Shown piece after piece: positions 1 to 64,000 of a stretch of 64,000 nt of DNA. Source of the DNA: Dyella terrae (GTDB taxonomy: Bacteria; Pseudomonadota; Gammaproteobacteria; Xanthomonadales; Rhodanobacteraceae); contig NZ_SIZZ01000001.1 in assembly GCF_004322705.1 (NCBI RefSeq), positions 434,001 through 498,000 on the forward strand, given 5' to 3'. Each line of letters starts with the position of its first letter. Positions within the stretch are counted from its first letter, which is position 1. Position numbers and translations under genes: made by a program. The notes under the pieces were generated by a model. The model did not search any database. It was not told where the DNA came from and saw nothing but the letters and a program-made list of their open reading frames with translations.

Positions 1-42
1 GTAAAGCGCTTCCCGCAACGATTCGGGATGCCGGGCTTCCAG

Positions 43-687
43 TCAGCCCTGGCGCGTCCGCAACTGGCGCGAGCCGAGCAGGATCATGGTCACCATCTGG
101 GTCATCTGGTCAGCCAGCTGCGCGTCGTGGTCCACGGGCTGATCGAGTGCGTGTGCACCCATGGCGAAGATCAGGCGCGTGATGGCCTTGGCGGCGATGG
201 CGGGGTCATGCAGGGGTTGATCGGCAGCCCTGGACAGGCGCTCCAGTTCAACCCTCAGTTCTTCCTCGAAGAAATCGAGCTGGCGGTCCACGGCTTGCTT
301 GAAGGCGTCCGATCCGGCCGTGCCTTCGCGCAGCAGCACCTGCATCAGTCCATCCCGCGAGCGCATCTGGGACATGAAGGCCTCGACCGAGCCTCGCACC
401 ACCGCGTTGCCACTGACGACGTGCGTGCGTGCCTGGACGACCACCCGGCGCAAGGCCTCGCCCGACAGCTCGATCAGCGCAACAGCCAGCTCGTCGATGT
501 CGCGAAAGTGGCGGTAGAAGCTGTTGGGGGCGATATCGGCCTCGCGGGCGATCTCCCGCAGGCCCAGGCTGGACACGCTCCGGTGCGGACCGAGCAGGCG
601 CAAGGCCGCCTTCAGCAGGTCATCCCGGCTGATCTGGTGCTTGCGTCCGGCCTCGGGGGCCTCGTAGGGAGCGAGAGTCTGGGGCAT
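43..687 (-). CDS. TetR-family repressor (FabR/DesT-like)
   Basis: A 214-residue TetR protein. The N-terminal helix-turn-helix covers about residues 20-65 (SLGLREIAREADIAPNSFYR) and a ligand-binding helical domain follows. It is divergent from a ferredoxin reductase and acyl desaturase pair, the arrangement of FabR/DesT-type repressors that sense unsaturated acyl-CoA. Control of the desaturase pair is therefore inferred. The reading frame is open upstream to a TTG at 726, but the first ATG is at 687 and neither start has a good ribosome site. A start at 726 would lie inside the operator at 724-771. The family call is solid; the exact ligand is not visible. Confidence 0.85.
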   Translation of the reverse strand: MPQTLAPYEAPEAGRKHQISRDDLLKAALRLLGPHRSVSSLGLREIAREADIAPNSFYRHFRDIDELAVALIELSGEALRRVVVQARTHVVSGNAVVRGSVEAFMSQMRSRDGLMQVLLREGTAGSDAFKQAVDRQLDFFEEELRVELERLSRAADQPLHDPAIAAKAITRLIFAMGAHALDQPVDHDAQLADQMTQMVTMILLGSRQLRTRQG

Positions 688-723
688 GGGCAGGTCCGTT
701 GGGACGGGCTGAAGGATAGCAGA

Positions 724-771
724 CAACTGTATAGACGATTGTATATACAGTTGTATATATGCTTGTATAAT
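724..771. promoter_or_regulatory. Repeated/palindromic operator over the desaturase promoter
   Basis: The words CTGTATA, TTGTATA, TTGTATA and TTGTATA start at 727, 739, 751 and 763, exactly 12 bases apart. The first two units also form a perfect inverted repeat, CAACTGTATA (724-733) and TATACAGTTG (744-753), with a 10-base spacer. A perfect TATAAT lies at 766-771, just before the reductase ATG at 777. This is the obvious binding site for the divergent TetR protein. That assignment is inferred from position. Confidence 0.7.
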
Positions 772-776
772 GGGGC

Positions 777-1868
777 ATGGAAACTGTCATTCGCCGACCC
801 TCCTGGCTCTCTCGCCTCAATGCCGTATGGGCACCCCCGGCCGTGCTCGACTTCTGGCTGTCGCGCTTCAATCCGCTCTGGTCATGGCACCAGGCGCGGG
901 CGAAGGTGATCGAGCGTCGCCAGGAAGCCCTTGGCGTCACCACGCTGGTCCTGCGCCCGAACCGCCACTTCCGTGGCTTCCGCGCCGGCCAGCACATCAA
1001 CGTGGGCGTTGAAATCGACGGTGTCCGCTACACCCGGTCCTACAGCGCTTCCGATATGCCGCGCGCCGACGGCCGCGTTTGCATCACGGTGAAATCCGTC
1101 GAAGGCGGCAAAGTGGGCGCGCACCTGCAATCCCTTGCTGTTGGCAGCGTCGTGTACCTGAGCGAAGCCTTCGGTGATCTGCGCGTTCCCGATGATTCAG
1201 TGCCGTCCCTGATGCTTGCTGCCGGTAGCGGCATCACGCCCATGCTGGCGTTGATCCATGCCCAGGCGGAGGCTGGTTTTCCCAAGCCCGTGCGACTGGC
1301 GTACTGGGCGCGCACGCGCGCCGAGTGGGTGCAGGCGGATGCGCTTCGTGCGCTGGCCGCGCGGCATGCCAACTTCAGCGTGCATTTCGTGCTGACGGGT
1401 GAAGGGGCCGTGGCCGCTGATGAACTCGAAGGCCGGATCGAGTCGGGTCATCTGTCTGCGTGGCTCGCCGACCATGCGATGGCCCATGTGCTCGCCTGCG
1501 GTCCCCATGGTTTCGTTGAAACCGCCCGTGGCCTGCTCGGCGATCGCTGCCGATCGTTCCAGGCCGAAGCGTTCAGCCCGCCACCGCGCGTGATCGACCC
1601 CAGCGACGAAGGCCACGTGCGGGTGACCTTGCTCAAGACCGGGCGAACGATCGACGTTGCGCGCAACAAATCCTTGCTCGAGGCGCTGGAGGAGCAGGGT
1701 CTCACTCCGCGCCATGGATGCCGCATGGGCATCTGCAACACCTGTTCCTGCGGCAAGTCCAGCGGCGCTACGCGCGACCTGCATGACCGCAGCGTGCAGC
1801 ACGAACCCACCCACGCCTTGCGCCTGTGCATTCACGCCGCGCAAAGCGATCTCTCCCTGGATCTGTGA
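777..1868 (+). CDS. Ferredoxin reductase, electron donor to the adjacent desaturase
   Basis: A 363-residue flavodoxin/ferredoxin reductase-type protein. It has an FAD-binding barrel (RSYSASD near residue 90), an NAD(P)-binding domain (AAGSGITPMLALI near residue 145) and a C-terminal plant-type 2Fe-2S domain with C-X4-C-X2-C (CRMGICNTC near residue 313) plus a distal Cys. It would pass electrons from NAD(P)H to the di-iron desaturase whose ATG lies 5 bases after this stop, as in Pseudomonas DesC-DesB. No Shine-Dalgarno fits the ATG at 777, and a TATAAT ends 5 bases before it, so the message may be leaderless. The next in-frame start would delete conserved N-terminal sequence. Confidence 0.9.
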   Translation: METVIRRPSWLSRLNAVWAPPAVLDFWLSRFNPLWSWHQARAKVIERRQEALGVTTLVLRPNRHFRGFRAGQHINVGVEIDGVRYTRSYSASDMPRADGRVCITVKSVEGGKVGAHLQSLAVGSVVYLSEAFGDLRVPDDSVPSLMLAAGSGITPMLALIHAQAEAGFPKPVRLAYWARTRAEWVQADALRALAARHANFSVHFVLTGEGAVAADELEGRIESGHLSAWLADHAMAHVLACGPHGFVETARGLLGDRCRSFQAEAFSPPPRVIDPSDEGHVRVTLLKTGRTIDVARNKSLLEALEEQGLTPRHGCRMGICNTCSCGKSSGATRDLHDRSVQHEPTHALRLCIHAAQSDLSLDL

Positions 1869-1873
1869 ACGAC

Positions 1874-3001
1874 ATGGCCAAGATCAATAGCCGTCCGCTG
1901 AGCGCGGAAGAACTGGATCGCTTCGGCGAGGAACTGGATGCACTGCGCGCACGCACCCTGGCGACGCGTGGCCAGGATGACGCCAACTACATCCGCAAGG
2001 TCGCTGCCGGCGTGCGCTGGCTGGGCCTGAGCGGTCGCGTGCTGCTGATGGCCGGCGCGATCCTTGGTGGCACGCTGTTGCCTGTGCTGCTGTGGCCGTT
2101 GTGCATCCTGGGCGCGGTCGTGCTCGGCCTGTCCAAGATCCTCGAGAACATGGAGCTTGGCCACAATGTGATGCACGGCCAGTACGACTGGATGGGCGAT
2201 CCGGCCTTGCAGGGGCGCACCTACGAGTGGGACATCGTGGGCACCAGCGACAACTGGCGCAAGACGCACAATTACAGCCACCACACCTGGACCAACGTGC
2301 GTGGCATGGATGATGACATCGGCTACGGGCTGTTGCGGATCTTTCCCGAACAGCGCTGGAAGCCGTACTACCTGATCCAGCCGGCCGTGGCGGTTGTGTT
2401 CGCCGTGCTGTTCGAATGGGGTGTCGCGATGCAGGACCTGCGTATCGGTCACTGGGTCAAGGGCAAGATGACCGGTAGCACCTTGTGGAAGCTGTCGGTG
2501 CCGGTGATTCGCAAAGCCGGCAAGCAGATGCTCAAGGACTACGTGATCTTTCCGCTGTTGGCGGGCCCGTTCTTCCTGCCGGTGCTGCTTGGCAATGTCG
2601 TCGCCAACGTGATCCGCAACATCTGGACCTACACGATCATCTTCTGCGGTCACTTTACTGCCGACGCCGAAGTGTTCCCGAAGGAATGCGTGGAGAACGA
2701 GTCACGCGGTCATTGGTATCTGCGTCAGCTGCGCGGTTCGTCAAACCTCACCGGCGGCTGGTGGATGGATCTGTGGAGCGGCAACCTCAGCCGTCAGATC
2801 GAGCACCACTTCTATCCGGACGTGCCGGCGAACCGATACGCTGCGATGGCCGTGGAAGTGCGCGAGATCTGCGCCCGCTATGGCCAGCACTACAACACGG
2901 GTTCCTTGCCAAAGCAGTTTGGTACGGTTATCTGGCGCATTCTGCGTCATGCGTTCCCCAGCAAGCCGGCGCCGGTGCGGCCGCTTATGGCGGCAGGCTG
3001 A
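1874..3001 (+). CDS. Membrane acyl (delta-9 type) fatty acid desaturase
   Basis: A 375-residue membrane desaturase that introduces a double bond into acyl chains using a di-iron centre. All three histidine boxes are visible: HNVMH at about residues 96-100, HNYSHH at 132-137 and QIEHH at 308-312. Hydrophobic membrane segments lie between them. The frame is open further upstream (GTG at 1826), but that would overlap the reductase gene; the ATG at 1874 is 5 bases after the reductase stop and gives the family N terminus. It is co-transcribed with the reductase and probably repressed by the divergent TetR protein. A strong terminator follows at 3020. Confidence 0.93.
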   Translation: MAKINSRPLSAEELDRFGEELDALRARTLATRGQDDANYIRKVAAGVRWLGLSGRVLLMAGAILGGTLLPVLLWPLCILGAVVLGLSKILENMELGHNVMHGQYDWMGDPALQGRTYEWDIVGTSDNWRKTHNYSHHTWTNVRGMDDDIGYGLLRIFPEQRWKPYYLIQPAVAVVFAVLFEWGVAMQDLRIGHWVKGKMTGSTLWKLSVPVIRKAGKQMLKDYVIFPLLAGPFFLPVLLGNVVANVIRNIWTYTIIFCGHFTADAEVFPKECVENESRGHWYLRQLRGSSNLTGGWWMDLWSGNLSRQIEHHFYPDVPANRYAAMAVEVREICARYGQHYNTGSLPKQFGTVIWRILRHAFPSKPAPVRPLMAAG

Positions 3002-3019
3002 TCAAGGCTTCGCGCATGA

Positions 3020-3049
3020 AGCCCGCTCTGGCAACAGGGCGGGCTTTTC
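3020..3049 (+). terminator. Rho-independent terminator after the desaturase
   Basis: An 11-bp stem (AGCCCGCTCTG / CAGGGCGGGCT, one G-T pair) with a GCAA loop, followed directly by TTTTC, 19 bases after the desaturase stop. Confidence 0.88.
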
Positions 3050-3164
3050 TATTGGGTTCGAAACAAGAGCGAGTCCCATTTCATCAGCGAATGCTTTAAC
3101 GGGGTAGATTTCACCTGTTCGCCCCGTGCCCACGTGGCACGCCTCGGTTACAGGGATCCTTCCG

Positions 3165-3704
3165 ATGCAGATGAATGCAGGTGATCGTTACGCGCCCGCC
3201 TTGCGCTGGCTTCACTGGATCAGCTTCGCGCTGGTTCTCATCGCCTACGTGGCGATCAATGTACGCGGCCTGTTTCCGCGCGGCAGTGAAGGTCGCGCTG
3301 ACTCGCTGGCGATCCACGCGCTTGCCGGCATTGCCGTCCTGCTCCTGGTGCTTCCACGGCTTTCCACGCGGTTGAAACACCCGTCACCGCCCATTGTTCC
3401 CGCCATGGACAAGTGGAGCCAGGCGCTGAGCAAGATCACGCACGTCGCGCTCTACGCATTCCTGATCGCGCAGCCCATCATGGGTATCGTGACGCTGCAG
3501 ATCGCCGGCAAGCCCGTCAGCCTGTTCGGCGTGACCGTGTTGCCCGCGTTCTTCGGTGCCGGTGACCGTGAGCTCGCTCACCCATGGGAGGACGTACACG
3601 GTCTCGTGGGCGAGATTTTCTATTACGTCATTGGCCTGCATATCCTTGCCGCGCTGTGGCACCACTTTGGTCGCAAGGACAACACCCTTCGGCGCATGGC
3701 CTGA
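3165..3704 (+). CDS. Cytochrome b561 family protein
   Basis: A 179-residue integral membrane di-haem cytochrome with four predicted helices. Conserved histidines sit in WLHWISF, AIHALAG, ITHVALY and the final GLHILAALWHHF. Such proteins move electrons between quinones and periplasmic acceptors; CybB can oxidise superoxide. The frame opens at GTG 3126, but the ATG at 3165 is preceded at the right distance by AGGGA and matches the family start; a second ATG lies at 3171. It is followed after 21 bases by a VIT-family transporter on the same strand, possibly one unit. Confidence 0.88.
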   Translation: MQMNAGDRYAPALRWLHWISFALVLIAYVAINVRGLFPRGSEGRADSLAIHALAGIAVLLLVLPRLSTRLKHPSPPIVPAMDKWSQALSKITHVALYAFLIAQPIMGIVTLQIAGKPVSLFGVTVLPAFFGAGDRELAHPWEDVHGLVGEIFYYVIGLHILAALWHHFGRKDNTLRRMA

Positions 3705-3725
3705 CGGACAGGAGCAGGCATTTCC

Positions 3726-4421
3726 ATGGCACACCGTCACCGCGAACGTCACGTCACCGAGCGCATGGGCTGGTTGCGCGCCGCTGTGCTCGGTGCCAAC
3801 GATGGCATCGTTTCAACCGCTAGCCTGGTGATGGGTGTCGCGGCGGCTCACGGTAGCCCTTCGTCGATCCTTGTCGCAGGCACCGCCGGCCTGGTGGCCG
3901 GCGCCATGTCGATGGCGGCGGGCGAGTACGTGTCGGTCCACTCCCAGGCCGATAGCGAGAACGCCGATCTGGCGCGCGAGAAGAACGAGCTGGAGACCGA
4001 TGTGGAGGGTGAGCACAAGGAGCTGGCCGCCATTTATGTCGGCCGGGGCCTGGAGCCGACGCTTGCGCGCCAGGTGGCCGAACAGCTCATGGCGCATAAC
4101 GCGCTGGATGCGCATATGCGCGACGAGCTGGGGATCACTGAAGCACTGAAAGCCCGGCCCATTCAGGCTGCCGCGGCGTCAGCCGTCAGCTTTGCGGCCG
4201 GCGCGGCGCTGCCGCTGCTTGTCGTGGCGCTCGCGCCAGGGTCGGGGCTGCTGTGGTGGGTATTCTCCACGTCGCTGGTTTTCCTGGCCGTGCTTGGCGG
4301 CATTGCGGCTCGCACGGGAGGTGCCAATGTTCGTGTTGGCGCCACGCGCATTTCCTTCTGGGGTGCGCTTGCCATGGCCATCACGACCGCCGTTGGCATG
4401 TTGTTTGGCGCCGCCGCGTAA
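3726..4421 (+). CDS. VIT1/CCC1-family membrane transporter
   Basis: A 231-residue protein of the VIT (vacuolar iron transporter) family, which exports Fe2+ or Mn2+. It begins with the family signature ERMGWLRAAVLGANDGIVST and continues with the first helices (GAMSMAAGEYVSV). A charged cytoplasmic stretch (residues about 80-145, rich in E and K) corresponds to the metal-binding domain, and three more helices close the protein. It follows the cytochrome b561 gene by 21 bases. The exact metal cannot be read from sequence. Confidence 0.88.
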   Translation: MAHRHRERHVTERMGWLRAAVLGANDGIVSTASLVMGVAAAHGSPSSILVAGTAGLVAGAMSMAAGEYVSVHSQADSENADLAREKNELETDVEGEHKELAAIYVGRGLEPTLARQVAEQLMAHNALDAHMRDELGITEALKARPIQAAAASAVSFAAGAALPLLVVALAPGSGLLWWVFSTSLVFLAVLGGIAARTGGANVRVGATRISFWGALAMAITTAVGMLFGAAA

Positions 4422-4441
4422 CCGCGGCGCCAGACGTTGGC

Positions 4442-5575
4442 TTACTTTGCAGCTGGCTTCGCGGTGGCTGGCGTGCCTTCGGCGAGCGGTCGAACGTACT
4501 GCACGAGTGATACCAGCAACTTGCCCGGTTCCTCGACCATGACTTCATGCGCCGAGTCTTCAAACCAGACGATTCGCTTCGACGGCGCCTGGAGTTGGTT
4601 GAACCACACTTCGGCGACGCTGGATGACACGTTGTGATCGTGCCTTCCCAGGAAAAGCAAGACCGGGCAGTCGATCTTTCGTACGCTGCTGAAATCCACC
4701 GTAAGCGCAGTATTGAGCAGCTTCGTCACCGAGTATTCGCTGGCGGCATCGATAGCAAGCAGATCCTTGTCGGTGTAAAGCGGTGACAGCGCCATCGCTC
4801 CGCTTTCTGCGTAGCCACCCGTGCGCCGATACACCATGCCGCCGTATTCATCGAGCCATTTGCGCTGGATCATCACGCGAGACAGCGGCTCGGGCGTCGT
4901 GCCCTTGGCATAAGGTGCGATGGACTGCAGCTCTTTGACGGCCTCCTTGTTGCCGGCCCTGCGCGCTTCGTCCATCGCGAAGGCCCAGCCCTGGCGCTCG
5001 CTCTCGGGCATGTTGGTCATCTGCCCGATGCCGATATATCCGTAGAGCCAGTCCGGATGGCGGCGGGCAAGCTCCAGGCCCAGGAATGAACCCCAGGAAT
5101 GGCCAAGGACGAAGATTTTCTCTTGGCCAAAGGTCTTCCGAAGCCACGCTGCCATCTCTACCGTGTCGGCGATCATCCGGTCGGGTGTGACCGTGGATGC
5201 CAGTGCAGCCGGATCGTTGGCGGCATAGGTACTTCCGGCGCCACGCTGATCCCACTGGACGACGGTGAAGTACTCCTCCCAGCCCTTCTGGAAGTACCAG
5301 CTCGTGGGCATCGATACCCAGCCAGGGCCACCATGCAGCATAAGCAGCACAGGGTTGTTGCGGTGATTGCCGCGAATGCTGACCCATTGATCGATGCCAC
5401 CGATACGGACCTTTTCATGCTGGTCGATCCCGTCGGGTGAAACGATCTGCTGAAGGTCGGCAATGATCTTCACGGCTTCCGCGCGATTGCGTGGGCCCGG
5501 TGCATCTTCCGCATGCAAACCGGCAACGGCACCCAGGCCAAGCACGGCGACGAACGACAGCCATCCAGTACGCAT
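4442..5575 (-). CDS. Secreted alpha/beta hydrolase, proline iminopeptidase-like
   Basis: A 377-residue exported alpha/beta hydrolase. The N terminus MRTGWLSFVAVLGLGAVAG is a signal peptide. HGGPG (oxyanion loop), GHSWGS (nucleophile serine), an acid in GRHDHN and a histidine in DSAHEV complete the triad of the S33 proline iminopeptidase family. The frame is open to 5746, but the ATG at 5575 has a strong AGGAGG about 10 bases upstream and starts exactly at the signal peptide. It could be an aminopeptidase or another S33 hydrolase. Convergent with the VIT gene, with 20 bases between stops. Confidence 0.87.
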   Translation of the reverse strand: MRTGWLSFVAVLGLGAVAGLHAEDAPGPRNRAEAVKIIADLQQIVSPDGIDQHEKVRIGGIDQWVSIRGNHRNNPVLLMLHGGPGWVSMPTSWYFQKGWEEYFTVVQWDQRGAGSTYAANDPAALASTVTPDRMIADTVEMAAWLRKTFGQEKIFVLGHSWGSFLGLELARRHPDWLYGYIGIGQMTNMPESERQGWAFAMDEARRAGNKEAVKELQSIAPYAKGTTPEPLSRVMIQRKWLDEYGGMVYRRTGGYAESGAMALSPLYTDKDLLAIDAASEYSVTKLLNTALTVDFSSVRKIDCPVLLFLGRHDHNVSSSVAEVWFNQLQAPSKRIVWFEDSAHEVMVEEPGKLLVSLVQYVRPLAEGTPATAKPAAK

Positions 5576-5893
5576 GAACACGACTCCTCCTGATGAGTGC
5601 AACATTGATGGAGGAGGGCAAAGAGCATGCCAGCGCGGGAGTGGCTGTTTCGTTGGGTGCCAGCGCCTTTTGCGGTGGCGAAGCCTTGTCCGTGGACAGT
5701 CCGCGGACGTCCGGTGCGATGCCTCATGAAACGCGCGTGTACCCATGACCTGCGCGCTTGAATCTACCCGGATTCGGGATCAGACTCGGCCGCGCTTCGC
5801 GATGCGCGCGAGCATCTTTGTCATTGCATCGAACTTTCTTGCGGGTGATCCGAAGTCGGGCGAATGTCCGGCGATGGTCGCAGGAGCTCTTCC
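5576..5893. other. Divergent intergenic region, no gene
   Basis: About 318 bases between the divergent hydrolase and SulP genes. It should hold both promoters. Open frames here have no recognisable protein features. Ribosome sites are visible for both genes (AGGAGG on the minus strand at 5586-5591; AGGAG at 5882-5886). Confidence 0.6.
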
Positions 5894-7609
5894 ATGCCAC
5901 ATGCTTCCAGGGTTTCCGAGATACCTGCGCAACCGCATGCGAGGCAGCGCAGCCGCCGCTACAGCGGCTCCTGGGCAAAGGCTGACATTGTTGCGGGTTT
6001 GACTGCGGCAGCGGTGGTGATACCCAAGGCACTGGCTTACGCGACCGTGGCAGGACTGCCTATTCAGGTCGGCCTCTACACCGCCTTCCTGCCGATGATC
6101 ATCTACGCGTTTCTGGGCACGTCGCGGCCCCTGAGCGTGAGTACGACGACCACGCTTGCCATCCTGACGGCGACGGCACTCGGTCGCGTGGTTCCTGACG
6201 GCAACCTTGCAACGCTGACAGTCGCGGTGGCCACACTGACCGCACTGGTGGGTATGACGCTCTTGCTGGCATCGCTGCTGCGACTTGGTTTCGTCGCCAA
6301 CTTCATTTCCGATCCCGTGCTTACGGGCTTCAAGGCCGGTATCGGGGTGGTGATCGTGGTCGATCAACTGCCCAAGCTTTTCGGCCTGCATGTCGACAAG
6401 GGGTCCTTTCTCCACGATGTCTATGCGCTGATGGCCGGGATGCCCCATCTGTCGCTGGCAACCTTCATGATCGGCGCAGCGACGATCGCGATGCTGGTGA
6501 GCATAGAGCACGTTTGGCCGAAGGCGCCGGCGCCGCTCGTCGCCGTGGCGGCGTGCATCGCCAGCGTCGCTCTGTTCGATCTGTCGTCACAAGGTGTCGC
6601 GCTGGTCGGTCCCATTCCAGCGGGGCTGCCTTCACTGACCCTGCCTGACCGCAGCCTGGTGGGCGAGCTATGGCCCGCCGCCGTCGGTATCGCGCTGATG
6701 AGTTTCACCGAGACCATTGCCGCCGGTCGTGCATTTGTCCGGGACGATGAGCCCGTGCCGATCGCCAATCGGGAGCTGCTCGCCACGGGACTGGCCAATC
6801 TGGGCGGAGCGTTCCTTGGCGCGATGCCTGCAGGCGGCGGTACCTCTCAGACCGCCGTCAACCGCCTGGCAGGCGCGCGCACGCAGATGGCCGAGCTGGT
6901 GACGGCCGGCGGCGCGCTGTGCACGATGCTTGTACTGGGGCCCTTCATTGCGATGATGCCGCAGGCCACCTTGGCGGCCGTGGTGATCGTCTACTCGATG
7001 GGGCTGATCAAGCCGGCCGAATTTCGGGCCATCCGCACCATTCGTAAGACGGAGTTTGTCTGGGCGATGGTGGCCGCGGTGGGCGTTGTTTTCCTCGGTA
7101 CGTTGCGAGGCATCGTCGTGGCGATCATGGTGTCCCTGCTGGCATTGGCGTACCAGGTGTCGGACCCGGCGCTTCATGTGCTGAAACGCAAGCGAGGAAC
7201 CACGCTTTTCCGACCGGCCTCGCCCGATTATCCGGATGACGAATCCATGGATGGCCTGCTGGTCCTTCGGCCCGAGGGACGCATATTTTTCGTCAATGCC
7301 CAGCGTCTGGGCAGCAAGATGCTCGAACAGGTGGAGCAGGCAAGTCCTCGCGTCGTCATCGTCGATCTGGGTGCGGTATTCGATCTGGAATACACCGCGC
7401 TGAAGATGCTCGTGGCAGCTGAGGCGAAGGCGCGGGCAAGCGGGTGGGAGGTGTGGCTGGTGGGCATGACGCCGGGCGTGAAGCAGCTGGTCCGTCGGTC
7501 GCCGCTTTACGAGGTATTGGCGGGAGGTCGCATGTTCGCCCGCGTGGAAGATGCTGTCAGTCACTACGAAGGCATGCGCATGCAGAATGCACTGGGTGCC
7601 GAGGGATAA
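5894..7609 (+). CDS. SulP/SLC26-family anion transporter with STAS domain
   Basis: A 571-residue transporter. About 12 membrane segments cover residues 30-430, including the SulP signature region (ADIVAGLTAAAVVIPKALAYATVAGLP), and a cytoplasmic STAS domain lies at about 450-560 (RIFFVNAQRL, VVIVDLGAVFDLEYTAL). The family carries sulfate, bicarbonate or dicarboxylates; the substrate here is not evident. ATG 5894 with AGGAG 7 bases upstream is preferred to the in-frame ATG at 5864. Stands alone. Confidence 0.9.
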   Translation: MPHASRVSEIPAQPHARQRSRRYSGSWAKADIVAGLTAAAVVIPKALAYATVAGLPIQVGLYTAFLPMIIYAFLGTSRPLSVSTTTTLAILTATALGRVVPDGNLATLTVAVATLTALVGMTLLLASLLRLGFVANFISDPVLTGFKAGIGVVIVVDQLPKLFGLHVDKGSFLHDVYALMAGMPHLSLATFMIGAATIAMLVSIEHVWPKAPAPLVAVAACIASVALFDLSSQGVALVGPIPAGLPSLTLPDRSLVGELWPAAVGIALMSFTETIAAGRAFVRDDEPVPIANRELLATGLANLGGAFLGAMPAGGGTSQTAVNRLAGARTQMAELVTAGGALCTMLVLGPFIAMMPQATLAAVVIVYSMGLIKPAEFRAIRTIRKTEFVWAMVAAVGVVFLGTLRGIVVAIMVSLLALAYQVSDPALHVLKRKRGTTLFRPASPDYPDDESMDGLLVLRPEGRIFFVNAQRLGSKMLEQVEQASPRVVIVDLGAVFDLEYTALKMLVAAEAKARASGWEVWLVGMTPGVKQLVRRSPLYEVLAGGRMFARVEDAVSHYEGMRMQNALGAEG

Positions 7610-7889
7610 GTGCCGGCCAGCCACGTACCCAAGGTGTGGGTAGATGGCGCATGGAAGGCATCGATGACGCTTCTGTTCACGAAATGTTTTGCCCACTTGG
7701 CGCATGTTCAAACGACTGCGGCACGCGAATGCTGCCGCGGTATCTCGCTGCGTGACTAGCTGAACGTAGCGGTGCGTCAAAAGGATTGTCGGCAGGTCAC
7801 GGGCCCGGAGGGTGCGTGTCACTGGTTGCCTGGAGAGCTTCATCGTCACGGTTACGCGTCGCGCGCCGTCAACGAGAGGAGACTAAACA

Positions 7890-8468
7890 ATGACAACTCT
7901 GGGATCGCGGATCACCTATGGATTCGTCGGTGTGATTGCCATTGCGCTGGCTGGTTGTAATGGTTATGTGAAGAAGGCGGATTTTGATACTGCGGTGTCC
8001 GAATTGCGCGCGAATGACCAGAAGCAGCAACAGCAGATTGATGCGCTGGCGCAGGAAATGCATCAGAAGTTTGCCGACTACGACACCAAGATCACCGCGC
8101 TGCAAGGGCGCATCAGCGTCGACAACATCGCGCATTTCGACACCAACCAATCGACCCTTCGGGATGAAGACAAGCAGCGCCTGGACGAGTTTGCGAAAGT
8201 CATGCGCGATCATCACGCGCAGGCCCTCGTCACCGCCGAAGGTTTTGCCGATCCATCCGGTTCGCCTGCGTACAACCAGAAGCTCGCGCTCAAACGCGCC
8301 AATGCCGTGCGCGATTACCTGGTGCAGGCGGGCATGAGTGCGGATCAGGTTCGTGCCGTGGCCTATGGATCGGTCAAGAACCGGCAGGTGGTGAAGGGAG
8401 CGAAGGGAGAACAGGGGCAGCCCAACCGGCGTGTCTCCATCGTTACCGACTTTGCAGGCAACAGCTGA
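7890..8468 (+). CDS. OmpA-family lipoprotein
   Basis: A 192-residue lipoprotein. The signal peptide ends in LAGC (Cys about 22), followed by a Q-rich coiled stretch and a C-terminal OmpA/MotB peptidoglycan-binding domain (IAHFDTNQSTLRDEDKQRLDEFA ... KRANAVRDYLVQAG ... NRRVSIVTDF). It should anchor the outer membrane to peptidoglycan. An AGGAG box lies at 7877-7881, 8 bases before the ATG. It precedes the first autotransporter, and a second OmpA-like lipoprotein lies beyond that gene. Confidence 0.9.
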   Translation: MTTLGSRITYGFVGVIAIALAGCNGYVKKADFDTAVSELRANDQKQQQQIDALAQEMHQKFADYDTKITALQGRISVDNIAHFDTNQSTLRDEDKQRLDEFAKVMRDHHAQALVTAEGFADPSGSPAYNQKLALKRANAVRDYLVQAGMSADQVRAVAYGSVKNRQVVKGAKGEQGQPNRRVSIVTDFAGNS

Positions 8469-8783
8469 AGCTGGGACCTTCACTGCGCGGCTTGATCGCG
8501 CGTAACGACGTTGAGTCCTGCACAAGTGGCGGCTGCGTTGGCTTCGCGGCCGCCACTCGAACATCATCGACGCCATGCCTGGCATGGTGCGCATGCGCCG
8601 TGCCCAATGCCTTGTCCGGAGCGTGAGCGCAAATGTCTCAATGAGTAATGAGCGAATGGGTGCGCTCCGCATTCCGAGTGCGCTACTTCGTGAAACTACT
8701 TAGCGTGCAGCAGTAGAAACGCGATGGCAGTCGTTGGTGGTTTGGCCGAGATTGAGTGCTCCGCCGCCCCGCGAATTCTTGCC
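8469..8783. other. Intergenic region with a hairpin and a shared AT-rich motif
   Basis: About 315 bases before the autotransporter. It holds a perfect 9-bp inverted repeat (8525-8533 with 8549-8557) without a U-tract, and the adjoining words TACTTCGT (8684-8691) and AAACTACTTA (8693-8702). Both words recur upstream of the OmpA lipoprotein at 13069-13086. No gene is evident. Confidence 0.5.
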
Positions 8784-11700
8784 ATGCAGCTTGCGCGTCG
8801 TTCCCTGACTTACAGCATCCAGGTGGCCTTGCTCGGTACCCTGGCCACGTCAACGTTGGGTAGTGGGCATCTGTACGCGCAGTCCGTGGGCCCGGGCACC
8901 GTGACGGCCCCCGTCAACGTCACTACGGGTACGACGACGATCGTTGGTAACACCACGGTCGACGTCAGAAGTGGTGCCAACAATGCCACCAACGTATCCG
9001 GTGGCACCCTTGTCGTTGACATGCGTGCGGGTTCGCGCCCCGGCGCCATCAGTCTCCTCACGAATGGCGGGAACGCGCTGTACACCAATGGCGGCATCAT
9101 TTCGGTGCCGGCGGGCGTCAACATCACCACAGGCACCGGTGCGGCACTTTATGCGGATGGTTCCGCGGCTTCGTTGACGTTGAACGGAGGCCTGGTGACG
9201 TCTCTGGGTGGAGGGTATGCGGCTGTCGCGCGCAATGGCGCCCAAGTTTCGATCACCAGTTCCAACTTCAATGATCCGTTCTATTCGGGCGCAAGTGCAG
9301 CAGGCAATGGCATGGTGGCGGACGCAGGTGGCGTTATCACCGTCGCCGGTACCTCCTCCATGGCTACCAGTGGCACCAATCGGGTCGCATTCGGCGCATC
9401 GGGCGCAGGATCCGCGATCAACATCAACACCCCGTTTACTTTCTCGGGCGGCCTCAGTGGCGTGACGATGTACGGGCTGGGTGCACTTGGCGTCTATCTG
9501 TACGATGGGGGCGCGGTCAATTTTTCACAGCCACAAACGATTGTGATCACCGGTAACAGTGGTGTTGGCGTATCGGTCGACCAGACCACCATGGCAACGC
9601 CCATCAACGGATTGACGGTGAACTTCACGGCCACGTCGGGCTCAGGTGGCTCGGGTGCCATTGTCATGCGCAATGGTTCGGCGCAGCTGAGCAATTTTGT
9701 AGTGACTGGTCCTGCCGCTGCCGTCGGCGTCTGGACGCAGGCGGGTACGAGTGCAACGCTGACCGGTTCAAGTCGCATCGACATCAACTCGGCCACCAAC
9801 GGGCAATCGTGGCGGATAGCGACGACAAGCCTGGTCAATCCCATCTTCGGCCAGGTAACCGCGCCCTCCTGGCGTGCCGGCCTGCTCAACCTTGGCGGCC
9901 AGATGACGAGCACGGGCACGACGATCAATGCCAATGCCTCGGGCAGCTATGGCGCTTACGCCGGAGCCAATGGCACGTCCAACAGCACGATGAGCCTCGC
10001 CAACAACACCATCAATGCCACCGGTTCGCGCACGATCGGCATGATGGGCTACACCAACAGTCAGTACGTCGTGAGCGACTCACAAATCACCAACACGGGC
10101 GGCTCGGTGGCGCTTTATGCATGGAGCTACGCCAATCCCTCAAACAACCAGCCGATCGTTTCAGCCACCACGATGTCGTTCACCAACAGCACCATCACGG
10201 CGACAGGCGGGGCGGCCGGTCTGTGGACGGTGAACCAGAACAAGGGCCTGTACGCGAATGCGATCAGCTTCGATGGTGGTGGTTTGTCGAGTGATGGTTA
10301 CGCCATGCTCGGGCAGGGCGTTAGCGACATCGCGGCAACCAACGGGGCCAGCATCACGGGTGGGCAGTGGTTGCTTTATGCCGAAGGTATCAACACATCG
10401 GGCGGTGATGCAGCGACGCTCGTCAACCTGTCTGCCTCGGGTGCGAGCAGGCTGAGCGGGCTGGTCGAGGCCGACAGCGACAGCACCGCCAATGTCACGC
10501 TTACTGATCGTTCGTCCTGGGTCGGCAAGGCATTCTATGCGAGCAACGTTTCCGTTGACGGCAGCAGCTCGTGGTCCATTCCCGCCAGCTCGGTGTTGTC
10601 AGGCACCCTGACCAATAACGGCCTGGTTGCCTTCACGGCGCCGGTCGCCAACGAGTTCAAATCGCTCTATGTCCACTCCTACGCCGGTGCCGGAACCCTG
10701 GGCATCAACACGGTGCTTGGTGATGACAATTCACTCACCGATCGACTCATCATCGATGGAGGAACCGCCACAGGCACGAGCCGAATCGCGGTGACCAACG
10801 TGGGGGGTGCTGGCGCGGAGACAACGGGGAACGGCATCCTGGTGGTGCAGGTCGCCAATGGCGGCGCCACCAGCGCCAATGCATTCGCCCTGGCAGGTAC
10901 GGTCATTGCGGGCCCCTATGCGTATCTGCTGCATCGTGGCGGTGTCTCTCCCGGCGTGGAAAACGACTGGTTCCTGCGCAATACGATTGAATGCACGACA
11001 CCCGGGACGCCCGGTTGTCCCGCGCCGCCCGATCCACCGGATCCGCCCGCACCCCCACCGCCGCCACCGCCGCCACCGCCCGCACCTCCGCCGGACCCGG
11101 TGAACCCGCCGACGCCCGATCCGGGGCCGCCTGCGCCGCCGGTGCCCGATCCGGTCGCCCCCGGTGGTGGAGAGGATCCGGTGACGCCGGTGTATCGCCC
11201 CGAAGTGTCGCTCTACACGGCGCTGCCTGCGATGGCCCTGCGTTACGGATGGGCGATGCTCGACAACCTGCACGAGCGTGTCGGCGAAGAGGAGCAATTG
11301 CGCGGTCGCTCCGATTTGCGCGAGGACGATTATCTGAATGCGCTTTGGGTGCGTGTCATCGGCGAAGACGGCAACGTGCGTGGCGCGAGCGAGGGCATCT
11401 ACAACGGAAGCCCGAAATACGACTACAACATCATGGCGCTCCAGGCGGGTATGGACGTCTATGCGCAGGAGCACGACGACCGGCAGCGTGACCATGTGGG
11501 CGTGACGCTGGGTACAGGACGCATACGCAGCGATGTCGCCAACTACGATGGCACCGATGCGGGCGATGACGTGGTCAAGGGCCAGAGCCTGGGCGCTTAC
11601 TGGACGCACTTCTGGACCGAAGGGCAGTACCTCGATGCGGTCTGGCAGGGCACCTGGGGCAAGTACAGCGCCAAGTCGGACGATGGCATCGAGCTGCATC

Positions 11701-12185
11701 ACGACAGTTTCGGATGGGCCGCCTCACTCGAGGGTGGGTATCCCTTCCACGACGATACCCAGGTGTGGGAGCCGCAGGCCCAGGTGATCTATCAACATGC
11801 CAACAGCGGCACCACCAGCGACATCGGCGCGACGATTCGCTTCAGTGACATAACGTCGTTGATTGGTCGGGTGGGTTTGCGCTGGGCCAATACCTGGATT
11901 CAGCAACCCGGTAGCGACGGATCGCCGCGCCTGCTCACGGGCTGGCTTCGGGCCAACGTATGGAAGGAATTCAAGGGCGAGCCCGTGACGTCGTTCTCGT
12001 CCGCCGATGGCTACGTGCCGTTCCAGGGAAGCATCAAGGGCTCGTGGTGGCAACTCAATGGAGGTGTCACCTGGGAGTGGGACCGGAACGCGTCGTTCTA
12101 CGCCAATGTCGGCTACCAGAACGGCTTTGGAAGCCGGGGGTTCCATGCCTGGGATGCCAAGGTGGGCATGCGCTGGAACTGGTGA
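8784..12185 (+). CDS. Type Va autotransporter with proline-rich linker
   Basis: A 1133-residue outer-membrane autotransporter. A signal peptide (ARRSLTYSIQVALLGTLATS) is followed by a long Gly/Ser/Thr/Asn-rich passenger of beta-helix type (residues about 35-740). A linker of almost pure proline covers about 745-800, and a C-terminal autotransporter beta-barrel (about 860-1133) ends in RWNW. The frame starts at ATG 8724, but ATG 8784 begins exactly at the signal peptide. The passenger has no recognised catalytic motif, so adhesion or surface coating is only a guess. One of three autotransporters in this window. Confidence 0.9.
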   Translation: MQLARRSLTYSIQVALLGTLATSTLGSGHLYAQSVGPGTVTAPVNVTTGTTTIVGNTTVDVRSGANNATNVSGGTLVVDMRAGSRPGAISLLTNGGNALYTNGGIISVPAGVNITTGTGAALYADGSAASLTLNGGLVTSLGGGYAAVARNGAQVSITSSNFNDPFYSGASAAGNGMVADAGGVITVAGTSSMATSGTNRVAFGASGAGSAININTPFTFSGGLSGVTMYGLGALGVYLYDGGAVNFSQPQTIVITGNSGVGVSVDQTTMATPINGLTVNFTATSGSGGSGAIVMRNGSAQLSNFVVTGPAAAVGVWTQAGTSATLTGSSRIDINSATNGQSWRIATTSLVNPIFGQVTAPSWRAGLLNLGGQMTSTGTTINANASGSYGAYAGANGTSNSTMSLANNTINATGSRTIGMMGYTNSQYVVSDSQITNTGGSVALYAWSYANPSNNQPIVSATTMSFTNSTITATGGAAGLWTVNQNKGLYANAISFDGGGLSSDGYAMLGQGVSDIAATNGASITGGQWLLYAEGINTSGGDAATLVNLSASGASRLSGLVEADSDSTANVTLTDRSSWVGKAFYASNVSVDGSSSWSIPASSVLSGTLTNNGLVAFTAPVANEFKSLYVHSYAGAGTLGINTVLGDDNSLTDRLIIDGGTATGTSRIAVTNVGGAGAETTGNGILVVQVANGGATSANAFALAGTVIAGPYAYLLHRGGVSPGVENDWFLRNTIECTTPGTPGCPAPPDPPDPPAPPPPPPPPPPAPPPDPVNPPTPDPGPPAPPVPDPVAPGGGEDPVTPVYRPEVSLYTALPAMALRYGWAMLDNLHERVGEEEQLRGRSDLREDDYLNALWVRVIGEDGNVRGASEGIYNGSPKYDYNIMALQAGMDVYAQEHDDRQRDHVGVTLGTGRIRSDVANYDGTDAGDDVVKGQSLGAYWTHFWTEGQYLDAVWQGTWGKYSAKSDDGIELHHDSFGWAASLEGGYPFHDDTQVWEPQAQVIYQHANSGTTSDIGATIRFSDITSLIGRVGLRWANTWIQQPGSDGSPRLLTGWLRANVWKEFKGEPVTSFSSADGYVPFQGSIKGSWWQLNGGVTWEWDRNASFYANVGYQNGFGSRGFHAWDAKVGMRWNW

Positions 12186-12242
12186 GATCGACGGAGCGCG
12201 CGCAGGGTCACCCCTGCGCAGCGGGGCCTGGACTGAAGCCAC

Positions 12243-12272
12243 AAAAAAGCGCGCTCACGCGCGCTTTCTCTT
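12243..12272. terminator. Bidirectional rho-independent terminator
   Basis: A perfect 9-bp stem AAAGCGCGC / GCGCGCTTT (12246-12254 and 12259-12267) with loop TCAC. It reads into TTTCTCTTT on the plus strand and TTTTTT on the minus strand, and lies between the converging autotransporter and OmpA-like lipoprotein genes. Confidence 0.88.
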
Positions 12273-12324
12273 TATGTCATCGATGGCAAGGGCGCGCATG
12301 AAGCATGCGCGCCCCTGGAAACGC

Positions 12325-12888
12325 TTATGCGCCCGGAGTGGCTACCGTCAGCTCGACGCGACGATTCTGCGAGCGGCCATCCGCGGTGTCGTTCGACGCT
12401 ACCGGGCTCTGCTCACCAAAGCCCTGCGCCGACACCATCGACGGCTTGACGCCCTGCGAGATCATGTACTGCATGACGTTTTCCGCGCGCTTCTGCGAGA
12501 GGATCTGGTTGGTGGTAACGCCCTGCTTGGCCAGGCCAGGGCCGATCGGCGTGCTGTCGGTGTAACCGTTCACGTTGATCTTGTTCTTTTGATGCGGCGC
12601 CAGGATGGCAGCAATCTTGGCGATGCTGCGCTTGGCGTTGTCCGACATCTCCCAGCCACCGGACGGGAAGAGGAGTTGCTCATTGAGCGACACCTTGATC
12701 GCGTCCTGCATACGCGAAATGCTCATGTCGCGCGAGGCTACTTCCGCACCCATGGCTTCATTCAACTGCTTGTACTGTGCTTCGAGTTCGGCATTCTTTT
12801 GCTGCGATTCGTCATAGGTCTTCTGGGAAACGCAGCCGCCCATCAGTACAGCGGCCACCAGGATGCACACGGTCGGGAGCTTGATCAT
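12325..12888 (-). CDS. OmpA-family lipoprotein (Pal/YiaD-like)
   Basis: A 187-residue lipoprotein. The lipobox LMGGC places Cys at about 19. A coiled-coil segment (YDESQQKNAELEAQYKQLNEA) leads to a C-terminal OmpA domain (INVNGYTDSTPIG ... SQKRAENVMQYMISQGV ... QNRRVELTV) that should bind peptidoglycan. The ribosome site GAGGGGAA lies 5 bases before the ATG. It shares the terminator at 12243 with the autotransporter. A regulatory candidate lies about 180 bases upstream. Confidence 0.9.
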   Translation of the reverse strand: MIKLPTVCILVAAVLMGGCVSQKTYDESQQKNAELEAQYKQLNEAMGAEVASRDMSISRMQDAIKVSLNEQLLFPSGGWEMSDNAKRSIAKIAAILAPHQKNKINVNGYTDSTPIGPGLAKQGVTTNQILSQKRAENVMQYMISQGVKPSMVSAQGFGEQSPVASNDTADGRSQNRRVELTVATPGA

Positions 12889-13225
12889 GGGTATTCCCCT
12901 CGCACAGAGATGTCGGATTCGGTCGTGGCTTGAGCCGGTTTGGCGAGGCGCGGCAACGCTTGCGTGACGCTTACGCCTGTGCGGCAGTTCTATAGGGTCA
13001 GCAGATTCGGCCCGGCTCAGCCTGCTCCGATCCCGCTACACGCGCATCCGCAAAATTCGATGCCGGAGTAAGTAGTTTTACTTCGTAATGGTGATGTCGC
13101 GAGCTGGCGAGGCCCTATGATCTGGCCGGGAGCGCGGTGGACGACAAGACTATGTGCGGCAGCTTGGGGCGCGAGTTCTTGCGATCACGCGAAGAGGGTC
13201 GATCAGGTCGGGTGAGGGGGCTCGT
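12889..13225. other. Intergenic region with shared regulatory candidate
   Basis: About 337 bases between the divergent lipoprotein and small membrane protein genes. No gene is seen. TAAGTAGTTT (13069-13078) and TACTTCGT (13079-13086) repeat words found before the first autotransporter. AAGTA-GTTT-TACTT (13070-13083) forms a small inverted repeat. Confidence 0.45.
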
Positions 13226-13612
13226 ATGACGCGAACGCTTGGATTTTGGGGCGTCTTTGGCGGAAGGCTGCTTCTGCATGTGTTGGTGATCGCGGCCGCT
13301 TCCGTGATGATCGAATGGTTCGTCGTCGCCTGCGTCCCTCATTACCGTTTCAATGGCGGATTGGCGTTCGTAGTGACGGCCTGTTTCGCTTCGCTCCTGG
13401 TGCAGTTTCCGTATTCACGATGGCTGTCGAGTACGTGGCTTTACCCAACGGAGGCCTTCTGCGTCGCAGGGTTTTTGATGGTGTGTCTTGGTGCAGCTTC
13501 GCTGCTGGTGTTGCGGGTTTGGCCCCGGTCGGAGCTGCTGGTTGGACTGGGTTGGGCGTGCTTTATCGCCAACTCCGTCGTTGGGCTGGTGCGTGTCTGG
13601 CGCATGCGATAG
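13226..13612 (+). CDS. Small integral membrane protein of unknown function
   Basis: A 128-residue protein with about four hydrophobic helices (GRLLLHVLVIAAASVMIEWF; GLAFVVTACFASLLVQF; EAFCVAGFLMVCLGAASLLV; LLVGLGWACFIANSVVGL) and a basic tail. I do not recognise the family. The frame opens at 13154, but the ATG at 13226 has GAGGGG 5 bases upstream and starts at the first helix. The downstream split-barrel gene follows after about 70 bases. Confidence 0.65.
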   Translation: MTRTLGFWGVFGGRLLLHVLVIAAASVMIEWFVVACVPHYRFNGGLAFVVTACFASLLVQFPYSRWLSSTWLYPTEAFCVAGFLMVCLGAASLLVLRVWPRSELLVGLGWACFIANSVVGLVRVWRMR

Positions 13613-13684
13613 CCCAAAGGATTGACGCAACCATCATGAAAGTCCGCGCATGGTGCGTCGTCTCACCCGACGGGCACTGCGTCG

Positions 13685-14122
13685 ATGGCGTTCGATGATT
13701 CGGCTTTGCTTGCATACATGCGGAGCCAGCGGCTGGGTGTGGTTGCTTCTGTTGGGCCGCACGGGGAACCGCAGGCGGCGTTGGTCGGCATTGCCGTTTC
13801 GCCGAATTGCGAAGTGATCTTCGATACAGGCGTTCGGGGTCGCAAGCACGCGAACCTGTTGAAGGACCCTCGTGTCGCCGTGGTACTTCAAGGGCCCGGC
13901 GAGCAGACGCTCCAGTTGCAGGGGACAGCGCACTGGCTGGCTCCCGATGACGCCGGGACGGATGAACTGCGTTCGGTCTATTTCGCCGTCTGGCCGGATG
14001 GGCGCGAGCGGGCCGCATCGGGAAAACTGGCGCACTGGTGCGTGAGTCCGCGGTGGGCGAGGTACTCGGACTTCGATCAGGGCCCACTGATCCGGGAGTT
14101 TCGCTGGCCGGCCGTGTCGTAG
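13685..14122 (+). CDS. FMN-binding split-barrel (pyridoxamine-phosphate-oxidase family) protein
   Basis: A 145-residue protein with the PNPOx-like split-barrel pattern: LGVVASVGPHGEPQAALVGI at the start, then EVIFDTGVRGRKHANLLKDPRVAVV. Members bind FMN, F420 or haem; which one is unclear. The C-terminal EFRW matches normal family ends. Oddly, the last codons and the TAG stop (14120-14122) lie inside the transposon-like end that begins at 14115, so the insertion may have supplied the stop codon. Confidence 0.8.
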   Translation: MAFDDSALLAYMRSQRLGVVASVGPHGEPQAALVGIAVSPNCEVIFDTGVRGRKHANLLKDPRVAVVLQGPGEQTLQLQGTAHWLAPDDAGTDELRSVYFAVWPDGRERAASGKLAHWCVSPRWARYSDFDQGPLIREFRWPAVS

Positions 14123-14141
14123 TCCCTTAACTCTGCCACTG
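14115..14141 (+). repeat. Left transposon-like end, cassette 1
   Basis: 27 bases starting TGTCG and containing TCCCTTAACTCTGCCACTG. They match the right end at 23536-23562 (reverse complement) at 23 of 27 positions and the left end at 19436 at 22 of 27. It overlaps the 3' end of the split-barrel gene. Confidence 0.7.
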
Positions 14142-14748
14142 AGTAAAGATGATTGATTGAGTGGTTGATTTCGTCGTTTGCCAAGTGGGGTGATCCTACG
14201 GGTGGGGGCGCCAGGAACGGGAGAGTCATTACGCGCGCGTGGCTTGGCACATCGGGTCGCGGTCTGAACCACGCGCTTGGCGTTGGTCACCTTGTTGCCG
14301 ATGCCCTATCCGGGCAGTTCCCACAGGGGCTCGGAAAATGTGAAGGCATCTTCACCATCATGGCTGCCGGACCCCAGGCGGATCGGCCGTGAGGATTATT
14401 GCCACGTCGACCCGGGCGTTTCACCATGGTGTTAACGCGCAAGCTCTTGCGAGGTACCTGCCTGGTTATTGAACTCTGCCAAGAGGACCGTCATGCACCA
14501 TGCGGCCCTTTCGTTCGTGATGTCGGGCGAACCCTGTGGTGTCGCAAACGCGCATGAATTTACCTGCGGTTTCCTGGCGGAAAACGCAGAGCGTGCTGTT
14601 ACCGGCCAATGCCGGGCCATCGTGCTTTTCAGGAGCGAAAGTTAAGCAGGCAAGGCGAGACGCCACGGCATGCCATGGCAATGGTCGGCGGCTCTGGCGA
14701 AAGATTGATTGCGTGTAGGGCCACTCGAAGCCGAAGGTGGGGAGCGTC
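14142..14748. other. Long stretch without a convincing gene
   Basis: About 600 bases inside cassette 1 between its left end and the LuxR gene. The short open frames have no recognisable domains or good ribosome sites. GAACTCTGCCA at about 14469 partly resembles the core repeat of the cassette ends. Confidence 0.5.
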
Positions 14749-15924
14749 ATGGATGCTCGGATTCGTGGAAAACGTACTGAACTGGAGCCGATTTTGCGCG
14801 CCATGTATGGCGCGCTCGCTGAGGATGTGTCCTTCTGCCACATTCTGGACTTGGTGGCTGGCAATCTTCGTAGCCACATCTCCGCTGTCCACTTCGACGA
14901 CTTTGTTGAATGCAGATCCAGGGTCGATGTGACTGGAGAGATAAGTGCGCCTGAAATCGCCTCGCTCATCCAGGATTATGCAGGCCGGTGGCGCGGTGGA
15001 AACACGTGGATGCAGCGAGGCCTTGAGAAGCTCATCACCCGTGGCTACGGCGACGGTGACGAAGTGGTGGGTGAGAAAGAGCTCCTCGCCATGCCTTACT
15101 ACCAGCACTATCTGCGCCGAGTGGATGTTCGTCACGGCCTTGGCATTTGCCTGTGGCATGCCGGAGCGGAACGGGTCGTGGTCGCATCATTCAATCGTGC
15201 GCCCGCTGAAGGGCCGTTTTCGAAGGAAGAGATGGGTTTTGTCGCAGCGATGAGGCCTCATCTCGTCAACGCCTTCATGATCTACAAGGGCGCCGCCCAA
15301 CTTCGGGACTGCAACCGTTCGCTGATGGCCGCCATGGACATGACGCCGGCTGGCATGATGCAGCTTGATACGGATGGAAAGGTGCTCAAGGCGAACGAGA
15401 GAGCGGAAAAAATCGTTTCGTCCCACATGGGTGTCGCGAGAGAAGGCAAGGGAAGTCTGTCTTTCGATTGCCATGGTGACAGGCTTCGTTTTCATCAGGC
15501 CGTGAAGTCCCTGTGTGCCACCGATGCCGGTGTCCACACGCTGACCATGGTCATTTCCGCATCGAATCACGGCATGCGACCGACTTTGCTTCTTCACTTG
15601 TGCGCGCTGCCTTCGATTACCTGTTTTGGTCCGGCGGTTCGGTTGGTGGCTTTTCTTTGCCCTCTTGCCAGCTTCGATCCTGGCCAATGGAATGCGCAGC
15701 TGATTGGGACCGGGCTCGGTTTGACCACTGCGGAGGCGCGCGTGCTTGTCGCCTTGCGCCGACACCATGATGTCGATGACGCCGCTGCCGAACTCGGTGT
15801 TGCAACCTCCACGGTTCGTACTCACCTGAAGCATGCGTTTGCGAAAACGGGAGCCAGTGGCCAGGCCGAGCTGCTGGCGATTGTCGAGCGGATCATTACC
15901 TTGGCGCCTTCCAGCAAGGTCTAG
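14749..15924 (+). CDS. LuxR-type HTH transcriptional regulator
   Basis: A 391-residue regulator. The C-terminal LuxR/GerE helix-turn-helix covers about residues 323-378 (LTTAEARVLVALRRH ... ELGVATSTVRTHLKHAFAKTG). The N-terminal 300 residues have no phosphoreceiver and may be a PAS/GAF-like sensor (MTPAGMMQLDTDGKVLKANERAE resembles a PAS segment). ATG 14749 follows GGTGGGGAG. It lies tail-to-tail with an autotransporter 70 bases away, inside the same cassette, so control of that autotransporter is a fair guess. Confidence 0.82.
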   Translation: MDARIRGKRTELEPILRAMYGALAEDVSFCHILDLVAGNLRSHISAVHFDDFVECRSRVDVTGEISAPEIASLIQDYAGRWRGGNTWMQRGLEKLITRGYGDGDEVVGEKELLAMPYYQHYLRRVDVRHGLGICLWHAGAERVVVASFNRAPAEGPFSKEEMGFVAAMRPHLVNAFMIYKGAAQLRDCNRSLMAAMDMTPAGMMQLDTDGKVLKANERAEKIVSSHMGVAREGKGSLSFDCHGDRLRFHQAVKSLCATDAGVHTLTMVISASNHGMRPTLLLHLCALPSITCFGPAVRLVAFLCPLASFDPGQWNAQLIGTGLGLTTAEARVLVALRRHHDVDDAAAELGVATSTVRTHLKHAFAKTGASGQAELLAIVERIITLAPSSKV

Positions 15925-15994
15925 CGAAAGTGGATTCTGCCGGTGTCCGCTGTCTGCCGACTTTTTTCATGGCTGTCGCCATCGCATGGCTTCT

Positions 15995-18900
15995 TCAAAA
16001 GGTAAGCGACAGGAGCAGATTGACCGATTGGTCCTTTGCCGAACCTGCAAACTGACCCCGATAGCCACCGCTCAGTATCAGGTTGGAGGTTAGCGCCAGA
16101 TCGATGCCCGCCGACACGGCCATGGCATCTTTCGCCACCGCCATGCCCGTGACAGTGAACGCATCTCCACCATCCAGGAAGCGCATCGTGTCCTTCGGCA
16201 AGTGATCGCCCCAGGCGTGCTGCCATCCAAGACTTCCCTCCAGCGCGAATTCACCCTTGGCGCCGAGTACAGCAAGCCCTCGCACGCCCAGCGTCGCATA
16301 CGTCTGCCGCGACGTAGCCGCATCCACATTCAGTGCTGCATTCGAACCGCGCTCGTGGATGGCGTCGGTATGCACACGCACCTGCGCCAGGCTGAGCGCG
16401 GGCTCCAGTATGCCCCGTGGCAGCTCGGTCACATGGCTGGCCTCGATATAGCCTTGGGCGAGATTTGCGTGATATCGCCCGCTGGGTTCGCTCGACAGAC
16501 TTCCGATGGTCACCGTTCGCTGGCTATCCAGTCGTTCCCAGGCGTATATCGCTGCAGCCCGAAACCGAAAGGCACTCACGCTTGTACTGCCGTAAATGCC
16601 AAAGTGGGTTGCCGTGACGTCAGTGGATGCAGACGGGTCATTCATGTGAATGTTGTTTCGGCTACCTCCCGCCAACGCCCCCAGAAGCAGGGTGCTACCT
16701 AACGTCATGTCCGCTCCCACCAGAAAGCCGCTGCCGCTTGCTCGCAGTTGCTGGTGTTGCGCGGTGGCGTCGTGGTCACCGCGATGGCCCCACGCACCGA
16801 TCCAAGTGGAAAACGTGTCACCGCCATGGGCACTTTGACCATTGACGGAGTTCAAGGAGCCCGCCAGGTGATCATTGACGGTTTGCCGGACGTAGTAGCT
16901 GTCTTCGACCAGTGCGGTGCGCACGCTGGGATGAAAGTCGCCTGCCAGTGATGCCAACGCGCCACCCACCAGGGCGGTATTTGTCAGCTGATTGGTCAAG
17001 TCGGTGATGAGCGCACTGTCGGCGGGCAGGCTATCCAACGCAGCACCGACAGATCGTTGATTGGCATTGCTGCCAAAGCTGGCGAACGTGAGGTCATTGC
17101 GTTGTACCGTGAGCAGGATGCCGCCATTGCCATAGGTCAACCCATATCCAAGAAAAGGGGTGATGCTGCCGTCGACGGCGTCAAACTGGCCGCTTGTCGT
17201 TCCGGCGACCTGCAAAAGTTGGAGCTGCGTTCCCGGGGTGAGGCCTGCGGTGCCGATAGGGATTACCTGCAACGTCGCGCCCGGCTCGATCACGACATTG
17301 CCGCCGACCGTGATGCTGTCGTGCAGGCCCCGGCCGGGATCGATTTCAGCCTCGTAGGTCGACCCGGATTGCATGGTGAGGTCACCATCGACGTGCAAAG
17401 TGCCCGGCGAATGCCCAGGCGCGATAGCGCCCGCCGCGATGACGGTGCCGACGCTACCGGAGCAGGCCAGGGTGCCACCTTGCCCGACGTTGATGACGCC
17501 TCCCAATGCACCATCGACACAGAGGGTTGCGCCATTCCGGACGGTGGTAACGCCAATGAAGAGGCGGCTGTCCGCCGTGAGTCGAGTGAATCCCGCGTCG
17601 ACATCCATCGTGCCGTTGCCACTCATGGCCGACGCAAAATCGTAAGTACCGGCCGTGTGGTTGAACGCCAGGCGGCTGGTGGGGGCGCTGAACACCAGCG
17701 TCGGCGTACTCAGCAAGCCCGGCGTCGAGGTGAGTGCCGCGCCTGACGGGTTGCCAATGACGATGCTGCCAAGCTCGCCCAGCGTCATTCCGCCCGAGAC
17801 AATCACCTGGCCCTCATCCGCGACTTGCAGGGTGCCGCCATTCGTCGCTGTCATCGTGCCGGCAACCTGCAAGTGGGAGTCGGCGTCATGTACCGCCACC
17901 GTTCCACCCGACCCGGATGACTTGCCCGTGACGGTTCCGGATCCCGTGACCGTCATCGTGCCGCCCTTGGCAATCTCCAGCAGATCGTTGTTTCCCTGGC
18001 CGACGACAAGAACGGTTTTGTTCACGGCGCCCGAGCCGATCTCGAGTAGGGAGCCGACCCCTGATACAAGAACCGTCCCCGTGCCGACCTTGCTGCCGTT
18101 TGAACTTCCAACCAGGAAGGTATTTCCCGTAAAACGGGCGGTGCCAGCGTCCAGGATACTCAACACCCCTTTGCCGCCACGCCCTATCTCCAAGCCGTTG
18201 TCGCTGTACCAGGTGGATCCGGCTCCCGAAACAGTTACCGAGCCCTGGCCGTTCAACTCGGCCTGACCACGCCTGGCGTCTGCCGCCATGGCGACGCCAA
18301 TGACGCTATCGAAGTAACCGACGCCTTCCGCCGGGCGGGCACGATTGATCAGCTGCCCGCCGTCGCGAACGTCAACGGTGCCATTGAGCAAATTGAGCCC
18401 ACCTCCATAGCTGAGCGTCGAATTTGCGCCGGATACGCTGATCGCACCGGTGCCGCCGCTGACATCGCTCTGGCCATTCCAGCCGCTCCTGCCTCCAAGT
18501 CCGAAACCGACAAGAAGTTCGCTACCGGGACTGGCGATTCCCAGTTCGACCGTGGCGCCGTTGGTGATGGATAGCGAGCCTTGTCCCGCGTAACCAATCA
18601 ATGCATTGGCGTTCACCGATAGGGAGGCCCCCGCACCGTCTAACGCCACGCGTCCGGAACTGCTCTTTGAGACACCAAGGATCATGCCAAATCCGACGCT
18701 TGGCTCGGCACCGACGACTTGCAGCGTCCCACCTGGGGTGACATCCAGTTCGCCGCTGCCAGAATTGCCCACGATCAGCCAGCCGATGGCGTCGTTGCCA
18801 GCGATGCGGGCGATGTTTGGGGTGGACCGATCAATATCGGTGCCAAGCGTGGCTCCCGGAGGAATCGTCCAGTTCCTCGGCTCATGCCAGTCGGAAGAGA

Positions 18901-19054
18901 CACCACCCGTCCATTGTGCCGTCTGCGCCGCGGCCATGCGGGCATCACCCAGCAGCAGGACCAGGCCAATGGCGATGGCCAAGGGCTGATGATGTGCAGT
19001 CCTGATTCGGTCGGCCCGGGCACGGCACAACAGTTTCGCCGCAGGTATCTTCAT
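15995..19054 (-). CDS. Type Va autotransporter (PATR-type passenger)
   Basis: A 1019-residue autotransporter. An extended signal peptide reaches AMAAAQ-like cleavage near residue 43. The passenger starts with QWTGGVSSDWHEPRNW and has many GSGSVTVSGAGSTW-like repeats typical of passenger-associated transport repeats. The C-terminal beta-barrel (about 745-1019) ends in LLSLTF with the classical terminal Phe. ATG 19054 has GGGGAA 6 bases upstream; the open frame to 19231 lacks a signal. It is carried in cassette 1 with the LuxR regulator. Confidence 0.9.
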   Translation of the reverse strand: MKIPAAKLLCRARADRIRTAHHQPLAIAIGLVLLLGDARMAAAQTAQWTGGVSSDWHEPRNWTIPPGATLGTDIDRSTPNIARIAGNDAIGWLIVGNSGSGELDVTPGGTLQVVGAEPSVGFGMILGVSKSSSGRVALDGAGASLSVNANALIGYAGQGSLSITNGATVELGIASPGSELLVGFGLGGRSGWNGQSDVSGGTGAISVSGANSTLSYGGGLNLLNGTVDVRDGGQLINRARPAEGVGYFDSVIGVAMAADARRGQAELNGQGSVTVSGAGSTWYSDNGLEIGRGGKGVLSILDAGTARFTGNTFLVGSSNGSKVGTGTVLVSGVGSLLEIGSGAVNKTVLVVGQGNNDLLEIAKGGTMTVTGSGTVTGKSSGSGGTVAVHDADSHLQVAGTMTATNGGTLQVADEGQVIVSGGMTLGELGSIVIGNPSGAALTSTPGLLSTPTLVFSAPTSRLAFNHTAGTYDFASAMSGNGTMDVDAGFTRLTADSRLFIGVTTVRNGATLCVDGALGGVINVGQGGTLACSGSVGTVIAAGAIAPGHSPGTLHVDGDLTMQSGSTYEAEIDPGRGLHDSITVGGNVVIEPGATLQVIPIGTAGLTPGTQLQLLQVAGTTSGQFDAVDGSITPFLGYGLTYGNGGILLTVQRNDLTFASFGSNANQRSVGAALDSLPADSALITDLTNQLTNTALVGGALASLAGDFHPSVRTALVEDSYYVRQTVNDHLAGSLNSVNGQSAHGGDTFSTWIGAWGHRGDHDATAQHQQLRASGSGFLVGADMTLGSTLLLGALAGGSRNNIHMNDPSASTDVTATHFGIYGSTSVSAFRFRAAAIYAWERLDSQRTVTIGSLSSEPSGRYHANLAQGYIEASHVTELPRGILEPALSLAQVRVHTDAIHERGSNAALNVDAATSRQTYATLGVRGLAVLGAKGEFALEGSLGWQHAWGDHLPKDTMRFLDGGDAFTVTGMAVAKDAMAVSAGIDLALTSNLILSGGYRGQFAGSAKDQSVNLLLSLTF

Positions 19055-19369
19055 CGTTGTTCCCCACGATAGGGCGGATCGCCTCTGTCCATCCCGGGGT
19101 CCTTGAAGCTGAGCGAACAGCTCGACGCTTCGGACCCGGAACGCTCGTTGCCGGGAACTATCAGCAGTTGCGGATGCCACCGCCTCCCTCAAATGAGGGA
19201 GACATGGCCACCACAGACGCATTTGTTTCACGATGAGTGGGCCAGGCGGGTGGCGCGATACACACAGCAGTGTGTTAGCCCCTCTTGGCTGTGAGTGCCT
19301 TGCAGTCCGTTGGCTGGGTGGGGGCCCGGATCCAAACGGCCATCGGTGTCACAGGCGCTTTTTCGCGCC
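19055..19369. other. Upstream region of autotransporter 2, no gene
   Basis: About 315 bases between the autotransporter start and the cassette right-end array. It should contain the autotransporter promoter. No convincing coding frame or strong symmetric operator is seen. Confidence 0.4.
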
Positions 19370-19433
19370 GTGCCAACGTCAAGGCGAGCGCCCAAGTCAT
19401 GGGCTTCCCTGCCAAGGTTAAGAACGCTCGGCA
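19370..19433 (-). repeat. Right transposon-like end array, cassette 1 (degenerate)
   Basis: Three diverged copies of the core GTGCCAGCGTTAGGGGC start at 19370, 19388 and 19409 (spacing 18 and 21), and the end TCGGCA is at 19433, 24 bases from the last copy start. Cassette 2 shows the same layout at 23498, 23517 and 23538 (19, 21, 24). Confidence 0.6.
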
Positions 19434-19435
19434 GG

Positions 19436-19462
19436 TGTCGTCATCCCCTAACCCTGTCACTG
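19436..19462 (+). repeat. Left transposon-like end, cassette 2
   Basis: Starts TGTCGTCATCCCC and contains one inverted core repeat (19444-19460). It begins 2 bases after the right end of cassette 1. Confidence 0.7.
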
Positions 19463-19968
19463 GGCGCAGTTGTTTGAAATAGCCTGATTGTTCTTGCTGG
19501 GGGACGTGACTGCGGTGCTTGAGTGTCAGCGCTAGGAGCGAATAGCCGCCTAGCGTCAGCGCTAATGGCCAATTCAGGCATCGTTGTGCTCCCCAATCTC
19601 CTTAGGTGCAATCTGATTAGGCGCGCGGGCAGCTTCCCGCGTCCGCGACGGCCTTGGTGAGGGCTTTGCCGGCGACCTGGTCCAGCGGTATGAGGCCAGA
19701 CGAGGCATTTGCGACTGAGGATTCCCACTGTGAAGATCCTGCGACGTCGGCAGGGATGGCCTCTGGCAAGGGACCCCCAGCCACCTCTTGAAAACTTAGC
19801 AAATGCTTAGATTGGGCAATCAGATGCACGGACTACCCAGATTTTGTGATCTCAGTCCCTTGCGTATACCTTGCGATTCGCCGTAGCTGGCTGGCAGACT
19901 AATCGTAAGAGAAAGCGCTAGGCGCAATTAGCTGCGCCTCCCGTTCTCGACAAGGATGTCGAAAGGGG
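19463..19968. other. Non-coding region with extra end-like repeats and a gene remnant
   Basis: Two further repeat copies, GTGTCAGCGCTAGGAGC (19523-19539) and GCGTCAGCGCTAATGGC (19553-19569), lie 30 bases apart. They resemble terminal repeats of a different IS21-like element. A minus-strand open frame at 19617-19829 (ending SCPRA) looks like a gene fragment I cannot identify. No intact gene is seen. Confidence 0.4.
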
Positions 19969-20396
19969 TTGGTCAAATGGCGTGTAGTCGGGGCTCAATC
20001 ACCGGCCGGTACGGCAGAAGTACTCTCAGACATCGACTTCGACGTGCAGCCCGGCGAGGTCATCGGCATCGTTGGGCGCTCTGGTTCAGGTAAGAGCACC
20101 CTGACGAAATTGGTGCAGCGCCTATACGTGCCAGAACGTGGGCGCGTCCTGATTGATGGACATGACCTGGCGCTGGCGGACCCCGCTTGGCTTCGGCGCC
20201 AACTGGGTGTCGTTCTCCAGGAGAACTTTCTCTTTAACCGAAGTGTGCGAGATAACATCGCGATTGGCGATCCAGGCATGCCAATGGATCGCGTCATACA
20301 AGCTGCACGGCTGGCGGGCGCGCACGACTTCATAGTTGATCTTCCGCAGGGCTATGACACTACGGTGGGCGAACATGGTGCAAGTCTATCGGGTGT
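19969..20396 (+). pseudogene. Truncated HlyB-type ABC transporter ATPase fragment
   Basis: The frame encodes the middle of a type I secretion ABC ATPase: [17 protein letters not shown] (Walker A), [17 protein letters not shown] (Q loop) and [14 protein letters not shown]. Homology stops in the ABC signature LSGGQ after LSG. The transmembrane and peptidase regions, Walker B and the H-loop are absent, so it cannot work. Sequence then switches directly into an HlyD-like protein, so an internal deletion joined the two. The similarity begins near 19990 with no sensible start codon. Confidence 0.75.
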
Positions 20397-21121
20397 CCGA
20401 CTACGAAGCACTCTTGGACAAGAACTATGTGCCGCGGCAGGAATACCTTCTCCGCAAGCAAGAACGCATCAATGCGGAACGTGACCTAGCCGCGCAGCGC
20501 AGCAAGGCACAGGAACTGAGATCCGCGATCACGGGGGCACGTGAGGAATTGGCATTATCTGTCGCCGATCTTCGACGACAGACTTTAGATGAACTGCGTC
20601 AAGCGCGAGAGCAAATCGCACAATACGAACCTGAGGTCGCAAAGACCAGGCAGCGCAACGCTCAGATGGAGCTCCGCGCTCCAGCTAACGGCACCGTCCA
20701 ACAGCTCGTTGTGCACACTATTGGCGGTGTAGTCACGCCTGCGCAACCGATCCTTTCGGTCGTACCAGATGATGAACCTCTGGAGGTCGAGGTAACCATC
20801 CTGAACAAGGATATCGGCTTCATCCGGCCAGGCCAGGAGGCGGCCGTTAAGATCGACAGCTTTCCTTATACCCGATATGGCCAGGTAGAAGGTCGAGTTG
20901 AAAGCGTTTCGCACGATGCAATTCAAGACGAGAAGCTTGGATTGATCTATTTGGCGCGGGTGGCTATTGAGAAAAACTCGATCGCTGTAGACGGATCGCT
21001 AGTTGATTTGACACCCGGCATGACGCTATCGGTTGAGATCAAGACCGACAAGCGTCGTGTGATTGACTACATCCTATCGCCACTAACTCAGATGCGAAGC
21101 GAGGCAATGCGCGAGCGATGA
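20372..21121 (+). pseudogene. Truncated HlyD-type membrane fusion protein fragment
   Basis: About 240 residues of the C-terminal part of a type I secretion adaptor: coiled coil ([20 protein letters not shown] ... [18 protein letters not shown]), lipoyl-type segment (MELRAPANGTVQQLVVHTIG) and beta-barrel (IGFIRPGQEAAVKIDSFPYT), with a normal HlyD end. The N-terminal membrane anchor and the first half of the hairpin are missing. The upstream junction at about 20393-20400 abuts the ABC fragment, consistent with one deletion in an hlyB-hlyD operon. An ATG at 20375 opens the frame, but a functional product is unlikely. Confidence 0.72.
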
Positions 21122-21167
21122 TACCACGGTCATTTCTCGCCAGAATAGAAACGGGGAGATGGGAAGC

Positions 21168-21527
21168 ATGGCAACGATGACAGCAATTGATTTCGCCGCG
21201 GTCGGATCGCTATGCGGCGGTATCGCGATAGCAATGTTCAATAAGGGACTCACTGACGGTGCCAGGAATGGGGCTGCTCGCGTCGCTTGGTTCCTTGTAG
21301 GGATCGCATTCGCGCGCGCAGTGTATAGAGGAAGCCTCGGACTCATATACGCACTTGAAGTAGGTGATGTTGTTGCCGGAACCCGAGGCGGTGGAAATCT
21401 CCTGTTTCATCGGGATGAACATCCACTGTGGTTCTGGCTGGCCGTCTCTGCGCAAACGACAGGCATGGTAATGGTTGCCTTTCTGGCGTGTACCTGCATC
21501 TGGAAAGCCCTAAAAAAGGGCGGTTGA
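21168..21527 (+). CDS. Unknown small membrane protein in cassette 2
   Basis: A 119-residue protein with about three hydrophobic segments (FAAVGSLCGGIAIAMF; ARVAWFLVGIAFARAV; LWFWLAVSAQTTGMVMVAFLAC) and a KKGG tail. I do not recognise it. ATG 21168 has GGGGAG 9 bases upstream; another in-frame ATG lies at 21159. It starts 46 bases after the HlyD remnant, so it may have belonged to the same operon. Confidence 0.5.
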   Translation: MATMTAIDFAAVGSLCGGIAIAMFNKGLTDGARNGAARVAWFLVGIAFARAVYRGSLGLIYALEVGDVVAGTRGGGNLLFHRDEHPLWFWLAVSAQTTGMVMVAFLACTCIWKALKKGG

Positions 21528-21719
21528 CTCAATCCTCAAGGAAGCTGAACCATCATGCAGTTGACTTGGGATACGCCTCGTTGACCATGCCCGTCAAAGT
21601 ACCGCTCGCCAACGAACACGGTGTACACAACACCATCTAAGTGGTCGTTCCGGAGCGCCCACGTATGTGGCGCTCCGGAACCAATAGCCGGGCTTAAGTC
21701 GTCGAGGGTAATATCACAG

Positions 21720-21887
21720 ATGCCATTAGACATCTTGAGTGGCTGCATCGTACTGTCTCATCTGCGATGGAATAGCCTCAATCCGCCGTCTCGCTGGGAA
21801 ACGTTGTTTACGCTCGCGGTCTTGATCGGAGGCGCCATTACGGCTTTCTGGCCTGTCCTGTCGAAATGGTGGCGAGGACGTAAATAA
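21720..21887 (+). CDS. Possible short single-helix membrane peptide
   Basis: A 55-residue frame with one strong hydrophobic helix (TLFTLAVLIGGAITAFWPVL) followed by a basic tail SKWWRGRK. There is no clear ribosome site and no family match that I know. It could be a holin-like or toxin-like peptide or a spurious frame. Confidence 0.25.
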   Translation: MPLDILSGCIVLSHLRWNSLNPPSRWETLFTLAVLIGGAITAFWPVLSKWWRGRK

Positions 21888-22472
21888 AACTCCCGGAGCT
21901 TGTTATAGGACGACGAAGAAACCCTCGGAATTACTGACGGCATCCTGCAAGTGCGGAACAGAGACATTCCTTGGCAAGTTGGGACCTTGTTGTATTGGGC
22001 ACGCTAGAGCCGAATTGATATCTGACTCAAGCTGTCCGCGGCACTCGGATGGGATGGCTTCAGGCCACTTCGCGCTACCGAATTGGTACCTGAAGATCAT
22101 CCAGCGCCGTAACGGGTGCTGGCCAATTGCGCTAAACACGCCTTGACGAGCCCTCGGCCACGAAGGCCGGCCATTCATTTGGAACGGATGTTATGGAGGC
22201 CGTAGTGATTCCTGCCAGAGCGCCTGTGAGCGTCATCGGAATGCGGAGCTCAGGTCGAGGTGGCATGGCGAAGTCGACGGCATGATCGATGCTCTCGGAG
22301 AATTCAAGTACATCGCTCAGGTAGGCACGCAGATATCCACCGGATAAGCTGCGCAATCAGCATTGACAAAGGGTTCTGACAAGGTTCTTTTCTCTCTTAG
22401 GCGAGCACTCGGTGGACTGCGCCCGGCCGGTCGAAGGTCGTGACTTGGCAGTAGTTGGTGATATGACCAATC
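21888..22472. other. Degenerate region in cassette 2, possible broken minus-strand gene
   Basis: About 585 bases without an intact gene. Two overlapping minus-strand frames (21903-22178 and 22132-22356) are both protein-like and may be one frameshifted gene. The downstream part contains WPEAIPSEC, echoing LPEAIPADV in the 19617-19829 fragment. Confidence 0.3.
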
Positions 22473-23342
22473 CTAAGGCTTAGTGGCCTTCGCCGCGGTT
22501 GCTGTGTGCCTCATTTCTATCGCCTCAGCCTGTGCGTTAGCCAGCTCCGCCACTGTGCCTCGAATGACGTGGTCCTTGAATTGGATCGGGACCAGTGTTG
22601 ATAGTTTGCCCGTCGCTGTCGAGCAGGCGTCGCTGACACGCCTGATTCGGTTCGGCAAGATGGGGAACGTCACTCGCTGTTCGGCAGTCATGCGCTCGGC
22701 AGTCACATTCTTGTACCCATTGAGGTCCGCCACCAATTGATTTCGCATTTGAATGCACTGTGCCACCGTAGCGGCGATGTCCGAAGGTCCTTTCGCTAAA
22801 TAAGCGATCTGATCGGCGGATAGATCGGCTGATGCGATGCGACCGCTTAGGTGTTGAATGAAGGCAAGGCCGCGCTTGTTCGGCTGAATCATGAGTGCGT
22901 CGGGCGATCGCAATCCGATGCTCTTCAATCGCCAGTCGGCGTCTTTGGTCGAATCTACTATCTCGTTTAGACGCTCTTTGATTAGCAGAACCGTGGCCAG
23001 GAACAACGCTTCGTCCGCATTTTTGCTTCTGTCATCCGCGGCTTTGGCCAGGGCGAGCGCTTTTTCGCTCGTCTGTCCTGCGATATGTGTTTCGACAAAG
23101 CTTGCGATAGCCACGAAAAGGCTGAAGACCGCAGCCATAAGTGCTGCCACGGAGATTTTGTCCGATCGTATCCATCCTGTTTGCGAGGAAGTGGTGGTCG
23201 GAGGAGGCAGCATGCTCGGCGGCGGTGATGGGGCTGCAGAATCGGTAGTGGGGGCTGCGTTTGGTGGGTTGGGGTGTGTCATTCGGTGGGGCATCCAGTG
23301 CAAATGTCGTGGAGTGAGCCGATCTTCGACCCTTGGTTCCAT
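22473..23342 (-). CDS. Unknown membrane-anchored protein
   Basis: A 289-residue protein. A proline/threonine-rich N terminus (NPPNAAPTTDSAAPSPPPSM) is followed by a single transmembrane helix at about 65-85 (VAALMAAVFSLFVAIASFV) and a charged, mostly helical C-terminal domain of about 200 residues. No family is recognised. In-frame ATGs lie at 23342, 23294 and 23282 and none has a clear ribosome site, so the start is uncertain. It lies at the right end of cassette 2 and is probably acquired. Confidence 0.5.
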   Translation of the reverse strand: MEPRVEDRLTPRHLHWMPHRMTHPNPPNAAPTTDSAAPSPPPSMLPPPTTTSSQTGWIRSDKISVAALMAAVFSLFVAIASFVETHIAGQTSEKALALAKAADDRSKNADEALFLATVLLIKERLNEIVDSTKDADWRLKSIGLRSPDALMIQPNKRGLAFIQHLSGRIASADLSADQIAYLAKGPSDIAATVAQCIQMRNQLVADLNGYKNVTAERMTAEQRVTFPILPNRIRRVSDACSTATGKLSTLVPIQFKDHVIRGTVAELANAQAEAIEMRHTATAAKATKP

Positions 23343-23497
23343 CGCGAGTGATCACTTGCTGAAGTTCGATGATGCGTTGTAAGTATCGCTTGAAGTCATC
23401 TATCGGTTTCATGCCTGCGCACGAGCCAACCCGCACTGAGCCTCATTTGGGTGTTCTGGTTCGCCGCAGCCCGCGACGGGCGTAATAGGGCCGCCCA

Positions 23498-23562
23498 GTG
23501 CCAGCGTTAGGGGCTAGTGCCAAGGTTAGGGGCGTCAGTGCCAGAGTTAAGGGATGTCGACA
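23498..23562 (-). repeat. Right transposon-like end array, cassette 2
   Basis: Three tandem copies of the core: GTGCCAGCGTTAGGGGC (23498), GTGCCAAGGTTAGGGGC (23517) and GTGCCAGAGTTAAGGGA (23538). The element ends GTCGACA at 23562. Array spacing of about 20 bp suggests helically phased transposase-binding sites. Confidence 0.72.
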
Positions 23563-23586
23563 ACAGGTGGGGCGGAAGGAAAGGGC

Positions 23587-23618
23587 TTGACCCTGGACCT
23601 TGATCAAAGGTCTAGACT
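23587..23618 (+). promoter_or_regulatory. MerR-type promoter with overlong spacer and CueR-like box
   Basis: The -35 is TTGACC (23587-23592) and the -10 is TAGACT (23613-23618), separated by 20 bases. The dyad GACCTT-N5-AAGGTC (23596-23612) sits in the spacer. This is the classic layout for MerR-family activation by DNA untwisting, and the dyad matches CueR-type copper boxes. The predicted transcript would start at or next to the merR ATG (23626). Confidence 0.82.
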
Positions 23619-23625
23619 ATGCCCC

Positions 23626-24051
23626 ATGAACACAACCTCCGCCTCCCTGACTATTGGTGCCGTCGCCAAGCGCGTCGGCGTGGGTATCGACACGATCCGC
23701 TTCTATGAGCGCGAAGGGCTGCTGCCGGAGCCGCTGCGGCGGGCTTCGGGTTATCGCAGCTACGACGAGAGCGCGGTCCGCCAGCTGCGCTTCATCCGTC
23801 GCGCGAAGGACCTTGGTTTCACGCTGGAAGAGATTCGGGATTTGCTGGCGCTGTCCGCTGACCGGAGTCTGGGCGTGAAGGCCGTGAAGCAGCGGGCCCA
23901 GGACCGCCTGGCTGCCATTGACGAGCGCATTGCCGAGCTGACGCGCGTGCGCAACGGGCTGGAACAATTGATCGATGCCTGTCCGGGACATGGTTCGCCG
24001 GACCAGTGCCCGATCCTGCGCGCGCTGGTCGATGAGGAGTCGCAGGCATGA
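23626..24051 (+). CDS. MerR-family metal-responsive activator, CueR/HmrR-like
   Basis: A 141-residue MerR protein. The winged helix lies at about 8-75 ([24 protein letters not shown]), a dimer helix follows, and the C-terminal metal loop contains Cys119 and Cys128 ([13 protein letters not shown]). CueR has C-X7-C; here the loop is C-X8-C, one residue longer, which could alter metal geometry. The gene overlaps the copper ATPase start by 4 bases (ATGA). The frame opens at 23554, but the ATG at 23626 fits the family start and promoter. There is no ribosome site, so it is probably leaderless. It should activate itself and the ATPase in response to Cu(I). Confidence 0.88.
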
Positions 24052-26507
24052 GCACGGAGAAGCACGCTTGCTGCAGTTCGGCATCCAGGGACGAGGCCGC
24101 TCCGACCACGGTGGCGGGTACCACGCCATCGCCACACGGCGATGAGCATCACGCCCATCACCATCACGGGCACGATCATCACGCGCTTCACGATCACGCC
24201 ATGCATCACGCGAACACCGTCAAGGACCCCGTGTGCGGGATGACCGTGGATCCGGCCAAGGCGAAGTTCCAGGCCGATCATGATGGACAGACCTATTACT
24301 TCTGCGCGGCGCGTTGCCACGACAAGTTCGTCGCCGATCCGCAGAAGTACCTGCAACCGGCCGAGCCTGAGCCCGTGATCCCGGGCGCGATCTACACATG
24401 CCCGATGCATCCCGAGATCCAGCAGGTTGGCCCGGGACATTGCCCGAAGTGCGGCATGGCGCTCGAGCCAATGATGCCCACGCTTGACGAGGACGACGGG
24501 CACGAAGTGACGCAGATGTCGCGGCGATTCTGGACGCTCGTGGCGTTGACGCTGCCGGTATTCCTCCTGGCGATGGGGCCGCACTTGTTCGGCTGGCATC
24601 TCCCTTCGCCGTGGGGCGAGGTGGCGGCGTGGACCGAAATGGCCTTGTCGACGGTCGTCGTCCTGTGGGGTGGCGCAAGCTTCTTCAAGCGCGGCTGGCA
24701 ATCGCTGAAGCCGTGGTCGCCGAACATGTACACCCTGATCGCGCTGGGTACCGGCGTGGCATGGATTTACAGCATGGTGGCGTTCTTCCTGCCAGGTATG
24801 TTCCCGGAGGCATTCCGGAACGCGCACGGTCGCGTGGACGTCTATTTTGAATCGGCTGCGGTGATCGTCACGCTGGTGATGCTCGGTGATTTCCTTGAGT
24901 TGCGTGCGCGTCGCCGGACGGGTGCGGCCCTGAAGGCCTTGCTGGGGCTTGCCCCCAAGACGGCGCGTCGCGTCGAGGCCCATGGCGAGGAAGTCGACGT
25001 TTCGCTCGACGAAGTGCACGAAGGCGATGTGCTGCGTGTCCGTCCGGGCGAAAAGGTGCCTGTGGATGGCATCGTGCTGGAAGGACGCAGCCACGTCGAC
25101 GAATCGATGCTCACCGGCGAACCATTGCCGGTGGAGAAGCTGAAGGGTGACACCGTGACCGGTGGCACCGTCAACCAGGATGGCGCGCTGATGATGCGTG
25201 CCGAGAAGGTTGGCGCGCAAACCATGCTGGCCCAAATCGTGAACCTCGTGGCGCAGGCACAACGCAGCAAGGCGCCCTTGCAACGCGTGGCCGATCGCGT
25301 GGCGGCGTGGTTCGTCCCCGCTGTGGTTGCAGCCAGCGTGCTCGCATTCATGGCCTGGGCAGTGATCGGGCCCGAGCCGCGCATGGCGCATGCGCTGATT
25401 GCACTGGTGTCCGTGCTGATCATTGCCTGTCCCTGTGCGCTCGGCCTGGCGACCCCGATCTCCATCATGGTCGCGAGCGGCCGCGGCGCGCGTCATGGCG
25501 TGCTGTTCAAGGATGCCGGTGCCATCGAGGGCTTGCGTGATGTAGATACCTTGCTGGTCGACAAAACAGGCACGCTGACCGAAGGCAAGCCGTCACTGCG
25601 CGACGTGGTGGTGCTCGATGCAGTCTATACGCAGGCCGAGCTGCTGGCATGGGCGGCGGCACTGGAGAAGCCGAGCGAACATCCGCTGGCTCGCGCGATT
25701 CTTGCCGGCGCGAAAGAGCGCGATGTGCGCGTGCCGGATATCGCCGAGTTTGGCACCTTGACGGGCGGCGGCGTGGGCGGTCGTGTCGAAGGTCGTGGCC
25801 TGGCCCTGGGCAACTTGCGCCTGATGGAATCGCTGCACGTCACCGTCAACGACGCTGCCGCAGCGCAGGCGGATGAATTGCGCAAGAACGGCTCGACGGT
25901 GATGTTCCTTGCCGTGGACGGAAAGCTCGCTGGCCTGATGGCGGTGGCCGACCGCATCAAGGAGACGACGCCTCGGGCGATCGAAGCGCTGCATCGCGCC
26001 GGACTGCGCGTGGTCATGGTGACGGGCGACAACGCCGTGACCGCCGCGGCCGTAGCACGCACACTGGGTATTGATGAGGTGCGCGCGGACGTGTCGCCGG
26101 CGGACAAGGCCGCCGTCGTCAACGAACTTCGTGCGGCGGGTCATCGCGTCGCGATGGCCGGTGATGGCATCAATGATGCGCCGGCGCTCGCCGCCGCGGA
26201 TATTGGCATCGCCATGGGTGGTGGCACGGACGTGGCGATGGAAAGTGCTCAGGTGACCCTGGTCAAGGGCGAGCTCACGGCGCTGGTGCGTGCACGTACC
26301 TTGTCGCGGGCCACGGTCGGCAATATTCGCCAGAATCTTTTCTTCGCCTTCATCTACAACGCGTTGGGCGTGCCGCTCGCGGCAGGTGTCCTTTACCCCG
26401 TGCTGGGCATCACGCTGTCGCCGATGATTGCGGCACTGGCCATGAGCCTGTCGTCGGTGTCGGTGGTGACCAACGCGCTGCGCCTGAATCGCGTTCCGCT
26501 CGACTGA
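24048..26507 (+). CDS. Copper-translocating P1B-type ATPase
   Basis: An 819-residue heavy-metal exporter. The N terminus is His-rich ([17 protein letters not shown], residues about 34-52), then a YHS domain ([15 protein letters not shown]) and a heavy-metal-binding zinc-ribbon-like domain (YTCPMHPEI ... [11 protein letters not shown]). There is no classical HMA GMTCXXC domain. The core has the CPC motif (about 461), [11 protein letters not shown] (about 504), SEHPLA and [10 protein letters not shown] (about 704), and the last helices contain YN and MSSVSVV-type Cu(I) residues. It is translationally coupled to the CueR-like regulator. It exports Cu(I) from the cytoplasm; silver is also possible. 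Confidence 0.93.
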
Positions 26508-26511
26508 TCCC

Positions 26512-27948
26512 TCAGGGAATGACCGGGCCTGGCACCGTAGGCGCGAAGTCGTGCGGTGCGAGGTTCTGGGTGAGGCGGAATACGCCTTCGTGCACTTTGC
26601 GCGGAAGCACGACGTCGAGCACGGTGGTCTGATGCGGCCGCAGGGCGTCGAGCAGATCGTCCGCCGGCGACATCGCGGCGAGCGCGTGATGGACCAGACC
26701 ATCCAGATCGATGGGCTGGATGCTGGCGGTGTAGGGGCGATGGGATGCGACGGCGGCGCGCAGGTTGCGTCGGGGTGACCTGGGATCGGCAACCCGATCA
26801 TCGCCGGCAAGCAGCGCGTAATTCAGAAAGAACGAGATGACGTTGGGCGCGAGCTTGTTTGCCTGTCGATCGAGCATGAAGCCTTCGGGCATCCAGTCGG
26901 GATTGGGTGGATTGCCGGCGGCCAGCAGGAAGCGTGCGTTTTGAAGGGCTTCGCCGGCATCGTCGGCCAGTCGCACGATCAGCAGGCTGCGTGGGTCGTG
27001 AATGTGCACGCGCGCCGGGAAAGGTCCGACACTTTCCAGCTCGACCTTGTTGGCGTCGCGCGCCGCGTTCTCCTGGTCGAACGCGTCACAGAGTCGCGCA
27101 TAGGCGGCACTGTCCCGTATGGCCAGGCAGCGCAGCGTCGCTTCGATGACGGCGTCCTGGGCGGCGGCCATGATGCCGTGCTCGTCACCGGAATGCGCGG
27201 CACCGGGAATGAGCTTGAATGCACTGCGGGGTGCGTGTGTCACATTGGGTTCAAGCGTGTCGCCGCGCGTGGTGGTGGCGCTACGTGTCAGCACGGCGTG
27301 CGTGGCATTGAGATTGGCAGCGGCCATGCGCACGACGCCATCGGAGCCGTCTTCGCCGGTGTAACTGTTGAGGTGGTCGTAGAGCTTGCGGTCCGGGCGA
27401 TCGCCGGTCAGCACGAAGAGGAACTGGTTGCGCGTCGCCGGGTCATTTCCATGAATGTGATCGATATTGAGCGACAGCGATGCGCTGCTGCCCAGTTCGA
27501 GCCAGTCGAGAATGCGTTTGCCGGGATCCACGCCGTTGAACCATGCATTGGCGCGCCCGAGGAAGTTCTTGCCCAGCTGGGCCAGGGCCGAGCCGAAGTT
27601 GGCCGGTGCCAGCATGACCAGGTGGCTCAGCCGGATGGTGCTGTGGGTGTTCGGGAATTCCCGTTGCGCGCGCAGCCATTCGCGCACCAACGGCCCGCCA
27701 GTGGAGTGGGTGATGCAGGCAAAGCTGGCGTCGGTGAGATGCAGGTCGCGCAGGGCGTGATCAAAGGCGCGGACCAGGTCCCCCATCGTGACGGCGTCGT
27801 TGAAGCTGACGTACTCGGACAGCCAGATATTGGCGATGCTGATCGGCATGCCAGTGGCAGACGCTTGCTGTTGCAGGCGCTGAGGAAGTGCGCCGTAGGT
27901 GGAGGTGTTGGTCACGCTCCAGCCGTGTACGAATACCAGGCTCGTCAT
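26512..27948 (-). CDS. Lipase/esterase-like alpha/beta hydrolase
   Basis: A 478-residue cytoplasmic-looking protein. The N terminus LVFVHGWSV is the first alpha/beta hydrolase strand and oxyanion region, and the nucleophile elbow is THSTGG with Ser about residue 85. A later GAAHSGDEHG may supply the histidine. The C-terminal 170 residues form an extra domain I do not recognise. No signal peptide is present. ATG 27948 has GGAG upstream. It is convergent with the ATPase, with only 4 bases between stops. The substrate is unknown; phospholipase or effector roles are possible but unsupported. Confidence 0.72.
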   Translation of the reverse strand: MTSLVFVHGWSVTNTSTYGALPQRLQQQASATGMPISIANIWLSEYVSFNDAVTMGDLVRAFDHALRDLHLTDASFACITHSTGGPLVREWLRAQREFPNTHSTIRLSHLVMLAPANFGSALAQLGKNFLGRANAWFNGVDPGKRILDWLELGSSASLSLNIDHIHGNDPATRNQFLFVLTGDRPDRKLYDHLNSYTGEDGSDGVVRMAAANLNATHAVLTRSATTTRGDTLEPNVTHAPRSAFKLIPGAAHSGDEHGIMAAAQDAVIEATLRCLAIRDSAAYARLCDAFDQENAARDANKVELESVGPFPARVHIHDPRSLLIVRLADDAGEALQNARFLLAAGNPPNPDWMPEGFMLDRQANKLAPNVISFFLNYALLAGDDRVADPRSPRRNLRAAVASHRPYTASIQPIDLDGLVHHALAAMSPADDLLDALRPHQTTVLDVVLPRKVHEGVFRLTQNLAPHDFAPTVPGPVIP

Positions 27949-28036
27949 GGCTCGACTCCGTGTCAGTGGGTCGAGTATCCATGAAAGACCTGACCGTCAG
28001 GGCACCGCCTGACGGCCAGATCGTGAAGGCGTGCGC

Positions 28037-29455
28037 TCAGTCGCGCATGTCTTCCAGTTCCATGCCCTTGGTTTCGCGGACGGCATAGACCACGAAGCCC
28101 AGCGAGAGCAGGGCGAACAACGCATACAGGCCATAGGCGAACGACAGGCCGATTTCGGCCAGGGCCGGGAAGCTGCTGGTGATGGCGAAATTGGCCAGCC
28201 ATTGGGCCGAGGCCGCCACCGCCAGGGCGATGGCGCGAATGCGGTTGGGGAACATCTCGCCCAGGAGCACCCACACCATCGGGCCCCAGCTCAGGCCGAA
28301 GAACACGACGTAGGCGTTGGCGGCCACGAGCGCCACCGGGCCCCAGGGGGCGGGCAGGGTCAGCGCGGCGCCGGTGCCGGTAGCTTGCGAGAAGCACCAT
28401 GCCATGAGCCCCAGCGTGACGGTCATGCCGGCCGAACCGATCACGAGCAGTGGCTTGCGGCCAATGCGGTCAACCAGGGCGATGGCGACCAGGGTGACCA
28501 GCACGTTCACGATGGAAGTGGCGACTGTGATGGTGAACGCGTCCGCCTCGCTGAATCCCACCGAGTGCCACAACGTGGACGAGTAGTAGAAGATGACATT
28601 GATGCCGACAAACTGCTGGAACACCGACAGCAGGATGCCGATCCACACGACAGGCAACAGCCCGGCGACCGGTCCGCGAAGATCGCGCAGGCGCGGGCGG
28701 TATTCAGAACGCAGGCTCTGCTGGATGTCGGTGACCTTGTGGTCCAGCGCCGATTCGTTGTGCAGGTCGAGTACCTGGCGCAGGACGTTCCTGGCCTCGG
28801 CGAGGCGACCCTTGGCGACGAGGTGGCGCGGCGATTCCGGTACGCCGAGGACGAGGCAGCCGTAGATCAGGGCAGGCACGACAGCGACAAGGAACATCCA
28901 GCGCCATGCTTCCAGGCCGAGCCACAGTGCTTTGGCCGCACCACCCGCCGTATTGGCGAGAAAGGCATCGCTCAAAAGCGCGGCAAAGATGCCGAGCACA
29001 ATCGCAAGTTGCTGCAATGAGCCAAGCCGTCCGCGCACCTGGGCGGGCGAGACTTCGGCGATGTAGGTCGGTGCAATGACCGAGGCCATGCCCACGCCAA
29101 TGCCGCCTACCAGTCGCCACGCTATCAGGTCCCACACGCCGTGGACCAGGCCCGAGCCCAGCGCACTGACAGCCAGCAGCACGGCAGCCACCTGCATGGT
29201 CCGCACGCGGCCCAGGCGATCGGCCAGCGGGCCGGCGTACCAGGCGCCGAGCGCCGAGCCGAGCAGGGCGCAGGAAACCGCGAAGCCGATGTGTCCGGCG
29301 CCCAGGTCGAAGTTGCCGCGAATGGCGTCCACCGCGCCATTGATGACGGCCGTGTCGAAGCCGAACAGGAATCCGCCCAGTGCCGCTGCGGCGGCGATGA
29401 GTACGACACGTGCCGTAGCCCGCTGGTCCAGACCATTGATATCCACTGCGCTCAT
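28037..29455 (-). CDS. MFS sugar:H+ symporter (sugar porter family)
   Basis: A 472-residue 12-helix transporter with sugar-porter signatures: GFLFGFDTAVINGAV in helix 1, DRLGRVRTMQ after helix 2, PESPRHLVAKGR before the central loop and DRIGRKPLLV in the second half, ending in PETKG-like RETKGMELEDM. It resembles XylE/GalP/GlcP, which import xylose, galactose or glucose. The first ATG is 29455 (a TTG precedes it) with GGGGAGGG upstream. It is divergent from a YdcF-like gene. The substrate cannot be assigned. Confidence 0.9.
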   Translation of the reverse strand: MSAVDINGLDQRATARVVLIAAAAALGGFLFGFDTAVINGAVDAIRGNFDLGAGHIGFAVSCALLGSALGAWYAGPLADRLGRVRTMQVAAVLLAVSALGSGLVHGVWDLIAWRLVGGIGVGMASVIAPTYIAEVSPAQVRGRLGSLQQLAIVLGIFAALLSDAFLANTAGGAAKALWLGLEAWRWMFLVAVVPALIYGCLVLGVPESPRHLVAKGRLAEARNVLRQVLDLHNESALDHKVTDIQQSLRSEYRPRLRDLRGPVAGLLPVVWIGILLSVFQQFVGINVIFYYSSTLWHSVGFSEADAFTITVATSIVNVLVTLVAIALVDRIGRKPLLVIGSAGMTVTLGLMAWCFSQATGTGAALTLPAPWGPVALVAANAYVVFFGLSWGPMVWVLLGEMFPNRIRAIALAVAASAQWLANFAITSSFPALAEIGLSFAYGLYALFALLSLGFVVYAVRETKGMELEDMRD

Positions 29456-29609
29456 CAAACCCTCCCCGGTATCGACGCGCTAAACGTTGGCCGATTCTGG
29501 CTTGCCCGCGCACGTCTGTTTCATGAATACGTATGCAAGTGATGGTGCAATGCCGTATATCTGCGCAGCCAGTCGGCGAATGCCTGAGTTCGTCGCCTGT
29601 TTTCCTACG

Positions 29610-30410
29610 ATGGCGTGGGAAGCATCCGTAACCCTTTGGGATTATCTGATCATGACCTTGCTTATCGTCGTCCTGCTCGTGTTGCTTGGTGTTGCGCTGC
29701 GATGGCGGCGCAAGCGCAGCGCGGGAGCGTGGGCCATGGGTTTGGGTGTGGTGATGGGCTTGGGCGTGGGGTGTGGCCCTGTGCCGTCATGGATGCTGCA
29801 ACACTTGCAGGGTGGCTTTGACAATCGGCCACCGCCGCAGTGGTCAGAGCGCAATGCGATCGTGCTGCTGGGGGCCGGTACCTACACGGTGCCTGGCGAA
29901 GACCGGGTCGAGCCAAGTTATTTCGCACAAGGTCGGTTGCTGGAGACTGTCGAGCTTTACCGCGCGTGCAAGTCGGCCGGGGCTGACTGCAAGGTTTTCG
30001 TGACGGGTGGCGACGTGCAGTCGCATGGCGTGTCGGAAGCGGAGACCTACCAGCACAGTTTGCTGGCGGCCGGGTTGCCGGCGGCGGACGTGCAGGTAGA
30101 GACGCGCAGCCAGAGTACGTGGCAGAACGCGCAGTTCACCAAGCCGATGCTGGATGGCTATGGTGCGCAGCAGATCTTGCTGGTGAGTTCAGCGACGCAC
30201 CTGAAGCGAAGCCTGTTGTACTTCGCGCACTTCGGGATCAAGCCGCTGCCGATGCGCGGCGATCTGTTGAAGGCCATCTGGACGCCGTATCCACAGGGAT
30301 GGAATTTCGCAGTGGCCGATGCCGCATTGCACGAGTACATCGGGATCGCGCGGTACTACGTGTACAACGCAATGGGGCTGAATGCGCCGGCCATTCCCGC
30401 GCGGGAGTAG
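29610..30410 (+). CDS. YdcF/ElyC-family (DUF218) membrane protein
   Basis: About 266 residues. Two N-terminal hydrophobic segments (TLLIVVLLVLLGVALRW; GLGVVMGLGVGCG) are followed by a DUF218 domain (AIVLLGAGTYTVPG, VFVTGGD, SEAETYQHSLLAAGLPAADVQVETRSQSTWQNA, ILLVSSATHLKRSLLYF). Members such as ElyC and SanA act at the envelope in peptidoglycan precursor or permeability control. The frame opens at 29487; ATG 29610 and ATG 29652 are alternatives without strong ribosome sites. It appears monocistronic. Confidence 0.82.
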   Translation: MAWEASVTLWDYLIMTLLIVVLLVLLGVALRWRRKRSAGAWAMGLGVVMGLGVGCGPVPSWMLQHLQGGFDNRPPPQWSERNAIVLLGAGTYTVPGEDRVEPSYFAQGRLLETVELYRACKSAGADCKVFVTGGDVQSHGVSEAETYQHSLLAAGLPAADVQVETRSQSTWQNAQFTKPMLDGYGAQQILLVSSATHLKRSLLYFAHFGIKPLPMRGDLLKAIWTPYPQGWNFAVADAALHEYIGIARYYVYNAMGLNAPAIPARE

Positions 30411-30484
30411 CAGGCGCGATCCGGTTGGGTGCGTAGTGGTGTCGGGGTTCCGGCGAACGCTGCCATCCAGCGTCTGTGAGCCGC

Positions 30485-30515
30485 AAAAAGGGGCGACGCT
30501 TTCCAGGTCGCCCCC
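30485..30515 (-). terminator. Rho-independent terminator after the alcohol dehydrogenase
   Basis: On the minus strand, a perfect 8-bp stem GGGGCGAC / GTCGCCCC (30490-30497 and 30507-30514) is followed by TTTTT, just past the dehydrogenase stop at 30522. Confidence 0.88.
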
Positions 30516-30521
30516 TGCACA

Positions 30522-31583
30522 TCAACCCGCCTTCTTCAACGAAGCCAGGTCAATCACGAAGCGATACCGCACATCGCTCTTGAGCATGCGCGTATAGGCC
30601 TCGTTGATGTTCTGGATGTCGAGCATTTCGATGTCGGAGACGATGTTGTGCTCGGCGCAGAAGTCGAGCATTTCCTGCGTTTCGGCGATGCCGCCGATGG
30701 CCGAGCCCGAGATCGAGCGGCGGCCCGAAACCACCATGCCGGCTTGCACGGCCGGTTCGATCGGTTCGAGCAGGCCCACCAGGCACAGCATGCCGTTGAC
30801 GGCGAGCGTGGCCAGGTACGGATTGAGATCATGCGGCGACGGGACGGTGTCCAGGATGAAGTCGAACTGGCGCGAGACCGCCTTCATCTGATCCTTGTCG
30901 GTGGACAGCACGACGTGGTCGGCGCCCAGGCGACGGGCTTCGGCTTCCTTGTCCGGGGTGCGCGTGAACAGAGTCACGTCGGCGCCCATGGCCTTGGCGA
31001 ACTTCAGGCCCATGTGGCCGAGGCCGCCCAGGCCGATCACCGCGACCTTGCTGCCCTTGCCGATCTTCCAGTGGCGCAGCGGGGAGTAGGTGGTGATGCC
31101 AGCGCACAGCAGCGGCGCGGCGGCCTTCAGGTCGAGCTTGTCCGAGATCGACACGACGAACTTGTCCGAAACGACGATGCGCTCGGAGTAGCCGCCGAAG
31201 GTCGGCATGTTGTCGCGGCGATCGACGCCGTTATAGGTCCAGACTGCCCCCTTTTCGCAGTACTGCTCGAGGCCGGCGTTGCAGGAGGCGCAGTCCAGGC
31301 AGGAGTCGACCATGCAGCCCACGCCGACCGTGTCGCCGACCTTGAACTTGGTCACGTCCTTGCCGACGGCGCTGACGCGACCGACGATTTCGTGGCCCGG
31401 GACCATCGGGTAGATGCTGTTCTTCCACTCATTGCGGGCCTGGTGGATGTCGGAGTGGCAGACGCCGCAGTAAGCGATGTCGATCACCACGTCGTTGGGG
31501 CGCGGGTCGCGGCGCTCGAAGCGATGCGGCGCCAGCGGGGTGGTGGCCGACTGGGCGGCGTAGCCGTTGATGCTCAGGGTCAT
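30522..31583 (-). CDS. Zinc-dependent NADP(H) alcohol dehydrogenase (YahK/AdhA-like)
   Basis: A 353-residue medium-chain dehydrogenase. Catalytic zinc ligands lie in CGVCHSDIH and PGHEIVG, the structural zinc site is the four-Cys lobe CLDCASCNAGLEQYC, and the nucleotide fold is GLGGLGHMGLKFAK. The R in LFTRTPDKE after the second strand favours NADPH. It is close to YahK-type broad aldehyde reductases that detoxify short aldehydes. ATG 31583 has GGAGGAG upstream; the frame open to 31616 is not needed. It is divergent from an AraC regulator, the usual partner for inducible aldehyde reductases. Confidence 0.92.
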   Translation of the reverse strand: MTLSINGYAAQSATTPLAPHRFERRDPRPNDVVIDIAYCGVCHSDIHQARNEWKNSIYPMVPGHEIVGRVSAVGKDVTKFKVGDTVGVGCMVDSCLDCASCNAGLEQYCEKGAVWTYNGVDRRDNMPTFGGYSERIVVSDKFVVSISDKLDLKAAAPLLCAGITTYSPLRHWKIGKGSKVAVIGLGGLGHMGLKFAKAMGADVTLFTRTPDKEAEARRLGADHVVLSTDKDQMKAVSRQFDFILDTVPSPHDLNPYLATLAVNGMLCLVGLLEPIEPAVQAGMVVSGRRSISGSAIGGIAETQEMLDFCAEHNIVSDIEMLDIQNINEAYTRMLKSDVRYRFVIDLASLKKAG

Positions 31584-31763
31584 GGGGTCTCTCCTCCAGG
31601 TGAACGGGTACAGCAAGGCGACAAAGTATGCGGATCGGGTGTGGAGGACAGGTAGCCGATTCCTGCGAGTTCCTTGCCCGATTCTGCAAGTCTCACAGGG
31701 CAGGGCTCGCCTCGGTCTGGAGGAACAGGCAAGCTATGGGGGTCCGGTCTTTGTGTCAGTCCC

Positions 31764-32687
31764 ATGAATGCCAAGCTTTCAGAAGTTTCTGCCGTTTCAC
31801 GCCTCCAGCAGGATCGCGAGGAACTGACAGCCCTGGTTGAACGATTCGCCCCAGCCGAGGGCACGCATCCGACCGCCTGGGCGCCCCTGACGCTGTTCCG
31901 CGCCAACTCGAACAGCGTGCCCACCTGCGCGCTTTACGAGCCCAGCCTTGGTCTCGCCCTTCAGGGGCGCAAGCAGATCCTGGTGGGCAAGGAATCCATG
32001 GCGCACGGGCCGGCCACCTATCTCCTGACGTCGGTCGATGTGCCCGTGACGGCCCAGGTGTCGTACGCGACGCCGGAAGAGCCGTGCCTGTGCCTGAACT
32101 TTCGCTTCGATCTCCAGCGCATCCGCGAACTGTTGCACGACGTACCGGTGGAACCCGCCCCGGTCGGGCCGGCGCGAGGCATTGCACTGAGTCCGATGGA
32201 TGCGGGTTTGATCGACCCGCTGCTGCGCCTCGTTCGCCTGTTGGCGACGCCGGAGGATCTGCCGATTCTGGGGCCGTTGATCGAGCGCGAACTTTTCTAT
32301 CGCCTGCTCACCGGCGCGCAAGGTGCGCGTCTTGCACAGATAGCCACGGCGGGTACCCAGGGCAGCCAGATCGCGCGCGCCATCCAGTGGCTGCGCGAGT
32401 GTTATGCCCAGCCGCTGCGGATCGATGACCTGGCCGGCATGGTGAACATGAGCGCGTCGTCGCTGCATCACCACTTCCGTGCCATGACGGCGATGAGTCC
32501 GTTGCAATACCAGAAGAGCCTCCGGTTGCAGGAGGCTCGTCGCTTGCTGCTCGCCGAGCGCTGCGATGTCGCGACGGCCGCACATCGGGTGGGATACGAA
32601 AGCCCGTCGCAGTTCAGCCGCGAATACTCTCGCCAGTTCGGCTCCCCGCCGGTGCGCGACGTGGGCCGCTTGCGCGTTGCCGGTTGA
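31764..32687 (+). CDS. AraC-family regulator (YqhC-like)
   Basis: A 307-residue regulator. The N-terminal AraC_N cupin-like domain covers about 30-190 (PSLGLALQGRKQILVG). Two C-terminal helix-turn-helix motifs follow (PLRIDDLAGMVNMSASSLHHHFRAMTAMSP; DVATAAHRVGYESPSQFSREYSRQFG). It is divergent from the aldehyde reductase with about 180 bases between starts, as YqhC is from yqhD, so it likely activates that gene in response to aldehydes. ATG 31764 fits the family start; the frame opens at 31674. Confidence 0.87.
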   Translation: MNAKLSEVSAVSRLQQDREELTALVERFAPAEGTHPTAWAPLTLFRANSNSVPTCALYEPSLGLALQGRKQILVGKESMAHGPATYLLTSVDVPVTAQVSYATPEEPCLCLNFRFDLQRIRELLHDVPVEPAPVGPARGIALSPMDAGLIDPLLRLVRLLATPEDLPILGPLIERELFYRLLTGAQGARLAQIATAGTQGSQIARAIQWLRECYAQPLRIDDLAGMVNMSASSLHHHFRAMTAMSPLQYQKSLRLQEARRLLLAERCDVATAAHRVGYESPSQFSREYSRQFGSPPVRDVGRLRVAG

Positions 32688-32690
32688 TTG

Positions 32691-32716
32691 AAAAGTGCCG
32701 CGCGTGCGGCTCTTTC
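32691..32716. terminator. Bidirectional terminator between araC-like and aldehyde dehydrogenase genes
   Basis: GCCGC-GCGT-GCGGC (32697-32710) flanked by AAAAG and TCTTT, so T-rich tails occur on both strands between the convergent genes. Confidence 0.6.
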
Positions 32717-32725
32717 GTTCAGGGG

Positions 32726-34156
32726 TTACCGGCCTTTCATCACCATCAGGCGCAGTTCCGACATATCGTCGATGGCGTAGCGCACGCCCTCGCGTCCCAG
32801 GCCCGACAGCTTCACGCCGCCGTAGGGCATGTTGTCCACGCGGAAGCTGGGGATGTCGTTGACGATCACTCCGCCTTGTTCGAGTTCGTCCCAGGCGCGC
32901 ATGGCGTGGTCGAGGCTGTCGGTGAAAATGCCCGCCTGCAAACCGAAGTCCGAGTCGTTGACCCGCGCGACCGCGTCTTCGAAGTCCTTGTAGCGGGAGA
33001 GCAGGGCGAACGGCCCGAAGACTTCGAGGCGGTTGACCTTGGCGTCGGTGGGCACGTCTTCCATCAAGGTGGCCTCGAGCATCGCGCCCTTGCGCTTGCC
33101 GCCGCAAAGCAGCTTGCCGCCGGCTTTGCGCGCTTCGTCGATCCAGCCATGCAGTCGATCGGCGGCGGCTTCGTCGATCATGGGGCCGAGAAAGGTTTCC
33201 TTTTTCTTTGGGTCGCCGGATTTGAGGGCTTTCACGGCGGCGACCAGCTTCTTTTTCAGCGCGTCATAGATGGCGTCGTGCGCATAGATCCGCTGCACGC
33301 TGATGCAGCTCTGGCCCGATTGGTAGAAGGCGCCGAAGATCAGGCGTTCGACCACCTTGTCGAGCTTGGGACCCTGATCCCCATCCACGATGCACGCTGC
33401 GTTGCCGCCCAGCTCCAGCGTGACCTTCTTGTGGCCGGCACGTGCCTTGAGATCCCAGCCGATCTGTCCGCCCGTGAATGACAGCAACTTGAAGCGTGCA
33501 TCTTCCACCAGCGGGCTGGCGTGCTTGCCGTCGAGCGTAAGGATGGAAAACGCGCCCTCGGGCAAGTCGGTTTCAGCCAGCACTTCCCCAATGATGAGCG
33601 CGCCGATGGGGGTGCGTTCCGCGGGTTTGAGCACGAAAGGACAACCTGCGGCGATGGCCGGGGCAACCTTGTGCGCTACGAGGTTCAGCGGGAAATTGAA
33701 CGGCGTGATGAACGACACGGGACCGATCGGTACGCGCTTGGTGTAGCCGTGATAGCCATTGAGGCGCTTGGCGATTTCCAGGTTGATGGTTTCGCCGTTG
33801 ACGCGCACCGATTCCTCGGCGGCAATGGTGAAAGTCTCGATCAGACGCGTAACTTCACCGGCGGAATCCTTGATGGGTTTGCCCGCTTCCACGCAAAGCG
33901 CATAGGCCAGTTCATCCTTGCGCTCGCTGAAGCGCTGCACGCAGTGCTGCAGCACGGCTTGTCGTGCCCATGGCTTGAACTCGCGCATGGGGCCGGCGGC
34001 TTTCACGGCGGCCGCGATCGCTTTCTCCACGGCTTTCGCATCCGGTACGGCGACCCGCGTGGCGACCTTGCCGGAGTACTTGTCCAGCACGTCCATCTGT
34101 TCCTTGGACTGCTGTGCCTTGTTGGCGAGGTAGTAGGGGTATTTCTTGGCAAGCAT
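32726..34156 (-). CDS. NAD(P)-dependent aldehyde dehydrogenase
   Basis: A 476-residue ALDH superfamily enzyme. It has the cofactor region (GPVSFITPFNFPLNLVAHKVAPA, KPAERTP), the catalytic glutamate in ELGGNA and the nucleophile Cys in GQSCISVQRI. It resembles non-phosphorylating glyceraldehyde-3-phosphate and lactaldehyde-type dehydrogenases, but the substrate is unclear. ATG 34156 has GGAG 5 bases upstream and lies 11 bases after the acetolactate-synthase-like gene, so the two form an operon. Such pairs would handle reactive aldehydes or pyruvate-derived products. Confidence 0.92.
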   Translation of the reverse strand: MLAKKYPYYLANKAQQSKEQMDVLDKYSGKVATRVAVPDAKAVEKAIAAAVKAAGPMREFKPWARQAVLQHCVQRFSERKDELAYALCVEAGKPIKDSAGEVTRLIETFTIAAEESVRVNGETINLEIAKRLNGYHGYTKRVPIGPVSFITPFNFPLNLVAHKVAPAIAAGCPFVLKPAERTPIGALIIGEVLAETDLPEGAFSILTLDGKHASPLVEDARFKLLSFTGGQIGWDLKARAGHKKVTLELGGNAACIVDGDQGPKLDKVVERLIFGAFYQSGQSCISVQRIYAHDAIYDALKKKLVAAVKALKSGDPKKKETFLGPMIDEAAADRLHGWIDEARKAGGKLLCGGKRKGAMLEATLMEDVPTDAKVNRLEVFGPFALLSRYKDFEDAVARVNDSDFGLQAGIFTDSLDHAMRAWDELEQGGVIVNDIPSFRVDNMPYGGVKLSGLGREGVRYAIDDMSELRLMVMKGR

Positions 34157-34167
34157 GGGTGACTCCG

Positions 34168-35814
34168 TTAGCGAATCGCTGCACTGAGTTGACGGATTTC
34201 TTCGCTGAGTATGCGGTGGTTGTCGCTGTAATCGATCAACAGGTCGATGAGATGGACGCCGCCCTCGTCAAAAGCCTTCCTGAGCGTCGGCAGGAAATCC
34301 TCAGCGCGTTCAGGGCGGTGGCCCTGGGCGCCGTGCGCCTGGGCGAAGGCGACGAAATCGGGATTGCTGAACTGCATGCCGAAGTCGGGATAGCCCATCT
34401 CAGCCTGTTTCCAGCGGATCATGCCGTAGGCGTCGTCGCGCAGCAGCAGAATGACGAGATCCTGCTTGAGGCGCACGGCGGTCTCCAGCTCCTGCGCATT
34501 CATCATGAAGCCACCATCACCGCATATCGCCAGAACCTTGCGATCCGGAAAGACCATCTTTGCGGCCATCGCCGACGGCAGGCCCGCGCCCATGGTGGCC
34601 AGCGCGTTGTCGAGCAGGACGGTGTTGGGCTGGCGCGCGCGGTAGTAGCGCGCGTACCAGATCTTGTACATGCCGTTGTCGAGGCACAGTACGCCGTCAT
34701 CGGGCATGTAGCGGCGCGTATCCGCCACCACCCGTACCGGGTGCATGGGGAAGCGCGGGTCGTCGGAATGATCGATCAACTGTTGCTCGAACGCCGCGCG
34801 CACTTTGTCGAAGAAGCGGAAGTCCCAGTGGGCCTGCGGTGTGAGTGCATCGGTCAGACGTTCGACCGTATGCGCGATATCGCCCACCACTTCGATCTGC
34901 GGGAAATAGACGGTGTCGACTTCGGCGGAGGAGAAGTTGATGTGGATGACGGTGCGACGCCCCTTGTGCATGAAGAAGGGCGGTTTCTCGACCACGTCAT
35001 GGCCGACGTTGATGATGACGTCGGCGGCATCGATGGCGCGATGGACGAAGTCGCCATCGGAGAGGGCGGCATTGCCGAGCCAGAGGGGATGGTCCTCATC
35101 CACGACGCCCTTGCCCATCTGCGTGGTGAAGAACGGCAGGCCAAGCTTGTCGATGAAGTCGCGCAGGGCAACGGCAGTGCGCTGACGGTTGGCCGCCGCG
35201 CCGATCATGAGTATCGGATGCCTGGCCGAAGTGATTGCCTCGCCCGCCTGCAGGAGTGCGGCGTCGTCCGGCGAAGGGCGTCGCGCGTACTCGGTGGGAA
35301 GCATGATGACTTCATCGACGTCGTCGCGTGCGATGTCTTCGGGCAGTTCGAGATGGACGGCGCCTGGCCGTTCCTCTTCGGCAAGACGGAAGGCTTCGCG
35401 CACGCGTGCGGGAATCGTCGGCGCGGAAACCAGTTGCCGGGTGTACTTGGTCAGTGGTTGCATCATGTCGACGACGTCGACCAACTGGAACAGGCCCTGC
35501 TTGTGCGTGCGGATCGGTTTCTGGCCGGTGATCATCATCATCGGCATGGCGCCGAGCTGGGCGTAGGCGGCGGCCGTTACGAGATTGGTTGCACCCGGGC
35601 CCAATGTGGCCAGCGCAACGCCGGCTTCGCCAGTCAGGCGTCCCCAGGTGGCGGCCATGAAACCGGCGGCTTGCTCGTGGCGCGTCACGATCAGCTGGAT
35701 GGGCGATTCCCTCAATGCTTCAACGAGATCGAGGTTTTCTTCACCCGGGACACCGAAGATGCGTCGTACGCCTTCGGCTTCGAGCGCCTTCACGAACAAT
35801 GCTGCTGCTTTCAT
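34168..35814 (-). CDS. Thiamine-diphosphate enzyme, acetolactate synthase large-subunit-like
   Basis: A 548-residue TPP enzyme with the three canonical domains. The N-terminal domain has FGVPGEENLDLVEAL and the catalytic glutamate in TRHEQAAGFMA. The C-terminal domain has GDGGFMMNAQELETAV and then RDDAYGM where acetolactate synthases usually show NDNAYG or similar. No small-subunit gene is nearby, so a catabolic acetolactate synthase is the best call. ATG 35814 starts the conserved domain; no ribosome site is visible. It is followed after 11 bases by the aldehyde dehydrogenase. Confidence 0.87.
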   Translation of the reverse strand: MKAAALFVKALEAEGVRRIFGVPGEENLDLVEALRESPIQLIVTRHEQAAGFMAATWGRLTGEAGVALATLGPGATNLVTAAAYAQLGAMPMMMITGQKPIRTHKQGLFQLVDVVDMMQPLTKYTRQLVSAPTIPARVREAFRLAEEERPGAVHLELPEDIARDDVDEVIMLPTEYARRPSPDDAALLQAGEAITSARHPILMIGAAANRQRTAVALRDFIDKLGLPFFTTQMGKGVVDEDHPLWLGNAALSDGDFVHRAIDAADVIINVGHDVVEKPPFFMHKGRRTVIHINFSSAEVDTVYFPQIEVVGDIAHTVERLTDALTPQAHWDFRFFDKVRAAFEQQLIDHSDDPRFPMHPVRVVADTRRYMPDDGVLCLDNGMYKIWYARYYRARQPNTVLLDNALATMGAGLPSAMAAKMVFPDRKVLAICGDGGFMMNAQELETAVRLKQDLVILLLRDDAYGMIRWKQAEMGYPDFGMQFSNPDFVAFAQAHGAQGHRPERAEDFLPTLRKAFDEGGVHLIDLLIDYSDNHRILSEEIRQLSAAIR

Positions 35815-35928
35815 CGGGGAGCAACTCTGCGTGGTTAAACACAGCGAGGCAGGATGGGGGATGGGGCGTTGGGAAGGGGTGAAGCTGACGAAGACCAAGG
35901 TATCGGTCTGGAAAGGCGCATGCGCGCT

Positions 35929-37287
35929 TCAGTCGCCCGGCTTGGTGACCTTCAGCGACAGCTCGCCATCGGCAAGGCGGGCCCGCACCGGTGTCTCTTC
36001 CGGTACGTTTTTCGCGGAGCGAACCACGCGCCCCTCCGCATCAAACAGAATGGCGTAGCCGCGGTCGAGCGTGGCCAGCGGGCTGATGGCGTGCAGGGCG
36101 CGCGCCAGTTGATTCAGCTGGGCGCGGTGACGTTCGATGATTTGAGTCATCGCGCGCTTCAGGCGCAGGTCCTGTTCGGCGAGGCGGCGCGTCATCAGGG
36201 GGAGCTGCTGTTGCGGGTGGCGCGCAAGCAGGCGCGCGTGCAGTCGTTCCAGGCGGATGCGCCGATCGCGCTGTGCGTTCTGGGCGACGGTCAGCAGGCG
36301 ATGTTGCAGGTAAGCCAGGCGTTGACGATCGCGCGCCAGTCGGGCTTGCGGGCGCTGTGCCTGAAGCCGGGCAAAAAGGTGGTCGGTGCGCTGGATCAGT
36401 GCCTGCATGCGACGTTGCTGCAATGTCGCCAGGCGTTGCTGGAGCTGGCGCAGGTGGCGCGTTTGCGCGTTGATGTCCGGCACGAGCAGTTCGGCGGCGG
36501 CCGACGGCGTCGGTGCACGCAGATCGGCGACGAAATCCGCGATGCTGAAATCGACTTCGTGTCCGACGGCAGAGACCACCGGCACGGCACTGGCGTGAAT
36601 GGCGCGGGCTACCTGTTCGTCGTTGAAGGCCCACAGGTCTTCCAGCGATCCACCACCGCGCGTCAGCAGCAGCGCGTCGTAGCGTCCGCTGTTGGACGCC
36701 TTGCGCAGCATGCTGACGATGGCCGGCGGCGCTTCGCGACCCTGCACGGGCACGGGCAGGACGTCGACGTGCGCTAACGGCCAGCGGCGCGACAGGACGC
36801 TGAGGACATCGCGAACCGCAGCACCGGTCGCCGAGGTGATCACGCCGATGCGCCGGGCGAAGGTGGGCAAGGGACGCTTGCGTTCGTCGTCAAACAAGCC
36901 TTCGGCGCCAAGGCGGGCTTTGAGCTGCTCGAATTCGCGTTGCAGCGCGCCTTCACCCGCCGGCTCCATGTGTTCGGCCACCAGTTGGAACTCACCACGC
37001 GGCTCGTACAGACCGACTCGGGCGCGTACCAACACATGCATGCCGTCGGCCGGACGGAATTTCAGCCAGCCGCTCTTGGGGCGGAACATGGCGCAGCGAA
37101 CCTGGGCGCCGGCGTCCTTGAGCGTGAAGTAAATGTGGCCGGAAGCCGGGCGCGCGACATTGGAGAGCTCGCCCTCGATCCAGACCATGGGCAGGGCATC
37201 CTCCAGCAGGTCGCGAACCAGGCGGTTCAGCGTGCTGGGCGTGAGGATGTGCCGGGTCGGCGGGGTGGTCTGGTCAGGCGCTTGCAT
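35929..37287 (-). CDS. xseA: Exodeoxyribonuclease VII large subunit
   Basis: A 452-residue XseA. The N-terminal OB-fold lies at about 10-110 (WIEGELSNVARPASGHIYFTLKD) and the catalytic domain at about 125-320 (RIGVITSATGAAVRDVLSVL, RGGGSLEDLWAFNDE). A long Arg/Gln/Leu-rich coiled-coil region follows, and the end is DRGYAILFDAEGRVV. It degrades single-stranded DNA together with XseB, which is not in the window. It lies upstream on the same strand as the acetolactate-synthase-like gene, with a gap of about 114 bases. Confidence 0.95.
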   Translation of the reverse strand: MQAPDQTTPPTRHILTPSTLNRLVRDLLEDALPMVWIEGELSNVARPASGHIYFTLKDAGAQVRCAMFRPKSGWLKFRPADGMHVLVRARVGLYEPRGEFQLVAEHMEPAGEGALQREFEQLKARLGAEGLFDDERKRPLPTFARRIGVITSATGAAVRDVLSVLSRRWPLAHVDVLPVPVQGREAPPAIVSMLRKASNSGRYDALLLTRGGGSLEDLWAFNDEQVARAIHASAVPVVSAVGHEVDFSIADFVADLRAPTPSAAAELLVPDINAQTRHLRQLQQRLATLQQRRMQALIQRTDHLFARLQAQRPQARLARDRQRLAYLQHRLLTVAQNAQRDRRIRLERLHARLLARHPQQQLPLMTRRLAEQDLRLKRAMTQIIERHRAQLNQLARALHAISPLATLDRGYAILFDAEGRVVRSAKNVPEETPVRARLADGELSLKVTKPGD

Positions 37288-37401
37288 GAACGCGCGAGAC
37301 TATCACGAACGCTTCGGATTACATCCGCTTGGCGCCGGCTGAAGAGGAAGATTCTCAGGCGTTGCTGTTAAGTCTTTGATATGGCGATGTTAGTGCTGCG
37401 G

Positions 37402-38877
37402 TCAGTGTGGCTGATCGCTTTCCTTGAGTTCGCGCTGTCGTTGGAGATGTCGCTTGCGGGTGCGCCAGGCGCTGATGGCCAGATTCAGGGCAAGCCAGCC
37501 CGCGATGAGGGCCAGCGGCCAGCCGATGACGGCCGGCCAGAGGATGCCGATGACGGCCAGGACGACCAGGGCGAAGGCACCCACGACCAGGGGCGTGGTT
37601 TGCGTGTCACCCAGCACCCTGCGGTCGGTCAGCGCCGCGCCCATGTTGTTGGCCAGGCGCAGTGCGCCGGCCGCGGCGCGGCTGGAACTGCCACCCATGC
37701 GCCGGAACGTCGGATGACCCTGGCGTTCCGGCGGCCTGCTGCTCTGCACGCTTTCGGAGGACGGATGGTAGCGGCGCGGCGCGAGGACGATTTCGGTGGC
37801 GCTTTCCAGGTCTCGCAGGTATTGCTCGGCAAGCTGCGATGCAAAGCCCGTGTCTTCCACCGCGACGTCGATCTCGCGATTGCTCAACCAGCTGGCGATA
37901 TTGAGATTGGACGAACCCACGCGCGCCCATTGGCCGTCCGCCACCGCCGTCTTTGCGTGCAGCATCGATCCGTTCCACTCGAACACGCGGATACCCGCCT
38001 TGAGCAGCGGTCGATAGCCCGATCGCGACATGCCGGCGACCATGGGAATATCGCTGCTGCCAGGAACCAGCAAGCGCACGTCCACACCGTCCTGGGCCGC
38101 CGAAGCCAGTGACTGCACGTAAGGCGCCACGCCGACAAAATAGGCGTCGGTCAGCCACAGCGTCTTGCGGGCCAGCGCCGCGATCATCTGGTCCAGGCGA
38201 TACATGCCGGCCGTGGCGGGCTGCGTGGCGATCACGCGCAGCGCAACGTTGCCGTGGGCATAGGCCGGCTGCTCGGGGAAATGGGGCAGCGGTTGGCCGA
38301 TGGATGCCCAGCTCTGTGCAAACGCCTGTTCGATTTCCGCGACGGCGGGGCCTCGCATGGCGACGCCGGTATCGCGCCAGGGGGACACATCGTGCGCGGG
38401 ATCGCCCAGCCATTTCGCGCTGATGCATACGCCCGAAAGAAAGCCCAGTTCGCCGTCGACCACCAGAACCTTGCGATGGTCGCGACTGACCCAGCCGAAC
38501 GGACTGCCCAGTTGCGGCGGATTGAACACACGCACTTCGCCGCCGGCGGCGCGCAAGGGTGCCCAGAAACCCGAGCGTGACTGCCCCATGCAGCCGATCC
38601 AGTCGTAGATGACGGCGACAAATACGCCAGCGTTTGCGCGTTCGACCAGAGCATCGAGAAACGCGCGCCCGACCTCGTCGTCGCGGATGATGTAGTTCTC
38701 CAGCAGGACGCGGTGCTGTGCCCCGCGAATGGCCTGGAGCCATGCATCGAAATGCGCTTTGCCGTTGATCAGCAACTCAATATGGTTGCCTGGCAACAGC
38801 GGTGCGCCGGCGGCGCGGCTGAGTGCCTGCTCGGCGACGAGTCGACCGGGTGACGTGGGGAAGACGGGTCGGTTCAT
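37402..38877 (-). CDS. Cardiolipin synthase/phospholipase D-like protein (ClsB-like)
   Basis: A 491-residue PLD superfamily protein with two HKD motifs: HRKVLVVD at about 136 and HAKTAVAD at about 305, each followed by the GSSN or SG box. This two-HKD arrangement without N-terminal helices fits ClsB, which condenses phospholipids to cardiolipin. Unusually, the C-terminal 90 residues add two hydrophobic helices (LVVGAFALVVLAVIGILWPAV; ALIAGWLALNLAISAW) and a basic tail, so it is membrane-anchored at the C terminus. ATGs at 38895 and 38877 are both possible. Confidence 0.87.
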   Translation of the reverse strand: MNRPVFPTSPGRLVAEQALSRAAGAPLLPGNHIELLINGKAHFDAWLQAIRGAQHRVLLENYIIRDDEVGRAFLDALVERANAGVFVAVIYDWIGCMGQSRSGFWAPLRAAGGEVRVFNPPQLGSPFGWVSRDHRKVLVVDGELGFLSGVCISAKWLGDPAHDVSPWRDTGVAMRGPAVAEIEQAFAQSWASIGQPLPHFPEQPAYAHGNVALRVIATQPATAGMYRLDQMIAALARKTLWLTDAYFVGVAPYVQSLASAAQDGVDVRLLVPGSSDIPMVAGMSRSGYRPLLKAGIRVFEWNGSMLHAKTAVADGQWARVGSSNLNIASWLSNREIDVAVEDTGFASQLAEQYLRDLESATEIVLAPRRYHPSSESVQSSRPPERQGHPTFRRMGGSSSRAAAGALRLANNMGAALTDRRVLGDTQTTPLVVGAFALVVLAVIGILWPAVIGWPLALIAGWLALNLAISAWRTRKRHLQRQRELKESDQPH

Positions 38878-39011
38878 GGATCCAGTGTAGGACATGCCCC
38901 GGTGAATTCCTCAACGGGCAGATGGAGGCTCACCTGGCGTCCACGCGCCGTGCACTTCGTGCAAGCGAGCCTCTCAGCAAACAGTCATGTTGGCGATGAC
39001 AGGGTTCTGCC

Positions 39012-40997
39012 ATGATCCAGAGCATGCCGCCCGAATCCCGACATACCGACACCGAAGCCTGTGCCCATCACATAGCCGAACGCGTCGGCCCGGACTTGCG
39101 CATCGCCGCGCCGCTGGGACTGGGCAAACCGCATGGGCTCCTCAATGCCCTTTACCGGTTGACGCGCGACGACCCTTCGCGCTCCTTGTCGCTCTATACC
39201 GCGCTGTCCCTGACGAGGCCGCGTCCGGCGCCCGGGCTGGAAGCCCGCTTCATGCAACCTTTCCTCGACCGCCATTTTGGCAAGGATGCGGAGGATCCCG
39301 AGTACGCCCTGGACCAGGCGCGGGACAAGCTTCCGTCCAACGTGGCGGTGCACGAGTTCTACATGCAGTCCGGTGCATTGCTGCATTCGGGCTCGGCGCA
39401 GCGCAATTACATCAGCCAGAACTACACGCACGTCGCACGCGATCTTGCGGTCCAGGACATCAATGTGCTCGTGCAGTTGGTGGCGAAGCGGGACACGCCT
39501 GATGGCGTGCGCTACAGCATGTCGTGCAATCCGGACCTGACCCTGGATTTCATCGACATGGTGGCGGCTTCCGGCAAGCCACGACCCTTTTGCGTGGCGG
39601 TGGTCCACCCGGGCTTGCCTTATGTCAGCGGCCACGCTGAAGTCGGTGCCGATTACTTCGATGCCGAGCTGAGGCCGGCCCACAGCGCACCCCTGTTCGC
39701 GCTGCCCCGGCAACCCATCGATGTCGCGGAATATGCGCTTGGCTTGCACGCCAGCGCACTGGTGAAGGATGGCGGATGCCTGCAGATCGGCATCGGTGCG
39801 TTATCCGATGCGCTGGTGCGGTCGCTGATGCTTCGCGAGCAGGATAATGTTGCGTGGCGTCGCGCGCTGGTGGCGCTGGATCCTCGTGGCGCAACGCACG
39901 CGCTGGCGGCGCGCATGGGTGGGCTTGCACCGTTCAAGGCGGGGCTTTACGGCTCCAGCGAGATGGTCATGGATGGCTTCATGCATCTGGCGCGTGCGGG
40001 CATCCTGCGACGGCGCAGCTGGGACAATCTGGCGCTTGAACGGGCCTCTGCACAGGGTCGGCTGGCGGAGGGTACGCCGGGCGGGCATTACCTGCGCGGT
40101 GCATTCTTCCTCGGCTCGCGTGATCTTTATCGATGGATCGGTGAGCTGGAAGCCAGCGATCCCGATGCGCTCGACATGTGCCGCGTATCAAACGTCAACC
40201 AGTTGTATGGCGATCATCAGGCGCTGGCAAGCCTGCAACGGCGTGGTGCCCGATTCTTCAATACGTGCATGATGGCGACGCTGATGGGGTCGGCCGTGTC
40301 GGATGGCCTGGAGAACGGGCATGTCGTCAGTGGCGTTGGCGGGCAATTCAATTTCGTGGCGATGGCGCACGAGTTGCCGGACGGACGATCGGTGCTGCTG
40401 TTGCGGTCCACGCGAAAGTCGAAAGGCACCGTCGAAACCAATATCCGTTTCAACTACGGGCATACGACGATTGCGCGCCATCTTCGCGATCTGTTTGTGA
40501 CGGAATATGGCGTGGCCGATCTGCGAGGCAAGACCGATGCCGAGTGCATCGAGGCCATGCTGTCCATCTCCGATGCGCGTTTTCAGGACGCGCTGTGTGC
40601 CGAGGCCAAGGCCGAAGGCAAGCTGGCCGCTGATTTTCAGGTCCCGGAGAAATGGCGGCGCAATACGCCCGGGCACCTGCGCGATGCGCTCGCGCCATTG
40701 ATGCAAGCGAAGACGTTGACACCGTTTCCCTTTGGCAGCGACTTCACCGGGATCGAGCAGCGCCTGTTGCCCGCGTTGCAGTGGTTGCAGGGCGGGCAGG
40801 CCACCTGGCGGGGGCGCTTCGGCATCTTGCGCGAACTGCTCAGGCGCGGGGAGCCGGTGGCGCAGGAAGCCGAGGCGATCGTGCGCATGGGGTTGGAAGG
40901 GGCCGGTTCGGTGGCAGAGCGCTTTGAGCGGCGTCTGGTCGTCGCTGCGATGCGTCACACGGCCAGTCGCGAGGACCGGTCTTTGCCGGCCGCTTGA
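39012..40997 (+). CDS. Acetyl-CoA hydrolase/transferase family protein
   Basis: A 661-residue member of the acetyl-CoA hydrolase/CoA-transferase family. The C-terminal catalytic half includes the typical GVGGQFNFVAMAHEL and TEYGVADLRGKTD segments. The family moves CoA between acyl groups or hydrolyses acetyl-CoA (Cat1, ScpC-like). At 661 residues it is longer than the usual 430-500, with about 100 extra C-terminal residues after the core. ATG 39012 or 39024. It stands alone between divergent and unrelated genes. Confidence 0.85.
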   Translation: MIQSMPPESRHTDTEACAHHIAERVGPDLRIAAPLGLGKPHGLLNALYRLTRDDPSRSLSLYTALSLTRPRPAPGLEARFMQPFLDRHFGKDAEDPEYALDQARDKLPSNVAVHEFYMQSGALLHSGSAQRNYISQNYTHVARDLAVQDINVLVQLVAKRDTPDGVRYSMSCNPDLTLDFIDMVAASGKPRPFCVAVVHPGLPYVSGHAEVGADYFDAELRPAHSAPLFALPRQPIDVAEYALGLHASALVKDGGCLQIGIGALSDALVRSLMLREQDNVAWRRALVALDPRGATHALAARMGGLAPFKAGLYGSSEMVMDGFMHLARAGILRRRSWDNLALERASAQGRLAEGTPGGHYLRGAFFLGSRDLYRWIGELEASDPDALDMCRVSNVNQLYGDHQALASLQRRGARFFNTCMMATLMGSAVSDGLENGHVVSGVGGQFNFVAMAHELPDGRSVLLLRSTRKSKGTVETNIRFNYGHTTIARHLRDLFVTEYGVADLRGKTDAECIEAMLSISDARFQDALCAEAKAEGKLAADFQVPEKWRRNTPGHLRDALAPLMQAKTLTPFPFGSDFTGIEQRLLPALQWLQGGQATWRGRFGILRELLRRGEPVAQEAEAIVRMGLEGAGSVAERFERRLVVAAMRHTASREDRSLPAA

Positions 40998-41098
40998 TGG
41001 CGCACTGAATGTCGGCGGCATGTCGGTCGTCTCTCTGTATTGAGTACCCAGGCGCCGTCGATTCGACCGCGTGTCGGTGCAAGACCGGAGGCGATTGA

Positions 41099-41569
41099 AT
41101 GCGTCGATGCGTAGTGAGGAATGCGGGCACGGCCCTCCTGCTGTTCATGACGGTGGCTTGCGCCGATGGCCATGAGGCGCCCGTGGATGTCAGGCTCAAG
41201 GGTGGCGAAGGCGAGTCAGTCAGCGTCCAGGTGCGCTCGCTGGCAGATCGCACCCTGGTCGTGCAGGTACAGGTCGAGCACGTCGAGGACGGTGCTCCAG
41301 CGACGGTGATCGGCGAGTTGTTGCCGGGTACCTTGAATGACGCCCTGGTCGTGGAGCCATCGCGCTTCCTGCTGGCGCCGCATCGTGAGCGCGGCATTCG
41401 GGTCAGCAACCGCAGGCAGGTCGTGGCGCCATCCCTGTACGCGCTGCGATTTGTCACCGCGCCGCACGGTGATGGCGCAGAGCCACCTGTCAGGGCGCCC
41501 GAAGTCACGCCGGAGGTCGTCAGGGTCGGGGTGATGCCACATCGCCATGAGGGGCCGGAGGTCCCGTAG
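41099..41569 (+). CDS. Small secreted PapD-like (pilus chaperone N-domain) protein
   Basis: A 156-residue exported protein. An N-terminal signal (GTALLLFMTVACADG) is followed by one Ig-like beta domain whose central segment VVEPSRFLLAPHRERGIRVSN matches the G1-strand region of PapD-type periplasmic chaperones. A second chaperone domain is absent, and no pilin or usher genes are nearby. It may be a stand-alone fimbrial-chaperone-like protein or part of a dispersed locus. GGAGG lies 7 bases before the ATG. The end is Pro/His-rich. Confidence 0.6.
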   Translation: MRRCVVRNAGTALLLFMTVACADGHEAPVDVRLKGGEGESVSVQVRSLADRTLVVQVQVEHVEDGAPATVIGELLPGTLNDALVVEPSRFLLAPHRERGIRVSNRRQVVAPSLYALRFVTAPHGDGAEPPVRAPEVTPEVVRVGVMPHRHEGPEVP

Positions 41570-41631
41570 CCGACACCCCGGGGACGAGTCGTTGCGCTAA
41601 GCTTCGCGCCCCATTGCAGGTCATGTCGCCC

Positions 41632-42909
41632 ATGTCACGCACCCTCGCTGAATGGCTGAGCTTCCAGGAACGCGTCAACGTGCGCAGCATCGAGCTGGGG
41701 CTCGATCGCGTGCGAACGGTCTGGCAGCGCATGGGTGCTCCGGTACTGGCCCGGCATGTCATCACGGTGGGTGGCACCAATGGCAAGGGATCGACGGTCG
41801 CCTTGCTCGAAGCGATCCTTCGCGCGGGTGGCGCGCGGACGGGGTGTTACACGTCGCCCCATCTGCTTCGCTACAACGAGCGTATCCGGATCGATGGCGT
41901 GGATGCCGACGATGCCGCACTGGTGGCCAGCTTCGAGCGCATCGAGGCGGCGCGCGGCGATCTGCCGCTGACTTATTTCGAATTTGGCACCCTCGCAGCA
42001 CTGGACGTGTTCGCGCGTGAGCCGCTTGACGTCGCCGTGCTGGAAGTGGGGCTGGGCGGTCGCCTGGACGCGGTGAACATCATCGATGCCGACGTGGCCG
42101 TGGTAACCACGGTGGATCTTGATCACATGGACTGGCTGGGGCCGGATCGCGACGTGATCGGGCGGGAAAAGGCGGGCATCGCGCGCGCGGGGCGTCCGGT
42201 GATCGTGGGCGACATGTCGCCGCCGCAAGGCTTGCTCGATGCATTGGCGCTGGCAGCGGCGCGCGTGGAACGGGCCGGTATCGACTTTCAGGTCGAACCG
42301 GGTGCCGATGGATGGCGCTGGATCCATCGTGACGGGACCCGACTCGACCTGCCGCAGCCGTCACTTGCGGCACCGGTCCAGATCGCCAACGCGGCGACGG
42401 CCATCGCCGCGCTGCATGCGCTGGGCGAAGCGGGTCCGCTCGATATCCAGCAGTTGCACGTCGCCGCTCGGCAGGCCCTGCCTCGCGTCCGGGTGCCGGC
42501 GCGCCTGCAGTCGCTCGGAGGCGACCCGGAAGTCATCGTCGATGTCGGTCACAACCCGCAAGCGGCCAGCGCCCTGGCTCAATGGTTCGAGGCGCAGGGA
42601 CTGGCGCCGGTGCACGCGGTCTATGGGGCGCTGGCGGACAAAGACGTCGATGGCGTCATGCGCGCTGTCGGTGCGCACGTCGCCAAATGGCACCTTGCCG
42701 GGCTGGACGGGGATACGCCGCGCGGCTTGCCCGCCTCGGCGCTCGCCGAGCGGCTTGGGGCCAATCTGCCGGGCGCCGAGTTCGCAACTTACACGGATGT
42801 GGCCACGGCGCTGGATGCGGCGCGCGGACAGGCTGGAGCGGGTGCGCGCATCCTTGCCTTCGGTTCGTTTTTTGTTGCCGCCGCCGCCCTGGCTGAATCG
42901 AATCGCTGA
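41632..42909 (+). CDS. folC: Bifunctional folylpolyglutamate/dihydrofolate synthase
   Basis: A 425-residue Mur-ligase-family enzyme. The ATP loop is VGGTNGKGSTVALLEAIL, followed by TSPHLLRYNERIRIDG, EVGLGGRLDAVN and REKAGIARAG. It adds glutamates to folates and makes dihydrofolate. It starts a conserved block folC-dedD-cvpA-purF, as in E. coli. Possible starts are TTG 41614, ATG 41623 and ATG 41632; I prefer 41632 on spacing to AGG at 41618. Confidence 0.95.
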   Translation: MSRTLAEWLSFQERVNVRSIELGLDRVRTVWQRMGAPVLARHVITVGGTNGKGSTVALLEAILRAGGARTGCYTSPHLLRYNERIRIDGVDADDAALVASFERIEAARGDLPLTYFEFGTLAALDVFAREPLDVAVLEVGLGGRLDAVNIIDADVAVVTTVDLDHMDWLGPDRDVIGREKAGIARAGRPVIVGDMSPPQGLLDALALAAARVERAGIDFQVEPGADGWRWIHRDGTRLDLPQPSLAAPVQIANAATAIAALHALGEAGPLDIQQLHVAARQALPRVRVPARLQSLGGDPEVIVDVGHNPQAASALAQWFEAQGLAPVHAVYGALADKDVDGVMRAVGAHVAKWHLAGLDGDTPRGLPASALAERLGANLPGAEFATYTDVATALDAARGQAGAGARILAFGSFFVAAAALAESNR

Positions 42910-42938
42910 GCATTAGGAAGGGATGGCCCCGGGACAGG

Positions 42939-42944
42939 TATAAT
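42939..42944 (+). promoter_or_regulatory. Possible -10 box before dedD
   Basis: A perfect TATAAT in the folC-dedD gap, followed by CCCGCCCG, 43 bases before the chosen dedD start. No good -35 is seen. The flanks CGGGA and TCCCG could also pair, so this is only a candidate. Confidence 0.3.
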
Positions 42945-42986
42945 CCCGCCCGTTTTCGCGTTGCGCCTGTCGCCTTGGAGTCTGTC

Positions 42987-44039
42987 TTGAAAACACGTCT
43001 GCTCGGAGCCGCCGTTCTTATCGCGCTGGCGGTCCTGTTCGTGCCGATGTTCTTCTCCAACACGCCGCCCGCTGCCAATGGCGACGAGTCGGTGAGTCTC
43101 GCGATCCCGCCCGCGCCGGATCGCGACCTGCAGACCAAGACCATGAGCCTGACCCCCGGGGCCGCGCCGTCGGCCACCGCCGCGGCAGCGCCCAGGCCGG
43201 CGGAGGGCGTCAATGAGCCCAGCGCCCCCGGTGCGGCGCCCGTCAGTTCCGACAAGCTGGCCACGGTGAATATCGGCTCCAATCGTCCGCGAGACGTCGA
43301 GACCGATCCGGCCGCCGGCAAGAAGCCCGAGCCCACCACGGTGACGCGGGCCGATGGCAGCACGGCGAACCAGCCGGTCATCCCGATTCAGAACAAGCCA
43401 GCCGCCACGCAGCCGGTAATCCCGGCGCAGACCAAGCCTGCCGAGCCGGCGAAAGCCGCCCCGCCGGTCGTCCCGTCGACCCCGCCGGCCACGGCCGCGC
43501 GCGGCCAGTTCACGCTCAACCTGAGTGCCTATGCCTCTGCCAGCAGCGCGCAGAACCTCGTGCAGCGCGTGCAGGGCCTGGGCTATCCGGCCAGCAGCCG
43601 TCAGATCTCGCAGGGCGGCAAGCCGCTGACGCTGGTGACTGCCGGTCCGTTTGAAACCCGTGCAGCCGCCGAAGCGGCGCGCCTGAAGATCACCCAGTCG
43701 ATCCCCGGTGCTCCCGCCCGTCTGGAAGGCAGCGCTTCCACGCCCGCTGGCGACGCGCCGGCACCGGCGGCGGCCGCCAAGGCACCGGCTGCACCGGGCA
43801 AGCCCGGTGGCTGGGCTGTTCAGGTAGCTGCCATGGGCACGCAGGGCGATGCCAATGCCTTGCGCGATCGCTTGCGCGCCAACGGTTTCGACGGTTACGT
43901 GGATACGGTCAACGCGGGTGGCAAGCAGCTCTGGCGCGTTCGCGCCGGTCCGCAGACGCAGCGCGATGACGCCGTGCGCGTGCGGGACCAGATCAAGACC
44001 AAGCTGGGCCTGGACGGCAACGTCGTCGCGGCACCCTGA
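42987..44039 (+). CDS. dedD: SPOR-domain cell-division protein DedD
   Basis: A 350-residue protein. One N-terminal transmembrane helix (LLGAAVLIALAVLFVPMFF) is followed by a long Pro/Ala-rich periplasmic linker. Two SPOR repeats close the protein (FTLNLSAYASASSAQNLVQRVQ; WAVQVAAMGTQGDANALRDRL). E. coli DedD has one SPOR domain; two is a variation. SPOR domains bind denuded septal peptidoglycan. The start is TTG 42987 (KTRLLGAAVL), with GGAG at 42977-42980; an upstream TTG at 42975 is also in frame. Confidence 0.88.
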   Translation: MKTRLLGAAVLIALAVLFVPMFFSNTPPAANGDESVSLAIPPAPDRDLQTKTMSLTPGAAPSATAAAAPRPAEGVNEPSAPGAAPVSSDKLATVNIGSNRPRDVETDPAAGKKPEPTTVTRADGSTANQPVIPIQNKPAATQPVIPAQTKPAEPAKAAPPVVPSTPPATAARGQFTLNLSAYASASSAQNLVQRVQGLGYPASSRQISQGGKPLTLVTAGPFETRAAAEAARLKITQSIPGAPARLEGSASTPAGDAPAPAAAAKAPAAPGKPGGWAVQVAAMGTQGDANALRDRLRANGFDGYVDTVNAGGKQLWRVRAGPQTQRDDAVRVRDQIKTKLGLDGNVVAAP

Positions 44040-44055
44040 GAGACGGTAGCGACGC

Positions 44056-44664
44056 GTGAACTGGACCGACTACATCATTGTTGCAGTGCTGGGGTTGTCG
44101 GTCTTGATCGGACTGTGGCGCGGCCTCATTTCCGAGGTATTGGCGCTTGGCATCTGGATTGCCGCGTTCTGGGTGGCCTGGACCTTTGGTCCTGATGTTT
44201 CCGGCTACTTCGAGCATCGGATCGAGCTGCCGTCGGCGCGGATCCTGGTGGGCTACGGCATTTGCTTCCTTGCCGTCCTGCTGGCGGGCGCGCTGCTGCG
44301 TTTTGTGGTCAGTCGCCTGGTGGAGGGCACCGGCCTGTCGGGCACGGACCGCCTGCTGGGCATGGTGTTCGGATTTGCGCGAGGCGTGCTCCTGGTGACG
44401 CTCGCGGTGTTCCTGCTGGGTTTTACCGCGTTTGCGCGCGATCCCTGGTGGCAACAGTCGGTGTTATTGCCGCAGTTCAAGGGAGTAGCTGCGTGGCTTG
44501 GCGACAAGGTGCCCGATAGCGTGAGGCGTTATCTGAATCCTCCCGCCGTGCTGGATCATCTACCCGCCCTTCCGGCGGCTGTGCCGGGCGCAACGCCAGC
44601 GCCTGCCCACAGTACCCAGGTGAACGCGACTGCGGGCGCGGTCACTGCGGCGACGAATCATTAG
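44056..44664 (+). CDS. cvpA: CvpA family membrane protein
   Basis: A 202-residue protein with four hydrophobic helices ([72 protein letters not shown]), the CvpA pattern. The C-terminal tail is Ala/Pro-rich. CvpA affects colicin V export and envelope stress resistance in E. coli; its molecular role is unsettled. The start is GTG 44056, 16 bases after dedD, and purF follows 17 bases later. Confidence 0.92.
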
Positions 44665-44681
44665 CTACGGGCAACACAACC

Positions 44682-46157
44682 ATGTGCGGAATCATCGGCA
44701 TTGTCGGTACCACGGAAGTGGCATCGGCCCTGTATGACGGCTTGACGGTGCTTCAGCATCGCGGCCAGGACGCGGCGGGCATTGCCACCGTGGAGGGCTC
44801 CCGTCTGCGCCTGCACAAGGGCAACGGACTCGTGCGCGACGTATTCAGCCAGACGGCGATGAGCGGACTGCGCGGTCGCATTGGCCTGGGTCACTGCCGT
44901 TATCCCACGGCGGGCTCGGAGGGCTCGTCCGAAGCGCAGCCGTTCTACGTGAACTCGCCTTACGGCATCGCGTTCGCCCACAACGGCAATCTGGTGAACA
45001 CCGAGACGCTGCGTCGCGAGATGTTCGAAGACGATCGCCGCCACATCAATACCGATTCCGATTCCGAAGTGCTCCTCAACGTGCTGGCGCACGAGCTTCA
45101 GATCCAGGACCGGATGGCGCTGACGCCCGATCACATCTTCAAGGCCGTTGCCGGCGTGCATGCGCGCGCTCGTGGCGGCTATGCCTGTCTGGCGCTGATC
45201 CTGGGTTACGGCTTGCTGGCGTTCCGTGATCCCAATGGTATCCGTCCTCTGGTGCTGGGCGAGCGCGTTTCCGCCGAAGGCCGCGAGTACGCCGTGGCAT
45301 CCGAATCGGTGGCGCTGGACATCCTGGGCTTCAAGCGCCTGCGCGACGTGGCGCCGGGCGAAGCGGTCTTCATCAGCGACGATGGCCAGCTGTTCTCCCG
45401 TATGTGCGCCGAAGGCGCCGTGCATGCACCATGCATTTTCGAGTACGTCTACCTGGCCCGGCCGGACTCCATGATGGAGAACGTGTCGGTCTACAAGGCG
45501 CGTCTGCGCATGGGTCAAAAGCTCGCCGAAAAAATCATGCGCGAGCGTCCGGATCACGGCATCGATGCCGTGATCCCGATTCCGGATACCGCCCGCACGG
45601 CCGCCAGCGCGCTGGCGGAGGCGCTGGGCGTGCCCTTCCGCGAGGGCTTCGTCAAGAATCGCTACATCGGTCGTACCTTCATCATGCCGGGGCAGGGCGA
45701 GCGCGTGAAATCGGTGCGCCGCAAGCTCAACGCGATCGATCTGGAATTCCGCAAGAAGAACGTCCTGCTGGTGGATGACTCCATCGTGCGTGGCACGACC
45801 TCGCGCCAGATCATCCAGATGGCACGCGATGCGGGAGCCAGGAACGTGTTTTTTGCTTCCGCGGCACCGCCGGTGCGCTATCCAAACGTCTACGGCATCG
45901 ACATGCCGGCGGCATCCGAACTGGTGGCTGCGGGTCACAGCGAGAAGGAAGTCGAGAAGCTGCTCGGCGCCGACTGGCTGATCTACCAGGACCTCAAGGA
46001 CCTGATCTGGGCCGTGCAGGATGGCAACGAGAGCCTCAAGCAGTTTGATGCCTCGTGCTTCAACGGCGAGTACGTCACCGGCCTCGACCGCAGCTACCTC
46101 GAACAGATCGAGATGCTGCGTTCCGACGACGCCAAGGCCGCACGCCGAAGCGCGTGA
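44682..46157 (+). CDS. purF: Amidophosphoribosyltransferase
   Basis: A 491-residue PurF. The N-terminal glutaminase has the Ntn nucleophile Cys2 right after the start Met (MCGIIGIVG). The phosphoribosyltransferase loop is [18 protein letters not shown]. It catalyses the first committed step of purine synthesis, PRPP plus glutamine to phosphoribosylamine. It follows cvpA in the conserved folC-dedD-cvpA-purF block. Full family length. Confidence 0.97.
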
Positions 46158-46205
46158 TGCCGATGGCCCGCACGCTGGTGCGGGCCACGTCTCCTGACGT
46201 CCACC

Positions 46206-47015
46206 ATGTCCGATCTTCATCAGGCCGCCCGGCGTTGCCTTGAAGCTGCCGATCCGGCGGAGAAGTTGCGCCTGACGCACGAGGCCTGGCAGCAATGGCT
46301 GGCGGGCGAGCTGACGCCTTCGGCATCGTCGCCACCACCGTCCCCGATGGGCGCTCCCGGTCGCCCGGCCTTGCCGCGGCTCGTGCCGCAGCGCCAGGTG
46401 CCGCATCGTGGACTGGGTACGGAAGAGGGGCGCGCCGCGCTGGTCCATGCCGTCGCCCACATTGAGTTCAACGCCATCAATCTGGCCTGGGATGCGGTCT
46501 ATCGCTTCCGCGACATGCCGCTTGCGTACTATCACGACTGGGCGAGCTGCGCCCACGATGAAGCCAGGCATTTCGCCATGCTCTCAAAGCGCCTCGCGGA
46601 CATGGGCCATGCCTATGGCGATTTCGACGCCCACAATGGCTTGTGGGAAATGGCCGAAAAAACGGCGCATCACGACACGGCCCGCATGGCACTGGTCCCT
46701 CGCGTGCTCGAGGCGCGAGGTCTTGACGTCACGCCCGGCATGATCGAGCGACTGCTGAGCGTGGGCGATCAAGCGACAGTGGCCGTGCTGGAGGTCATTC
46801 TGCGCGAAGAAGTCGCCCACGTTGCCGCGGGCACACGCTGGTTTCGCCATTGCTGTCAGCGTGATGGCGTGGATCCGCGCCAAACCTTCCTCGACCTGCT
46901 GCAAACCTACATGGGCCGCACCCTGCGAGGGCCCTTTAACCGGCCCGCCAGGCTTGAGGCCGGTTTCGACGAGCAGGAACTCGATCGTCTGACGGAGATG
47001 GCGCTGCTCGGCTGA
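46206..47015 (+). CDS. DUF455 ferritin-like protein
   Basis: A 269-residue protein of the DUF455 family. Helical segments carry metal-ligand-like motifs: HAVAHIEFNAINLAWD, SCAHDEARHFAML and REEVAHVAAGTRWF. These would form a ferritin-type di-metal site. The biochemical role of the family is not established, though relation to tRNA-modifying MiaE-type oxygenases has been suggested for the fold. It starts 48 bases after purF and may be co-transcribed. No good ribosome site is seen. Confidence 0.8.
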   Translation: MSDLHQAARRCLEAADPAEKLRLTHEAWQQWLAGELTPSASSPPPSPMGAPGRPALPRLVPQRQVPHRGLGTEEGRAALVHAVAHIEFNAINLAWDAVYRFRDMPLAYYHDWASCAHDEARHFAMLSKRLADMGHAYGDFDAHNGLWEMAEKTAHHDTARMALVPRVLEARGLDVTPGMIERLLSVGDQATVAVLEVILREEVAHVAAGTRWFRHCCQRDGVDPRQTFLDLLQTYMGRTLRGPFNRPARLEAGFDEQELDRLTEMALLG

Positions 47016-47107
47016 TCGAGCGGTCCCGTCTTGACGCCGATGCACGGGTGAGCGAGCGTTATCGCTTGGTCCCGAGACCGGTGGGGGCCTGGCACGGGGA
47101 GATTCCA

Positions 47108-47878
47108 ATGGATATGCGTAGGGTGGGCTGGGCGTCCTGGCGTTTGCTGTGGATGGCGATGGGCCTGTCGCTGGCAGCATGCACGTCGGCACCGGTGCAC
47201 AATCCGATGGCACGCTGGGTCGAGTCACCCAACTACGACATCCGTCGGCCGGTGATAATCGTCCTGCATTTCACCGACCAGCATTCGGTGCAGGAGAGTC
47301 TCGATACCCTGCGCAGTTCGAACAGCCAGGGGCAGGTGAGCGCGCATTACCTCATCGGCGCCAACGGCGACATCTTTCAATTGGTCGACGATGACAAGCG
47401 CGCCTGGCATGCAGGGTCGGGCCGGTGGGGCACGATTACCGATCTGAACTCGGCGTCCATTGGCATCGAGCTCGACAATGACGGCCACGCGCCCTTTGCG
47501 AAGGCGCAGATCGATAGTCTGCTGCGCTTGCTGGGCGACCTCACGACGCGGCTGCGCATTCCTCGCTCGCAAGTGATCGGTCACGAAGATCTGGCACCCG
47601 GGCGAAAGAACGACCCCGGTCCCCTGTTTCCCTGGCGCACCCTCGCTCAAGCGGGCTATGGACTGTGGCCAAAAGAGCCCTTGCTCGAGCCACCACCCGG
47701 ATTTGATCCATGGCTGGCGCTATCGCAGATCGGCTACGCACTCGATGATCGCGCCGCAGCCGTCCAGTCGTTTCGACATCACTTCCGCGGCATGGAGGGC
47801 CAGGAACTGGATGCCGATGACCTGCGCGTGCTTTACACCTTGAGCATGCAATGGATGCGCGTTGCCGATAACCCGTAG
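47108..47878 (+). CDS. N-acetylmuramoyl-L-alanine amidase lipoprotein (AmiD-like)
   Basis: A 256-residue amidase_2 protein. The signal peptide ends with the lipobox LAAC, so it is probably outer-membrane anchored. Zinc ligands are His in VLHFT, His in IGHEDLAPGRKNDPG and the Asp of that motif. The C-terminal 90 residues resemble the peptidoglycan-binding tail of AmiD. It removes stem peptides from muropeptides in wall recycling or remodelling. ATG 47108 has GGGGAG 6 bases upstream; the frame also opens at GTG 47048. Confidence 0.88.
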   Translation: MDMRRVGWASWRLLWMAMGLSLAACTSAPVHNPMARWVESPNYDIRRPVIIVLHFTDQHSVQESLDTLRSSNSQGQVSAHYLIGANGDIFQLVDDDKRAWHAGSGRWGTITDLNSASIGIELDNDGHAPFAKAQIDSLLRLLGDLTTRLRIPRSQVIGHEDLAPGRKNDPGPLFPWRTLAQAGYGLWPKEPLLEPPPGFDPWLALSQIGYALDDRAAAVQSFRHHFRGMEGQELDADDLRVLYTLSMQWMRVADNP

Positions 47879-47970
47879 GCATTTTCGACATCGATTCGGC
47901 GTCGTTTTGACGCCATGCGTCGCCTGTTCGGATTAGGGCTGTCGCAGCAGAGATTCATCCTATTTGCACC

Positions 47971-48000
47971 ATAGAAACACCGCTTTCGGTGGCGTTCTAT
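47971..48000 (+). repeat. Inverted repeat before the response regulator
   Basis: ATAGAA (47971-47976) pairs with TTCTAT (47995-48000), and CACCG (47978-47982) pairs with CGGTG (47987-47991). No U-tract follows, so an operator or leader structure is more likely than a terminator. It lies 36 bases upstream of the ATG. Confidence 0.4.
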
Positions 48001-48036
48001 AGGGTTTATCCCAGTGCGCCGATATACTCACGCGTC

Positions 48037-48690
48037 ATGCAGATGACGCCTGAATGTCCGGTTCGCATCGCACTGCTGGATGATCACGAGTTCGTCCTGC
48101 AGGGATTGACCGTGCAGCTCGAACGCTTGCCTCACTGTCGGGTCGTCGGAGCTTTCGCGCAGAGTCGCGGATTGATCGATGCCCTCGATCGTCTCGAAGT
48201 CGACCTGATCCTGCTCGACTACGCCTTGTCCGAGGGCGATGCTGACGGCCTTCCGCTTATTCGACGCCTGCGCCGCCGTCATGCCGACAAGCGCATCCTC
48301 GTCGTGTCTGGTCGCGATGATGTCGTCACCGTGAACATGATCTTGCGCGCTGGCGCGCACGGTTTTTTCCCTAAGCGCCAGGGCGCGCGTGATATTGAGC
48401 GGGCGATACAGCGGGTCATGCGTGGTCACGTGTATCTGCCGGACAAGCTTGCCGACGAACTGGGTCAGACGGAGCTTGCATCGCTGACGCCGCGGGAGTG
48501 GGAGGTGCTGCGATGCTTCCTCGATGGCATGTCGGTCAGCGATATTGCTGCCAAATTCAAGCGCAGCCTGAAAACGGTGAGTGCGCAGAAGTCCGCTGCC
48601 TTTCGAAAGCTGGGCATTCAGTCGAATGCCCAGCTGTTCAAGCTTCAGGGGACCCTGATGGAGCAGGGCGGCGACGAAGGTCGTGATTGA
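48037..48690 (+). CDS. RcsB/LuxR-type response regulator
   Basis: A 217-residue two-domain regulator. The receiver covers about 5-125, with acidic pair DD in ALLDDHEF, phosphoacceptor Asp in LILLDYAL, VVSG and a lysine in FFPKR. The LuxR helix-turn-helix is at about 145-205 (LTPREWEVLRCFLDGMSVSDIAAKFKRSLKTVSAQKSAAF). No sensor kinase is adjacent. It is convergent with the last gene of the Ig-repeat operon, and a related receiver-only protein lies at 57517, so both probably serve this module. ATG 48037 or 48043. Confidence 0.85.
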   Translation: MQMTPECPVRIALLDDHEFVLQGLTVQLERLPHCRVVGAFAQSRGLIDALDRLEVDLILLDYALSEGDADGLPLIRRLRRRHADKRILVVSGRDDVVTVNMILRAGAHGFFPKRQGARDIERAIQRVMRGHVYLPDKLADELGQTELASLTPREWEVLRCFLDGMSVSDIAAKFKRSLKTVSAQKSAAFRKLGIQSNAQLFKLQGTLMEQGGDEGRD

Positions 48691-48730
48691 GTTACCTGGG
48701 TCGCCAACGCCTGGCACACATCGCTCGTGA

Positions 48731-51325
48731 TCAGGATCGAAGGCGCATGGCGCCCATGTTGATGCCATTGCCATTGTCGAGTACGCGCTGGACCTCCATG
48801 CGAGCCATGCGTACCCCGGGTTTCACCGGCGCCAGCGTCACCCAGTGCTCCGCGGAACGGCCCACCCCCGATACACGCTTCTCTTCGATCAGCACGTCGT
48901 GCACGTCGTAGGTCCTCACCACGGCCTCGAACGGCTGAGGCGTCGGAAACGCGTCCGGGCCCGACCACAAGGGGAAGATGACCTCGCGAAACGGCACACG
49001 AAATGTCACGGCAAGGACCGAGTGCTTTGATGGGAAGATCAAGTGGCGCGGCTGGGAAATGCTCTCGGTGGATACCCACCAGTCGCCGGGTGAGCTCAAG
49101 TCGACGTGGGGGCGTCGGGCGAACTGGACCGGGCCATGCGGCATGTCGTGATAGCTCTCAATCAGCTCGCTTCCGCCTTCGGCGATGAAGAAGGAGAGCG
49201 TGGGTGATTGCCGGTCGTGGCCGCGAATGCCGTAATGCACGGACGCGGTTGAACCGCGTGCAGGCGTCACCCTGTCTGCGGGTATGCGAATGTTCTGCGG
49301 GACCGGTTGGTCGACGCGATGTGCCACGAGGTATTCGCCTCCGGCCGTTATCCAGCGCAGCTCGATCACGTCATCGACGCGGATGCCGTCATAGGCATCG
49401 ACGTGTACATCCAGCCCCTGTGCCGGAAGATCGCGCAGATCCAGGAAGCCGTCCTTCGCCAGGGGGACGCGTGGCCCGGGAAGTGCGCCGATACCTTTGC
49501 CGATGCCCAGGTGCAGGGTCTCGGAATGGCTGTCCGGGCCACTGGGATGGCTCACGCTATAACTCACATTGACAGTGCCCCCGAGGTTGCCCGTCACATG
49601 CTGTTTGGGCACCTGAAAGCGAACCATCGGCGCGCCCGGTACGTCGCGCACGGGTAGGGTGTCCTTATACTCGCCCGCTCTGCTGCCACTCCATGTCAGG
49701 TGAACATGGTCGCGACCCTTGATGACTCCGGCGCGCTGGATAGCGACGGTGGCACCGGTGGGATCGGGTACGAGATCGGGATCGAGCCAGCCACCCCGGG
49801 CTTCTTCAACGGTGGGCATCGCCAGGCGTTGTGACGCATTGCGAATCTGTACGTGCAGGGTGTCAGATCGCAGCCCCGCTACCAGCCTTGGCGTCAAGCG
49901 TCCCCGCGCATCACGTTCGAAGGCAGTCACGTTGTAATAAACCTTCGCTGAGCCCCGGTTCAGTCGCGCGATCTTCGCCCCTTCAACCACGAAGTCGACG
50001 GGTTTGCCGACCATGGCCGCAGAGACTTGCCGCGACTGGTAATCGACGACGGGATCGCCGTTGACGTCGGTGCCATCAAATGTCAGTGCAAGGGTGTCAC
50101 CGGCCTGCATGAATCGATAAGGGGGGACCCGAACGGTCGCGCCGTTCGGAACATCAACGGGATCAAGCATGCCGGACTTCGCTTCAAGGATGTCGGGGGC
50201 AACCAGGCGCACAGACTGCCCCACGATACGAACCGTGCGCCGGGAGGAGCGTCGCTCGCCGCCCGCTTTGCCTGGCAGCACGTGGTAATAGGCCATCGCC
50301 GTGCCCTGCGCCGCCGCCGCAACAACATCGAACGGTACATCGAACCTGAGGAACCCCACCTGTCCTTCGACTTTGCGCGCGTCGCGGTGGACGGGCAGCG
50401 GCGCGCCCTCTCCGGTATAGCCCTCCCAATAGAACGTGACAAGGTCGTCGCGTTCGATGCGTACGGACGATTCGCGGAGATCGGCGGCTGACAGCGTGTA
50501 TTCCACGCGCGCCTGCACCGCCTGCCCGTTGAGCCGGTCCAGGTGCACGGTGTCGTATTCGTCGGCATCGATGACAAGCGGCCGTGGCAACCGGTTGCCC
50601 AGCTCGACTTCTACGTAGTGGGGCGGTGCCCAAAGCGACCAGTTGTTTACCCGGTCGCGCACCTCATAGGTCACTGCGAGCCGGCCATCGCCGCCTTGGG
50701 CGATGTCGTCCGCGGTGAGGTGAACCGTGACAGGCCTGCCTGGCTCGCCATCCTTGATGGGAGGGCATCGATGGCGATAGCTGCCCCAGGCCACCGTCAA
50801 CAGGTCGCCCGGTTCCATGTTGATCCAGGCGGGGATCGTCAGGGTGACGGGCTGTCCCGCAGGGACGTACGGAGGCACGCCGCGCATGCTCGCCAGGTTT
50901 TCGTTGATGGCATCCGTGGTCGCGTCCGGATCCGGGCCGCCGGGGACCGTGATGTCCACATGTACGTGGACAGGTGGCGACTGGGACACTTCGCCGGTCA
51001 GGCGCTGGCGCACCGAGTACCAGACCTTGATAAGGGAGTTTGTACCGATGTCCAGGTCATGCACAGGCAGCCCAAGCGCCAGGACACCCTTGTCGTCGGC
51101 GCCGAGGGCATACGTCGTGACGGGTCGACCGGCATGTTGCCAGTACACGCTGACAACATCGCCTTCAACCATATGCTGCCAGGGGCCGACGAGAACGATA
51201 ATGCGCTTCGCCGGATCGCGGATGTCGTCCCAGCCGATGCCACCGTTATCTTCGGCGCGCGGCAGGGATGGTGGAATGAGTTGAAGCGCGTTCGTTTCGC
51301 GCTGGAAAGGAATGAGCGTTCGCAT
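48731..51325 (-). CDS. Large Ig-like repeat protein, operon gene 3
   Basis: An 864-residue protein with no signal peptide. It is built of about seven beta-rich repeats of roughly 95-105 residues, each with a pattern like G(M/F/W)LD...VP.GATV.V..Y..M..GD.L.L.W.G, typical of bacterial Ig-like domains. An early repeat carries the hallmark VPGGPDPDATTDAINENL, also found in gene 1. The last 130 residues match the C-terminal domain of gene 2 (PFREVIF, VSGVGRSAEHWVTL, INMGAMRLRS). I do not know a named family. ATG 51325 is preferred; the frame opens at 51436. Confidence 0.65.
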   Translation of the reverse strand: MRTLIPFQRETNALQLIPPSLPRAEDNGGIGWDDIRDPAKRIIVLVGPWQHMVEGDVVSVYWQHAGRPVTTYALGADDKGVLALGLPVHDLDIGTNSLIKVWYSVRQRLTGEVSQSPPVHVHVDITVPGGPDPDATTDAINENLASMRGVPPYVPAGQPVTLTIPAWINMEPGDLLTVAWGSYRHRCPPIKDGEPGRPVTVHLTADDIAQGGDGRLAVTYEVRDRVNNWSLWAPPHYVEVELGNRLPRPLVIDADEYDTVHLDRLNGQAVQARVEYTLSAADLRESSVRIERDDLVTFYWEGYTGEGAPLPVHRDARKVEGQVGFLRFDVPFDVVAAAAQGTAMAYYHVLPGKAGGERRSSRRTVRIVGQSVRLVAPDILEAKSGMLDPVDVPNGATVRVPPYRFMQAGDTLALTFDGTDVNGDPVVDYQSRQVSAAMVGKPVDFVVEGAKIARLNRGSAKVYYNVTAFERDARGRLTPRLVAGLRSDTLHVQIRNASQRLAMPTVEEARGGWLDPDLVPDPTGATVAIQRAGVIKGRDHVHLTWSGSRAGEYKDTLPVRDVPGAPMVRFQVPKQHVTGNLGGTVNVSYSVSHPSGPDSHSETLHLGIGKGIGALPGPRVPLAKDGFLDLRDLPAQGLDVHVDAYDGIRVDDVIELRWITAGGEYLVAHRVDQPVPQNIRIPADRVTPARGSTASVHYGIRGHDRQSPTLSFFIAEGGSELIESYHDMPHGPVQFARRPHVDLSSPGDWWVSTESISQPRHLIFPSKHSVLAVTFRVPFREVIFPLWSGPDAFPTPQPFEAVVRTYDVHDVLIEEKRVSGVGRSAEHWVTLAPVKPGVRMARMEVQRVLDNGNGINMGAMRLRS

Positions 51326-51493
51326 GGTGCAGCCTTGGGAGATCGTGGAGCCGGCCCGCGGCAAGATGGGCGGGGCTGTCGGGTGGATGGCAGCGGCCGG
51401 TTGTGGATGACGCATGCGGTCATGCGTCGCGGGCACGGTTCAATGGATGTGTGTGGGCTGGGTGCCGGCGGAGTGCCGGCACCCGTGGCCTGA

Positions 51494-52387
51494 TCAGTAA
51501 CGCAGTTCCATCGGACCGATGGCCATGCGATGTCCCGCAGTGGCCTTGATCTCAAAGCGACTGATGGACTTGCCGACATCGTCAGGCACCAGCACTACGT
51601 CGGCATCAATATGCCCCGCGCCGCTTACCGTCGTGCGCCCGATCTCCTGGCCGGATTTGCCGTACATCACGATGGCAGCAAAGATGGAGGGCGCCGGGGG
51701 TGTCTCGGGTCGTTTGATGGGGAACAGGGGGATCCAGATGTTCCCCCAGGCCCTCGTGTGCGAGGCGATGGGGCCGTTAATACGAAAACGCACTTCCCGG
51801 AAATCCCGCCTGAAATCGACGCTAAGCAGACTCGGTGTTGCCGGCGAAATGAGAGCCGGTGCAGGTGATGAGGCCTGCGCCTGATGACTTGCGCCGCCTT
51901 GCGCAACGCCCGGAACAAGGCCGACCTCCCAGTCACCATGCGACACGAGCACGAGCTGCGGCCTGGCTAACACCGTGAACTTGCCCAGCGGAGCGCCTTC
52001 ATAGTCGTCCCTGACGGAACGCGCGCCGCCGCCCACGGCAAAAACAAGCGCCGAGGATTTGGTTTGGCTGTCGGAACGCGAGACCAGGTAATAGAGCTGG
52101 ACTGAGGCGTGCATGGCATTGAGAACGTCCGTGCGCGGAACGTGCAGTTCGACGGCACCGACGAATTGAACCTGATGCGCGATCTGGCGCACGCCCGTCG
52201 GGCTGTCCCACGTCAGGACGATTTCATCGCCCCGCTGCATGCCTTCATAGAGCGGAATGACGACTTCCAACCCTGTGGCGGGCATGTCAATGACATCGAG
52301 ATAGCCGTCGACGATCAGCGCAGCTTGCGGCGGAGCCGGGAGAAGGGCGGGAGAATGGCTTTGAATGCTTGCAACGTGGCTGGTCAT
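51494..52387 (-). CDS. Short Ig-like repeat protein, operon gene 2
   Basis: A 297-residue protein with no signal peptide. One Ig-like repeat (about 25-120: VDGYLDVIDMPATGLEVVIPL ... RGDEIVLTWDS) is joined to a C-terminal beta-rich domain (DFRREVRF-like DFREVRFRINGP, TTVSGAGHIDADVVLVPDD, MAIGPMELRY). That domain is homologous to the end of gene 3. It is therefore a minimal version of gene 3. Its ATG overlaps the stop of gene 1 by 4 bases (ATGA), so translation is coupled. The function is unknown. Confidence 0.65.
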   Translation of the reverse strand: MTSHVASIQSHSPALLPAPPQAALIVDGYLDVIDMPATGLEVVIPLYEGMQRGDEIVLTWDSPTGVRQIAHQVQFVGAVELHVPRTDVLNAMHASVQLYYLVSRSDSQTKSSALVFAVGGGARSVRDDYEGAPLGKFTVLARPQLVLVSHGDWEVGLVPGVAQGGASHQAQASSPAPALISPATPSLLSVDFRRDFREVRFRINGPIASHTRAWGNIWIPLFPIKRPETPPAPSIFAAIVMYGKSGQEIGRTTVSGAGHIDADVVLVPDDVGKSISRFEIKATAGHRMAIGPMELRY

Positions 52388-54381
52388 GCGAATGCCTTGA
52401 CAGAAGGAGGAAGGTCATTGGATCCGTGGCGCGTATCCATATAGACGAAGGCATCATCTGCGCGCACGACGCCGTACTCGTTCGATGCGGTGTAGTAGGC
52501 ATGCGCCGAGCCGTACTCGATCTCGAGCAGATGAACTGTCGGAATGACGACGGTGCTTGCCGTGTCCGCATCATTGCCACTTACGAAATGCGTATGGGTA
52601 AAGCGCGATCCTTCGATGATTTTTCCGCTGCCATCCAGTCTGTCGTTGCCCACGAAATGCACGAAGAGAATGTCGCCCGGCTTCTTGTTGCGGTAGTGCG
52701 GCATGACGAACGGCGTGCCGCCATCGCTATTGGCAGCGGCATAACCGATGGCATTGTTTTCGTTGGCCTCGGTGAACAGGCCGACATCCAGCTTGCCGCC
52801 ACCCGGCAGGTCGCCCTTGAGCGTGACGCGGACGCCTTGAACGGGTGACAGCGCGGTGTTGCTACCCGGATCGGGTTCGTTGTTTCGCGTCGCTTTGTAC
52901 TGCACCTCGATGAGGCCCGACCCGCCCAATCCGATGGTGTCGGCATCGACTTCGATCACGATGTCACCGCCAATGTCGTCTTCCCGCACGACATAGGGTG
53001 CGCCAGCCGGGCTTCCATGCCAGCTCAGCTGAATGACGTCATCCTTGGCAAAGGCCACGCTTGGCGGCATCTCCGTTGTGGTGGTGCGGATAAACACGTT
53101 GGCGCCTGCGATGGAGTCTTCGGGCGTCAGGTTGTTGTCCTGGCCTGATGCCTTGCCCCTGACGCGTGGCGCGTGAAGATTCTCATTGATGGGCGTGCCG
53201 GGATCCGGGTCGGGTCCACCGGGGATGGACAGATTGACCACCACTAGTGTCGATTCGGACATGATTTCCCGACCGCGCCGAACGATGTACATCACCTCGG
53301 CGGCGTACCTGCTTTGTTCGTTGGCCGCCTGGATGTCGGCGTAGCTTGCAATGATGTAGAACAGTGGCGTGGCGGGTTCTCCGGGCTTGATGTCGCTGGC
53401 CCGTACCGTGACGGGAGGCAGGCGAACTCCGGCCCAGTCCAGAATGATTTCGTCCCCCGGCGCGACATGGGTGTACTGTGGAATGCTGACGGCCACCCCA
53501 TCGCGGGCTTCTTTTTCAACGATCACGCCGGGCGTGGAGCCATCATGCATGGCAGCGATGCCAGGTGCCGTCAGGTTGATGGGTTCGTCGACAAGGAAAA
53601 GACGCAGGCGTGTTTCAGTCGAGCGTTGCGAGATGTTTCCCGCGCGGTCCGTTACGCGATAGTAGAACTTCACTATCCCTTTGCCGCCGGCATCCAGCAG
53701 GTGCTTGCGGGTAAAACGTGCCACGGGAAACTGGTCGATATTGACAGCGGTGATTTTGATCGGGTCGACGGGAATGTCATCACCCAGATAAGGCTGGATG
53801 ACATCGCCAATCATGCGATCAAAATAGTCCGGTATCGCGCCTTCGAGAACATCGCCGAGCTCATCGAGCCGCTCGCTGGTCAGTCCGTGGTCCTCAATAT
53901 CATTGGGGAAGTCGATTTCTCCGAGCCCTTCGCCACCGGGTGCCGTGCGGTCGATGCGCAAGGCAAACGGGTGCTTGCTGTCGAAGATGTCGCCCCCGGG
54001 GAACACTGCGACGGCGTAGCTGACCTGATAGGTCCTGTCAGGGCCGGCGAATTCCTTTTTGTCGATCTTGACGGAAAGGTCTTCCGCGCGATCGATGATC
54101 TCCTGCGTGATGATTCCCCGATCGCCCACTTGCTTGCCGTCGATCGTCACGAAATATTTGTCGTTGACGTGGATGGGAAGTTCCATCCACAACGGAATGC
54201 GCGTCTCGACATCCTGGTCGACGTAGGGTTGCGGAAGGGTGCCGTCGTCCAGCGCATCGGGAATCTTGATGGCAGCAAAGTCGTAATCAGCGGGTCCTGT
54301 TCGACCGATGCGTCGAAGGACGGGCCGTTCGACTTCGGGGGAGGGGCGGCGGGAAGGTTGTCGGTATGCGTCCTTGTCCAT
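52384..54381 (-). CDS. Large Ig-like repeat protein, operon gene 1
   Basis: A 665-residue protein without signal peptide or membrane helix. It contains several Ig-like segments: an FN3/Ig-like early part (TYQVSYAVAVFPGGD, FYYRVTDRAGNISQRS) and later repeats (IPQYTHVAPGDEIILDWAG; FAKDDVIQLSWHG; MPHYRNKKPGDILFVHFVG). It shares the hallmark IPGGPDPDPGTPINENL with gene 3. ATG 54381 has AGGA 6-7 bases upstream; the frame opens at TTG 54510. It is first in a three-gene operon and divergent from an autotransporter. It may be a secreted or surface filament protein exported by a non-Sec route, which is a guess. Confidence 0.65.
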   Translation of the reverse strand: MDKDAYRQPSRRPSPEVERPVLRRIGRTGPADYDFAAIKIPDALDDGTLPQPYVDQDVETRIPLWMELPIHVNDKYFVTIDGKQVGDRGIITQEIIDRAEDLSVKIDKKEFAGPDRTYQVSYAVAVFPGGDIFDSKHPFALRIDRTAPGGEGLGEIDFPNDIEDHGLTSERLDELGDVLEGAIPDYFDRMIGDVIQPYLGDDIPVDPIKITAVNIDQFPVARFTRKHLLDAGGKGIVKFYYRVTDRAGNISQRSTETRLRLFLVDEPINLTAPGIAAMHDGSTPGVIVEKEARDGVAVSIPQYTHVAPGDEIILDWAGVRLPPVTVRASDIKPGEPATPLFYIIASYADIQAANEQSRYAAEVMYIVRRGREIMSESTLVVVNLSIPGGPDPDPGTPINENLHAPRVRGKASGQDNNLTPEDSIAGANVFIRTTTTEMPPSVAFAKDDVIQLSWHGSPAGAPYVVREDDIGGDIVIEVDADTIGLGGSGLIEVQYKATRNNEPDPGSNTALSPVQGVRVTLKGDLPGGGKLDVGLFTEANENNAIGYAAANSDGGTPFVMPHYRNKKPGDILFVHFVGNDRLDGSGKIIEGSRFTHTHFVSGNDADTASTVVIPTVHLLEIEYGSAHAYYTASNEYGVVRADDAFVYMDTRHGSNDLPPSVKAFA

Positions 54382-54794
54382 CTGGGTCCTGTAGTTTGTG
54401 CGCGCGAAGTCCTGGGTTGTTCCAGGGATTGGGTCCGATGCGGATGACCGACGCCGGGGCGTGATGCTGTCGTCAGTGCCGTGGCGCTTGCGTCGGCCAT
54501 CGGTTGGCAAGTCGTCTCTCGACCGACCAAAGGTCGCCGGGACCTAAGCATGAAATCACGCGTCTCATGAAGTTCGCATTTGAGAATCTTTGCGCTTGCA
54601 CGGCGTCGCGATGCGCTTCCGATGCGCTTCCATCGATCACGCCGCGCTACGTGAGTCGCGACTCAGATTTAGGACTGTTCTGGATGGAGCTGCGTCAGGT
54701 GCACTGATGAAATGCACCTCCGACGCCGCCGACCTTGCATTGCAATGATGCAGGCCCTGCGTCAGGACCTTTTCACAGGCAGGGACAGCTCCAC
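54382..54794. other. Divergent intergenic region with a perfect palindrome
   Basis: About 410 bases between the Ig-repeat operon and autotransporter 3. TGAGTCGCGACTCA (54652-54665) is a perfect 14-bp palindrome, 130 bases before the autotransporter start and about 270 before the operon start. It is a candidate shared operator. No gene is seen. Confidence 0.5.
54652..54665. promoter_or_regulatory. Perfect 14-bp palindrome, candidate operator
   Basis: TGAGTCGCGACTCA reads identically on both strands. Its position between divergent units suggests control by a dimeric regulator; the nearby RcsB-like proteins are candidates. No direct evidence. Confidence 0.4.
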
Positions 54795-57290
54795 ATGCAA
54801 CACATACATGGATCGCCATTCACTCTGGCACGTGGCGCTATTGCCATGGCTTTGGCTGGTTGTTTTTCATCGGCCCAGGCGCGTGATCTCGCCGGCCCGG
54901 GTCGTGTCTTTGATATCAGGCAGGGCGATGCCAGTGAAAGCTGGCGCGTGTTCGACCATGCGCGGCTTCGGGCACAGCCGGGTGCCCGGATGAACTCGGT
55001 GGCGGTGAGAGGCGCTTATCTTGAGATGACGGGCGCGCGTCTTGAGCACAGCATCAATAGCTACGCACTCGCCATCGAGAACGAGTCGGTGGCCACCCTC
55101 GTCAACTCCGACGTCATCAGCGACAGCGGCATGGCCATCGCCGTGGGAACAGGGGCTGGCATGGGGCCAGATGGCGGGTTATCGAGTCAGCTTGTTGCCG
55201 TCGATTCGAGAATCGAGGGCGTGCAGCGGGGCGTAAACATCCTCAGAAACTCAAGTGCCACGTTTCAGGGCACGTCGGTGGTGGGGCGGTGTCACCGCGG
55301 GACTTGCAGTGAGGGGTACGCCGCCGTCATCAGCAGCGGCACTCTCAATGCATTCAGTGGCAGCCATTTGCGCGGCGACAGGGCGGGTGTGTGGGTCGTC
55401 GAAGACGTGCGCGGTTATGACTCCGACGGTACGTTCGTGAATCTCGATCGGTCAAAAGTGGAGGGTGGTAGCGAAGCGGCCATTGTGGTGAATGACTTTG
55501 CGGTCGACTACACACGTTCCCATCCCGTGATCACCATCCGCAATGGAAGTGAATTGCTGAGCCAGACGGGTGTGCTCGTCAAAGTGGGCAAGTACTCCAC
55601 GGCCGATATTCGGGTTCACGACAGTGCGCTCTCGGGTGATCTTGTCACCGATGAGAGCAGCTCGATCAAGCTTGGCTTGTTTGGCGATGCCAGCTTGTCA
55701 GGTCGCCTGCTGGGGAATGTCAGCCTTGCCATGGCGGATCGCAGTCAGTGGCATCCGAGTGGTGACGTGACGCTGCAGTCATTTGCGCTTGATGGCGGTA
55801 CCGTCGGCCTTGGCGCAGGCACGGCAGGAACCCATGCGTCGTTGTACGTCGCAGGTGATGTCGTCGGGCGCGGTGGTGTGATTCGCCTCCATTCACGCTT
55901 GAATGAAGGCGGTGATGTCGGCACTCAGTTCACGGATCGCGTCCTGGTTGGCGGTGATGTCACAACCCTGGGCACCGTGTGGCTCGACGTCAATGGCATC
56001 GGTGCTGGCGCCAATACCGACCGCAATGGCAACGGGAAAGTCGATGCATTCGAGGGCATGTCCCTGGTGCAGGTGGGCGGCGCTTCGCGCCGGGACGCCT
56101 TTGCGCTGGCCGGCGGTTACGTTGCCGCAGGCCCCTGGCAATACACTCTGCACGCTTTCGGGCCCGGTGAAGTCGATGCCTCGCAGAACGTTCTTCCCGT
56201 GGGTTCGCTGCAATGGGACTACCGACTGGCAAGCAGGCTGCTGGACGATGGGGGCAAGGATCCGGAGCCCCCCGTCGTCGATCCACCGGTGATCGACCCA
56301 CCGGTGATCGATCCTCCGGCGGTACGGAAAGGCCTCGTTCCACAGGCGCCGTCATACCTTGTGGCGCCGCTGGCCCTGCTGGGGTACGACGATGCGGTCA
56401 ATGATGGCTTGATGCAGCGGCTTGGCGACGTCCGTCAACCGCGGCTCCGAAAGGGGCATGAGGGCGAAGTCTTCGCCCGCGTCGTGACGGGCCAGCAGCA
56501 TTACACGACTGACCTGGGATTCCAGGACTTTGGGTTCGACTTTCGCCAGCAGGTCAATGTGCTTCAGTTGGGAGCCGGCCTGGTCACCAGTGAACTGGGG
56601 AGCGCCACGCTGCGCGCTGGCTGGGCGGCCGATCGGGGAACGTCCCGGGTGACGCCGCGAGCCGCCGACGGCGCAAGCCAGGCCAAGTACACCGTCGACG
56701 GTGCATCCGTATGGATGACCTTGACGGGTGATGCGCCCTGGTACGTTGATGCGGTGGTTCGCGGGTCCCGATTTCGCGGTGACGTGGGTACGGCGGCCCG
56801 CGGTACCGACGTGGCCCGTGTGCGCGGCAGTGGCTGGTCGACTTCGGTCGAGGCCGGCTATCGATTCGCCCTGGCGGATGCCTGGGCCGTGGAGCCGCAT
56901 GCGCGACTGAAGCGTGCATCGCAATCCTTCGATGACGTGCACGACGTCGATGATGTCATCACGAAGGTCTCCCGCATCAGGCAAACGCAGTTGCGAATGG
57001 GGGCCACCGTGTCCCGGCAGCAGGCCGCGCGTTTCACGCCGTACGCCAGGGTCGAGTTGATCGGCTCGTTCAGCGGTCGCGCCAACGCAAGTATCGGTAG
57101 CGCGTCGTGGAATGTCTCCGATGATTTTCGCGTGGGGCGGCTGGGCAATGCCTATCGTGTCGCTTCCGGAGCTACCGCTGATCTGGGTCGCCGCGTCCAG
57201 GTCTATGGCGAGGCGACCTATCAACACCATCTTGGTCGCTATGGCGTGCGTAGCTGGTCCGGCCATGCCGGGGTTCGTGTCCGGTTTTGA
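54795..57290 (+). CDS. Type Va autotransporter, third in the window
   Basis: An 831-residue autotransporter. The signal peptide (ARGAIAMALAGCFSSAQA) is followed by a beta-helix passenger of about 450 residues, with a small Cys pair (GRCHRGTC). The linker has direct repeats of VIDPP (about 485-510). The C-terminal barrel of about 280 residues ends in AGVRVRF with terminal Phe. ATG 54795 has AGGGA 9 bases upstream; the frame also opens at 54735. It is divergent from the Ig-repeat operon, suggesting co-regulation and perhaps a joint surface role. Confidence 0.88.
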   Translation: MQHIHGSPFTLARGAIAMALAGCFSSAQARDLAGPGRVFDIRQGDASESWRVFDHARLRAQPGARMNSVAVRGAYLEMTGARLEHSINSYALAIENESVATLVNSDVISDSGMAIAVGTGAGMGPDGGLSSQLVAVDSRIEGVQRGVNILRNSSATFQGTSVVGRCHRGTCSEGYAAVISSGTLNAFSGSHLRGDRAGVWVVEDVRGYDSDGTFVNLDRSKVEGGSEAAIVVNDFAVDYTRSHPVITIRNGSELLSQTGVLVKVGKYSTADIRVHDSALSGDLVTDESSSIKLGLFGDASLSGRLLGNVSLAMADRSQWHPSGDVTLQSFALDGGTVGLGAGTAGTHASLYVAGDVVGRGGVIRLHSRLNEGGDVGTQFTDRVLVGGDVTTLGTVWLDVNGIGAGANTDRNGNGKVDAFEGMSLVQVGGASRRDAFALAGGYVAAGPWQYTLHAFGPGEVDASQNVLPVGSLQWDYRLASRLLDDGGKDPEPPVVDPPVIDPPVIDPPAVRKGLVPQAPSYLVAPLALLGYDDAVNDGLMQRLGDVRQPRLRKGHEGEVFARVVTGQQHYTTDLGFQDFGFDFRQQVNVLQLGAGLVTSELGSATLRAGWAADRGTSRVTPRAADGASQAKYTVDGASVWMTLTGDAPWYVDAVVRGSRFRGDVGTAARGTDVARVRGSGWSTSVEAGYRFALADAWAVEPHARLKRASQSFDDVHDVDDVITKVSRIRQTQLRMGATVSRQQAARFTPYARVELIGSFSGRANASIGSASWNVSDDFRVGRLGNAYRVASGATADLGRRVQVYGEATYQHHLGRYGVRSWSGHAGVRVRF

Positions 57291-57516
57291 CGTGTGATGC
57301 CGTCGCGTGTCGGCGGCGTCGAACCTTGGTTTGTACGCTGCCATCACAACGACATGCACTAAATGGAGGTTGCGGGAGCCGTCGTGGGGTCAGGCGGCGT
57401 GAGGTCGAAAGCGTACTCGTGCATGAGGGATGCATGGAGTGCCCGGAGTGCCAGCGGAAATCGCAACGTCGGAGTGCGCCGCGTGTGCGTAGCATCGACA
57501 GGGAGGTGTTGAAGAC

Positions 57517-57975
57517 ATGCAGCCGAGAATCATCATTGCCGATGAGTATCCCGTGGTTCTTTATGGTGCGGAGCACGCGCTGATTTGTGCAGGCTGGCGA
57601 ATCGCGCTGACGACCAGCAAACCAGCTCAGTTACCCAGTCTGCTCGGCATCGTTTCTTGCGAACTGCTGATCGTCGACCCGTTCCAGTCGGGCGAGATGT
57701 TCACGACGGGCATGTCGCTGTTGGGCCAGCTTCGGCGGGCGTATCCAGACACTCGCGTCGTGGTATTCACGGAAGCGTGCAGCGCATGCGTCGTCCGTGA
57801 GCTGGAGCGGCACGATATTCACGCGCTCGTGTGCAAGGGGGATGGGACCGGCGAGCTGGTCGCCGCGGTTCATCAGGTGACGGCCGGGAAGAAGTACATC
57901 AGCAGCAGTGTCGCATCGCTGCATCCCGCACTCTGTCCCCAGCGGGCTTCGGAGATGGCGGAGTCTGGCGGCTAG
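57517..57975 (+). CDS. Receiver-only RcsB-like protein (HTH missing)
   Basis: A 152-residue protein covering only the receiver of an RcsB-type regulator: IIIADEYPVVLYG, phosphoacceptor Asp in LLIVDPFQSG, VVVFTE and K in VCKGDG, then TAGKKYISSSVASLHP. It stops where the LuxR helix-turn-helix should begin. Bases just after (about 57935-57990) in another frame read LSP...VWRLACR, faintly like an LTPRE helix-turn-helix start, so recent loss by frameshift is possible but weak. It may act as a stand-alone partner or titrator of the full regulator at 48037. Confidence 0.7.
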   Translation: MQPRIIIADEYPVVLYGAEHALICAGWRIALTTSKPAQLPSLLGIVSCELLIVDPFQSGEMFTTGMSLLGQLRRAYPDTRVVVFTEACSACVVRELERHDIHALVCKGDGTGELVAAVHQVTAGKKYISSSVASLHPALCPQRASEMAESGG

Positions 57976-58061
57976 CCTGCAGGTGTCGGGTATCGGCGCG
58001 CGCGAGATGGGGCAGGAGGGGGCGCTCGGCCGGATGAATGCGCCAGGCGAACCGAGGGCAC

Positions 58062-58097
58062 AAAAAAGCCCGCGAGCTTGCGCTTGCGGGCTTTTTC
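58062..58097. terminator. Bidirectional rho-independent terminator
   Basis: A stem of about 15 bp (AAAAAGCCCGC with GCGGGCTTTTT, extended by GAGC/GCTT) and loop TTGC. T-runs on both strands end the receiver gene (+) and the tRNA-Pro transcript (-). Confidence 0.9.
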
Positions 58098-58100
58098 TCA

Positions 58101-58118
58101 GGTAACTCGGGAGTTACC
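58101..58118. repeat. Hyphenated palindrome next to the tRNA 3' end
   Basis: GGTAACTC-GG-GAGTTACC, a perfect 8-bp inverted repeat lying between the tRNA-Pro 3' end and the terminator. As RNA it gives a 7-bp stem with loop CGGG (or CCCG on the minus strand). Confidence 0.55.
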
Positions 58119-58123
58119 TCAAT

Positions 58124-58200
58124 TGGTCGGGGTGACATGATTCGAACATGCGACTTCTACGTCCCGAACGTAGCGCTCTACCAGGCTGAGCTACACCCCG
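58124..58200 (-). tRNA. tRNA-Pro (anticodon CGG)
   Basis: 77 bases on the minus strand. The acceptor stem is CGGGGTG with CACCCCG, the D-arm is TAGCTCAGCCTGGTAGAGC, the anticodon stem is CTACG/CGTAG around loop TTCGGGA (anticodon CGG), the T-loop is GTTCGAATC, and the CCA end is encoded. It is followed by a small palindrome and a terminator. Confidence 0.96.
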
Positions 58201-58366
58201 TGGGAGCCGCGTATCTTAATGGCGGATTTGCGGCTTGGCAACACTTGTGAAGGTCGGGCAGCAAGATTTTTGTAGGAAGGGGGATGCAGGGGTTCTGGTA
58301 ACCTATGCGTTTGCCGCCGCGCGCACGTGGCGCGGGGCGTGATTCCCCTTTTTGAGCAGAGGATTT

Positions 58367-59740
58367 ATGGCGCTTACCCCGGCCCGCACCATGCCAGGTG
58401 TACTCGAGCTGCTGCCGCTCGACCAGATCGCTTTCCAGCGGATGCTTGATGTCATCCGCCGAAACTATGAGCGCTTTGGCTTTCTGCCGGTGGAGACGCC
58501 GGTCATTGAGTACGCCGATGTCCTCCTGACCAAGACCGGCGGCGAGACCGAGCGCCAGGTCTATTTCGTCCAGTCCACGGGCGCCATGGAGCAGGGCGAG
58601 AAGCCCGACATGGCCCTGCGCTTCGACCTGACCGTGCCCCTGGCTCGTTATGTGGCCGAGCATGAGCACGACTTGTCATTCCCGTTCCGTCGTTACCAGA
58701 TGCAGCGCGTCTATCGCGGCGAGCGCGCCCAGCGCGGTCGTTTCCGCGAGTTCTATCAGTGCGACATCGACGTGATCGGCAAAGACAGCCTGTCCGTACG
58801 CTATGACGCCGAGCTTCCGGCCGTGATCTACAGCGTGTTCCGCGACCTGAATATCGGCGCATTCACCATCCAGCTGAACAATCGCAAGCTCATGCGCGGC
58901 TACTTTGAGAGCCTGGGCGTGGCCGATCCCGATCAGCAGACCCTGGTGCTGCGCGAAGTCGACAAGCTGGACAAGCGTGGCGCTGATTACGTGCGCGATA
59001 CGCTCACTGGCGAGGCCTTTGGCCTCAGTTCCGACGTGGCGCAGAAGATCCTGGATTTCGTCCAGGTGCGTTCGACCTCGCTGCAGGACGCCTTTGACAA
59101 GCTGGATGCACTTGGCGCCGGCACGGAGTCAATGGAGCAGGGGCGCACGGAACTCAAGGAAGTGCTCACGATGATTCGCGATTTCGGCGTGCCCGAATCG
59201 CACTTCGTCCTGAACCTGTCCATCGCGCGTGGCCTTGATTACTACACGGGCACGGTCTACGAGACCACGCTGAACGACTTCCCGCAGATCGGCTCGATCT
59301 GCTCGGGCGGCCGTTATGAAAACCTCGCCGGCCAGTACACCAAGTCGCGCCTGCCGGGGGTGGGTATCTCGATCGGCCTGACGCGGCTGTACTGGCAGCT
59401 TCGAGACGCCGGCCTGATCGGCACGGCGCGCAGCACGGTCGATGTGCTGATCACGCAGATGGACGAGAAGCAGCTGCCGGCCTACCTGGCGCTGGCTTCG
59501 GAGCTGCGTGGTGCGGGCATTCCCACCGAGGTGGTGCTCGAGGGCGGCAAGCTGGGCAAGCAGTTCAAGTACGCCGACCGCGCCGGTATTCGCTTCGTCG
59601 TCGTGCTGGGCGAAGACGAGATCGCCAAGGGTGTCGTGACCGTGAAAGATTTGCGCCGCGAAGACCAGTTCGAGGTGGCGCGTTCGGAGTTGATCAAGAC
59701 CCTTCGCGTCGAACTGGCGCAGGCTGAAATCAGCGCCTGA
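58367..59740 (+). CDS. hisS: Histidyl-tRNA synthetase
   Basis: A 457-residue class II synthetase. Motif 2 is [27 protein letters not shown], the histidine-A signature is [13 protein letters not shown], motif 3 is [11 protein letters not shown], and a C-terminal anticodon-binding domain starts near 370. It charges tRNA-His. ATG 58367 follows CAGAGGA; the frame opens at a TTG at 58352. It is located just before the ammonia-lyase and near the his operon. Confidence 0.96.
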
Positions 59741-59763
59741 GGCAAGGCATGGGCGTTGCGACG

Positions 59764-59807
59764 GCGCCCGTGCGCCGGGTCATGCAGATGACCCGGCCGG
59801 CACGGCG
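59764..59807 (+). repeat. Long intergenic hairpin between hisS and the ammonia-lyase
   Basis: GCCGGGTCAT (59774-59783) pairs perfectly with ATGACCCGGC (59788-59797) around loop GCAG, and CGTGC (59769-59773) pairs with GCACG (59800-59804) past a 2-base bulge. No U-tract follows, so it is not a standard terminator. Confidence 0.55.
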
Positions 59808-59846
59808 GGTCGCTTGCCCTCCATCGTTTTCTGGGGTGAGACACGC

Positions 59847-61733
59847 ATGACCGCAAAGACCATTCTTCTCGACGGCAACAGCCTCACGCGCGAACAGCTG
59901 GTGGCCGTGGCCCGTCAGGGGTTGCCTGTCGAACTCGACAGCGCCCAGCTCAGGCGCGTCCAGCGCGCCGCCGATTTCCTTGCCGACAAGGTCAGTTGCG
60001 GAGAGCCGACGTACGGCGTCACGACGGGCTTTGGCAGCAATGCCGACAAATTGCTTGGCGCGCATCGCCTGCGCGACGAGCTTCCCGGCGGCCATCCGGA
60101 CAAGCCGGAAGGCACGCTGCTGGAAGAACTCCAGCACAATCTGATCACCACGCACGCCGTGTGCGTCGGCAAGCCCTTTGCCGAGGACGTCGTCCGCGCC
60201 ATGCTGGTCATCCGCATCAACACCCTGATGCGCGGCCATTCCGGCATTCGTGTCGAAACGCTGCAAGCCCTGACCGCGATGCTCAACAGCGGCATCGTGC
60301 CCGTCGTGCCGGAAAAAGGTTCGGTGGGTGCCTCCGGTGACCTCGCGCCGCTCTCGCATCTGGCGATCGTGCTGCTGGGTGGTGGCGAAGCCTTTTATCA
60401 GGGCGAGCGCCTGCCCGGTGCCGAAGCCCTGGCACGTGCTGGCCTCACGCCGATCCGCTTGTCGTTCAAGGAGGGTCTGGCGCTGAACAACGGCACAGCC
60501 CAGATGCTCGCAACGGCCGCCCTGGCGCTGGATTCGCTGGAATACCTGCTGGATACAGCCGACCTGGCCGCCGCGATGACGCTGGATGCGTTCGCCGGCC
60601 GCAGCGGCGCCTTGCGTCCTGAGGTCCACGATCTGCGCCCGCACCCGGGCCAGGTCGACGCCGCCGCGCACGTGCGCAGCCTGCTGAGCGGAAGCACCCT
60701 GGTCGACATCCCGTATCACTTGGTGCCGCGCTTCAAGCAGTGGTCAGCCGAGGCCTGGGTCGAGCCGCAGGATCAGGCCTTGAGCTTTGATATCGGCTGG
60801 GACTGGGTGCCGGCGAATCAGCGCCATGGTCGCGAAGCCTTCTACAAGCGCTTCCTCCCGTTCCGCGGCGGCAAGAAGCACCAGCCGCAGGACGCCTACT
60901 GCCTGCGTTGCATGCCGCAGGTGCATGGCGCGGTGCGCGATGCCTGGGCGCAGGCGTGCCGCGTGATCGACATTGAGCTGAACTCGGTGACCGATAATCC
61001 GCTGATCTTCCCGGATGCCGAGAACGCCGAGTTCATTGAGGAGCAGGTGATTTCGGCGGGTCACTTCCATGGCATGCCACTGGCCCTGGCGATGAGTTAC
61101 GTGAAGGCCGCCATTCCCGTGCTCGCGTCGATCTCGGAGCGTCGTCTCAACAAGCTCGTCGATCCGGCGAACAACGATGGCCTGCCGGCCTTTCTGACCG
61201 GCAACGAAGATGGCACCGATTCGGGCTTCATGATCGTTCAGTACACGGCCGCTGCGCTGGTCAATGATCTGGCGACACGCGCTCATCCGGCGAGCGTCTA
61301 TTCCGTGCCGACCAGTGCGAATGCCGAAGACCATGTGTCGATGGGCGCCAACGAGGCGCGCCACGTGCTGGAGATGATGGAAGACCTCAGCCACGTCATC
61401 GCGCTGGAGCTTTACACCGCGGCGCAGGCGCTGGATTTCCGCCAGAACATGCTCAATGCCGCACGTCGACTGGCATCACGTGGCGACTGGAAGGCTATCG
61501 CCGCCAAGATCGCCAATGCGCCGCGCGAGGATCATCCAAGCTATGAGCAGTTCGCGTCCGAAGTGCGTGATCTTATGGCAGCGCTCGCAGGCGTTGGCGA
61601 CTTCCATGCGGGCGAATCCGTGCGTGGGGCGCATGCCGTGCTACGCCGGTATATCGGCTTCATGTCGCGCGATCGCGCGATGGATGGTGAAGTCCGTACG
61701 GTTTGCGACCTGGTGCGTCAGCGCGCACTCTGA
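59847..61733 (+). CDS. HAL/PAL/TAL-family ammonia-lyase with an internal insertion
   Basis: A 628-residue MIO-dependent lyase. The catalytic Ala-Ser-Gly is at about 162-164 (GSVGASGDLAPLSHLA), the active-site Tyr is in PTYGVTTGFG, and NSVTDNPLIF and the C-terminal TSANAEDHVSMG are present. Bacterial HutH is about 510 residues. Here a stretch of about 60 residues (about 284-344, FKQWSAEAWVEPQ ... FRGGKKHQ) separates HPGQ...LLSGS from QDAYCLRCMPQVHG. Other changes include GHFHG for the usual GNFH and SVYSVPTSA for SVDS(L/I)PTSA. Histidine is a possible substrate, but tyrosine or phenylalanine cannot be excluded. hutU, hutI and hutC are not adjacent. ATG 59847 follows GGGGTGAG. Confidence 0.85.
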   Translation: MTAKTILLDGNSLTREQLVAVARQGLPVELDSAQLRRVQRAADFLADKVSCGEPTYGVTTGFGSNADKLLGAHRLRDELPGGHPDKPEGTLLEELQHNLITTHAVCVGKPFAEDVVRAMLVIRINTLMRGHSGIRVETLQALTAMLNSGIVPVVPEKGSVGASGDLAPLSHLAIVLLGGGEAFYQGERLPGAEALARAGLTPIRLSFKEGLALNNGTAQMLATAALALDSLEYLLDTADLAAAMTLDAFAGRSGALRPEVHDLRPHPGQVDAAAHVRSLLSGSTLVDIPYHLVPRFKQWSAEAWVEPQDQALSFDIGWDWVPANQRHGREAFYKRFLPFRGGKKHQPQDAYCLRCMPQVHGAVRDAWAQACRVIDIELNSVTDNPLIFPDAENAEFIEEQVISAGHFHGMPLALAMSYVKAAIPVLASISERRLNKLVDPANNDGLPAFLTGNEDGTDSGFMIVQYTAAALVNDLATRAHPASVYSVPTSANAEDHVSMGANEARHVLEMMEDLSHVIALELYTAAQALDFRQNMLNAARRLASRGDWKAIAAKIANAPREDHPSYEQFASEVRDLMAALAGVGDFHAGESVRGAHAVLRRYIGFMSRDRAMDGEVRTVCDLVRQRAL

Positions 61734-62350
61734 GCGTCGGCTGGATCCTGGGTGGTGCGCCAAAGCTGGCGCACTGCCCAGCACATCCATAGCAGCACCA
61801 GCGCAATCGTCAGCTTTTGCATGAGGCCGTGGGGCAGGCTGCGAGCGAAGACCATCGACCACAAGGCAGCCGTGGCCAGCCAGGCCAGCGCCACGCCCGT
61901 GGCGGAGCCCCGCTGCAGGCGTGGATCGCGTCGCCAGCGGCCGCTCACCAATAACATCGCAAAGCTCAGCCACAGGAACGTCGCCTGCGCGGCGAGGCCG
62001 TGGATCAGTTGCGCCGCGCTTTCGTGTGGCGTTCCCAGATAGAGCTCGGTCACCGCGACGACGGGCAGGGCCAGGCCGGCCCCACCAAACAGGATTGCTG
62101 CCAGGAGGCTGCGGCTCGCCGGCATCGTCGCGCGATAACCGGCAACGGCCATGCAGAGGATGGCCAGGGCCATGGCGTAGTAAGCGCTCCGTAGCCACGC
62201 GCCGCCGGGTCCGACGAGATACGGGCTCAGGGGGATGGCGACCGGATCCAGATCGCTGCGCGTCCACTGCAGGATTCCTGCGACCAGTGCGAAATAGGCC
62301 GACGCGGACAGCAGGAACAGACTTGCAAGGCGAAGGCGCGTCGGATGCAT
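61718..62350 (-). CDS. DUF998-like integral membrane protein
   Basis: A 210-residue protein with about six hydrophobic helices (LASLFLLSASAYFALVAGIL; SAYYAMALAILCMAVAGY; LLAAILFGGAGLALPVVAV; ATFLWLSFAMLLVSG; and two more), resembling the DUF998 family of unknown role. The C terminus overlaps the ammonia-lyase 3' end by 16 bases on the opposite strand. ATG 62350 starts right at the first basic/hydrophobic stretch; the frame is open to 62503. It is divergent from the YerC-like regulator. Confidence 0.65.
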   Translation of the reverse strand: MHPTRLRLASLFLLSASAYFALVAGILQWTRSDLDPVAIPLSPYLVGPGGAWLRSAYYAMALAILCMAVAGYRATMPASRSLLAAILFGGAGLALPVVAVTELYLGTPHESAAQLIHGLAAQATFLWLSFAMLLVSGRWRRDPRLQRGSATGVALAWLATAALWSMVFARSLPHGLMQKLTIALVLLWMCWAVRQLWRTTQDPADAQSAR

Positions 62351-62533
62351 GGTGTTTCGCGTGGCCTGAGACGCGCAAAGCGTAGCCGATCCAGGGCTGA
62401 TGGCGTCGATGGGGCCGTCCGGCCACGCGATGGAGGCGGGTGGGCAGGGCATCCGCTGCCGTGACGCCTTGGTAAACCCGGTGTTGCTCCTCGCTTGCGG
62501 CAACGCACCATCCCGCGTATCATCCGCTCCACT

Positions 62534-62551
62534 GTATTAACGCATTAGTAC
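62534..62551. promoter_or_regulatory. trp-operator-like palindrome before the YerC-like gene
   Basis: GTATTAACGCATTAGTAC is symmetric at 14 of 18 positions and retains GTA.TA and TAGTAC as in the E. coli trp operator. It ends 3 bases before the ATG of a TrpR-superfamily gene, so autoregulation of the his operon is likely. The match to TrpR-type sites is from memory of the consensus. Confidence 0.65.
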
Positions 62552-62554
62552 ATT

Positions 62555-62893
62555 ATGAAGCGCCGATCACTCGATCCCGAGACCTCTTCCGAATCCGTCG
62601 AACTCAGTCTTTGCGAGGCGTTGCTGTCGCTTAAGAACGTCGAGGAGATGTCGGCCTTCCTGCACGACCTCTGCACGCCGGCTGAGCTCGAGGTGATGGT
62701 CGATCGCTGGCGCGTCGTGCCATTCCTGCTTGATGGCGTGTCGTATCGCGAGATCCACGAGCGGACGGCGGTGAGCATCACCACCATTGGCCGCGTCGCG
62801 CGGTATCTCAATCAGGGCAGTGGCGGGTATCTCGCTGCCGCCGCGCGTGCGTCGCGTCGTCGCGCCGCCGCCGCAAAGAAGGCTAAAGCATGA
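62555..62893 (+). CDS. YerC/YecD-type TrpR-superfamily regulator (his operon repressor)
   Basis: A 112-residue TrpR-fold protein: helices CEALLSLKNVEEMSAFLHDLCTPAELEVMVDRW, then the helix-turn-helix GVSYREIHERTAVSITTIGRVARYL, then an Ala/Arg/Lys-rich tail. It is translationally coupled to hisG (ATGA overlap). In Xanthomonadales such genes head the his operon, so it probably represses it with histidine as co-repressor. That role is from family context. There is no ribosome site, and the operator ends 3 bases before the ATG, so the message is leaderless or nearly so. Confidence 0.85.
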   Translation: MKRRSLDPETSSESVELSLCEALLSLKNVEEMSAFLHDLCTPAELEVMVDRWRVVPFLLDGVSYREIHERTAVSITTIGRVARYLNQGSGGYLAAAARASRRRAAAAKKAKA

Positions 62894-63783
62894 AGCCGCG
62901 TGATCGACTCCGAATTGCCATGCAGAAGTCCGGCCGGCTCACCGAGCCCGCGCTCGAGCTCCTCAATCGATGTGGCCTGACGTTCCGGCAAAGTCGCGAC
63001 AAGCTGTTCTGCTTCGGTGAAGGCGAGCCCGTCGACCTGCTGCTCGTGCGCGATGACGACATTCCCGGGCTGATCGCCCAGGGCGTATGCGATTTGGGCA
63101 TCGTGGGTCGCAATGTCCTGAGCGAATTCCAGCTGACGGCCGGGACCGAGGCCGCGCCGCTGGCCGAATGGCGCAAGCTCGGCTTCGGACGCTGCCGCCT
63201 GTCGCTCGCGGTTCCGCAGGACTTGAACTACGAGCTTCCCGGGCAGCTCGAGGGCATGCGCATTGCCACCTCGTATCCCGGCCTGCTGGGCGACTGGCTG
63301 GCGCGGCAGGGCGTCAAGGCGGGCGTGGTGACCCTCGCCGGCTCCGTGGAAATCGCGCCGCGCCTGGGGACGGCGGATCTGATCTGCGATCTTGTGCAGA
63401 GCGGAGGCACGCTCGTCGCCAATCAGTTGCGCGAAGCCGATGTACTACTTGAAAGCGAGGCCGTGCTGGCCGGCCCGGCCGTGCTGCCGACGGACGAACG
63501 CGGCGACATGATCGACCTTTTGCTAAAGCGTCTCGATGGGGTCATCCAGGTCCGCGAATCGCGCCTGCTGTTGCTGCAGACATCGCGGCATGCGCTCGAC
63601 GCGGTGACGCGCCTGTTGCCCGGCGGTCCGCAGCCGACCCTGCTGCCGGTGGCGGGCCAGCCCGATCAGCTGATGCTGCAGGCATTGTGTGCCGGCGAGG
63701 TGAGCTGGCGTCAGCTCGAAGAGATCAAGAAGGCCGGTGCGCGCGAAATGTTCGTGCTGCCGGTGGAGAAGATGCTGGCATGA
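62890..63783 (+). CDS. hisG: ATP phosphoribosyltransferase, long form
   Basis: A 297-residue HisG. The catalytic domains include LRIAMQKSGRL, DLGIVGRNVLSEF, ATSYPGLLGDWL and the PRPP loop region GTADLICDLVQSGGTL. The C-terminal regulatory domain (about 225-297, ending EEIKKAGAREMFVLPVEKML) marks the long HisG, which is feedback-inhibited by histidine. It overlaps the upstream regulator by 4 bases and hisD by 4 bases. It commits the first step of histidine synthesis. Confidence 0.96.
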   Translation: MKPRDRLRIAMQKSGRLTEPALELLNRCGLTFRQSRDKLFCFGEGEPVDLLLVRDDDIPGLIAQGVCDLGIVGRNVLSEFQLTAGTEAAPLAEWRKLGFGRCRLSLAVPQDLNYELPGQLEGMRIATSYPGLLGDWLARQGVKAGVVTLAGSVEIAPRLGTADLICDLVQSGGTLVANQLREADVLLESEAVLAGPAVLPTDERGDMIDLLLKRLDGVIQVRESRLLLLQTSRHALDAVTRLLPGGPQPTLLPVAGQPDQLMLQALCAGEVSWRQLEEIKKAGAREMFVLPVEKMLA

Positions 63784-64000
63784 AACGGTTTGACTGGAAT
63801 GCCCTTGGCAACGAGGCGCGCAAGCAGGTGCTCGAGCGCCCTGCGCAGTCGCGGGCCGAGACGCTGCGGTTGGCCGTGGAGGACATCGTCTCGGCGGTAC
63901 GTGCACATGGCGACAGCGCCTTGCGGGATCTGACGGCCCGCTACGATCGCTGCGACCTCGATGCCCTGGAAGTGACAGCTGACGAATTCGCGGCGGCCGA
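63780..64000 (+). CDS. hisD: Histidinol dehydrogenase (5' part, cut by window end)
   Basis: The frame continues past the window. The visible 73 residues (MKRFDWNALG ... AVRAHGDSALRDLTARYDRCDL) match the HisD N-terminal domain. The ATG overlaps the hisG stop (ATGA). The gene should be about 1.3 kb; the zinc site and catalytic domains lie beyond 64000. It is the third gene of the his operon in this window. Confidence 0.9.
   Translation, partial: MKRFDWNALGNEARKQVLERPAQSRAETLRLAVEDIVSAVRAHGDSALRDLTARYDRCDLDALEVTADEFAAA

Follow-up and report, generated by a model that had tools for sequence, protein, structure and literature searches.

The window, the whole 64-kb stretch of Dyella terrae DNA analysed, contains two abutting cassettes upstream of a merR-family regulator gene and a copper-type P-type ATPase gene (copA) (Table 1). 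Cassette 1 carries a predicted regulator and an autotransporter, and cassette 2 the remains of a type I secretion set together with a 289-aa protein that has a 79% identical homologue at L030 7555–8385, inside another element assigned to the same Tn7-like family. The TAG within the cassette 1 left end serves as stop codon for the flanking gene 13685–14122, and the PNPOx-like gene on the left flank of the insertion is present in one of six genomes of the genus. Apart from merR and copA, the proteins of the window display no conserved position upstream of merR in the tested relatives.

Table 1 Features of the two cassettes and of the adjoining merR region (window coordinates; TnsB-type sites are predicted).
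Feature	Position	Strand	Details
Cassette 1	14115–19433	+	5,319 bp, 61% GC; transposase not found
Left end, cassette 1	14115–14140	+	TGTCGTAG; one inverted TnsB-type site 14123–14140 (-)
LuxR/GerE-type HTH regulator, cassette 1 cargo	14737–15924	+	395 aa; below Pfam cut-off
Autotransporter, cassette 1 cargo	15995–19231	-	1,078 aa; Pfam autotransporter beta-domain; T5SS repeats
Right end, cassette 1, eroded	19368–19433	+	sites at 19368, 19387 and 19408, then GCTCGGCA
Inter-cassette gap	19434–19435	.	2 bp
Cassette 2	19436–23562	+	4,127 bp, 56% GC; transposase not found
Left end, cassette 2	19436–19569	+	TGTCG; terminal site 19444–19461 (-); inner sites 19522–19539 (+) and 19552–19569 (+)
Type I secretion ABC transporter fragment, cassette 2 cargo	19969–20484	+
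HlyD-type type I secretion adaptor, C-terminal part, cassette 2 cargo	20336–21121	+
289-aa protein, cassette 2 cargo	22473–23342	-	no Pfam/NCBIfam match
Right end, cassette 2	23497–23562	+	TnsB-type sites at 23497, 23516 and 23537, then TGTCGACA
MerR-type promoter/operator (attachment site)	23587–23617	+	TTGACCCTGGACCTTGATCAAAGGTCTAGAC; 24 bp past cassette 2 right end
merR-family regulator	23623–24051	+	nearest NCBIfam model CueR, below its cut-off
Copper-type P-type ATPase, after merR	24048–26507	+

The cassette ends display asymmetric arrays of predicted TnsB-type sites. Across the family the right end consists of three 18-nt sites at 19/21-bp spacing followed by CGACA, and the left end of a terminal site and inner sites near +87 and +117. 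The original prediction had placed left ends starting with TGTCG at 14115 and 19436 and right ends at 19433 and 23562, with the cassettes separated by two bases; all of these are present in the sequence. Inverted-repeat TGT...ACA termini occur at three of the four ends, while the 19433 end, already described as more diverged, is clearly eroded to GGCA. Both right arrays contain the three anticipated cores, with start-to-start spacings of 19 and 21 in each and not the 18/21 proposed for one of them. The single inverted core attributed to each left end applies to cassette 1, where no inner sites are recognisable, and not to cassette 2, which has inner sites at +87 and +117. Within 13000–25000, the longest inverted repeat pairs 14115–14142 with 23535–23562 (28 nt, 86%). 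A first end model scored the 23562 array at 80.6, against a best value of -2.3 in 60 dinucleotide-shuffled windows, and the 19433 array at 2.4, above all 60. Because this model included the window cores, it was rebuilt solely from ends found in other genomes (14 right, 10 left). Over the 64 kb the held-out right-end model gives 86.9 at 23562 and 6.9 at 19433, the next value being -14.5, and the held-out left-end model gives 34.0 at 14115 and 29.4 at 19436, with 16.1 at the best non-end place and 33.4 for terminus 23562 read inward. All four ends are thereby returned and confirmed as genuine, their TnsB type being predicted.

The CueR-like merR promoter occurs in single copy in 116 of the 233 family genomes, and in 20 genomes a family end is positioned 19–26 bp upstream of its -35 element. 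The right end comes first at all 17 readable sites, three of the 20 being unread. A three-site array scores above 0 at 17 of the occupied sites and the other three display the terminal site only; with the terminal-site model the 20 sites score 6 to 36 and the remaining 95 promoters at most 3.2, G107 (score 14) being a doubtful twenty-first occupied site. Of 20 aligned right-type ends, 13 face the merR promoter, six face the left end of the next element and one, on a plasmid, faces neither. In the genome of the window the end pattern matches three of the four window ends and nothing else, the fourth being missed because it is eroded; the repeats are thus not scattered. The same pattern is found at 22 places in 14 of the 233 family genomes, against one for the reversed pattern. 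At the order level it is present in 11 of 398 genomes, many of them already in the family search, and the one match outside the family (G272) is probably due to chance. A class-level search with a strict promoter pattern, which also misses the window's own site, returned none in 321.

Comparisons based on the genes of unoccupied relatives reveal 3–30 kb inserted at the merR site in five genomes. Homology of the empty G111 site to G101, G106 and G018 reaches -36, -35 and -139 of TTGAC, respectively, and in these three genomes homology to G111 breaks off 9.3, 14.8 and 10.8 kb away. Likewise, G099 contains 3.5 kb relative to the empty G100, and G115 contains about 30.5 kb, comprising three stacked elements, relative to the empty G105/G103. 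The right-end test scored G155 as unoccupied; because a left-end stretch is common to it and G151, it was considered a remnant and was left out of the comparison. The suggested comparison with an insert-free strain is therefore available from relatives and not from the window's own species, no empty site with the window's own flanks being found among the relatives compared.

In other genomes the same arrays recur as paired ends around unrelated cargo. The 11 complete elements span 275 bp to 23.6 kb, and stacked elements, 2–10 bp apart at seven junctions in six genomes, share polarity. One family element resides on a conjugative plasmid and displays an 8-bp repeat at that copy. Exact 5-bp target duplications flank three of the 11 complete elements (G104, G113 and G148) and are lacking in eight. 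In the window, cassette 2 lies between GCAGG (the gap preceded by the final 3 bp of cassette 1) and ACAGG after 23562, two pentamers identical at four of five positions that probably represent its 5-bp target duplication. No 5-bp duplication was seen for cassette 1.

No transposition genes were found in these elements. As originally proposed, the cassettes lack a transposase: tblastn with seven queries (E 1e-5) found no TnsA, TnsB, TnsC or TniQ homologue in the 64-kb window, and in the 17 cassette ORFs examined with Pfam, out of 34 that are 80 aa or longer, no transposase was detected. Similarly, tnsB, tnsC and tniQ are found inside neither window cassette and in none of the 11 complete elements, in which no tns gene was detected, even in clean-ended ones with exact duplications. 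Therefore, these are non-autonomous derivatives rather than complete Tn7-like transposons. The closest module consists of TnsA, TnsB, TniB/TnsC and TniQ, with close sets in Dyella ASV21 and Rhodanobacter FW104-R8. Close TnsB genes (88–100% identity) occur in two of the 233 family genomes and TnsB matches of any kind at E 0.001, mostly diverged, in 56; a scan of a collection of species genomes for close TnsB yielded three loci, two of which are the known Dyella and Rhodanobacter ones. The plasmid search for TnsB comprised at least 5,000 records, all identities among the matches listed being below 60%. The expected tnsB-type gene with the same ends was encountered in part. A 19/21 three-site right end lies directly 3' of tniQ in G231 (TnsB 46%), a related array lies 3' of tniQ in G134 (TnsB 56%), and in G114 a family left end is located 16 kb from a close tns set, on the same contig. 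No element combining tns genes with both of these ends was recovered in full, the contigs that carry the two close tns sets ending too soon, and no arrays were found beside the tns sets of G202, G120, G121 and G200. It is tempting to suppose that the G114 contigs C230, with the merR side, and C154, with the tns side and the left end at C154:20262, may belong to a single element. The window genome has a TnsB/TniB/TniQ set of its own (L045 6346–10056), an unlikely helper whose TnsB is 36% identical and around which the 57 kb read contain no family ends.

The two cassettes are very probably transposase-less members of one Tn7-like (TnsABC-TniQ) family, which occupies a fixed site upstream of the CueR-like merR promoter and stacks there; non-autonomous cargo elements sent to one spot, as initially suggested, thus remain the best reading. 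Mobilisation in trans is somewhat favoured. The TnsB of an autonomous relative would bind both end arrays, TnsA and TnsB would excise the element, and TnsC with a TniQ-type selector would place it at a set spacing from the merR promoter. Cassette 1 would have arrived first and cassette 2 would later have inserted between cassette 1 and merR, its putative 5-bp duplication straddling the cassette 1 end. The merR-copA promoter is left whole, which makes the site safe for the host, and the family member on a conjugative plasmid fits the expectation from the two-pathway Tn7 life style. The two cassettes of the window look stranded now, given the erosion of one right end and the lack of a close TnsB in the genome. 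Speculatively, and with little likelihood, the beacon would be the copper-regulator operator itself, possibly with bound host CueR/MerR and underwound promoter DNA, so that the family would recognise a transcription-factor complex in front of a gene instead of coding or RNA-gene sequence. The site would then hold a growing stack of transposase-less cassettes, since later arrivals insert between the beacon and the elements already present, served by rare helpers and without effective target immunity within the family.

Decay in place, in which complete Tn7-like transposons inserted and their tns genes were deleted later, rivals the in-trans step only and is a serious possibility, if not a probable one. 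Loss after insertion would give an identical picture, and internal deletion would also explain the 275-bp element and its duplication; the eroded right end of cassette 1, the broken ABC-HlyD cargo set of cassette 2 and the scarcity of close TnsB genes, most elements having no helper in sight, point the same way. However, the uniform lack of tns genes from 275 bp to 23.6 kb would demand deletions that always take all tns genes yet spare both ends, which is less economical than mobilisation in trans. It is very improbable that 14115–23562 is a single 9.4-kb element with relic internal ends in its middle: its outer ends are the best-matching pair of the region, but the inner junction has the right-type/left-type order of six other junctions with 2–10 bp between, and the outer flanks match at one of five positions versus four of five for cassette 2. 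TGT...ACA ends with arrays of ~20-bp sites are also known from IS21 and Tn402 types, and integrase islands typically stack at one site, but ends of such another transposase type or tyrosine recombinase attachment sites are hardly credible here, as related arrays adjoin tnsA-tnsB-tnsC-tniQ rather than istAB or an integrase and the termini form inverted repeats, three of 11 elements being flanked by exact 5-bp duplications.

Among the three types originally named, Tn7-like is thus retained, and IS21 and Tn402/Tn5053 are unsupported. Tn402/Tn5053 elements contain tniA-tniB-tniQ-tniR without tnsA and target res sites; here the closest sets have a TnsA-like gene ahead of tnsB and the target is the merR promoter. 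IS21 contains istA-istB between its ends; the scanned cassette ORFs display no transposase and related ends flank tns genes. Pfam PF00589 matches, mapped in 10 genomes, could not be tied to the ends, and a 288-aa ORF (L030 4843–5709) resembling a tyrosine recombinase by eye has no Pfam match.

The present family shares with E. coli Tn7 and Tn7-like elements, in the available text of four papers (PMC8649781, PMC10293859, PMC11406308, PMC10702557), TGT/ACA termini, three left-end sites, a short dense right-end array, insertion in one orientation at a chromosomal attachment site that stays undamaged, occurrence on a plasmid, cargo for defence and metal functions, and TnsA/TnsB/TnsC/TniQ, here found in relatives. 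In contrast to Tn7 as described there, the right end has three sites instead of four, the inner left-end sites are oriented against the terminal one, and the window cassettes are stacked and lack tns genes. Tn7-like elements attach at glmS, tRNA, parE or comM, whereas the present family attaches upstream of the merR promoter; no merR/cueR attachment site for Tn7-like elements emerged from the open-licence literature searched, the available text of these papers included. The MerR-type repressor of CAST elements (PMC9938897, available text) is a separate matter. Metal resistance cargo is shared with the Tn7-like copper/metal islands of Burkholderia (PMC10702557) and Pseudomonas (cited in PMC8649781), as far as these texts describe them. 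The Burkholderia island carries its tns genes aboard; in contrast, the present cassettes have none, and a copper regulator gene is their landing site. Transposase-less Tn3-family elements with intact ends resemble the cassettes in the missing transposase and differ from them in that the latter are Tn7-like. The 275-bp G104 element is a comparable miniature, with end-sized matches only, in six of 233 genomes including its own.

A metal regulator's promoter region thus constitutes an apparently new attachment site for Tn7-like transposition, which could serve integration tools as a defined landing place. The existence of Tn7-like elements without tns genes, some as small as 275 bp, and their ordered stacking at one site bear on the escape from target immunity. 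The survey in PMC8649781 started, according to its available text, from tnsB, and the cargo moved by such families is perhaps undercounted because tnsB-based surveys overlook non-autonomous members. As a minor observation on cargo, one relative contains a copper efflux and oxidase set.

The two cassettes, which lie 2 bp apart, are very probably both members of a Tn7-like family that were inserted and stacked upstream of a CueR-like merR promoter. The four ends named in the original prediction are present in the sequence and are recovered by models built from other genomes. A first end model scored the array at 23562 at 80.6 and that at 19433 at 2.4, the best of 60 dinucleotide shuffles of the window reaching -2.3. 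As this model included the window cores, the scan was redone with models from other genomes (14 right and 10 left ends). The top right ends in the 64 kb were then 23562 (86.9) and 19433 (6.9), with the next place at -14.5, and the top left ends were 14115 (34.0) and 19436 (29.4), with the best non-end place at 16.1. Read inward, the right terminus at 23562 scored 33.4 with the left-end model. The greater divergence proposed for the 19433 end is borne out by its score, erosion and terminus. Three direct cores were likewise found at each right end, but the spacing is 19/21 in both arrays, so the 18 proposed for one of them does not hold. A PNPOx-like gene (13685-14122), not found in any of the five other genus genomes searched, takes its stop codon from the cassette 1 left end TGTCGTAG (14115-14122).

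Ends of the two cassettes, in window coordinates
Feature	Coordinates	Description
Right end, cassette 2	23497-23562	three 18-nt sites at 23497, 23516 and 23537, then TGTCGACA
Right end, cassette 1	19368-19433	sites at 19368, 19387 and 19408; spacing 19/21; eroded; terminus GGCA
Left ends, cassettes 1 and 2	14115 and 19436	both begin TGTCG

Of 61 genomes searched with a 101-bp query (23480-23580), 3 gave a match, one of them being the genome of the window. With one mismatch allowed, the pattern AGTGNCANNGTTANGGGNNNNCGACA was found at 22 places in 14 of 233 genomes of the bacterial family of Rhodanobacter and Dyella, against 1 place for the reversed control, and the genome-wide search for the repeat core returned only three window ends in the window's own genome. 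The pattern matched 11 of 398 genomes of the order, a set that includes many family genomes searched before; the sole order-level match outside the family (G272) is probably due to chance. Alignment of 20 right-type ends revealed a common plan of three direct sites spaced 19/21 and a terminus in CGACA, although one site is decayed in several and one end (19433) terminates in GGCA. Among 12 left ends tested (score at least 6), an inner site lies near +87 in 9 and near +117 in 7, both oriented opposite to the terminal site; neither was seen in window cassette 1, G151 or G154b. In Tn7, as described in PMC10702557 and PMC8649781, the left end holds three sites in ~150 bp and the right end a dense array in ~90 bp. 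The family displays the same overall left/right layout but differs from the Tn7 described there in its three right-end sites and inverted inner left sites.

Of the 20 aligned right ends, 13 are directed at a MerR-type promoter TTGACTCTRGACCTNGATCAANGGTCTAGAC and 6 at the left end of the next element; the remaining one (contig G005:C2) faces neither. The promoter pattern, with up to 2 mismatches, occurs in 116 of the 233 genomes as a single copy each. Upstream of it the three-site array scores above 0 in 17 of the 116 regions, five of these with one site below 0, while G015, G106 and G143 carry the terminal site only and are not set apart by the array score. With a terminal-site model the 20 occupied sites score 6 to 36 and the remainder at most 3.2, a doubtful twenty-first (G107, score 14) being left out of the 20. 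In line with the proposed targeting to one spot, the element terminus in these 20 genomes lies 19-26 bp from the merR TTGAC (mean 21.9, s.d. 1.9). Orientation was readable from the inner sites in 17, right end first in all of them, and the best 30 rows of the terminal-site scan held no left-type inner sites at the promoter. The occupied sites fall in genus groups g14 (11), g11 (5), g1 (3) and g19 (1). In the window the promoter is followed by a gene for a MerR regulator resembling CueR, whose match to the best model falls below the cut-off, and then by one for a copper-type P-type ATPase. The general, Tn7-like kind is already known; the attachment site, the stacks lacking tns genes and a 275-bp member look new, and no merR or cueR attachment site for Tn7-like elements was found in the accessible portions of the open-licence literature searched.

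Genes adjacent to merR in unoccupied relatives were sought in occupied genomes and the DNA was then aligned. Homology of the empty G111 reaches -36, -35 and -139 bp of TTGAC when compared with G101, G106 and G018, in which the matching DNA stops at -9268, -14819 and -10762, respectively. For G100 versus G099 the edges lie at -115 and -3499. Similarly, the edges are at -78 and -90 in the empty G105 and G103, whereas in G115 the edge is displaced by ~30.5 kb and the interval is taken up by a stack of three elements. Since the edges are near the promoter in empty genomes and kilobases away in filled ones, these are insertions between a conserved flank and the promoter. The suggested comparison with strains lacking the insert thus succeeded for five other genomes, but for the window itself no relative with an empty site was found; the result slightly raised an already high confidence in the family, site and stacking. 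G155 was rejected as a clean empty site because DNA ~0.7 kb upstream of its merR promoter (locus L138) matches the G151 element at its left end and the adjoining flank; this stretch has no right end and is likely what remains of an element that has been lost.

Elements meet right end to left end, 2-10 bp apart, at 7 junctions in 6 genomes (the window, G104, G114, G115 with two, G148 and G154). An exact 5-bp target duplication flanks 3 of 11 complete elements (G104, 275 bp; G113; G148), the flanks of window cassette 2 share 4 of 5 bp, and the other 7, the two complete G115 elements and window cassette 1 among them, show no clear duplication. In the stacks with a readable duplication (G104, G148 and, with a near-exact one, the window), the element on the merR side appears to be the later arrival. 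The miniature Tn7-like element of G104 (locus L033, 17131-17405) comprises both ends in 275 bp with an exact ACAAC duplication; in the older right end beside it (L033, 17406-17423) the last 8 bp are present a second time in near-identical form (CCTCGACA TCTCGACA).

A TnsB search of the 233 genomes (E 0.001) gave some match in 56 and two close sets, in G114 (Dyella sp. ASV21) and G023 (Rhodanobacter sp. FW104-R8), with TnsB 88% identical and TniQ (~350 aa) 60% identical between them. Pfam models assigned a TnsA-like N domain (below cut-off), Mu-transpos_C, TniB and TniQ to the close set. In G114 a family left end lies on the tns contig, 16 kb from the tns set; Wadjet JetA, JetC and JetD are located between the two (locus L031, 10188-16970). 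The proposed search for a tnsB-like gene with matching ends led to more distant sets in G231 (TnsB 46%), where a right end of three sites, spaced 19/21 and followed by CGACA, lies directly 3' of tniQ, and in G134 (TnsB 56%), where a related array is likewise 3' of tniQ; these positions probably tie the arrays to a TnsB-type transposase. Single related sites occur near the tns sets of G010 and G033, and no arrays were found beside those of G202, G120, G121 and G200 or beside the window genome's own 36% TnsB set. The latter, a diverged TnsB/TniB/TniQ set (locus L045, 6346-10056; G000:C1 about 874345-878055), yielded no match for TnsA; ~9 kb from it there is a 435-aa frame that matches a tyrosine recombinase.

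The view of the cassettes as non-autonomous Tn7-like cargo carriers agrees with the presence of family ends around other cargo in relatives and with the lack of any tns gene found in all 11 complete elements. The large G115 element holds pieces of rve-type transposases, which are taken for insertion sequences. Judged from sequence, movement in trans by helper tns proteins is the reading we favour, with reservation: an autonomous relative would supply TnsA, TnsB, TnsC and a TniQ-type selector, elements with intact ends would be moved by these proteins, and insertion would occur right end first, on the upstream side of the merR promoter and at a set distance from it. The main rival to the in-trans step, loss of the tns genes after insertion, is a less probable but serious account of the same tns-free elements.

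Complete elements range from 275 bp to 23.6 kb. Window cassette 1 carries a LuxR-type regulator and an autotransporter. Cassette 2 carries a 289-aa protein, with a 79% homologue inside a G115 element, and type I secretion genes that are broken; homologues of these ABC-HlyD genes, at 84-85%, lie upstream of merR in G159. Cargo elsewhere includes an AbiE pair (G023), a Type II methyltransferase with an LmuB-like protein (G115) and copper resistance (G005). The G005:C2 contig bears TraI_2 relaxase and coupling-protein genes, which identify it as a conjugative plasmid; its element (locus L005, 1624-13651) carries a copper efflux and oxidase set and is flanked by an 8-bp rather than a 5-bp repeat. 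On the G005 chromosome a right end also lies at merR.
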